Shown here: positions 1 to 33,220 of the stretch, one piece after another
Layout of the letters: each line of letters begins with the position of its first letter
Numbering within the stretch: the stretch's first letter is position 1
NCBI RefSeq assembly: GCF_000750005.1
Contig: NZ_JPYA01000057.1
Span: forward strand, 1 to 33,220
DNA: 33,220 nt
Source: Geobacillus icigianus
GTDB taxonomy: Bacteria; Bacillota; Bacilli; Bacillales; Anoxybacillaceae
Direction: 5' to 3'
Translations under genes and position numbers: made by a program
The notes under the pieces: model-generated
What the model was told of the DNA's origin: nothing
The model's database searches: none
What the model saw: the letters and a program-made list of their open reading frames with translations, nothing else

Positions 1-612
1 GTGGGTCCCGTGGGTCCAGCAGGTCCTGTGGGTCCCGTGGGCCCTGTGGGTCCCGTGGGTCCAGCAGGTCCTGTGGGTCCCGTGGGTCCAGCAGGTCCTG
101 TGGGTCCAGCAGGCCCTGTGGGTCCTGTGGGTCCAGCAGGTCCTGTGGGTCCCGTGGGTCCAGCAGGTCCTGTGGGTCCAGCAGGTCCTGTGGGTCCCGT
201 GGGTCCTGTGGGTCCAGCAGGTCCTGTGGGTCCAGCAGGTCCTGTGGGTCCCGTGGGTCCTGTGGGTCCAGCAGGTCCTGTGGGTCCTGTGGGCCCTGTG
301 GGTCCAGCAGGTCCTGTGGGTCCTGTGGGTCCAGCAGGTCCTGTGGGTCCCGTGGGTCCAGCAGGTCCTGTGGGTCCTGTGGGTCCAGCAGGTCCTGTGG
401 GTCCAGCAGGCCCTGTGGGTCCTGTGGGTCCTGTGGGTCCCGTGGGCCCCGTGGGTCCAGCAGGTCCTGTGGGTCCAGCAGGTCCTGTGGGTCCTGTGGG
501 TCCCGTGGGCCCTGTGGGTCCCGTGGGTCCATATAATTTTATGATTGGCGTCTGGATACAGCATAAAGGGGAAAGACATTTTATCCGAATAGGATGGCGG
601 TTAGACAAATAA
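1..612 (+). CDS. Collagen-like Gly-Pro-Val/Ala repeat protein, 3' part only
   Basis: The frame is open from the first base of the window, so the gene almost certainly begins upstream; the GTG at position 1 is just a Val codon inside the repeat. About 59 consecutive triplets of the form Gly-Pro-Val or Gly-Pro-Ala are followed by a 26-residue non-repetitive tail ([10 protein letters not shown] to GWRLDK) and a TAA stop. The G-x-y register with Pro at every second position is that of a collagen triple helix. In spore-forming Bacillales such proteins are typically surface or exosporium filaments, with Thr rather than Val/Ala common at the third position. The DNA is almost perfectly repetitive in 9-bp units, so its length should be unstable by slippage. 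The convergent neighbour is a glycosyltransferase, which suggests a glycosylated surface protein (inference). The N-terminal targeting region is outside the window, so localisation cannot be read. Confidence 0.85.
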
Positions 613-636
613 CAAAACCTCCTTATCATTAAAGTG

Positions 637-1737
637 TTATTGATCCGTTTGAGGGAACGTACTATGGATAGAAAGGATAGACTCTAACAAGCATTGATTG
701 TGCAGCACGTCTGGATGATCGGGAACATATTCCTTGGCTTTTTCATTATGTTTGTATGCCAGTTCATATTCACCTAAATAGAAGTAGCATACACAGAGTT
801 GCAAGTGGGGAAGCCAAGTCCAGCAAGCGTGATGAATGAATCCCCAGCTGTCGGAGGGTATCGTCAGTTGAGTTGCTAAATTATACCAGAACACTGCAAG
901 GCGATGTTTTTTCTTCTTGAGAAAATAGTAGCCCAATCGGCAGCAACACTCAGCGCGGGGGGTGTCGTATTCAAAAGATTGGTACACATATCGTAGCGCT
1001 TGTTTTTCATCTCCAAGTGCATAAAAACAATCCGCTAGTCTTCCACAGGCTGCGATGCAATCTTCCACCCATCCTTTTTTTGTTTGCAAAAATTGTTCAT
1101 AATATGAGATAGCTCGCTCATATTGTTGTTGGTCGAATAGCTCATTGGCGAAGTAAAACAAATCCCTTGGTGATAGTTCCTTTCCCTGTGCTAGTTGTTT
1201 TTCGTAAATTTTTAAATTTCGATCGGAATGATTATGAATTGGTTGATGAAGCACCGTGATGTCACTGTTAAGAATCTTTCCCCATACTTCTAAGTATTCA
1301 TGAACCATGCCATGCCATCTGAAATGATTGGAACGCTTGACTAGACGGTTGCGCCGAACGCTGGAGATGGTTGTCCCGCGTTCATCTCTGGCTAGGCTGT
1401 AGATCATAGTTACAGAATCGATATCAGATGGAAGCGTGCATTTCAATGAAAGAAATTTTTCTTGGTCTTCGCTCAATAGCACGTCGTCAGCATCCAACCA
1501 AAAAATATAATCCATTGTAGCATGAGAAAACGCGAAGTTTCTGGCGGCGGAAAAATCATCATTCCAAGGAAAATCGATGATTCGCGCTCCGTAGCCTTGA
1601 GCGATTTCTTTAGTGCGATCAGTGGATCCTGTATCCACAATAATGATCTCGTCCACTAAATGTCGAACGCTATCTAAACAGCGGGCAAGCACGCTTTCTT
1701 CATTTTTGACAATCATGCAAAGGCTGATGGTGATCAT
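637..1737 (-). CDS. Family 2 glycosyltransferase with C-terminal TPR-like repeats
   Basis: The protein has 366 residues. The N-terminal GT-A domain (about residues 1-170) opens with [11 protein letters not shown], has the nucleotide-sugar-binding segment [12 protein letters not shown], and a DxD-type metal site in FWLDADDVL. The remainder is rich in paired helices spaced like tetratricopeptide repeats ([20 protein letters not shown], then [20 protein letters not shown]), a layout seen in bacterial glycosyltransferases that modify proteins. The start is ATG at 1737, preceded on the minus strand by GAGAGGTG. The stop at 637 lies 25 bp from the end of the collagen-like gene, and the two genes converge. 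Glycosyltransferases of this kind often sit beside collagen-like surface protein genes in Bacillales, so glycosylation of the neighbour is a reasonable inference. Donor and acceptor are not visible in the sequence. Confidence 0.85.
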
Positions 1738-2013
1738 CCATCTTGCACCTCTCTTTCAACGATGGATAACGGTGTGTTTAATCATATGAAACGTACAACA
1801 AAGTGCTTATGCGAATGTCATGTATGATTTTGGAAATCGAGGAATGGGCTAGACCGTGAGGGGATACATGTGAAAGTGGAAAGGGGAAGACTTAGGTATA
1901 ATGTCCTATACATAAACATGAAAAAGAAAGGGTGTCCTGTCCACTTTTCTTGTCTTGATTGTCAGAAGGAGACGAGGCGGCAATGTTTTTTTTGGAAAGG
2001 ATGATCTTTTTTA
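1738..2013. other. Intergenic region upstream of the yhbD-like gene
   Basis: There is no convincing gene here. A TATAAT hexamer lies at 1897-1902 but has no good -35 at 16-18 bp, so I do not call it a promoter. The only well-formed promoter is the one at 2014-2042. Confidence 0.4.
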
Positions 2014-2042
2014 TTTACAACGTAACAATGTTATGTTACATT
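2014..2042 (+). promoter_or_regulatory. Probable promoter with a 6-6-6 palindrome in its spacer
   Basis: A TTTACA -35 (2014-2019) and a TACATT -10 (2037-2042) are separated by 17 bp. Within the spacer and overlapping the -10 is an inverted repeat, GTAACA-ATGTTA-TGTTAC (2022-2039). An operator lying between -35 and -10 is the arrangement of MerR-type regulators, and the first gene downstream encodes a protein with a MerR-like N-terminal helix-turn-helix, so autoregulation is plausible (inference). Confidence 0.5.
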
Positions 2043-2068
2043 TTGGTTGTGAGGGAGGTGAACTGCTC

Positions 2069-2698
2069 ATGGAACAGGAATTGATTTCGAAAAAAGAACT
2101 GCTTGAGCTGACCGGCATTTCATACGGCCAGCTGTATCGCTGGAAGCGGAAAAAGCTGATTCCGGAAGAATGGTTTATTCGCAAATCGACATTCACTGGG
2201 CAGGAGACGTTTTTTCCGAGAGAAAAAATCTTGGCTCGCATTGAGAAAATCAAGGAGCTGAAGGATGAGCGGTCTCTCGATGAGTTAGCGGCGATGTTTG
2301 CCCCTGATCCGGCGACGGTCGTCATGACGAAAGAAGAAATCGTAAAACGTCACATTGTTTCGGATGTCGTGTTGCAATTATTGAATGACGAGTTGAGCGA
2401 TCGAAACGATGTTTCGTTTGTGCAGCTTCTTGCTCTTTATCTTGTTGATCGGTTGCTTCTCTCCGGCGAGATTAGCATGGAAGAGGGAAAAACCATATGG
2501 AAGATGTTTGAGAGCCATTATCCAAAACTGCAAGGAAAATCATGCGAGCTGATCGTCCTCCGTAAAATGGGAGTGGCGACTTGCTTTTTGGCGGAAGGGG
2601 CAGTCAACTTGTACATCGAAGAAGGAGCAAAGCTCGCAGTGCGGCTGCATGTGCCGGCATGCATTGAAGAGTTAAAGCTGAAGCTTTCGGAGGGATGA
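2069..2698 (+). CDS. yhbD: YhbD-like HTH protein
   Basis: The protein has 209 residues. The start chosen is ATG 2069, which has GGGAGGTG 8 bp upstream; a longer frame from 1955 has no ribosome site and would overlap the promoter. The N-terminus (ISKKELLELTGISYGQLYRWKRKKLIP) is a MerR-like winged helix-turn-helix, followed by a charged helical stretch and a C-terminal helical domain of unknown role. It matches my memory of the YhbD/DUF4004 family, which in Bacillus subtilis is encoded just before yhbE and yhbF. Here too it is followed 3 bp later by two bactofilin-like genes, so an operon is likely. Function is not established; a regulator or partner of the bactofilin-like polymers is an inference. 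The symbol is by homology and gene order only. Confidence 0.75.
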   Translation: MEQELISKKELLELTGISYGQLYRWKRKKLIPEEWFIRKSTFTGQETFFPREKILARIEKIKELKDERSLDELAAMFAPDPATVVMTKEEIVKRHIVSDVVLQLLNDELSDRNDVSFVQLLALYLVDRLLLSGEISMEEGKTIWKMFESHYPKLQGKSCELIVLRKMGVATCFLAEGAVNLYIEEGAKLAVRLHVPACIEELKLKLSEG

Positions 2699-2701
2699 GA
2701 A

Positions 2702-3406
2702 ATGGAGCGGCGTGATTTGGTCATTGCCGGAACGGGGCATGCGTCCGGCGGGCTGTACAGCTTGGTGAAATTATCGGGGAATGGAAAACTGTATGGTGAC
2801 CTCGATTGCCTAGAGATGCAAGTGCAAGGAAATGCGGCCGTCGAAGGAAGCGTGAAAGCCAACAACGTTCATATTGCCGGAAACGGTCGTGTGACAGGTG
2901 GGATGGCGTGCGAGTGGATGAAAGTGAGCGGGAGTGTAAAAATTGGAGAACATGTGCAATGCCAGGAGGCGACGGTTCGCGGCCACGGCGTGGTGAAAGG
3001 CTCATGCACGGCGGAGACGATCCGTGTCCATGGCGAGCTCGACGTTGGTGGTGACTGTTCGGCCGAGCGGATGGAGGTCGAAGGGCATTTCTCCGTTGGC
3101 GGGCTGTTGAACGCAGGCTATATCGAAGTAAAGCTGGTTGGTCCGAGCCGCGCTACGGAGATCGGCGGGGAAACGATTATGGTAAAGAGGCAAGGAGGTT
3201 CGCTGTTCAAAAAATGGTTTTTTCCAGCGGAGTTGACCGCCGATGTGATCGAAGGGGATGTCATTCATCTCGAACATACTACGGCGAAAACGGTGCGCGG
3301 CAACCGCGTGACGATCGGGCCGGGATGTCACATCGAGCGGGTCGAGTACCGAGAAGCATTGGAATGCGATGAAGAGGCGAAAATCGGAACCATAGAGAAA
3401 GGGTGA
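2702..3406 (+). CDS. yhbE: Bactofilin-like polymer-forming protein (YhbE-like)
   Basis: The protein has 234 residues, starting at ATG 2702 with GGAGGGAT overlapping the end of the upstream gene. The sequence is a run of short beta strands with a periodic pattern of Gly and small or hydrophobic residues (for example LSGNGKLYGDLDCLEMQVQG, then VEGSVKANNVHIAGNGRVTG), the signature of the right-handed beta-helix of bactofilin-type cytoskeletal proteins. It lacks a transmembrane segment. Its C-terminal part (ADVIEGDVIHLEHTTAKTV, then VTIGPGCHIERVEY) is closely similar to that of the next gene, so the pair arose by tandem duplication. It probably assembles into cytosolic or membrane-associated filaments, perhaps co-polymerising with its paralogue (inference from family). 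The stop overlaps the next gene's possible GTG start. Confidence 0.8.
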   Translation: MERRDLVIAGTGHASGGLYSLVKLSGNGKLYGDLDCLEMQVQGNAAVEGSVKANNVHIAGNGRVTGGMACEWMKVSGSVKIGEHVQCQEATVRGHGVVKGSCTAETIRVHGELDVGGDCSAERMEVEGHFSVGGLLNAGYIEVKLVGPSRATEIGGETIMVKRQGGSLFKKWFFPAELTADVIEGDVIHLEHTTAKTVRGNRVTIGPGCHIERVEYREALECDEEAKIGTIEKG

Positions 3407-3411
3407 GAACG

Positions 3412-4134
3412 ATGGCGGCGAGAAATTTGACCATTAACGGATCGGCGTTTTTGGGCGGCGGCACGTTCCATCACGTGACGGTCCGCGGCGATGCGACGAT
3501 TCGCGGCGATGTCGAATGCGACCGCTGCAAAGTGTTTGGCTCGGCAGACATGAAAGGAGCGCTCACCGCCCGCCAGCTTCGCCTGTTTGGCCAAGCGAAC
3601 ATCGACGGTCCTGTGCGTATGGAGAAAATGGATGTGTTCGGGGAAGCAGACATTCACGGTCATGCCCATCTGCAGCATCTTCAGCTGCGCGGGATGGTGC
3701 GGGTGGAGGGGAACGTGGAAGCGCATGCGATTCGCGGCTATGGCGAGCTGTCGGTGTCGGGAAGCTGCGAGGCGGAAAAGGTCGCGTTGACCGGCGTCGT
3801 GCGAGTCGGACAGACGCTGAACGCCGAACAGGTGGAATTGTCGCTCTATTTTGCCGACAGTTCGGTCAAGGAAATTGGCGGCCGGACGATTTCCGTCAAG
3901 CGAAACAAAACGTGGAACGCCATTCACTGGCTGACGCGTTTTTCTTCCTTATCCGCTACATTGGAGGCGGACACGATTGAAGGCGATGAGGTTTATTTGG
4001 AATATACGAAAGCCGCGATCGTCCGGGGAGAGCGGGTGACGATCGGCCCCGGCTGTGAGATCGGGCTTGTTGAATATCAGATGACGTTTGCCCAAGACGA
4101 ACATGCCATGGTGAAAGAAAAAAGACAGAGGTAG
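3412..4134 (+). CDS. yhbF: Bactofilin-like polymer-forming protein (YhbF-like)
   Basis: The protein has 240 residues. ATG 3412 is preferred because AGAAAGGG sits 8-9 bp upstream; a GTG at 3403 overlapping the previous stop is an in-frame alternative that adds three residues. The beta-helix repeat pattern resembles that of the upstream paralogue (GSAFLGGGTFHHVTVRGDAT, IRGDVECDRCKVFGSADMKG). The C-terminal segment (ADTIEGDEVYLEYTKAAIVR, VTIGPGCEIGLVEYQ) aligns closely with the upstream gene. No signal peptide or membrane helix is visible. It is translated from the same operon as the yhbD- and yhbE-like genes. The role is presumably structural as a bactofilin partner; cellular function is not known from the sequence. 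Confidence 0.8.
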   Translation: MAARNLTINGSAFLGGGTFHHVTVRGDATIRGDVECDRCKVFGSADMKGALTARQLRLFGQANIDGPVRMEKMDVFGEADIHGHAHLQHLQLRGMVRVEGNVEAHAIRGYGELSVSGSCEAEKVALTGVVRVGQTLNAEQVELSLYFADSSVKEIGGRTISVKRNKTWNAIHWLTRFSSLSATLEADTIEGDEVYLEYTKAAIVRGERVTIGPGCEIGLVEYQMTFAQDEHAMVKEKRQR

Positions 4135-4149
4135 AGGGAGAGGGAACGG

Positions 4150-5661
4150 ATGAAGAATAAGGAAACGAAAACGGGATTGGTCGTGATCGCGCTGTTGCTC
4201 GGCATTTTTGTCGCCTCGATGGACAATACGATTGTGGCAACAGCGATGGCGACGATTGTCGCCGATTTGGGCGGGCTCAAGCAGTTTGTTTGGGTGACGT
4301 CGGCGTATATGGTGGCCGAGATGGCGGGGATGCCGATTTTTGGGAAATTGTCTGACATGTACGGACGGAAGCGGTTTTTCTTATTTGGCATCATCGTGTT
4401 TTTAATTGGGTCGGTGTTGTGCGGCATGGCGCAAACGATCGTGCAGCTCAGCATCTTCCGCGCCATTCAAGGCATCGGTGGCGGGGCGCTCGTGCCGATC
4501 GCGTTTACGATTATGTTTGACATTTTCCCGCCGGAGAAACGCGGGAAGATGGGCGGGCTGTTTGGCGCGGTGTTTGGCTTGTCAAGCATCTTTGGCCCGC
4601 TGCTTGGCGCGTATATCACCGATTATCTCAACTGGCGCTGGGTGTTTTACATTAACATTCCGCTTGGGATTGTCGCGTTTTTCTTGCTTTGGATCTACTA
4701 CCGCGAGTCGCCGAAGCATGCGAAGCAAAGCATTGACTGGCTTGGCGTGATGACGCTTGTTCCGGCGATCGTCTGCCTGATGTTTGCGCTGGAGCTTGGC
4801 GGCCAGAAGTACGCGTGGGACTCGGCCGTGATCATCGGGTTGTTTTCGGCGTTTGCCTTGTTCTTTCTCGTGTTTTTGTATGTAGAAACGAAAGCGCAAG
4901 AGCCAATCGTATCTTACCGTATGTTTCGCGAGCGCCTGTTTGCGTCAACGACGTTGGTCGCCTTTTTCTCCGGCGCGACGTTTGTTGTCGCCACCGTGTA
5001 CATCCCGATTTTTATCCAAGGGGTGACGGGCGGTTCGGCGACGAATTCCGGATTGATTTTGTTGCCGATGATGCTTTCGACGACGGTATCAGCCCAGCTC
5101 GGCGGCTTTTTGGCCGGGAAAACGAGCTACCGCAACGTGATGTTCGGGTTTATGTTGCTGTTTACCGCTGGGATCGGGCTGCTTGGCACGATTGATGAGC
5201 ATACTACGCGGCTTACGGTGACGTTGTACATGATGATTGTTGGGTTAGGGGTTGGAGCATCGTTTTCGGTGCTCGGCATGGCGGCGATCCACCATTTTTC
5301 TGAAGCGGAACGGGGAGCGGCCAGCTCAACGAACTCGTTTGTCCGGTCGCTCGGCATGACGGTCGGCATTACCGTGTTTGGGATCATTCAGCGCAACTTG
5401 TTCACCGATCAATTGGCCGAGCAGTTTCGCGGCATGGCGCAAGGGGCCCATGGAGCGAATATGCACGATCCGCGCGCGATGTTGTCGCCGGAAGCGCGGG
5501 CGCACATCCCGGCCCCTGTGCTCGACCGTTTGACCGAAGCGCTCGCCTCGTCGATTGCCGATACGTTTTTATGGGCGCTCCTCCCCGCGGCGCTGACGAT
5601 CGTTTGTGTGCTGTTGATGTCCAACGATCGGCTCGCTGCGCCAATGAGGATGAAAGAGTAA
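4150..5661 (+). CDS. MFS multidrug-efflux transporter, EmrB/QacA (DHA2) type
   Basis: The protein has 503 residues, starting at ATG 4150 behind GAGGGAGAGGG. It reads as an integral membrane protein with about 14 hydrophobic segments, the count of the DHA2 drug:H+ antiporter family. Visible motifs are the first-helix D in FVASMDNTIVATAMATI, motif A as GKLSDMYGRKR after helix 2, and an antiporter motif-C-like stretch around FGLSSIFGPLLGAYITD in helix 5. It begins 16 bp after the yhbF-like stop and is probably the last gene of that operon. A hairpin with a short T run follows at 5673-5706. Substrate cannot be assigned; drug or toxic-compound export in exchange for protons is the family expectation. 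Confidence 0.88.
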   Translation: MKNKETKTGLVVIALLLGIFVASMDNTIVATAMATIVADLGGLKQFVWVTSAYMVAEMAGMPIFGKLSDMYGRKRFFLFGIIVFLIGSVLCGMAQTIVQLSIFRAIQGIGGGALVPIAFTIMFDIFPPEKRGKMGGLFGAVFGLSSIFGPLLGAYITDYLNWRWVFYINIPLGIVAFFLLWIYYRESPKHAKQSIDWLGVMTLVPAIVCLMFALELGGQKYAWDSAVIIGLFSAFALFFLVFLYVETKAQEPIVSYRMFRERLFASTTLVAFFSGATFVVATVYIPIFIQGVTGGSATNSGLILLPMMLSTTVSAQLGGFLAGKTSYRNVMFGFMLLFTAGIGLLGTIDEHTTRLTVTLYMMIVGLGVGASFSVLGMAAIHHFSEAERGAASSTNSFVRSLGMTVGITVFGIIQRNLFTDQLAEQFRGMAQGAHGANMHDPRAMLSPEARAHIPAPVLDRLTEALASSIADTFLWALLPAALTIVCVLLMSNDRLAAPMRMKE

Positions 5662-5672
5662 GAGAGGGGGAA

Positions 5673-5706
5673 AAGGGTGTCTCAAACGATGAGGGACACC
5701 CTTTCA
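5673..5706 (+). terminator. Intrinsic terminator after the MFS gene
   Basis: AAAGGGTGTC and GACACCCTTT form a stem around a loop of about 12 nt, ending in a short T stretch. It lies directly downstream of the MFS stop codon. Confidence 0.7.
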
Positions 5707-5707
5707 T

Positions 5708-5775
5708 CTAGGAGGCTGGTGATTCGCTTGCGCCACCGTTTCTTAAAGTAGAAAAAACTTGTTGCGTTAGCCTCT
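5708..5775 (+). repeat. 140-bp repeat family, copy 1 (left half only)
   Basis: It begins CTAGGAGGCTGGTGATT, the left end of the family, and contains the central run (TTTCTTAAAGTAGAAAAA) and CTTGTTGCG. The similarity then stops and the right half is missing. It directly abuts the MFS terminator. Confidence 0.6.
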
Positions 5776-5833
5776 ATGTTCACGCGTTCCATCATCGATC
5801 AAGGCCACCAACCTTATCGGCGTAGGAAAAAGG

Positions 5834-5873
5834 AAGGAGGAGGTTCACAAAGCGGTGAGCCTCCTCTTTTTCA
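5834..5873 (+). terminator. Strong orphan terminator hairpin
   Basis: GGAGGAGGTTCAC pairs with GTGAGCCTCCTC around a 6-nt loop and is followed by TTTTTC. No gene ends directly before it. It sits between two repeat copies and may be what is left of a deleted transcription unit. Confidence 0.6.
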
Positions 5874-5909
5874 CTGCCTATCTGTATCCGCTCCGTCAAG
5901 AAAACGTGT

Positions 5910-6047
5910 CTCGGAAGTTGTTGATTTAATCTTGGATACAGTGTTGCAATGTGATTTCTCAACTAGAAACACCTTGTTGCATCGGTCCTGCTTTTCATGC
6001 GCTCTCCCATTGAGGAAGGGAATCAGCGGTTTTTCATCAGCCTTCTC
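5910..6047 (+). repeat. 140-bp repeat family, copy 2
   Basis: The left end is degenerate (CTCGGAAGTTGTTGATTT). The centre is TTTCTCAACTAGAAA followed by CCTTGTTGCATCGG, and the right end is GTTTTTCATCAGCCTTCT. It has full length of about 138 bp but its edge CTAG sites have decayed. Confidence 0.7.
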
Positions 6048-6176
6048 AACCGCATGTCGCGGTCGTTTCGATCTGTTGCAGATCGGCTGGCGCCCGCCCT
6101 TGCTTTCCTTGCGGCGGATGCAACGACACCGGGTGCTGATGATTCCGGGAATGGCACATCGTTTGGTGAGCGGTTT

Positions 6177-7295
6177 TTATGCCTTGCCCGCTCCGGACGC
6201 GTTTTTCCATTTTGCCTTCCGGGTCGCCGGCGATGCTTCGGCGTCTTCTTCACGTCTGCGGGGCGCGATCTCATCGGGATCGAGTCCGTTGCCAAGCGTG
6301 CCGTACACATGACCTTGCTTTGGTTCGATGAGCTCATTGTGCTCGTAGTAGACGCGCGGCGTTTTCCAAAGCGCGGCCAGCGCTTTGGTCATCGGCATCT
6401 CGTGGTAGCGGTCCGGCCACATCCGTTTGATCTGTTCTTTCACGAGCGGGTAGTATTTTGAGCTCATCGCCGGAAAAAGATGATGTTCGGTATGATACGA
6501 GAAATGGAAGTGGAGAACATCCACCCACTTCGGCACGGTGACCGACAAGCTGTTCGCCAACGGGTCGTTGACCGGCATCAACGGATTGAGGCGGTGGTTG
6601 GTCGAAATGTAGCCCATGACGATCATGTTGGCGACAAGCAGCGGAAGCAAAAAGGCGAACAGCCACTTTTCCCAGCCGACAAGCCATAACAACCCGATCC
6701 ACGTCGTCCACGGCAAGAGAAATTGACATAGGACAACGATGCGATTTTTCCAGCGGAAGTCTTGCCAAAACGAAACGAGCATCCGAATCGAGTGGACGGT
6801 AAACATCACCGACAAGGAGGCAAACGCGAAACTAGCGCGAACTGGGAACGGAATGCGGTAAACCCAGCGAAGCAGGCGGCTTTTCGCCAATTGTTCCATG
6901 CTTGGCCAGGCGTCAGGGTCTTTTTCTTCATGTTGGGTATGCACATGGTGGGTGGCGTTATGCCATTTTCGCCATAGCTTCGGCCCGGTGCAGAGCGGCC
7001 AAAAGGCGAGCGCTCCGAGAAGATCGCGCAGCCACGGCGTTTTGACGACCGTGCCGTGCAAAATTTCATGGCCTAAAAATCCTAGCGCCGCAAAACTGAA
7101 ACCGAGCACAATGGAAATGAGGAGGTTCCATACAGGATGGAAGTCGAAAAGGGACACAGCGAGGATGCCGCCAGTGACCACCAGCAAATAAGCCAAACCT
7201 CCCAACAGACGGGATCGTACAGGCTGAAACGCTTTTTTCGGCAAATGCGGGGAAATTTTCGCCGCATACCAGCCGAACGGGTGAAAATCATTCAT
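6177..7295 (-). CDS. Membrane fatty acid desaturase
   Basis: The protein has 372 residues, starting at ATG 7295 with AAGGAGAT upstream. It carries the three histidine boxes of di-iron membrane desaturases: GHEILH, HNATHH and HTEHH. Hydrophobic hairpins surround the first two boxes (GGLAYLLVVTGGILAVSLF, and later LLPWTTWIGLLWLVG with LFAFLLPLLVANMIVMGY). The product should introduce a cis double bond into membrane acyl chains, adjusting fluidity. Electron donor and regiospecificity are not readable. The C-terminal 40 residues are polar and basic and look like a cytosolic tail. It is transcribed alone on the minus strand from a promoter at 7427-7456. No DesK/DesR-type sensor pair is adjacent. 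Confidence 0.9.
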   Translation of the reverse strand: MNDFHPFGWYAAKISPHLPKKAFQPVRSRLLGGLAYLLVVTGGILAVSLFDFHPVWNLLISIVLGFSFAALGFLGHEILHGTVVKTPWLRDLLGALAFWPLCTGPKLWRKWHNATHHVHTQHEEKDPDAWPSMEQLAKSRLLRWVYRIPFPVRASFAFASLSVMFTVHSIRMLVSFWQDFRWKNRIVVLCQFLLPWTTWIGLLWLVGWEKWLFAFLLPLLVANMIVMGYISTNHRLNPLMPVNDPLANSLSVTVPKWVDVLHFHFSYHTEHHLFPAMSSKYYPLVKEQIKRMWPDRYHEMPMTKALAALWKTPRVYYEHNELIEPKQGHVYGTLGNGLDPDEIAPRRREEDAEASPATRKAKWKNASGAGKA

Positions 7296-7426
7296 TCAAA
7301 AATCTCCTTCCACATCACTCTTCGCTCGATGTGCCGCGCGATCATGCAAGCGCGGGTTCATCGCCGCGATCATTCATTGAATGAAGGTGATCAAATGCCG
7401 AGTGGCTTTTCATCATAGTGAAGACC

Positions 7427-7456
7427 ATCATATCATCTTTTCCTTCGTCCTGTCTA
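7427..7456 (-). promoter_or_regulatory. Probable promoter of the desaturase gene
   Basis: Read on the minus strand, a TAGACA -35 (7456-7451) and a TATGAT -10 (7432-7427) are 18 bp apart. This would give a 5' untranslated leader of about 125 nt before the ATG at 7295. Confidence 0.55.
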
Positions 7457-7629
7457 TAAAAAAGTAAAAAAATTGTGGCACCAAGCGAGAATGGGGTGTT
7501 TCTCCGTTAAACGGCTGGCTCGTTCGCGGAGCTCGGGAGAGGGCGGAGAGGAGGGCCAAGGCGCATCGTTCCCCTGATGGCCGGCTGGCAGCCGGGAGGG
7601 AAGACAAGGCGCCCGCTGAGACGGACGGG
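7457..7629. other. Intergenic stretch between two minus-strand genes
   Basis: This is GC-rich sequence with no coding pattern. I see no clear terminator for the downstream-facing transporter gene and no recognisable site. Confidence 0.3.
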
Positions 7630-8043
7630 CTACAACATCATCAGCAACGTCCCCGCGGTGATGAGCAGCACCCCGATCACGACCTTCGCGGAGAGCGGTT
7701 CACCGAGAAACATCGCCGCAAACAAAATCGTCAGCACCAAGCTCGATTTGTCAATGGCCGAAACGCGGGACACATCACCGATTTGGATCGCTTTGTAAAA
7801 ACAAAGCCACGACAATCCGGTCGCCGCCCCGGACAAACATAAAAACCACCAGCTCTTGGGAGAGATCGATTTGATGCCATGGTGGGCGCCGGTCAACCAC
7901 ACGATGGCCCAGGCGAGCACAAGCACAACCCCGGTGCGAATGGCGGTCGCCAAGTGAGAATTGACGTTTTCAATCCCGATTTTCGCCAGCACCGACGTCA
8001 GCGCCGCAAACACCGCCGCCAACAAGGCGTAAACGATCCACAT
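7630..8043 (-). CDS. Half-size EamA/DMT transporter
   Basis: The protein has 137 residues. The start is taken as the ATG at 8043 (MWIVYALLAAVFAALTSV), because GAAGGG lies 6 bp upstream and the probable -10 at 8082-8087 would put the transcript start too close to the upstream ATG at 8079. The protein is almost wholly hydrophobic, with about five membrane helices and the conserved EamA ending (GEPLSAKVVIGVLLITAGTL). That is a single EamA domain, half the ten-helix DMT transporters, so it should work as a dimer, as small multidrug-resistance type proteins do. Similar 137-140 residue proteins are common in Bacillales and archaea. Substrate is unknown. It stands alone between two plus-strand units. 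Confidence 0.82.
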   Translation of the reverse strand: MWIVYALLAAVFAALTSVLAKIGIENVNSHLATAIRTGVVLVLAWAIVWLTGAHHGIKSISPKSWWFLCLSGAATGLSWLCFYKAIQIGDVSRVSAIDKSSLVLTILFAAMFLGEPLSAKVVIGVLLITAGTLLMML

Positions 8044-8081
8044 GGGCATCCCTTCGCTTTCATTGAGAATTTTTTTCATCT

Positions 8082-8111
8082 ATTATACTATAAAAAGCGG
8101 GAAGATTTCAC
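8082..8111 (-). promoter_or_regulatory. Probable promoter of the EamA gene
   Basis: On the minus strand, a GTGAAA -35 (8111-8106) is 18 bp from a perfect TATAAT (8087-8082). It overlaps the divergent promoter region of the HAD gene. Confidence 0.45.
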
Positions 8112-8127
8112 GTTTTTGCCATCGTTT

Positions 8128-8136
8128 TGGTATAAT
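8128..8136 (+). promoter_or_regulatory. Extended -10 promoter towards the HAD hydrolase
   Basis: TGGTATAAT is a perfect -10 with an upstream TG. A weak TTCACG at 8107-8112 could be the -35. The transcript would run through repeat copy 3 before reaching the gene. Confidence 0.45.
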
Positions 8137-8160
8137 AGGGGAGCGCCTACGAGGACGGCT

Positions 8161-8300
8161 CTAGGAGGCCGGTGATTTCGTGCAAAATACTACTGCTTCC
8201 ACCTATTTCTCAATTAGAGAAACCTCGTAGAAACAGCCTTCTTTTCTGAATGAAAATGCGATGATTGGTGTGTGACAGCGGTTTTTCACCAGCCTTCTAG
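8161..8300 (+). repeat. 140-bp repeat family, copy 3 (complete)
   Basis: It starts CTAGGAGGCCGGTGATTT and ends GTTTTTCACCAGCCTTCTAG, so CTAG is present at both edges. The centre is TTTCTCAATTAGAGAAA. It lies in the presumed 5' untranslated region of the HAD gene. Confidence 0.8.
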
Positions 8301-8364
8301 CGGAAAGCGAGCCCTTGGTTTATGGTCCGCGGTGTGGAGAACAGCGAAAGAGAGGGATGGATCG

Positions 8365-9225
8365 ATGCTTATTGCCTTAGATATGGATGGAACGCTGTTG
8401 AACGGGGAGGGAAAAATCAGCGAACCAAACCGAAAAGCGATCGCAGCCGCACAAGCGCAAGGCCATATCGTCGCCGTCGTCACCGGGCGGGCGCGCAAAG
8501 ACGCACTCGCCCCGCTCCGCGAGGTGGGGCTCGTCTGCCCGATCGCCAGCTTAAACGGGGCGATCGTCACGCTCGAAGACGGCACTGTCATCAGCGAGGC
8601 GCCGCTTGAGCGGGCGGCGGTCCGCCCAGTGCTTGAGTGGGTGCGCGAACAGGCGGACTTGTATTGTGAGACGTACACGGGCGATGCGGTCTATGTCGGC
8701 TTGCATAACCGCGCTCAGTGGGAAGCGCTCGCTTCGGAGGTGGCTGAGGCGGCGCCAGAGGTGAAATGGCTCGTGAACAAACAGTTCCAGCAGGCGCGGG
8801 TGACGTACGTCGACGACATCCGCACCGTGTGGGACGACCCGGCGCGGGTGATGTATAAGCTGCTGATTTTCGCCCTTGACCGCAAGCGGCTTCTTGATGC
8901 GGCGTCCCGTTTCGCCCCGCTCCCCGGCGTCACGGTCACCTCGTCACATCCGCACAACATTGAGATGAACAACGAACGGGCGACGAAAGGGGAGGCGCTC
9001 AAGCAACTCGCCGCCCATTACGGCATCGATATGCGCGATACGGTCGTCTTTGGCGACAGCCATAACGACTTATCGATGTTTGCGGTGGCGGGCTGCCGCG
9101 TCGCCATGGCCAACGCCGCCCCCGAATTGAAAGCGAATAGTGATTTCGTCACCCTCTCCCATGAGGAAGACGGCGTGGCCGCGGGGCTTGAGCAGGTGTT
9201 GGCGCGGCGAGGAACAAGCCGATGA
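8365..9225 (+). CDS. Cof-type HAD-IIB sugar/nucleotide phosphatase
   Basis: The protein has 286 residues, with ATG 8365 chosen for the GAGGG site 8 bp upstream. HAD motif I is LDMDGTLLNG with the nucleophilic Asp near residue 6, motif II lies around VVTGRARK, and motif IV is VVFGDSHNDLSMF near the C-terminus. The roughly 190 residues between motifs II and IV form the C2B cap typical of the Cof/YwpJ group, followed by the lysine of NNERATKGEALKQL. These enzymes dephosphorylate small phosphometabolites such as sugar phosphates or flavin and pyridoxal phosphates; the exact substrate cannot be read. The gene is monocistronic, from an extended -10 promoter at 8128 through a repeat element to a terminator at 9238-9287. 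Confidence 0.88.
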   Translation: MLIALDMDGTLLNGEGKISEPNRKAIAAAQAQGHIVAVVTGRARKDALAPLREVGLVCPIASLNGAIVTLEDGTVISEAPLERAAVRPVLEWVREQADLYCETYTGDAVYVGLHNRAQWEALASEVAEAAPEVKWLVNKQFQQARVTYVDDIRTVWDDPARVMYKLLIFALDRKRLLDAASRFAPLPGVTVTSSHPHNIEMNNERATKGEALKQLAAHYGIDMRDTVVFGDSHNDLSMFAVAGCRVAMANAAPELKANSDFVTLSHEEDGVAAGLEQVLARRGTSR

Positions 9226-9237
9226 CCTTCCCCAGCT

Positions 9238-9287
9238 GCACACCCCAAAACAGCCGCAAAAACGGCAGGGGGTGTGCAAGCCTCTTT
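9238..9287 (+). terminator. Terminator after the HAD gene
   Basis: GCACACCCC pairs with GGGGTGTGC around a 20-nt interior that can itself pair (CAGCCG with CGGC), and is followed by CTCTTTTTCTTT. Confidence 0.75.
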
Positions 9288-9427
9288 TTCTTTCGGTTCA
9301 CGAAACATGGTATTGATAAATCAATAGCTTGAACGTTTGACAATTTCGGTCAGCTGTACAAGTTGACATAATCAATTTTTATGATTTGAGGGGATATGAG
9401 GGGTGTGCAAAATGGCCTCTTGCCGCC
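9288..9427. other. Intergenic stretch before the first CRISPR leader copy
   Basis: No gene is visible. A perfect TTGACA lies at 9363-9368, but the nearest TATGAT (9380-9385) is only 11 bp away, so no promoter is called. Confidence 0.3.
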
Positions 9428-9567
9428 TTAGAAGGCTGGTGAAAAACAGCGATCGCCCCTAGCTGACGTCGGATGACGTGAAACGAGAAGCTGATGTCGC
9501 AAAGTTTCTCAATTTGAGAAACAAGGCGGTGAAGCAACCTGTTCCTTTTGTCACCATCCTTTTAAAG
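9428..9567 (-). repeat. 140-bp repeat family, copy 4 (inverted), forming most of a CRISPR leader
   Basis: On the minus strand this copy runs from TTAAAAGGATGGTGACA through GTTTCTCAAATTGAGAAAC to GTTTTTCACCAGCCTTCTAA, aligning end to end with copy 5. It stands directly upstream of a CRISPR repeat remnant at 9592. From about 9469 onward it is nearly identical to the leader at 19598. Confidence 0.75.
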
Positions 9568-9622
9568 AGTCAAGGGGAAAATGAAGGTGCTGTTGAAAGT
9601 AGTGGGCCTCGCGGAGAGGATT
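9469..9622 (+). CRISPR. CRISPR leader plus truncated first repeat (array remnant)
   Basis: From CGGATGACGTGAAAC to GCGGAGAGGATT this stretch matches 19598-19752 with only a few differences (one inserted G and two or three substitutions). The repeat at 9592-9622 keeps 31 of 36 bases and loses the terminal GAAAC, being followed by CTTTGCCCC and then, 20 bp on, by repeat copy 5. It is best read as the leader end of an array whose body was deleted. Confidence 0.7.
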
Positions 9623-9642
9623 CTTTGCCCCTTTGAAAAATT

Positions 9643-9782
9643 CTAGAAGGCCGGTGATTTAAGGGAGCAGGCCGCTTACCGGTCTCGTTTCTCAAATAGA
9701 AAAGCTCTGTCGCATCGGTATCGCCTTTTACACATTCCCCCATCGTTCAAAAGAAACAACCGTTTTTTTCCCAGCCTTCTAG
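9643..9782 (+). repeat. 140-bp repeat family, copy 5 (complete)
   Basis: It begins CTAGAAGGCCGGTGATTT and ends CCCAGCCTTCTAG, with the central GTTTCTCAAATAGAAAAG. CTAG lies at both edges. It replaces whatever followed the truncated CRISPR repeat. Confidence 0.8.
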
Positions 9783-10433
9783 GGAATGTTTCCCCTGTTT
9801 GTCCTCAGTTGACGCTTCACGCGGGATAAGGCCGCAGGAATCTTGAATCGTTAACGCCTTCACCTGTTTCACGTTCGATCGCTCCTAGGTTCAAAGATGT
9901 GTCGTTGGCTTGTTAAAGTGTACAGTTCCGTAAGCTGATGGGCTTCCGCTTATGCTAGGCATGTTTATTATGTTAATGTCCCCACGTAATGGCGAGGCGA
10001 TGGGTTGTGTACCCATAAGCTTGAAAGCAATATGGACAGACTTTTGCTTATGAAACAGCAACAAACTAGACGCCTTATTTTGCCTCTAAAAGAAGCGGGC
10101 TGTCACGTCGGCTTTTGGTGATGAGAGATGGAAAATGGGGAAGATTCTCCTAATTTGACACAAAAATAATTAAATAATAGTGAAAATTAACTATTTTTAT
10201 GGTATGATAACCATGTCAATCTAGAAATTTCTTTGTGTGGGAGAATTGCCCTCGTGCGATGCAAGCAAGTTCTGAGGTGGGTTTGACTATGTGGAGGGGC
10301 AGAAGGTGCCTAATGTTCTCTGCACCCCGCTGTTCGATTGTGTACATAAGGGGATGTTAGGTTTTCACCTTAGGCGGTCTACGGCGGAAAATCAGTTCAA
10401 AATCAGCAAACGATTTTGATAGGAGAAAGCTGA
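9783..10433. other. Non-coding stretch upstream of the cas6 relic
   Basis: I see no gene in about 650 bp. Possible signals are a promoter at 10180-10208 (GTGAAA, 17 bp, TATGAT) and a bulged hairpin at about 10293-10329 (GGGGCAGA with TCTGCACCCC). The region may be decayed DNA from the lost array or lost genes. Confidence 0.35.
10180..10208 (+). promoter_or_regulatory. Possible promoter of the Cmr island
   Basis: GTGAAA (10180-10185) and TATGAT (10203-10208) are 17 bp apart in an AT-rich stretch. This is the best promoter candidate upstream of the cas6 relic and the CARF-HEPN gene. Confidence 0.4.
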
Positions 10434-10570
10434 ATGTCAAGCATCATCGAGCAACTCGTAGATTCTTTTCCTTATATTCATGTACGCGTCGTGTTGGAGT
10501 GCCAGAGTGCCGGGTATATTCCGAAATACAAGGCATCGATGATTCGCGGGATCGTTGCGAGAGTATTTAA
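10434..10570 (+). pseudogene. cas6: cas6 relic: N-terminal fragment of a RAMP endoribonuclease
   Basis: The ATG at 10434 has AGGAG 8 bp upstream. The first 45 or so residues (IHVRVVLECQSAGYIPKY, then KASMIRGIVARVF) resemble the start of Cas6-type pre-crRNA endonucleases, in which a strand followed by x-P-x-Y-K-x-S-x-x-R-G is conserved. After about residue 46 the similarity ends and the DNA continues, in a different frame, as a histidine phosphatase fragment. The reading frame from 10434 runs on to 10676 as an 80-residue chimera of no evident meaning. Catalytic and Gly-rich C-terminal RAMP parts are absent, so it cannot process crRNA. Identification rests on a short segment, so I am moderately sure. 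Confidence 0.55.
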
Positions 10571-10965
10571 AAATATTGGACGATTTGCGGGCGATGAACT
10601 ACGGGAAGCCAAGCGGGCTGACGAAAAAGGAAGCGGAAATTTTATATCCTGTTCCGCCGAGGCAGGTAATATTTAACCGAGCGTATGACGGCGAATCCGA
10701 GCTTGAGTTTCACCGGCGGGTGATTGAGTTGTTCTATGAACTTGTTCATCGCCATCAAGGGCAAACGGTATGCATTGTCACGCACGGGCGGGCCATTAAC
10801 GCCATTTTGAAAGAAGTCATGAACTTACCGCTTAGCCATGACTTTCGGGTCGATTCGGCCGATACGTCCATTCACCATTTCGTGATGCGGCAAAACCAAA
10901 CGTTGCTCCGGTGTATCAACCATACAGATCATTTGGTAGCATTGCAGATGGATGTGGCAAAGTAA
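10567..10965 (+). pseudogene. Histidine phosphatase (PGAM-like) remnant lacking its N-terminus
   Basis: The frame gives DDLRAMNYGKPSGLTKKEAE, then QTVCIVTHGRAINAILKEV and a C-terminal strand region. These are the middle and end of a phosphoglycerate-mutase-like phosphatase, with the second catalytic His in VTHGRAI. The N-terminal RHG motif and roughly 50 residues are missing; the sequence before the junction belongs to the cas6 relic in another frame. No start codon with a ribosome site precedes it (a GTG-like or TTG start near 10555 would only add junk), so it is taken as a broken gene. It lies 75 bp upstream of the CARF-HEPN gene. A broad-specificity phosphatase of central metabolism is the likely ancestor. 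Confidence 0.7.
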
Positions 10966-11040
10966 CTTGTGATAATTAGAAATTCTGTATTTCCTTGGTT
11001 TGACTATGAGAGATTCCAATGGCGGCAGAGGGGGAGAAGA

Positions 11041-12366
11041 ATGATCAAATTTTTATCCTTTTTAGGGACTGGTCGTTATTTGTCTGGCGTATACCATCTC
11101 GAAGGAATCAAGTCAGAGACAACACCTTTCGTGCAAAAAGCAGTATTGGATATATTGCGGCAGCAAGGAATCATGGTTGACCGTGCGTATATTTTCGTCA
11201 CAGAAAAAGCGGAAAGCACAAACTGGGCTGGTTTAGCTTCTGAATTAGAGCAGTTGCGCAAGCAAATGGACGGCTTTCGATATGACGCGGTGCGTATTCC
11301 GACAGCGGTATATCCACAAGAAGTATGGGAAATGTTTGAAATCGTGACGAACGTGTTGGAAGAGGAGGATGAGGTGATTTTTGACATCACCCATTCATTC
11401 CGCTATCAGCCGATGTTGGCGCTTCTTACTCTTCATTACGCCCGGATTACAAAACGTGTAAAAGTGTTAGGAATCTATTACGGGTTGTTTGAACAGGAAA
11501 ACGGGGAACATCCAATCATTGATTTAACAGCCTTTTCCGATATGCAGGACTGGGTGACGAACGTATACTCCTATATCCAGACAGGCAATGCCAACGCTCT
11601 GAGTCAATGGGTGTTGGAGCGTGGAAAAATGATCCGAAACCAGGAGAAAAGGAGTACTGAAGATTTAAGCAAGTTAAATAGCGCCACCCAGAAACTTAAA
11701 GAACTGACAAGTGCGCTGCAAGCGAGCCGTGCTCCGTTAGTATCGAAAATAGCAATGGAAGCGTCCCAATCATTAAAAGAGTTGCAGGAAGTCAGCGGCA
11801 GCTTGCGGCCGATGTTCCGTCCATTGAAAGTGCTGTACCAAAAAATGGAGGAAGATATTAGTGACTTGGCTGTTCAAGACGACATCTTGTCTGGTTTGGC
11901 TGCGATTGAGTGGTGCATCAACCATGGGCTCACACAACAAGCATATACACTTGCCAGTGAACTTTATACAACGGCCATATGTTTGAAATATAAATGGAAT
12001 CCATACGGCAAAAAGGAGGAGGGGGAAGAGATCAGCAAGAGAGAGTTAGTCGATCGGGCGTTGACTGCCGCGATGAAAATTATTGAAAAGAAACATTCAA
12101 TGGATCAATACCGCGAACAATATCGTGATGAGAAATATTTGTCACTGATTGAAATGGTGCTTTCACATAGACCGTTGCTTGATATATTGCACAAGATCAG
12201 AGATTATCGCAATGACTTGAACCACGGCGGATGGCGGCCGGCTCCGTTGTCAAGCGAAACGCTAGAGAAGAAAATAGTGGAACTGTTCGGCCAATATCGC
12301 TCTCTGTTGTTGGAATTTTGGCAAAGTCATGTTGAAAGTGGGGAGAACAATCTTGCTGCAAAATGA
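11041..12366 (+). CDS. csx2: CARF-HEPN CRISPR ancillary ribonuclease, TM1812/Csx2 type
   Basis: The protein has 441 residues. ATG 11041 is chosen because AGGGGGAG lies just upstream; the frame from 10969 lacks a ribosome site. The N-terminal half is a Rossmann-like CARF domain with the hallmark D-x-T-H motif of this family at residues 115-120 (DITHSF), in EVIFDITHSFRYQP. A coiled-coil-rich middle (about 215-290) leads to a helical HEPN domain with the R-x4-H RNase motif RNDLNH at about 390-395. Proteins of this build bind cyclic oligoadenylate made by Cas10 and then cut RNA non-specifically. It is the first intact gene of the Cmr operon and its end overlaps the cmr1 start, implying translational coupling. 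The symbol is a family label (TIGR02221-like), not proven orthology. Confidence 0.85.
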   Translation: MIKFLSFLGTGRYLSGVYHLEGIKSETTPFVQKAVLDILRQQGIMVDRAYIFVTEKAESTNWAGLASELEQLRKQMDGFRYDAVRIPTAVYPQEVWEMFEIVTNVLEEEDEVIFDITHSFRYQPMLALLTLHYARITKRVKVLGIYYGLFEQENGEHPIIDLTAFSDMQDWVTNVYSYIQTGNANALSQWVLERGKMIRNQEKRSTEDLSKLNSATQKLKELTSALQASRAPLVSKIAMEASQSLKELQEVSGSLRPMFRPLKVLYQKMEEDISDLAVQDDILSGLAAIEWCINHGLTQQAYTLASELYTTAICLKYKWNPYGKKEEGEEISKRELVDRALTAAMKIIEKKHSMDQYREQYRDEKYLSLIEMVLSHRPLLDILHKIRDYRNDLNHGGWRPAPLSSETLEKKIVELFGQYRSLLLEFWQSHVESGENNLAAK

Positions 12367-13222
12367 GTATACGTGTGAAATAATTACGCCGCTTGTCGCT
12401 AAGGGAGCCGACAAGAGCATACTGGAACTTCGCGCCTCGGCTTTGAAAGGGGTGATGCGATTTTGGTGGCGGGCGTTGCATGGCCATCTTTCGTTCGAGG
12501 AACTGCGAAAGAGGGAAGGGGAATTATTTGGAGAAAGCGGCATGAGCCAATCCCCATTGACTGTTCGTGTTTGGAGTATTTTTCCTAGCGGAGAGACGTA
12601 TTTACTTCCGCACAAAAAGCAGGTGAGAACGAGAAGTTACAAGTGCGGCCAGTCGTTCAAGGTGGTGTTGAAGGCAAGAAAACATCTAGAACTATATGAT
12701 CGGTTATTCAAAATAGTTGTTCTGCTTGGGGGATGGGGGATGCGAAGCCGGAGAGGATTTGGGAGTATAACGATTAGGAAAATAAATGGGAATCCCTATG
12801 CCTTACCGAGCGACTCGCTAGGCATTAAGTGTTTGCTAGACGATTTTTATGACAAATCAGGCATCGCAAGGCCGATGATCGATGTGCGGGAGTCTGCCAT
12901 TGTTGTTTCATCTAACCGCGATAATCGGTTTCCTTATATAAAGATGATTGAAGTAGGGGATGTGTGGACAAATGCTGATTCCCTCCTCCAAAGGATTGCT
13001 CAAAGTGCTAGCGATCATAATCACGAACATAAAAGAATTGCTAAGTCCGGCCGTCGTTTTGCTTCCCCTATCGTCGTTTCAGTTATTGAAGATCATTCCT
13101 GTCAAGTTAATCGGAGCGGCCGGCTGCGGCCGATTATTACGACGTTGAATTCTGTTCCACCTTTTTCTTTAAAAGGGGAGGTGGATCAGTTCCAAGCATT
13201 CAAGGAGGCGATTTTGACATGA
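12353..13222 (+). CDS. cmr1: Cmr1, type III-B RAMP protein
   Basis: The protein has 289 residues from TTG 12353, which has GTGGGGAG 7 bp upstream; ATG 12329 in the same frame adds eight residues but lacks a ribosome site. The opening NEYTCEIITPLVAKGADK and the RAMP helix LRASALKGVMRFWWRALHG are diagnostic of Cmr1. A glycine-rich RAMP loop, GMRSRRGFGSITI, lies near residue 140. Cmr1 sits at the end of the Cmr effector that contacts the 3' part of the crRNA and the target RNA. The gene starts inside the CARF-HEPN gene and its stop overlaps the cmr2 start as ATGA, so the genes are translationally coupled. Length is near the lower end for the family. Confidence 0.9.
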   Translation: MLQNEYTCEIITPLVAKGADKSILELRASALKGVMRFWWRALHGHLSFEELRKREGELFGESGMSQSPLTVRVWSIFPSGETYLLPHKKQVRTRSYKCGQSFKVVLKARKHLELYDRLFKIVVLLGGWGMRSRRGFGSITIRKINGNPYALPSDSLGIKCLLDDFYDKSGIARPMIDVRESAIVVSSNRDNRFPYIKMIEVGDVWTNADSLLQRIAQSASDHNHEHKRIAKSGRRFASPIVVSVIEDHSCQVNRSGRLRPIITTLNSVPPFSLKGEVDQFQAFKEAILT

Positions 13223-15015
13223 ACAGATCGCTGCTTTATGTGACCATCGGCCCGGTACAGAGTTTTATCGAGCAGGCACGGAAAACACAAGATCTTTATA
13301 TTGGCAGCTTGCTTTTGTCGCATTTGTCGCAAACTGGGATGAATTTGATCCGTTCTGAGTATGGGGGGACGATTATCTTTCCCAATCCAGAGAACGATTC
13401 TGCTCCCAATCGATTTGTAGCCAGCCTTTCTGGGCATTATTCAATCGATGAAGTAGGTCGACAAGTCGAGTGGCATATTCACGAAGAGTTTATGAGAATT
13501 GGCAAAAGCTTGATTGGACCGGACAAACTCTCGTTTTTTGTGTCTGATTCCTTTCGACAGTCGTATTTTGAACAGCTAGAAGCCCATCTGCAAATTTTCT
13601 GGGTCGGTATCCCGTATGATGATTATCATCGCTCATATGCCAAGCTGGAAACATTGATGGGGCAGGTAAAAAACATCCGTCCGTTCCGCCAGATTGAGGA
13701 GCAGGGAAGAAAATGCAACTTGACGGGGGAACACAATGTATTATTCTATCGTAATCCGAGAGTGGATAAAGAAGGAAAGAGAAAGTTTTTTATCCCGGAA
13801 GAAGCGATCCCTTTAAATGGGGAGCGATACGTTTCCTATATCCGTGAAGGGGAGTATTTAGGAGCTCTTGGTTTTATCAAACGGTTTGCCTTTATGGATG
13901 AAGCATTCAAAAACAAGAAGATCCAATTTCCATCGACTGCTAAGGTGGCCATGCTCGACATCTTGACAGATGAGGAAATAGAAAACGATCATATTGATTA
14001 TGCATATGTATTTGACATACTAAACGAAAATCCACCAGCTAACGACATCACCGAGCAGCAGCGCAGGGAAAGCGATAAACTCATTCAACGGTTGAAAGCA
14101 GAGAAGAAGCGACCGAACCCATACTATGCCATGATCGTATTTGACGGTGACAGCATGGGAGAGTGGTTCGGCGGGGGGAAACTCGTGCATAAAGAGCAGC
14201 TTGAAGCGTTCCAGGAAAAGTTTACGTTTTGCCTAGGGGAATACGCCAAATGGGCGAAACGATATTTGAACGGGTCAAGAGGAAAAACGGTGTATGCCGG
14301 CGGGGATGATTTGTTTGGCTTCATCAACCTCGGCTGTCTGTTTGAGGTCATTGACCAACTGCGGCAAGAGTTTGACAGGCAAGTGAACCAAAAGTTGCAG
14401 GGGGAGTTTGAGCTGAGCGGGCAGCTGACGTTTACGGCTGGCATCTGCATCGGCCATTACAAAGAACCGCTTGCAGATGTCGTCAGAGGAGCTCGTTATG
14501 CAGAAAAAATAGGAAAAAAAGTTGAACCGAAACGCCCCGATGAACAAGAAAAAGATGCTTTTTGCATCAGTGTTTTGAAAAGAAATGGGGAACATCTGAT
14601 TTCAGCACTGAAGTGGGGCGTCTCCAGCCAAGAAAATGAAAGCACACCTCGATTGTTGCAGCAAATTCTTGCTTTAATGACAAAACATTTTTCCGATACG
14701 TTTTTGCAAGTGTTGTCCCGTGAATTGTTTGCCTTCACCCGGAAACCATTCCGGGGAATGATGGAGGCGGAGCTGAGAAGGCTGCTCAACCGAAGTTTCA
14801 AAAAGGTAGACGGGGTGTCTAGAGAGGAGACTGTTGAAGAGTTGCTCTCCCTGCTGATGAAATTGTGGAAGATCAGCGACTATCTTCCGACAATCAACCA
14901 AAAAGCAGTCGGAGTGCAGACAGAGAATCATTCGATTTTGAATTTTATAAATACACTGTATATCCTTTCGTTCCTTAAACGACATCAAGCTGATGGAAAG
15001 GGAGACGGGCAATGA
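13219..15015 (+). CDS. cmr2: Cmr2 (Cas10), large subunit with GGDD cyclase, HD domain absent
   Basis: The protein has 598 residues. It starts within four bases of the cmr1 stop and begins directly with SLLYVTIGPVQSFIEQARKT, the D1 opening of Cmr2; no HD nuclease domain precedes it and no HD dipeptide occurs in the protein up to the palm domain. The first palm motif is MIVFDGDSMGEW (residues 305-316) and the GGDD motif is at 361-364 (VYAGGDDLFGF), both intact. The protein should therefore make cyclic oligoadenylates when target RNA is bound but should not carry the classical HD single-strand DNase. About 600 residues is typical of HD-less Cmr2 and short of the roughly 870 of HD-bearing forms. 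The C-terminal 200 residues form the helical D4-like domain. It is the signalling subunit of the Cmr effector. Confidence 0.92.
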   Translation: MNRSLLYVTIGPVQSFIEQARKTQDLYIGSLLLSHLSQTGMNLIRSEYGGTIIFPNPENDSAPNRFVASLSGHYSIDEVGRQVEWHIHEEFMRIGKSLIGPDKLSFFVSDSFRQSYFEQLEAHLQIFWVGIPYDDYHRSYAKLETLMGQVKNIRPFRQIEEQGRKCNLTGEHNVLFYRNPRVDKEGKRKFFIPEEAIPLNGERYVSYIREGEYLGALGFIKRFAFMDEAFKNKKIQFPSTAKVAMLDILTDEEIENDHIDYAYVFDILNENPPANDITEQQRRESDKLIQRLKAEKKRPNPYYAMIVFDGDSMGEWFGGGKLVHKEQLEAFQEKFTFCLGEYAKWAKRYLNGSRGKTVYAGGDDLFGFINLGCLFEVIDQLRQEFDRQVNQKLQGEFELSGQLTFTAGICIGHYKEPLADVVRGARYAEKIGKKVEPKRPDEQEKDAFCISVLKRNGEHLISALKWGVSSQENESTPRLLQQILALMTKHFSDTFLQVLSRELFAFTRKPFRGMMEAELRRLLNRSFKKVDGVSREETVEELLSLLMKLWKISDYLPTINQKAVGVQTENHSILNFINTLYILSFLKRHQADGKGDGQ

Positions 15016-16181
15016 GAGTTCTCATTCAGCCGCTTGACCTTCTCTTTGTCCGGGATGGGAAGCCGTTTTCGATGGGGGAGGATGTCACGGCTCAAAGCGT
15101 TTTTCCACCGCCGCCTAGCACGTTTTATGGGGCGTTGCGCAGCGCCTATTTTGGAACGAATCCAAATGAATTCACCCCCAGGCAGCTCAACACCGACGAT
15201 GATCCTACTGTTTCACTGACGGTCAGGGGAGTGCATGTATATGACGTGGAAAAAAAGCACTTTATTTTTCCGATTCCGTTAGATCTCGTCATTAAGGAAG
15301 ATGACAGCGAGAGGCAAGCATATGAATTACAAATGAAAGAAAGGAATTTTTCTTCAAACTATCCGTTTCGAACGATTCTCGCCCCGCCGGATGAGCAAAA
15401 CATGTACCGCTCGGCAGAAGGAAAATACATAAACGAAAAAGAGTTAAAAAAATATTTGCAAGGTTTAAGAAACAATGAGCATATTCGTTATTTGCCTCCG
15501 GAAGAGGGAGCGGATGAACAACCTATAGCCAAAACGGAAATGAAAATCGGCATTGCTATCGACCGCCGAACGAGAACAGCGGAAGAGTCCAAACTTTACC
15601 GTATGGGGATGAAGCGCCTTCATCCAGCCTATCGTTTTTTCGTTGATTTTGATGGGCTCGATGGGTTAAAAGATTCAGGACTGCTTCGTTTGGGGGGAGA
15701 AGGAAGAACGGCCTTTTACTCAAAAACGGAAATCGAGCCGCCTACGTTTGCGTGGCCTGACTATCATCCGAATTCTTCGTCCTCTCCCTCTAGGCAGCTC
15801 TTTAAGCTGTATTTTGCTGCTCCTACTTACTTTGCCAACGGTTGGCTGCCAAGTTGGATTGATCCGGAAACGATGTCCGGTGAATATCAGGGAATCAAGC
15901 TCGACTTGGTGACGGCCGCTGTCGGCAAGTACATGGCGCTTGGCGGATTCGATATGAAGGAGCGTTATCCTAAGCCGATGCGGCGTTTTGTTGGTGCAGG
16001 GAGCGTCTATTATTTCGCTGTTTCGTCTGAACACATCGAAGAGGTGACCACGATCTTTCATGATCAATGCATATGCGATGAGCCCCAATGGACAAAGCCA
16101 ACATACGCTCAACAAGGGTTTGGTCTTTGTTATGTCGGAAAGGTGGCGGCCAATGAAACGGATGAGACATCGGTCGTGTAG
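15012..16181 (+). CDS. cmr3: Cmr3, type III-B RAMP protein
   Basis: The protein has 389 residues, with its start overlapping the cmr2 stop (ATGA). The N-terminal RVLIQPLDLLFVRDGKPFSM followed by VFPPPPSTFYGALRSAYFG is the Cmr3 signature: first RAMP strand, then the proline-rich loop and helix. Further Cmr3-like features are KIGIAIDRRTRTAEESKLYR and LRLGGEGRTAFY, and the Gly-rich C-terminal part AYAQQGFGLCYVGK-like region at 365-380 (TYAQQGFGLCYVGKV). Cmr3 binds the 5' handle of the crRNA next to Cmr2. The gene ends 33 bp before two inserted repeat elements, which separate it from cmr4 by about 1 kb, unusual for this operon. Confidence 0.9.
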   Translation: MRVLIQPLDLLFVRDGKPFSMGEDVTAQSVFPPPPSTFYGALRSAYFGTNPNEFTPRQLNTDDDPTVSLTVRGVHVYDVEKKHFIFPIPLDLVIKEDDSERQAYELQMKERNFSSNYPFRTILAPPDEQNMYRSAEGKYINEKELKKYLQGLRNNEHIRYLPPEEGADEQPIAKTEMKIGIAIDRRTRTAEESKLYRMGMKRLHPAYRFFVDFDGLDGLKDSGLLRLGGEGRTAFYSKTEIEPPTFAWPDYHPNSSSSPSRQLFKLYFAAPTYFANGWLPSWIDPETMSGEYQGIKLDLVTAAVGKYMALGGFDMKERYPKPMRRFVGAGSVYYFAVSSEHIEEVTTIFHDQCICDEPQWTKPTYAQQGFGLCYVGKVAANETDETSVV

Positions 16182-16214
16182 ATGAAGGGAGTTATGAGGA
16201 GAAATTTGTAAACT

Positions 16215-16354
16215 CTAGAAGGGCAGTGATTTAAAGGGAAATACTGCGCTCTAACAGTGTTTCTCAAATTGAAAAAACCTTGTAACGTCATCATTTCATT
16301 CCTTGTAATTTCCCACAAATCGATCGAATCTGTTATTTTTCACCAGCCTTCTAG
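16215..16354 (+). repeat. 140-bp repeat family, copy 6 (complete)
   Basis: It runs from CTAGAAGGGCAGTGATTT to TTTTTCACCAGCCTTCTAG, with the centre TTTCTCAAATTGAAAAAACC. It shares its right-hand CTAG with the next copy. Confidence 0.8.
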
Positions 16355-16489
16355 GAGACCGGTGATTTAAGGGGACAAGTCGCTTATCAAGCCCGTTTCT
16401 CAAATAGATAAGCCTTGTCGCATCAGGATCGCCTTTCAAGCGTTCCCCCATTGCTCAAGAGAAACAACCGTTTTTCACCAGCCTCCTAG
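16351..16489 (+). repeat. 140-bp repeat family, copy 7 (complete, abutting copy 6)
   Basis: It runs from CTAGGAGACCGGTGATTT to TTTTTCACCAGCCTCCTAG, with the centre TTTCTCAAATAGATAAGCC and TTGTCGCATCAGG. It is more like copy 5 than copy 6, so the tandem pair reflects two insertions (or an insertion into the CTAG edge) rather than a simple duplication. Its right edge is fused to the open frame of the truncated gene that follows. Confidence 0.8.
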
Positions 16490-17145
16490 CGATTGATTGG
16501 AATACGTTTGAAAAGTATGCGAGTGTAATTAGGGATTTACACGCAGGAATCGACGCTTGGGAAGAGTACAAACGAAAGCATAACATTAGCTACGACTTCA
16601 GTGCTTGTATTTCTACGACGGATGGAAAAGACGCCTTCTTGAATGCGATTGGCGAAATGTTTTATCGCATATATCAAAAGTTTCAACTCGTTTACGTCTT
16701 GCAAAATGGCCCGTTCTCGCAAGACGAGGCTCATCGGAATCGTCAAATTTTGCGTCAAGAAATAGGAAAACTGATATCCGCTTTAACTAACTATATCAAA
16801 AGCAATGGTTTAACAAAAGCAACAAAAGAAGAAATCGTTCAACGCATGACGATGCCAGAACAAACAGACGGAAAGGATGCGGGAGAGCTTGTTCACGCCT
16901 GCCGCCCAGGGGACGAGCATTTTATTTTTAAAGCCCCGCGCTCGGGCATAGAAGTGCGTCTGTTGTATTCGTTTGATTATGACCATATCCAAGAAAAGCT
17001 TACGAAAGTGGTCATTTATGATTTTCGCGTTGGCCAATTTAATCATAGCAGTTATATTAAGGAATTCCGCACATTTTATCAACTTAACAAAGATCGTGAG
17101 TTAATTCCGTATTTGCTTGAGCCAAATAACTATATAACTCAATGA
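16490..17145 (+). pseudogene. Unknown gene beheaded by a repeat element, between cmr3 and cmr4
   Basis: An open frame continues without interruption from inside repeat copy 7 (open since 16408) to the TGA at 17143-17145, but native-looking sequence starts only at 16490 (AIDWNTFEKYASVIRDLHAG). There is no ATG or GTG with a ribosome site; the TTG at 16639 has none either. About 218 residues of C-terminal protein remain, with a helical part (GEMFYRIYQKFQLVYVLQNG) and a strand-rich end (GIEVRLLYSFDYD, KLTKVVIYDFRVGQF). I do not recognise the family. Base composition and codon use resemble the cmr genes. It is followed 21 bp later by cmr4, so it was probably an accessory gene of the island before truncation. 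A functional short product is possible but unlikely. Confidence 0.6.
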
Positions 17146-17166
17146 ACTAGGAGGAGTTCAGTTAAG

Positions 17167-18156
17167 ATGTATCAGTTAGCGAAACCGTTAATCTTCATCA
17201 GTGCAACCCCATCCCATGTTGGGGCGGGGACGGACTTAGGAGTTGTCGATTTGCCAATTCAACGGGAACGTTACACGGGATTTCCAAAGTACGAGGCTTC
17301 CAGTGTGAAAGGCAGCCTGAAAGATGCTTTTTATGCATTAGCCGCTAAAAGCAAGGAAGATGTGGCGGATCGTGCCGAACTTCAGCACCCGAATGGCCGA
17401 TTCGGCAAAATAAACAAGCAAATGATTGAAGATGTGTTTGGAAAAGATGAACAGGCGGATCACGCTAGCGCTATTGCGTTCACCGATGCCCGAATTTTAT
17501 TGTTTCCGGTCAAATCGCTGAAACATGTGTTTGTTTGGATTACGTGTCCGCAAATTCTCAGCCGTTTCAAACAGGAAATGCAGCTATGCGGGATTGACCT
17601 TTCCACATATGACCACAACCTCGAGGGAACAATCCCTCAAGGAAGTGATTTGATCATATCGGGGCAGGGGGTTTTGCTAGAGGAGTATTTGGTCAACGTT
17701 CAACAGAGCGATGAGTGCACCAAATGGGCAAACTGGTTTTCAGAGAATCTATTTCCTTCCTCCGATGAGTATCAGTATTGGCGCAATAAATTAACACGCG
17801 ATTTAGTCATCGTTCCAGACGATGTATTTCGAGATTTTGTCATGTTGTCAACCGACATCGTGACAAGGGTGAGAATCGACCGGAGTAAAGGAATTGTCAA
17901 GGAGGGGGCTTTATTTACAGAAGAGTATTTGCCAGCTGAATCGGTTCTTTATTCACTGGTGATAGCCTCCCCTGTTCTGAAATCGAAAGACGAGGGGCTG
18001 TCTGATGAACGATTCGCGAGCGCGCAAGGGGTGATCGATTTCTTTGCACAGTTTTTGCCGAGAGTCATTCAAATCGGTGGCAATGAAACGATTGGCAAAG
18101 GGATCACTCGCACTCACCTTATCGAAGACGGCAGGAAACAGACGATTGAGGTCTAG
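17167..18156 (+). CDS. cmr4: Cmr4, backbone RNase subunit of the Cmr complex
   Basis: The protein has 329 residues, from ATG 17167 with TAGGAGGAG about 10 bp upstream. The N-terminus KPLIFISATPSHVGAGTD, then LGVVDLPIQRERYTGFPK and YEASSVKGSLKDAFYAL, is the highly conserved Cmr4 opening. The Asp of GVVD (residue 28) is in the position of the catalytic Asp that cuts target RNA every six nucleotides in characterised Cmr complexes. FTDARILLFPVKSLKHVFVW is the second diagnostic block, and a Gly-rich RAMP end, QIGGNETIGKGITRTHL, lies near the C-terminus. Several copies should form the helical backbone around the crRNA. Because elements interrupt the operon upstream, cmr4-6 depend either on read-through from cmr3 or on a promoter inside the insertion; I see no strong one. 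Confidence 0.93.
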   Translation: MYQLAKPLIFISATPSHVGAGTDLGVVDLPIQRERYTGFPKYEASSVKGSLKDAFYALAAKSKEDVADRAELQHPNGRFGKINKQMIEDVFGKDEQADHASAIAFTDARILLFPVKSLKHVFVWITCPQILSRFKQEMQLCGIDLSTYDHNLEGTIPQGSDLIISGQGVLLEEYLVNVQQSDECTKWANWFSENLFPSSDEYQYWRNKLTRDLVIVPDDVFRDFVMLSTDIVTRVRIDRSKGIVKEGALFTEEYLPAESVLYSLVIASPVLKSKDEGLSDERFASAQGVIDFFAQFLPRVIQIGGNETIGKGITRTHLIEDGRKQTIEV

Positions 18157-18179
18157 TGAGAGAAGAGGGAGGAAATAAA

Positions 18180-18671
18180 GTGAGCAAGCTCATTGATATC
18201 GAACAAGAACGGGCGAAATTTGCCTACGATTGTGCGAGCTTTGGCATTTCCATTGCAGAGGAAAAGAAAGCGTACAATGATGAGTATTATTTTGATGAGA
18301 ACTATGCATCTTACGTAAAAAAGATCCCGGCATTAATCAAAACGAACGGACTCAGCGCCACGTTTGCTTATGTATTTGCTAAAAGAAAAAAGGAAGACAA
18401 GAAACCAAACGGAACGGTAAAACTACCTGGAAGCAAAGATCATCCGAAAAATGCATACGATTTAATTTACGAGCAAACGCGGCGATGGCTGGCTGACAAT
18501 CCTGTCGTTTCTTTCCCAGAGTTGAAGAGAAAAGACACGGAGCTTATGAAATTGCTGCTTTCTTTAAATTCCGAACAATATCGCCAAGTAACGTTAGAAA
18601 TTTTGCGCCTTTTCCAATGGTTGCGTCGTTTCGTCGAGGGAGTGAAGTTAAGTGGTAAAATACCGTCCTAA
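18180..18671 (+). CDS. cmr5: Cmr5, small subunit of the Cmr complex
   Basis: The protein has 163 residues, from GTG 18180, which has GGGAGGAAA 5-6 bp upstream; an earlier GTG at 18156 overlapping the cmr4 stop lacks a site of its own. The sequence is all-helical and charged (IDIEQERAKFAYDCASFGIS, then KKIPALIKTNGLSATFAYVFA), matching the Cmr5 small-subunit pattern of an N-terminal QERAxxAY helix and a middle IKxNGLxxTxA segment. Cmr5 stacks along the Cmr4 backbone on the target-RNA side and has no catalytic role. A Lys-rich loop (residues 70-85) could contact RNA. Its end overlaps the cmr6 start by 20 bp. Confidence 0.88.
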   Translation: MSKLIDIEQERAKFAYDCASFGISIAEEKKAYNDEYYFDENYASYVKKIPALIKTNGLSATFAYVFAKRKKEDKKPNGTVKLPGSKDHPKNAYDLIYEQTRRWLADNPVVSFPELKRKDTELMKLLLSLNSEQYRQVTLEILRLFQWLRRFVEGVKLSGKIPS

Positions 18672-19536
18672 TGAAAAAAAAAATAAAAAACGGAATGACG
18701 CAAAGAAAAACGAGCAGATGTTTGTGGAGCGACTTTGTCTGCCAGCAGATACAAGAAGAGTATTGGTTACCGAAAATGATATTTTTTCATCAGGAGCCGA
18801 TAATTATTGGCTTCAGTATCATCGGCTCGTTGAACAGCCTAATGACCAAGAAAAGGAACGACTACGTCCCTCAGTCTTCCACTTTAAGCCTGCTTTCCAA
18901 CAGGAACTGTTTGACAACTTGGTCAAACGTCAAAAAAAGATCATTGCAGATAGTGGATGGGAAAGTCAATGGTTTCAAGTCAGTTTTGAATGGCGGCTGG
19001 CTCTCGGTTTAGGGGATGCATCTGTCTATGAAACATCCATTACCCTGCATCCGTTGTATGGGTATCCGTATTTGCCGGCTCAGGCCATTAAAGGCGTTTG
19101 CCTCTCTTATATGATTTTTGAATATTTTGATGGCGAGGAGAAGAAAGCGGAACAATCCCAAGCCTTCCGTTTCCTTTTCGGCGATCAAGACGAGCAGGGG
19201 AGTGTCATATTCACGGACAGCATCCCTGTGCAAATACCAAAAATCAAAGAGGACATCATTAACGTTCATTACAAAATGTATTACCAACAGCAAAAATGGC
19301 CTGTAGACTATGATACACCATCGCTTGTGTCATTCCCTGTCGTCGAGAAACCGAGATTCCAGTTTGGCGTTCTGTTGAAAGAAAATGTGACATTTACTGA
19401 AGAGCCATTTAGAGACGAAACAGCCACCCAGGTATTGAAGAAGCTTGTTTCCGGTGCATTTTCCGAGCACGGAATCGGCGCAAAAACGGCTGTCAATTAC
19501 GGATACGGAATCGCGCAATCGATAGAAGGATGGTAA
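18652..19536 (+). CDS. cmr6: Cmr6, type III-B RAMP protein
   Basis: The protein has 294 residues, from GTG 18652 inside the end of cmr5, with GGGAG about 8 bp upstream. A very basic N-terminal tail (KYRPNEKKNKKRNDAKKNEQ) precedes the RAMP fold. Diagnostic Cmr6 blocks are LHPLYGYPYLPAQAIKGVCL, AFRFLFGDQDEQGSVIFTDS and the C-terminal Gly-rich EHGIGAKTAVNYGYG. Cmr6 caps the backbone opposite the 5' handle, next to Cmr1. It is the last gene of the operon; the CRISPR leader begins about 60 bp after its stop on the same strand, and I see no terminator between, so read-through into the CRISPR is possible. Confidence 0.92.
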   Translation: MVKYRPNEKKNKKRNDAKKNEQMFVERLCLPADTRRVLVTENDIFSSGADNYWLQYHRLVEQPNDQEKERLRPSVFHFKPAFQQELFDNLVKRQKKIIADSGWESQWFQVSFEWRLALGLGDASVYETSITLHPLYGYPYLPAQAIKGVCLSYMIFEYFDGEEKKAEQSQAFRFLFGDQDEQGSVIFTDSIPVQIPKIKEDIINVHYKMYYQQQKWPVDYDTPSLVSFPVVEKPRFQFGVLLKENVTFTEEPFRDETATQVLKKLVSGAFSEHGIGAKTAVNYGYGIAQSIEGW

Positions 19537-19566
19537 AAAACCAGTATCTCACCCTGTCTGGGGCGC

Positions 19567-19697
19567 TTGGAAGGAATGGGAAGTGTAGCTGGTCAAATCG
19601 GATGACGTGAAACGGAGAAGCTGATGTTGCAAAGTTTCTCAATTTGAGAAACAAGGCGGTGAGGCAACCTGTTCCTTTTGTCACCATCCTTTTAAAG
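19567..19697 (-). repeat. 140-bp repeat family, copy 8 (inverted, partly deleted), within the second CRISPR leader
   Basis: From 19598 to 19697 it is nearly identical to copy 4. The outer end (TTGGAAGGAATGGG) is degenerate and lacks about 20 bp relative to copy 4. The centre is TTTCTCAATTTGAGAAA. Confidence 0.65.
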
Positions 19698-19721
19698 AGT
19701 CAAGGGGAAAATGAAGGTGCT
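19598..19721 (+). promoter_or_regulatory. CRISPR leader of the one-spacer array
   Basis: This is the sequence immediately 5' of the first CRISPR repeat. It is duplicated nearly unchanged at 9469-9591, where it also precedes a repeat of the same sequence, which argues that leader and repeat move or are conserved as one unit. It contains a 17-bp palindrome and overlaps the inverted repeat-family copy 8. Confidence 0.6.
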
Positions 19722-19832
19722 GTTGAAAGTAGTGGGCCTCGCGGAGAGGATTGAAACAAAAGACCTCTTTCTCTATGCTTGCAATCTTTCTTTTTTGTTG
19801 AAAGAATTGGGCCTCGCGGAGAGGATCTAAAT
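19722..19832 (+). CRISPR. Minimal CRISPR: two 36-nt repeats, one 39-nt spacer
   Basis: Repeat 1 (19722-19757) begins GTTGAAAG, has the core GGGCCTCGCGGAGAGGAT with a short CCTC/GAGG stem, and ends in the typical ATTGAAAC. The spacer is 19758-19796. Repeat 2 (19797-19832) begins GTTGAAAG, keeps the core, has two internal changes, and its end is degenerate (CTAAAT), as is usual for the last repeat of an array. The ATTGAAAC end and position beside cmr6, on the same strand, make this the array for the Cmr complex. The spacer is pyrimidine-rich and its target is unknown. Confidence 0.85.
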
Positions 19833-20188
19833 CGGCCATCCCGCCGGATTGCTTGACAAAGGATAGCGCATTTTTCGGCGGTTTGGTCTATGGAACACCT
19901 AGGAAGGGCGATGTTGCCGTTTTCTTGGGTGTTTTTTGTTTGGCTGAATGGCTGTTGTGTCACTGTGCGGAGGATGTTCGGCTTGCGCAACGGGCGGGAG
20001 CTGGCTTATGATGAAGGAAAGATGACATATCACCGTGTTGGCGATCAAGCAATTGGTGAATGACCGATTGGGTGACGCATGGCCACACGGTTGATGATGA
20101 GCGGACGATCTTCGTTTGCGGAAGTTGGTCTTTTCAACGGCTGGCCGCCGTGTTGGATTGGGCAAGGTGATGAATGGGGGAGCGATGA
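19833..20188 (+). other. Intergenic stretch between the CRISPR and aroD
   Basis: No gene is supported. A terminator-like hairpin lies at 19893-19937. Beyond it I see no convincing promoter, although aroD must be transcribed from somewhere in this region. Confidence 0.35.
19893..19937 (+). terminator. Terminator at the end of the Cmr-CRISPR island
   Basis: AACACCTAGGAA pairs with TTCTTGGGTGTT (two mismatches) and is followed by TTTTTG. It would end transcription coming from the CRISPR. Confidence 0.55.
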
Positions 20189-20962
20189 ATGGGGATTTCA
20201 GCGAACGTGATCAAAGTTAGAAATGTCATCATTGGCGGCGATAAACCATGCCTTTGCGCGCCGGTTGTCGGGGCGGATGCAGAGCAGGTGCTGCGCGAGG
20301 TGGAGGAGGTTTGCCAAAAGAAGCCCGATTTGATCGAATGGAGGGCCGATTTTTTTCATCACATCGGCGATCAAGAGCGCGTGTTGGCCGTAGCGAACGA
20401 GCTGCGGCATGTGGCGGGAGACATTCCGGTTTTGTTTACCATCCGTTCGGAGCGGGAAGGAGGGCAGCCGATTCCGCTTGATGAGGAGGGAAAGCGGCAA
20501 TTAATGAAAGCGGTGTGTGAAAGCGGAGCCATCGATCTTATTGACTGCGAACTCGCTTACGGGGAGTGCATCACCGACGTGCGCCGCGTCGCTCATGATT
20601 GCGGGGTGCGGCTTGTTGTCTCGAGCCACCATTTCGATGGTACGCCGCCGGAAGAGGTGCTGGTGGACATGATGCGTCGAGCCGCGCAGAGCGGTGCGGA
20701 TATAGCGAAAGTGGCGGTCATGCCGTTGTCGCCGGAAGATGTGCTTGTATTGCTTGAGGCGACGCAGCGGGCGCGGCGGGAGCTTTCCATTCCGCTCATT
20801 ACGATGTCGATGGGGGGATTAGGCGCGATGACGCGGCTTGTCGGATGGCTGTTTGGTTCGGCGGTTACGTTCGCCGTCGGCCAACAAAGCTCCGCTCCAG
20901 GGCAAATCCCGATCGAAGACGTGCGGGCGGTGCTGTCGGTATTGCAAAAATATAGCCGTTGA
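20189..20962 (+). CDS. aroD: Type I 3-dehydroquinate dehydratase
   Basis: The protein has 257 residues, from ATG 20189 with GGGGAG 6 bp upstream. It catalyses the third step of the shikimate pathway, dehydrating 3-dehydroquinate to 3-dehydroshikimate through a lysine Schiff base. Visible class I features are CAPVVGAD and LIEWRADFF near the N-terminus, TIRSEREGGQ, the catalytic His in VVSSHHFDGTP, the Schiff-base Lys in ADIAKVAVMP, and the substrate loop near LITMSMGGLGAMTRL with FAVGQQSSAPGQIP at the end. Length is normal for AroD. A shikimate kinase follows 60 bp downstream, so the two aromatic-pathway genes probably form a small operon ending at a terminator at 21600. Confidence 0.95.
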   Translation: MGISANVIKVRNVIIGGDKPCLCAPVVGADAEQVLREVEEVCQKKPDLIEWRADFFHHIGDQERVLAVANELRHVAGDIPVLFTIRSEREGGQPIPLDEEGKRQLMKAVCESGAIDLIDCELAYGECITDVRRVAHDCGVRLVVSSHHFDGTPPEEVLVDMMRRAAQSGADIAKVAVMPLSPEDVLVLLEATQRARRELSIPLITMSMGGLGAMTRLVGWLFGSAVTFAVGQQSSAPGQIPIEDVRAVLSVLQKYSR

Positions 20963-21022
20963 TTTGTTGTTACATACGGGAAGACGATGAGATGCTGGCT
21001 GAAGGAGAAAGGGGAGTTCATC

Positions 21023-21589
21023 GTGAACAGGCAAACCGCCATCCCGCTCCGCGAGCGGAACATCATATTGATCGGCTTTATGGGGGCGGGAAAAACGACG
21101 ATCGGGCAGCTGGTGGCGAAAAAGCTGTACCGCGATTTTATCGATGTCGACGCGGAAATCGAGCGGCGGCAAGGGATGTCGATTCCGGAGATCTTCGCGC
21201 AAAAAGGGGAAGCGTACTTTCGCAAGGTGGAGCGCGAGATAATCATCGATTTATGCACGAAGACAAGGTTGAAAATTTTATCGCTTGGCGGCGGTGCATA
21301 TTTGCAGGAGGAGGTGCGGCGCGCCTGCCTCGCTCATGGGATCGTCTTTTTCCTTGACTTGTCATGGGATCAATGGAAAGAAGAGCGCCTGCCGCTCATT
21401 GTCGACAGCCGGCCGGTGTTGAAAAATAAAACATTGGAAGAGGTAGAGCAGCTGTTTTTCCAGCGGCAGTCGGCTTACGCCCTCCATCATTCCCGCGTGG
21501 TGCTGAATGAGCTTGAAGCCGAACAGGCGGCCCAGCAAATCGTCGAGTCGATCAAATGGACGTGGGATGTATATGAACCGAATCGATAG
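21023..21589 (+). CDS. aroK: Shikimate kinase
   Basis: The protein has 188 residues from GTG 21023, which has AAAGGGGAG upstream; an ATG at 20987 in frame would add twelve residues. It phosphorylates shikimate at the 3-hydroxyl with ATP. Visible are the P-loop GFMGAGKTTIG, the shikimate-binding DVDAEIERRQGMSIPEIFAQ and GEAYFRKVE, the LGGGA motif, and a lid around SRPVLKNK that differs from the more usual R-P-L-L. It lies 60 bp after aroD. The C-terminal extension (about 15 residues) is a little longer than in enteric enzymes. The symbol aroK is by function; the paralogue aroL nomenclature does not apply here. Confidence 0.9.
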   Translation: MNRQTAIPLRERNIILIGFMGAGKTTIGQLVAKKLYRDFIDVDAEIERRQGMSIPEIFAQKGEAYFRKVEREIIIDLCTKTRLKILSLGGGAYLQEEVRRACLAHGIVFFLDLSWDQWKEERLPLIVDSRPVLKNKTLEEVEQLFFQRQSAYALHHSRVVLNELEAEQAAQQIVESIKWTWDVYEPNR

Positions 21590-21599
21590 ATGGTCATGA

Positions 21600-21636
21600 C
21601 GAAAAGGCAGGCTCTTGTCGGGAGCTTGCCTTTTCG
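21600..21636 (+). terminator. Terminator after the shikimate kinase gene
   Basis: CGAAAAGGCAGGCTC pairs with GAGCTTGCCTTTTCG with one mismatch around a 7-nt loop. The symmetric A and T arms make it potentially bidirectional. Confidence 0.75.
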
Positions 21637-21638
21637 TG

Positions 21639-21750
21639 TTGGATGGCCGCGGCGAGAGCCGGTGGCGGAGCGGGAATCTGACGGTAATGATGCAGGCCGA
21701 CTTCGTGCCTCGGTTGGATGGCCGCATCGAAAGCTGGTGACGGAGCGGGA
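21639..21750. repeat. Spaced direct repeat, two 37-nt copies 75 nt apart
   Basis: Copies at 21639-21675 and 21714-21750 both start TTGGATGGCCGC and end with GGAGCGGGA, with about four or five mismatches between them. They lie in a 490-bp stretch (21590-22082) in which I see no gene. Confidence 0.6.
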
Positions 21751-22082
21751 GAGGCCGGCGTTGTCATCGCGGTTTTTCCAATAAGCGGGGTTGGCGGGCG
21801 CGGTCAAAGCGGTTCGGGGGCCAGATCCGCTTGTCCTCGCCTTGCGTTCAGTCTCGCATCCTTGATCGGCAAGGGTGTGGATGTGAGTGATGGACGGACT
21901 CGTTTCTCAAGCGAGGCCTGTTTCGGTGTTGGGGATCGGACATGGGGCGCGTTCAGCGAGCGGGGGAGGACGAACGGCCCGGCGTTTCTTTTCTTTTTTG
22001 GACAGAAATGCCTGTTTGTGCTTGCCGGACAAGCGCTCCTTTTGTTATAAGGAAGATACCGGGTGTGAGGGAGAGTGGGGAG
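21751..22082. other. Gene-free stretch before the unknown membrane-anchored gene
   Basis: Long open frames occur here on both strands but lack start sites and coding character. I see no recognisable element. Confidence 0.3.
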
Positions 22083-22700
22083 ATGGAGAAAAGGGCGTTC
22101 CGCTGGCTTTATGTGTATATTGTCTTGGTGGTGCTGCTTCTGTCGGCGCCGTATTGGCTTTGGTGGCTGAAGCCGGAAACGAAGCTTGAGCTGCTCATTG
22201 TCGATGATACGGTGCCGGATCGGTCGTACCGCGAGCACCAAGGGCTTGTTTGGCTGCTCCGGGCGCAAAAGTACGTGCACCGGAACGGTAAGACGTATGA
22301 TGCGGCGCGCGATTATGTCGGATTTGTGCCAAAGGGCGGCGGGGCATACGAAGTGCGCCCGCTTCCGAACACGATGGATGGCTATGATGCCGTGTATGTC
22401 GCCGACACGTACGGCGTCTATGAAGAAGAATTTGTTCGCCAGCGGACGGACGGAGCGCGGTCGGCGAAAGTGCACGGCGGGCTGGACGGCATCCGCCTTG
22501 GCGTGTACGTCGCCGACGGGGAGCGCTCATTTTCGTTCCCGGCGCTGGAAGGGAATGTGCTGCCGGCTCGGCAGTTTTACACGTACACGTGGCCGACGTG
22601 GGAGACGCCGCGCTACCACGAGCGGCTGAAGCCGTCGTATGAAGCGATGAAAGCGGCGTTTTCCGGCGCGGACATCGCCAAGCGACAAGGAAACGAATAA
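22083..22700 (+). CDS. Unknown protein with one N-terminal membrane anchor
   Basis: The protein has 205 residues from ATG 22083, which has GGGAGAG and GGGGAG immediately upstream; the frame is open further 5' but without a start site. Residues 7-28 (RWLYVYIVLVVLLLSAPYWL) form a single membrane helix, preceded by basic residues, so the rest should be outside the membrane. The exposed part is soluble and aromatic-rich (LIVDDTVPDRSYREHQGLVW, DYVGFVPKGGGAYEV, YDAVYVADTYGVYEEEFV). I do not recognise the family. The text reads like the first part of a larger extracytoplasmic domain, so C-terminal truncation is possible, but a good terminator follows at 22796-22850 and the ending (AKRQGNE) may be genuine. 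Confidence 0.65.
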   Translation: MEKRAFRWLYVYIVLVVLLLSAPYWLWWLKPETKLELLIVDDTVPDRSYREHQGLVWLLRAQKYVHRNGKTYDAARDYVGFVPKGGGAYEVRPLPNTMDGYDAVYVADTYGVYEEEFVRQRTDGARSAKVHGGLDGIRLGVYVADGERSFSFPALEGNVLPARQFYTYTWPTWETPRYHERLKPSYEAMKAAFSGADIAKRQGNE

Positions 22701-22795
22701 GAAGCACGCCCCGCAACATTGGCCGCTGTTCGACACAACGATGATCGATCAAGGCGGTTGACTGTCCAAAAATTTGGCAAGCACGAGACAAAAGC

Positions 22796-22850
22796 CCAAC
22801 CGGCCGTCAAGCAAAAAACATGCTGGCGGCCGGTTGGCTTGTTTCTTTTT
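22796..22850 (+). terminator. Terminator after the unknown membrane-anchored gene
   Basis: CCAACCGGCCG pairs perfectly with CGGCCGGTTGG around a loop of about 20 nt, followed by CTTGTTTCTTTTTC. It also faces the end of the converging coiled-coil gene. Confidence 0.75.
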
Positions 22851-22856
22851 CAGTTT

Positions 22857-23267
22857 TCAGGAGATTTCGTTTTGTTCAGCCCGGGAACGGAGTTTTCGTT
22901 CATGTTGGAGAGTTTTGCGGGCGAGGAAGTCAACCGTTTCCTGCGTTTCCGACCATTCAAGGCGCCAATAGTTCATTTTCGTTTCCAAGCGCTCAAATCG
23001 AGCATCCGTGCGCTTTTCCAAATCCAAAAGTTTTTGGTGCAACCGGTCTTCCGTCTCTCGAATTTTGGCATACAGCCGATTTTCGGTATCCTGAATCTCG
23101 GCGCGCAATCGGTCTTCTGTTTCTTGAAGTTCAGTACGTAATCGGTTTTCTGTATCTTGGATTTCGGCGCGCAATCGCTCTTCCATTTCCTTCATTTGTT
23201 GACGGAGTTGATCGGAATGCAAGTCAAGCGCCTTTAGAATTTGTTGCACGATCGTTTCGCCTTCCAT
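22857..23267 (-). CDS. Small coiled-coil protein with five 11-residue repeats
   Basis: The protein has 136 residues from ATG 23267, which has AAGGAGGTG directly upstream; a GTG at 23276 is an in-frame alternative that would overlap that site. After a short N-terminal helix, residues 31-85 are five consecutive hendecads (RLRAEIQDTEN, RLRTELQETED, RLRAEIQDTEN, RLYAKIRETED, RLHQKLLDLEK), the periodicity of a right-handed coiled coil. A further helix (FERLETKMNYWRLEWSETQE) follows. There is no membrane helix and no signal peptide. The repeats are also near-identical at DNA level (33-bp units), so copy number may vary among strains. Function is unknown; oligomerising scaffold or phage-like accessory proteins look like this. 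It is transcribed alone, converging on the preceding gene. Confidence 0.75.
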   Translation of the reverse strand: MEGETIVQQILKALDLHSDQLRQQMKEMEERLRAEIQDTENRLRTELQETEDRLRAEIQDTENRLYAKIRETEDRLHQKLLDLEKRTDARFERLETKMNYWRLEWSETQETVDFLARKTLQHERKLRSRAEQNEIS

Positions 23268-23358
23268 GAGTTTCACCTCCTTTACCTCTGATCATAGCAC
23301 ATGGCCGGCATCGGGAAAATGAAAATCTAGTCCACTCGTTTCATTTTTTCACCAAACT

Positions 23359-23388
23359 TTCACCAACATTATGTAACGTAACTATAGA
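23359..23388 (+). promoter_or_regulatory. Possible promoter of the GT39 gene
   Basis: TTCACC (23359-23364) and TATAGA (23383-23388) are 18 bp apart. Both hexamers are imperfect. The leader to the GT39 start would be about 220 nt and would contain the direct repeats at 23395 and 23454. Confidence 0.35.
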
Positions 23389-23394
23389 AAACGG

Positions 23395-23474
23395 GTGATG
23401 ATAAGAAGCATGTTGCACAGGCTCATTCGAGTGTGACGTGCTGTCAGACGAGAGTGATGATAAGAAGCATGTTG
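23395..23474. repeat. Spaced direct repeat, two 21-nt copies 59 nt apart
   Basis: A 21-nt sequence starting GTGATGATAAGAAG and ending CATGTTG is perfectly repeated at 23395-23415 and 23454-23474, in the leader of the GT39 gene. Confidence 0.7.
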
Positions 23475-23612
23475 TATCACCCCCTTGTTTTTCAAATGAA
23501 GAGACCTTGGGTGGGATCGGCTTCTCGTTCCATGTCATCTGGCGTCGGTTAAGGGGCATCGCTGCGGTTCCCCCTTAGTAGAAAAAAAGAAAACGAGAGA
23601 AAGGGAGCGTTC

Positions 23613-25655
23613 ATGAAGAAAAAACAATGGAAATTGGATGGATGGATCATTGCAATCATAGCTTGGTCGGCTTTTTTGCATCTCTATCAAATAGGAAACA
23701 GCGGTTCTAACGTCTATTACACAGCAGCGGCGAAAAGCATGGCGGCAAGCTGGAAGGCGTTTTTCTTTGCCGCCCTCGACCCAGAGGGATTTATTACCGT
23801 TGATAAGCCCCCAGTCGCTCTTTGGTTGCAGGCGCTCAGTGTGAAACTGTTTGGCGTTAGTGATTGGAGTGTTTTGCTTCCGGAAGCGGTGGCGGGGATC
23901 GCGGCCACATGGATGATTTATGTCATCGTCCGGCCGTGGGCCGGACAGACAGCGGCGCGGTGGGCAAGTTTCGCCTTTTCTTGCACCCCGGCGTTCGTCG
24001 CTGTGGCGCGGACGAACAATATTGATGCCGTTTTGGTGTTCACATTGCTCTTTGCGACTTGGATGCTGATGAAGGCGGTGATGACGCAACGATGGACGTG
24101 GCTGGTTGGCAGTTTTGCGGTCGTCGGCATCGGATTCAATATGAAAATGTTGCAGGCGTACATGGTGCTCCCGGCGTTTTACTTATTTTACTGGCTCGCT
24201 GGGCGGGGGCCGTGGAAAAAACGGGCCGGGCATTTACTGGTGGCGACGATCGTGCTGCTTTCGGTTTCGCTTTCGTATGCAGCTGCGGTAGCGCTGATTC
24301 CTGCTGACAAGCGTCCGTATATCGGGGGCAGTCAGACGAATTCTGTGTTAGAGTTGGCGCTCGGATATAACGGAATTGAGCGGTTGACCGGGGAAGCTGG
24401 ACCGGGTGGCGGAAAGGGGAGGGCGGATGTTAATGGCAACGCGCAGCCACCTGCTGATGACAGGGTACCGTTCAACGGCAAAGCAGGGACGGCGTTTCCG
24501 GATGGGTCAGGAGGCGAGCCGCCAACGGTGGGCAGTCAACTGCAAAGTCCGCCATCTGTGCCTAGAGGTGGGATGGGTGGCATTGGTGGCGGCGAGATTG
24601 GTGACCCGGGCGTCTTTCGTTTGTTTCAGCTGCCGCTTGCCGGACAGGCGAGCTGGCTGTTGCCGTTTGCGGGCGTCGTAGCGATCGGCTTGGGAATAGA
24701 CGTATGGCGACGCCGGCAGATGACTTCGTTTCATCAATTCTTGCTCTTTTGGTTCGCCTGGCTTGGTCCGATGCTCGTATTTTTTAGCATTGCCGGATTT
24801 TATCACCGCTATTATTTAAGTATGCTGGCGCCGGCTATAGCGGTATTAGTGGGAGCGGGAGGAGCGATGTTGGCGTCCAGCGAACGGGGGACGAGATGGT
24901 TGTTCCCGGCCGCCTTGGTGGCGACGTATGCGTTTGAAGGATGGACAGCTTGGCAGTACCGTAGTTCGTTCTCCCCAGTATGGCCGCTCGCTGTCGGATT
25001 TTACGGACTTGCAATGGTTTGCCTTTGGTTCGCGATGGAAGGCCGCGAGCATGTGAGGCGGATCGTCTATCGAGCGGCGCTCATTGGCGTGCTGGCATTG
25101 CCGGCCTATTGGTCGCTGACGCCAGTGCTATATGGGACAAACAGCACCATTCCATACGCTGGACCAGATTTACAACGAGATAGAGGCGCGCCCATGCCGA
25201 CAGCCGCGATGCCGGATGGACAAGAGGAGCGTTCGCTGAGAGGAGAGACGGGCCAACCTGGCGATGGAGCGGGGCGGTGGCAAACTTCGCGCTCGTTGAC
25301 AGCGTTAGTGTCGTATTTGGAGCAGCGTGCGGGTAAAGCCAAATATTTAGCGGCCACCATCCGCGCGACCGAAGCGGCGGAGTTGATGCTTCACACCGAT
25401 CGAGCGGTGATGGCGATGGGCGGATTCGGCGGAACGGATCCCGTACTAACGCCGAAGAAGCTAGAGAAAATGGCTCGCAACGGTGAGGTGAAGTATTTTC
25501 TCCTTTCCGGTGAAGGGCGAGGAAATCAGGAGCTTGTTCAATGGATTCAAACACATTGCAAAGAAGTTCCATTTTCAGAATGGAGTGGCGGAGAAAAGGC
25601 CTTAAACGGTGGAATGGAGCGCAGAGAAATGACGCTCTACGTATATAACGGATAA
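23613..25655 (+). CDS. GT39-type membrane glycosyltransferase (YkcB/YycA-like)
   Basis: The protein has 680 residues from ATG 23613 with AAAGGGAG upstream. It is a multi-spanning membrane protein of the ArnT/PMT superfamily: the first helix IIAIIAWSAFLHLYQIG is followed by the extracytoplasmic loop with GFITVDKPPVALWLQ (about residues 59-73), the usual lipid-sugar-binding DKPP region. About a dozen hydrophobic segments occupy the first 500 residues. A Gly/Pro-rich extracytoplasmic insert (about residues 265-330) and a soluble C-terminal domain are characteristic of the B. subtilis YkcB/YycA group. It should transfer a sugar from a polyprenyl-phosphate donor to an unknown surface acceptor. The donor is probably made by the GT2 encoded 230 bp downstream. 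Confidence 0.88.
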   Translation: MKKKQWKLDGWIIAIIAWSAFLHLYQIGNSGSNVYYTAAAKSMAASWKAFFFAALDPEGFITVDKPPVALWLQALSVKLFGVSDWSVLLPEAVAGIAATWMIYVIVRPWAGQTAARWASFAFSCTPAFVAVARTNNIDAVLVFTLLFATWMLMKAVMTQRWTWLVGSFAVVGIGFNMKMLQAYMVLPAFYLFYWLAGRGPWKKRAGHLLVATIVLLSVSLSYAAAVALIPADKRPYIGGSQTNSVLELALGYNGIERLTGEAGPGGGKGRADVNGNAQPPADDRVPFNGKAGTAFPDGSGGEPPTVGSQLQSPPSVPRGGMGGIGGGEIGDPGVFRLFQLPLAGQASWLLPFAGVVAIGLGIDVWRRRQMTSFHQFLLFWFAWLGPMLVFFSIAGFYHRYYLSMLAPAIAVLVGAGGAMLASSERGTRWLFPAALVATYAFEGWTAWQYRSSFSPVWPLAVGFYGLAMVCLWFAMEGREHVRRIVYRAALIGVLALPAYWSLTPVLYGTNSTIPYAGPDLQRDRGAPMPTAAMPDGQEERSLRGETGQPGDGAGRWQTSRSLTALVSYLEQRAGKAKYLAATIRATEAAELMLHTDRAVMAMGGFGGTDPVLTPKKLEKMARNGEVKYFLLSGEGRGNQELVQWIQTHCKEVPFSEWSGGEKALNGGMERREMTLYVYNG

Positions 25656-25776
25656 AGGGCTCGAGAAAAACAGCCGACATCCATCGCTGTTTTCATTAGT
25701 AGAAAAGCGTTTTTTATGGGATTCTCTATTAAAATAATTGAAGCTGATTCAAGCCGATCATTGGCGGGTGATCTGC

Positions 25777-25868
25777 TTCGTAGCCGAGGAAATTCATAGA
25801 GGAAAACGTAAAGCAGCCGGTGGCAAAATTGGTGAGGGTGTTCGTAGCCGAAGAAATTCATAGAGGAA
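25777..25868. repeat. Spaced direct repeat, two 28-nt copies 64 nt apart
   Basis: Copies at 25777-25804 and 25841-25868 start TTCGTAGCCG and end ATTCATAGAGGAA, with one mismatch. The second copy ends 16 bp before the GT2 start, so it lies next to that gene's ribosome site. Confidence 0.75.
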
Positions 25869-25884
25869 GCAAGGAGGGAAATCA

Positions 25885-26847
25885 ATGGCGACCTATTCTG
25901 TCATTATTCCTGTCTATAATGAAGCGCTTGTGATCCGTGAGACGTACCGACGGCTGAAAACAGTGATGGAGCAAACAGGTGAGCCGTACGAATTGTTGTT
26001 TGTGAATGACGGCAGCACCGATGGGACGCTCGATATCTTGAGGGAACTGGCCGTGAAAGATGAAACGGTGAAGTACATTGACTTCTCCCGCAATTTCGGC
26101 CATCAAATCGCGATTACAGCAGGAATGGATTACGCCTCTGGCCAAGCTGTTATCATCATTGACGCCGACTTGCAAGATCCTCCTGAACTGATTTGGGACA
26201 TGATCGCGCGATGGAAAGAAGGGTATGATGTTGTCTATGCCCGGCGCGTCAAGCGGAAGGGGGAGACGTTGTTCAAGCGATGGACAGCGTATGTGTTTTA
26301 CCGCTTGCTGCGGGCAGCGACCGAGATCGACATTCCCACTGATACCGGCGATTTTCGTCTCATTGACCGGAAAGTGTGCAATCAGTTACGCTATATGAGG
26401 GAGCGAAATCGTTTTGTCCGCGGGCTTGTCAGCTGGGTCGGTTTTCGGCACATAGCGGTGGAATACGAGCGAGAGCCGCGGCTGGCTGGGGAGACAAAGT
26501 ATCCATTGAAAAAGATGATTCGTTTTTCGTTAGACGGCATTACGTCTTTTTCGCATAAGCCGCTCAAATTGGCGAGCTGGCTTGGGTTTGCTTTGTCGGC
26601 GGCAAGTGCAGTCGGCATGATGGCGGTATTGTACTTGAAGTGGTTCACCCATTCGACCGTGGCCGGATGGGCATCGCTGTTGATGGTCATGCTGTTTTGC
26701 AACGGAGTGACGATGACGATGCTTGGGATTACCGGTGAATACATCGGCCGCATTTACGATGAAGTGAAAGAGCGGCCTCTGTATATTGTCAATGAAACAT
26801 GGGGAGTCGGAACGAGACATGAACGAAAGCCTTCCTACATTCCGTAA
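25885..26847 (+). CDS. Polyprenyl-phosphate sugar synthase, GT2 (YkcC/GtrB-like)
   Basis: The protein has 320 residues from ATG 25885 with AAGGAGGG upstream. The GT-A domain begins YSVIIPVYNEALVIRETY, with FVNDGSTDGT for the nucleotide sugar, the DxD-type IIDADLQDPPEL, and the GtrB-type acceptor region TDTGDFRLIDRKV. Two C-terminal membrane helices (LASWLGFALSAASAVGMMAV and WASLLMVMLFCNGVTMTMLG) anchor it, with the usual GEYIGRIYDEVKERPLYIV ending. Enzymes of this build attach a hexose to undecaprenyl phosphate on the cytosolic face. Its gene overlaps the GtrA-like gene and follows the GT39 gene, giving a complete make, flip and transfer set. Confidence 0.92.
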   Translation: MATYSVIIPVYNEALVIRETYRRLKTVMEQTGEPYELLFVNDGSTDGTLDILRELAVKDETVKYIDFSRNFGHQIAITAGMDYASGQAVIIIDADLQDPPELIWDMIARWKEGYDVVYARRVKRKGETLFKRWTAYVFYRLLRAATEIDIPTDTGDFRLIDRKVCNQLRYMRERNRFVRGLVSWVGFRHIAVEYEREPRLAGETKYPLKKMIRFSLDGITSFSHKPLKLASWLGFALSAASAVGMMAVLYLKWFTHSTVAGWASLLMVMLFCNGVTMTMLGITGEYIGRIYDEVKERPLYIVNETWGVGTRHERKPSYIP

Positions 26848-27229
26848 AGAAAAACAAGCCTTATGGCGGTTTGCCGTCGTCGGGGTGGGCAATACGGCGG
26901 TCGACTTCGCTGTCTTTTTTCTGCTCACCGCCGCAGGCGTTCCTGCGGCCGCGGCGCAAGTCGCTTCTTATGGCGCCGGGGTGGCAAACAGCTACGTTTG
27001 GAACCGGCGCTGGACGTTTCAAATGAAGCAAAGGGCGAATATCGGGGAACTGCTTCGGTTTCTTGCCGTCAACGGGCTGTCGCTCGGAGTGTCGCTTGTC
27101 GTCTTGTTGGCGGCCGAACGGCTCGGCCCGCTTTGGCTCGCGAAAGGTGTGGCCACGGTCATGGGCATGGCGGTGAACTTCGTTGGCAGCCGCTGTTGGG
27201 TGTTTGCGGCACCGCGAAGCGAACGTTGA
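26819..27229 (+). CDS. GtrA-like membrane protein (lipid-linked sugar flippase)
   Basis: The protein has 136 residues. ATG 26819 lies within the end of the GT2 gene, with GGGGAG 12 bp upstream; in-frame ATGs at 26786 and 26792 are possible but would lengthen an already typical protein. It has four hydrophobic segments and the GtrA family hallmarks LWRFAVVGVGNTAVDFAVFF, then ANSYVWNRRWTF and, at the end, AVNFVGSRCWVF. GtrA proteins are thought to move undecaprenyl-phosphate sugars across the membrane. Overlap with the GT2 gene by 29 bp indicates co-translation. A strong terminator follows at 27254. Confidence 0.88.
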   Translation: MNESLPTFRKEKQALWRFAVVGVGNTAVDFAVFFLLTAAGVPAAAAQVASYGAGVANSYVWNRRWTFQMKQRANIGELLRFLAVNGLSLGVSLVVLLAAERLGPLWLAKGVATVMGMAVNFVGSRCWVFAAPRSER

Positions 27230-27253
27230 CAGAAAGCAGGGAAGGAGGACAAC

Positions 27254-27293
27254 GAAAACGACCCGAAAGCCATAGGCGGTCCGGGTCGTTTTC
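27254..27293 (+). terminator. Terminator of the GT39-GT2-GtrA unit
   Basis: AAAACGACCCG and CGGGTCGTTTT form a perfect 11-bp stem. Symmetric A and T runs would let it serve the converging pseudogene as well. Confidence 0.8.
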
Positions 27294-27296
27294 TGG

Positions 27297-27731
27297 TTAG
27301 GAGGGACTGTAAAGGAAAACGATATTTTCCCAAGTGTACTGCTTTTCAGAAAAAGGAATAAAGGTGCTTCCAAATCGGGAAGCGAGGCGGTCGACCATTG
27401 TTTCAAGGGCAATGATGCCCGGCGCAGCCAAGACGCCGGCGAGCGCCGCTGCTGCTCCCGCCTCAGACAAGAAAATGTGCGATTCGGCTTCCAATATCAC
27501 CTCATCTCCCGGGCGGCAATGCGTCAAGATGGCGACTTCGTTTCCTTGCGTGCCGCTTGTGACGAACAAGGCGTCTTCTTTTCCAAGCATTTTGGCCGCC
27601 AACGCTTCTCAACGGTTGACGGTCGGATCTTCGCCGTATACGTCGTCACCGACTTCGGCTTCTGACATCGCCCGGCGCATCTCTGGCGTCGGTTTGGTCA
27701 CGGTATCGCTGCGAAAATCAATGAACGGCAT
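27297..27731 (-). pseudogene. ltaE: Threonine aldolase pseudogene
   Basis: From ATG 27731 the minus strand reads [18 protein letters not shown], then [14 protein letters not shown], which is the N-terminus of low-specificity L-threonine aldolase (a PLP enzyme splitting threonine to glycine and acetaldehyde). An in-frame TGA then stops translation at about residue 41, where Leu would be expected, after which the frame continues ([19 protein letters not shown], then [18 protein letters not shown]). A deletion later joins AALAGVLA to a distal segment ([20 protein letters not shown]), removing the region with the PLP lysine. The remnant is about 145 residues against roughly 340 for the family. 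It is clearly inactive. Confidence 0.85.
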
Positions 27732-27808
27732 CGTGGCCCCCCTTCTTTCCTGATCGTTGTGTGCATCGAAAGAACGGGAGTGCAGGGGGTCCCGCTTCCC
27801 GCCTTTGG

Positions 27809-29053
27809 TTACACGGTTCGAATTTGCCCGGTCCCGTACACGAGCGATTTCGTTGTCGTGATGGCCACAAGCCCCATCGGCCCGCGGGCATGCAGCTTTT
27901 GGGTGCTGATGCCGATTTCCGCCCCGTAGCCGAACTGTTCGCCATCCGTGAAGCGGGTGGACGCGTTATGGTACAAGACCGCCGCGTCGACCGCTTGGAA
28001 AAAGCGGCGGACGTGCGCCTCGTTTTCGGTGATGATCGCTTCCGAATGTTTCGTCCCGTAGCGGCGGATATGCTCGATCGCTTCATCGACATCGGCGACG
28101 AGTTTCACGGCTAAAATCGGCGCCAAATATTCCGTATGCCAGTCTTCTTCTGTCGCTTCGTTGACAAACGGATGCATAGCGGCAAGGCGGCGGTCGCCGC
28201 GCAGCTCGACGCCGCGAGCGTGAAGCGCCTCAAGCAGCTCGCCGGCGTGCGGCCACTGTTCGTGAATGAGCACCGTTTCGACGGCGTTGCAGACGGACGG
28301 ACGCTGCAGTTTGGCGTTTACGACGATATCGACCGCCATCGACCGCTCGGCTGATTCGTCGATGAAAATATGGCAGTTGCCGACACCGGTCTCGAGCACT
28401 GGCACGGTGGCGTTTTCGACGACCGAGCGGATCAACCCCGCTCCGCCGCGCGGAATGAGGACATCAAGATAGTCGTTGAGGCGGAACATGCGCTGGGCCG
28501 TTTCCCGGCTCGTGTCTTCGAGCAGCTCAATGGCGGTTTCCGGGATGGCCGTTGTGCGAAGCGCCTCTTTCATGACGGCCACAAGCGCTTTGTTGGAATG
28601 AAGCGCCGATGAGCTGCCACGGAGCAAGACGGCATTGCCCGTTTTTAGGCAAAGGCTGGCGGCATCGACCGTCACGTTCGGGCGCGCCTCATACACCATG
28701 CCGATCACCCCAAGCGGCACGCGCACCGTTTGAATGCGAAGCCCGTTCGGCCGCGTCCATTCGGCTACGATTTCCCCGACCGGGTCAGGCAATGAAGCGA
28801 CTTGGCGGACGCCACCGATGATTTGATCGATCCGTTCATTCGTGAGCTGCAGCCGGTCAAGCAAAGCCGGCGACAGCCCTTGCGCGCGGCCGGCGGCCAT
28901 ATCGTTTTCGTTTGCCGCCAAAATGACGGCCCGTTCGCGGTCGATGGCTTGGGCGATCTGTTCCAATGCCGCGTTTTTTTCTTCGGTAGACAGCATGGCT
29001 AACGTGTGTGCCGCCGTTTTCAACCGTTCGGCTTTTTCCAGCAGTTCGTTCAT
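27809..29053 (-). CDS. proA: Glutamate-5-semialdehyde dehydrogenase
   Basis: The protein has 414 residues, from ATG 29053 ([20 protein letters not shown]), whose codon overlaps the proB stop by four bases. It reduces glutamyl-5-phosphate with NADPH in the second step of proline synthesis. Visible features are the aldehyde-dehydrogenase fold, [20 protein letters not shown] and [20 protein letters not shown] for cofactor binding, and the catalytic Cys in [13 protein letters not shown]. The ending, [20 protein letters not shown], is typical. An upstream in-frame extension to 29086 is not supported by a ribosome site. It is co-transcribed with proB under a T-box leader. Confidence 0.95.
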
Positions 29054-30174
29054 CTTTGGACACGCTCCTTTCGCAAAGTGACCCAATTGTCGCGGTGGAT
29101 GACTTCCGGGCGGTGAAGGTAAGAGTATTGCCGGGCCTCTTCGCTCGGCCGCCCTTTCACTTTTTTCAAATCGGCGGCGGCGTAATACACTTGGCCGCGG
29201 CCGATGGTAATGCCTTTTTCATTGACGACGTCGACGACATCCATCGCATGGAAGTCGCCGGAAACGGCCGTGACGCCGGCGGGAAGCAAGCTTTTCCCGC
29301 GCACAAGCAGCGCTTCCTCGGCGCCGCTGTCAACGGTGATCGTGCCGGAAACGGGGGCGTGATAGGCGATCCATTGCTTGCGCATTTGCATTGGTTTCGG
29401 AAACGGAACGCCGATGTACGTACCGTCGCCTTTTCCAGCCAAAATATCGGCGAGCTTTTCTTTGCCGCTTTCCGTGCCGATGAAGACGCTGACACCGAAC
29501 GAGAGCGCTTTTCGGGCGGCCAACAGCTTTGAGCGCATGCCGCCGGTGCCGACCGCTGAGCCGCTGTCGCCGGCTGAGGCGAGCATCTCGCTTGTAATCT
29601 CCGGCAAAAAGGCATACTTTTTCGCCTGCGGGTTCGTTTTCGGATTGGCGTCGTACAGCCCGTTAATGTCGGTGAGCAAAACGAGCGCATCGGCGTGCAA
29701 AAAGCCGGCGACCAAGGCGGAAAGCATGTCATTGTCGCCAAACGTCAGCTCCTCAGCGGAAACCGGATCGTTTTCGTTAATGACTGGGACGGCGCCGTGC
29801 TCAAGCAATGTCGTGATCGTCGTAAACAAGTTGCGAAACCGCTCGCGGCTGTAAAAATCGCTGCGCGTCAACAACAATTGGGCGGCGGTGAAGCCGAATC
29901 GGGCGAACGCCGAACTGTACGCCTGCATGAGCAGGCTTTGTCCGACGGCGGCGGCCGCCTGTTTGCCGGCGAGCGTCGTCGGCCGCGCCGGGTAGCCTAA
30001 CGGTCCGAACCCGGCCGCGACCGCCCCCGAAGTGATGAGAATGACGTCATGGCCAAGCTGTTTCAGGTGTGCCATGGCTTCGACGTGATCATGAAGTTTG
30101 TCAAGGCATAGGCCGCCTTTTGGATCGGTGAGCGAGCTGCTTCCGATTTTGACGACGACGCGCTGCCGTTTCAT
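29050..30174 (-). CDS. proB: Glutamate 5-kinase
   Basis: The protein has 374 residues, from ATG 30174 with AAAGGAGGG upstream. It phosphorylates glutamate, the committed and normally proline-inhibited step of proline synthesis. The amino-acid-kinase domain (about 1-260) shows [54 protein letters not shown] and the ATP-site [16 protein letters not shown]. The C-terminal PUA domain (about 275-350) includes [20 protein letters not shown] and [15 protein letters not shown]. It is the first gene of the proBA operon; transcription is controlled by the T-box at 30248-30475. Confidence 0.95.
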
Positions 30175-30246
30175 GGCGTTCCCTCCTTTGCGAGTTTTGC
30201 CGCTGTCGATTCCATTGTTGTTTGCCGCCCGTTGGAAAGGCGGCCA

Positions 30247-30293
30247 ACAAAAAAAACGCTTCTCCTCCTTTGGCAAAAGGACGGAAAAGCGTT
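30247..30293 (-). terminator. Regulated terminator of the proBA T-box
   Basis: On the minus strand GGAACGCTTTTCC pairs with GGAGAAGCGTT and is followed by a run of eight T. It competes with the T-box antiterminator. Confidence 0.8.
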
Positions 30294-30475
30294 CCGCGGT
30301 ACCACCTTTTTTGGCGCACAAAGCGCCCACCTCTGGCCTATAACGCAGGCATGCGGCTTATGTTTGCATAAGCGGCCGTCTAGGGCAGGTTCAACCGGCT
30401 TCCCGCGAGGAACCTTCCAGCCTATGGGTTCCACTCTCTGGCGCGTTCCCTCGGTTTACTAGTCCCGTGCCGTTC
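30248..30475 (-). promoter_or_regulatory. T-box riboswitch leader of proBA
   Basis: On the minus strand the canonical T-box, AGGTGGTACCGCGG, lies at 30307-30294 and is followed by a terminator hairpin. Upstream is a structured stem I region with the AGAGAGTGG and GGAAGGTTCC elements. A likely specifier is the CCT proline codon at 30389-30387, within TTGAACCTGCCC. By family knowledge, uncharged tRNA-Pro binding would stabilise the antiterminator and switch on proBA. The specifier assignment is an inference from the downstream genes and local sequence. Confidence 0.88.
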
Positions 30476-30591
30476 CCGTTGATCCATTGTCATCGTCCAG
30501 AACGATAGATAGTTTGTAAGAAATTATGCCGGCAAATTCGGCTGTTGTCAAGAGAGAAGGAAACGGAACGATCAACGCAGCGCAAACCGCT

Positions 30592-30684
30592 CGTTGTCCT
30601 CCATCGGGAAACCGGGCGACCAATGTGTTCCGTGCCGCCTTCCCCGCTTGCGGCCGTTGTCCTCCGCCGGGAAACCCGGTGACC
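30592..30684. repeat. Spaced direct repeat, two 30-nt copies 63 nt apart
   Basis: Copies at 30592-30621 and 30655-30684 start CGTTGTCCTCC and end in GACC, with about four mismatches. The second contains a CCGGG-AAA-CCCGG hairpin. The surrounding 30476-30705 holds no gene. Confidence 0.65.
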
Positions 30685-30705
30685 GCCGTTCCGTTGGGTG
30701 GAAGC

Positions 30706-30904
30706 ATGGAGAAAAAGCGCAAACCGTCTTTATTTCCCAGCGAACGCTGGCCATGGTACGAACAGCATTTTCACCAGCTTTTCCGGTCTGTTTGGCGAGG
30801 CGATCGGGATACAGCCGCTTTCGCTGGCGCAAAGGAATGGCGAACGGCCGGAGCTTGGCTGGGAAGCGGCGCTGCCGCTGACTTGGATTGCAGGCAGCAA
30901 ATGA
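30706..30904 (+). pseudogene. Possible small gene broken by a frameshift
   Basis: From ATG 30706 the first 25 or so residues (MEKKRKPSLFPSERWPWYEQ) read like real protein. The frame then turns into unlikely sequence, while an overlapping frame continues sensibly (FSGLFGEAIGIQPLSLAQ, then RPELGWEAALPLTWIAGSK) to a TGA at about 30904. One frameshift near 30780 would join them into a protein of about 65 residues. I do not recognise it. It has no strong ribosome site and lies just upstream of the ilvD promoter. It could be coincidence; confidence is low. Confidence 0.35.
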
Positions 30905-30927
30905 AAACGTATTCAAAATAAAGATAA

Positions 30928-30957
30928 TTGTCTTTCTATTAGAAAAAGTGGTACAAT
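30928..30957 (+). promoter_or_regulatory. Promoter of ilvD
   Basis: TTGTCT (30928-30933) and TACAAT (30952-30957) are 18 bp apart, giving a leader of about 30 nt to the ilvD start. No T-box or clear CodY box is visible. Confidence 0.6.
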
Positions 30958-30996
30958 ACTAGCAACCTAGCACTTTGTACGATGGAGGGACAACAG

Positions 30997-32676
30997 ATGA
31001 AAAAACGGCGCAGTGACATGATCAAAAAAGGGTTTGACCGTGCTCCGCATCGGAGTTTGCTGCGGGCGGCTGGCGTGAAAGACGAAGATTTTGACAAACC
31101 GTTTATTGCCGTGGTCAACTCGTACATCGACATCATTCCGGGGCACGTCCATTTGCAAGAGTTTGGAAAAATCGTCAAAGAAGCGATTCGCGAGGCGGGC
31201 GGCGTCCCGTTTGAAATGAATACGATCGGCGTTGATGACGGCATTGCGATGGGCCATATTGGGATGCGCTATTCGCTTCCGAGCCGGGAAATCATCGCGG
31301 ATTCGATTGAAACGGTCATTTCCGCGCACTGGTTTGACGGTATGGTGTGCATTCCCAACTGTGACAAGATTACGCCGGGGATGATGATGGCAGCGATGCG
31401 GCTCAACATCCCGACGATTTTCGTCAGCGGCGGGCCGATGAAAGCCGGTGTCACGAAAGATGGGCGCAAAATCTCGCTTTCGTCCGTGTTTGAAGGCGTC
31501 GGCGCGTATTTGGGTGGAACGCTCGATGAAAAAGGGTTGGAAGAGCTCGAACGCTACGGCTGTCCGACGTGCGGGTCGTGTTCCGGCATGTTTACCGCCA
31601 ACTCGATGAACTGTTTGGCTGAAGCGCTTGGGTTGGCTTTGCCGGGCAACGGCACGATTTTGGCGGTCGACCCGGCGCGCAAAGAGCTCGTCCGCCGCTC
31701 AGCGAAGCAGCTCATGTATTTGATTGAGCATGATATTAAGCCGCGCGACATCGTGACGGAAAAAGCGATTGACAACGCGTTCGCGCTCGATATGGCGCTC
31801 GGCGGCTCGACGAACACGGTGCTGCATACGCTGGCGATCGCCAATGAAGCGGGCATTGACTACTCGCTCGAGCGGATCAACGAAATCGCCGCCCGCGTGC
31901 CGCACTTGGCGAAGCTCGCACCGGCCTCCGATATTCATTACATTGAAGATTTGCACGAAGCCGGCGGCGTCTCGGCGGTGCTGAATGAATTGGCGAAAAA
32001 AGAAGGGACGCTGCATTTGGATACGCTGACCGTCACCGGCAAGACGCTCGGTGAAAACATCGCCGGCTGTGAAGTGAAAAACGATGACGTCATTCGGCCG
32101 ATTGACAACCCGTATTCGGAAACGGGGGGCCTCGCCATTTTGTTCGGCAACTTGGCTCCGGACGGTGCCGTCATTAAAACGGGCGCGGTTCAAGGCGGCA
32201 TTACCCGCCATGAAGGCCCGGCGATCGTCTTTGATTCGCAGGAAGAGGCGCTGGAAGGCATCGCCAGCGGCAAAATCCAACCGGGTCATGTCGTCGTCAT
32301 CCGCTATGAAGGGCCAAAAGGCGGTCCAGGCATGCCGGAAATGCTGGCGCCAACATCGCAAATTGTCGGCATGGGGCTTGGCACCAAGGTGGCGCTTGTG
32401 ACCGACGGCCGCTTCTCCGGCGCCTCGCGCGGCCTGTCGGTCGGGCATGTGTCTCCGGAAGCGGCGGAAGGCGGCCCAATCGCCTTCATCCAAGACGGCG
32501 ATATCATTGAAATCGACACAGTGAAACGGACGATCAACGTCAAGCTGTCCGACGAAGAGCTCGAACGGCGCAAAGCGAACTGGAAAGGCTTTGAGCCGAA
32601 AGTGAAAACCGGGTACCTCGCCCGCTACTCGAAACATGTCACCTCGGCGAGCACGGGCGGGATTATGAAAATTTAG
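30997..32676 (+). CDS. ilvD: Dihydroxy-acid dehydratase
   Basis: The protein has 559 residues. ATG 30997 is chosen because GGAGGG lies 7-8 bp upstream; the ATG at 30982 overlaps that site. The enzyme dehydrates 2,3-dihydroxy acids to 2-oxo acids in valine, isoleucine and pantothenate synthesis, using an Fe-S cluster and Mg2+. The cluster ligands are visible in [11 protein letters not shown] and [20 protein letters not shown]. Other blocks are ARPHRSLL-like [11 protein letters not shown] at the start, [18 protein letters not shown] and the C-terminal [20 protein letters not shown]. Length is normal. It is a single-gene unit here, apart from other ilv/leu genes. Its last codons and stop are repeated twice more downstream (see the repeat at 32665-32820). 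Confidence 0.96.
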
Positions 32677-32820
32677 TAGTTTGTCGTATGGATGGATCGA
32701 AATCCGTTCACGCAACGCTTCTGAGGATGATGAAAATTTAGTGGTTTGTCGTATACCGCGTTCGCTTGATAAAGCGCGGCAAGATGTCGAGGAGATGATG
32801 AAAATTTAGCAGTTTGTCGC
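32665..32820. repeat. Three spaced copies of the ilvD stop-codon region
   Basis: ATGAAAATTTAG followed by x-x-GTTTGTCG occurs at 32665 (the end of ilvD), 32730 and 32798, spaced 65 and 68 nt, each about 23 nt long. The sequences between the copies are not alike. Confidence 0.8.
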
Positions 32821-32850
32821 CTAGCAGAGGCGGAAGCGCATATGATCACG

Positions 32851-32886
32851 AAGGGGATCCAGCCGTTGACGGATCCCCTTTTTTAT
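32851..32886 (+). terminator. Terminator of ilvD
   Basis: AAGGGGATCC and GGATCCCCTT form a perfect 10-bp stem around a 10-nt loop, followed by TTTTTATTTTG. Confidence 0.85.
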
Positions 32887-33183
32887 TTTGTCGCGCCGAT
32901 TTCACGATATGAAAAGCGTATTCGACTATATAAGTTGCAATTTGGGTTTACATGGCATTGTTCAATCTTCTTGTCACCGTGCCAGCTTGTCAGGTGATAA
33001 AGCCGGGACATGGAGGTCGGAAATTCTTTATTACAACCTATATCGTATGAAGCACGGGAGCGCCGCAAACAACGCCTTTGGCGCGGACTTCGGCTGCGGG
33101 GCGCCTGTTTCTGCGTGCCTTTGTCAGAAACGAAGAACCGAAAGCGGCTGCTTTTTTCTTGGCGGATGAAGGCAAAAACGATA
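32887..33183. other. Gene-free stretch at the window end
   Basis: I see no protein-coding pattern, RNA gene or known repeat. A small weak hairpin (AAAGC-GGCT-GCTTT followed by T residues) occurs near 33140-33160. Confidence 0.3.
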
Positions 33184-33212
33184 TTGACATTTTATAATAT
33201 TTAGACTATTTT
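33184..33212 (+). promoter_or_regulatory. Possible promoter pointing out of the window
   Basis: A perfect TTGACA (33184-33189) is followed after 17 bp by TATTTT (33207-33212) in AT-rich DNA. Any gene it serves lies beyond the window. Confidence 0.35.
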
Positions 33213-33220
33213 AAGATTAG

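Follow-up and report, generated by a model that had tools for sequence, protein, structure and literature searches.

A MITE in the leader of an orphan mini-CRISPR array of Geobacillus icigianus: very probably an interruption of a pre-existing leader

In the Geobacillus icigianus contig stretch analysed here (33,220 nucleotides, referred to below as the window), the DNA directly upstream of a CRISPR repeat resembles, in inverted orientation, a short element that is dispersed nearby. This raises the question of whether the leader was built from a mobile-looking element, whether it gave rise to the element family, or whether the element entered a leader that was already there. Judging from comparisons of nucleotide sequence, the last reading is very probably the correct one: a MITE would have jumped into the conserved leader of a tiny array, which would be interrupted by the MITE and not built from it. 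Such behaviour is usual for a MITE; what is unusual is the location.

The element upstream of the repeat and its family

The preliminary description had aligned the reverse complement of 9428-9567 with 9643-9782. The alignment is real, with a local score of 86, whereas 1000 single-base shuffles averaged 20.6 and did not exceed 38. It was also borne out that a member of a mobile-looking family lies directly upstream of the CRISPR repeat, inverted with respect to 9643-9782 (score 78 in this orientation versus 39 in the direct one). A nucleotide profile made from 34 other elements of the window genome, the leader copy being excluded, located the element on the minus strand at 9432-9561 with E = 1.3e-22, and two standalone elements of the same genome matched the leader element with 84–85% identity along about 130 bp. 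Concerning the right copy, which had been placed at 19567-19697, there is indeed a family element, found by the same profile with E = 4.5e-14, but its true extent is 19526-19691 (166 bp), and the left copy has nothing that corresponds to about 19555-19585. The features at the left leader and its surroundings are the following:

8165-8296, plus strand: further MITE of the family
9330-9427, plus strand: distal native leader, also present in element-free leaders; the similarity extends upstream to about 9274
9428-9431: left target duplication TTAG, part of the ancestral leader (flank reading, leader alignment)
9432-9561, minus strand: inserted MITE in the leader, 130 bp (alignment, end search, profile), inverted with respect to the element 9647-9778
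9562-9565: right target duplication, reading TTAA in this copy but TTAG in G012, the sister species (flank reading, leader alignment)
9562-9591, plus strand: proximal native leader, with 5 of 26 core positions changed and the predicted -10 changed from TAAAAT to GAAAAT
9592-9622, plus strand: single truncated CRISPR repeat, with no spacer after it
9643-9782, plus strand: dispersed MITE, the element itself spanning 9647-9778 between CTAG duplications

The element at 9640-9785 gave 52 matches in the window genome, and the 15-base element end (at most one mismatch) gave 316, against none for the reversed control. Full copies are mostly 129–133 bp long, start with AAGGCYGGTGA and end with TCACCRGCCTT (at most two mismatches), these being terminal inverted repeats of 11 bp; the leader copy itself, of 130 bp, is short and non-coding and contains no transposase. 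Identical 4-bp flanks were read in 31 of the 45 elements at the loci fetched from the window genome, mostly CTAG, also TTAG and CTAA, and 79 of the 90 flanks fit YTAR; in 40 stretches of G012, identical flanks occurred in 18 of 25 elements. Since six of the identical pairs of the window genome are non-palindromic, they are true target duplications. The same terminal ends are carried by a 1.54-kb insertion sequence (IS), the intact copies of which encode a transposase of 493–501 amino acids, the second full-length copy of the window genome containing a stop codon. Ten IS copies were inspected: seven, in the window genome, G001, G002, G006 and G012, have identical 4-base flanks (CTAG, TTAG or CTAT), and the flanks of the other three are unlike (TTAG/CTAA in one window-genome copy, CTAG/CTAT in those of G003 and G011). 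The transposase matches Pfam DUF772, DDE_Tnp_1 and DDE_Tnp_1_6 above cutoff, and its nearest model, the best of six hit, is that of IS1182 (NF033551) with 217.8 bits, which is below the cutoff of 270 and leaves it outside that family as the model defines it.

From these features, the dispersed elements appear to be a MITE family with the 1.54-kb IS as its presumed autonomous partner. Most likely, the leader MITE was mobilised in trans by the transposase of this IS (DUF772/DDE_Tnp_1 type, nearest to IS1182). The family seems to have moved recently, as the copy at 8165-8296 is absent from G012, where there is a clean empty site with a single CTAG. The subfamily to which the leader element belongs also occurs as standalone copies: 23 matches of at least 120 bp, 83–92% identical, were found in five genomes, with no leader sequence in the match, and none of the four whose surroundings were read is next to a CRISPR array. 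The matches in G004 and G006 (query positions 86-226) had been considered as further filled leaders and were rejected, their contexts not being CRISPR.

Leaders with and without the element

A search with an element-free leader, covering 41 family genomes of which 14 belong to the genus, returned similar leaders from 14 of the 41. The element is missing from 19 of the 22 leader junctions that could be read, the sequence being continuous across the site; the core, as read across 18 of these, is CCTTAGAAAATCAATGGTAAAATGAAGG, and the nineteenth (G006:1292k) was missed by the leader-similarity searches and read separately, so the set of 19 is not exhaustive. G031 was counted as empty on the basis of the insertion site itself, which was read, the search match ending at position 177 of 221. 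Excluded from the junction counts were G004:1289k, next to the same hydrolase gene as the window leader, where the leader is deleted before the junction, and G001:C49, which runs into a contig end. The alignment of 15 leaders, 13 of them empty, showed that the non-coding DNA immediately preceding the first repeat is conserved, as in a CRISPR leader. At the orthologous locus, empty leaders were found beside the hydrolase gene that flanks the window leader in G002, G003 and G008:C16 (hydrolase protein identity 85–90%), and the leader of the paralogous array C171, in the same genome as the window, is also empty. The three filled junctions (G012 at 2352k and the left and right copies of the window) represent one orthologous locus in two species plus a duplicate. 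In G012 the element stands between perfect TTAG/TTAG flanks and in the window between TTAG/TTAA.

The terminal repeats, the target duplications, the filled and empty sites and the presence of the IS are read directly in the sequences. Because leaders without the element exist and a TTAG duplication is preserved in G012, the element very probably entered a leader that existed already. The 130-bp MITE would have transposed into a TTAG site within the leader of an orphan mini-CRISPR array and duplicated the 4-bp target, most likely in one event, before this Geobacillus species and its sister G012 diverged. The earlier proposal that the leader derives from the element is contradicted by the 19 of 22 leaders of the same kind that are empty and read through the site. 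Likewise, the statement that most of the leader is element was wrong as to origin, as native leader is present on both sides, about 100–150 bp upstream of 9428 and at 9562-9591. The preliminary description would have taken the case as a chance insertion if the element were present only at these sites and other arrays with the same repeat had an unrelated leader: among the readable arrays the element is indeed confined to these sites, but the leader of the other arrays is related. So, it can be said that a leader may look transposon-derived when it is only transposon-interrupted, and that the comparison of orthologous and paralogous leaders settles it.

In a search of named genomes, the exact leader pattern was found in two stretches, both of Geobacillus thermodenitrificans DSM 465. 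The large arrays of the window genome have a different repeat, ending in ATTGAAAC (104 pattern matches). Four of their leaders were readable (L225-L228), and no MITE was found in them by the profile at E up to 10; the other large arrays of that repeat start at contig ends.

The second copy, the Cmr cassette and the predicted promoter

The right part of the locus contains the following features:

10969-19536, plus strand: type III-B Cmr operon (Csx1, Cmr1, Cas10, Cmr3, unassigned ORF 16639-17145, Cmr4, Cmr5, Cmr6), which the orthologous G012 locus lacks
19526-19691, minus strand: second copy of the leader MITE, 166 bp; its proximal part is nearly identical to the left copy and its far end overlaps the 3′ end of cmr6
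19692-19721, plus strand: proximal leader of the second copy, identical to 9562-9591
19722-19832, plus strand: mini-array, with a full 36-nt repeat (19722-19757), a 39-nt spacer (19758-19796) and a degenerate terminal repeat (19797-19832)

The 10-kb Cmr cassette (about 9623-19597) sits between direct repeats at 9485-9622 and 19615-19752, 138 bp long and 99% identical, which are composed of MITE, proximal leader and CRISPR repeat; G012 has one copy and no cassette. The locus of G012 consists of leader, element, repeat, one spacer, terminal repeat and approximately the first 120 bp of the right flank. The window thus has the insertion product twice because the cassette lies between two element-leader-repeat copies. 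Recombination at this segment either brought the cassette into the window locus or removed it from that of G012. In the window, both proximal leaders have the same sequence, with changes absent from G012, so that either the duplication postdates the split from G012 or conversion has kept the copies uniform. Cas10 of this Cmr type was found, at E 1e-60, only in the window's own genome among the 41 of the family, and within the genus a distant relative (28–33% identity) occurs in 4 of the 14 genomes, that of the window included; this comparison of Cas10 across the 41 family genomes did not reveal the origin of the cassette.

Several minor observations concern this region. The spacer at 19758-19796 differs from that of G012 (L096), which lies between the same first and terminal repeats; searched against phages as 19757-19796, it gave only a weak partial match of 24 nt (E 0.6), taken as chance. 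At 19522-19540 the last codons and the stop of cmr6 coincide with the terminal repeat of the MITE (ATAG AAGGATGGTAA). The 168-aa ORF at 16639-17145 within the Cmr operon has no match in PADLOC, NCBIfam or Pfam. At 10434-10965 a histidine phosphatase gene seems to be disrupted: the ORF at 10555 matches the domain from position 72 of the 194-position profile onwards, and the ORF upstream of it, at 10434, matches nothing in Pfam or NCBIfam. No match was obtained in Rfam for 9200-20000 (E up to 1) or in the plasmid collection for 9400-9800.

Concerning the possible effect of the insertion, a TAAAAT box is present in 15 of the 18 empty leaders, mostly after TGG; in the consensus its position is nine bases upstream of the first repeat. 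A -35-like hexamer, TTGCCR or similar (at least 4 of 6), occurs 16–18 nt upstream of the -10, also in 15 of 18, and the nineteenth empty leader (G006:1292k) has a weaker version (TTGTTG and TAAAAC). In every one of the three filled leaders the best -35 reaches 1 of 6. In a putative pre-crRNA promoter with TTGCCR and variants as the predicted -35 and TGGTAAAAT as the extended -10, the insertion would therefore come to lie between the two and would remove the -35. A consensus promoter scanner with its own thresholds called no promoter in the window, nor in the empty leader L084, the -35 of which is TTACCG. Whether the splitting of this predicted promoter would bring about a weaker transcription of the array we regard as evenly balanced; the acquisition of spacers might be weakened too.

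The loss of the array cannot be attributed to the insertion, since the arrays behind empty leaders are equally tiny, with 0–4 recognisable repeats per locus at the threshold used. In the same way, the decay of the proximal core is no proof of lost function, because some empty leaders have changed as much: the filled leaders differ at 5 of 26 core positions in the window and at 2 in G012, and the empty ones at 4 in G003, up to 4 in G038, 7 in G031 and 9 in G013 (the last being an ungapped count across a one-base deletion). A leader insertion that would naturally split a predicted promoter, together with 19 uninterrupted leaders, could help to test which part of the leader is needed. Orphan mini-arrays with a conserved leader and 0–4 recognisable repeats are many in Geobacillus and its relatives (L071, L060, L061, L062, L063, L150-L154, L231).

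Alternative readings and related cases

That the likeness of leader and element arose by chance in AT-rich, palindromic sequence has in its favour that the centre and the ends of the element are palindromic; the shuffle scores, the profile E value and the identity to the two standalone copies given above refute it, and its probability is negligible. That the leader gave rise to the dispersed family, the other origin put forward in the preliminary description, draws on the similarity of leader and element alone and is very improbable indeed, the empty sites refuting it: the 19 element-free leaders carry native sequence across the site, the ends and target duplications of the elements are common to an IS that bears a transposase, and standalone copies of the subfamily, with no leader sequence, exist in genomes whose readable leaders are empty (G004 and G006, for example).

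A third alternative accepts the insertion and proposes that the MITE was domesticated: having replaced the -35 side of the leader, it would supply a signal for transcription or spacer uptake and be kept by selection, the array still exchanging its spacer afterwards. We consider it quite unlikely, although several data agree with it. The leader element is identical in the window and G012 (130/130), with 19 substitutions in 263 positions (7%) of the adjoining DNA (9226-9427 and 9562-9622; Fisher p 6e-4) and 40 in 681 in four intergenic stretches (p 1.4e-3); the two filled arrays have different single spacers; and both strands of the element fold well (z -3.4). Nevertheless, the identity comparison was made after the fact, and in a control with 53 MITEs of the window genome against 40 20-kb stretches of G012, which gave no clean empty site, the only usable shared pair had 0 substitutions in 140 positions of the element and 2 in 296 of the flanks. 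The folding follows from the terminal repeats and the palindromic centre (z -0.8 in the neighbouring copy), and different single spacers can also be explained by loss within a longer array. Moreover, most leaders of this kind are empty, no spacer follows the truncated left repeat, and the proximal leader adjoining the element is changed in the window, in its core and its -10, though some empty leaders are changed equally. Selection, a short recombination tract or luck are all possible causes of the identity with G012. If it were selection, this would be a rare case of the reuse of a MITE in a CRISPR leader.

The reading of a MITE interrupting an existing leader has known relatives. In the accessible parts of the sources, a MITE, HqIRS37, is described inside a spacer of Haloquadratum walsbyi HBSQ001 (PMC3119063), and IS and MITE insertions in cas genes (PMC10359306), so MITEs at those two locations are already known; ISs within the CRISPR array are described for Xanthomonas citri (PMC6889575) and E. 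coli ATCC 8739 (PMC2886076). The case of HqIRS37 is alike in that a MITE lies within a small residual CRISPR array, but there it is in the spacer, whereas the Geobacillus MITE separates the predicted -35 from the -10 within the leader. In the other three reports mobile elements likewise interrupt parts of CRISPR-Cas, but the leader was not found as an insertion site in what could be consulted of them. The literature consulted, mostly without subscription papers, yielded no description of a MITE in a CRISPR leader or of a Geobacillus MITE family.

As to the family itself, bacterial and archaeal MITEs mobilised in trans by ISs are treated, in the parts available, in a review (PMC10969869) and in work on Haloquadratum (PMC3119063) and Sulfolobus islandicus (PMC3718332). 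The Geobacillus elements resemble them, as far as those parts go, in being short and non-coding, in sharing terminal inverted repeats and target duplication with a resident IS and in their high copy number, but differ in the diversity of their internal sequence and in that copies are often tandem. Two tandem MITEs lie at 16219-16485 inside the Cmr operon, between cmr3 and the ORF at 16639, and another MITE (L231:1206-1335) lies outside the empty leader G006:1292k, about 500 bp downstream of it.
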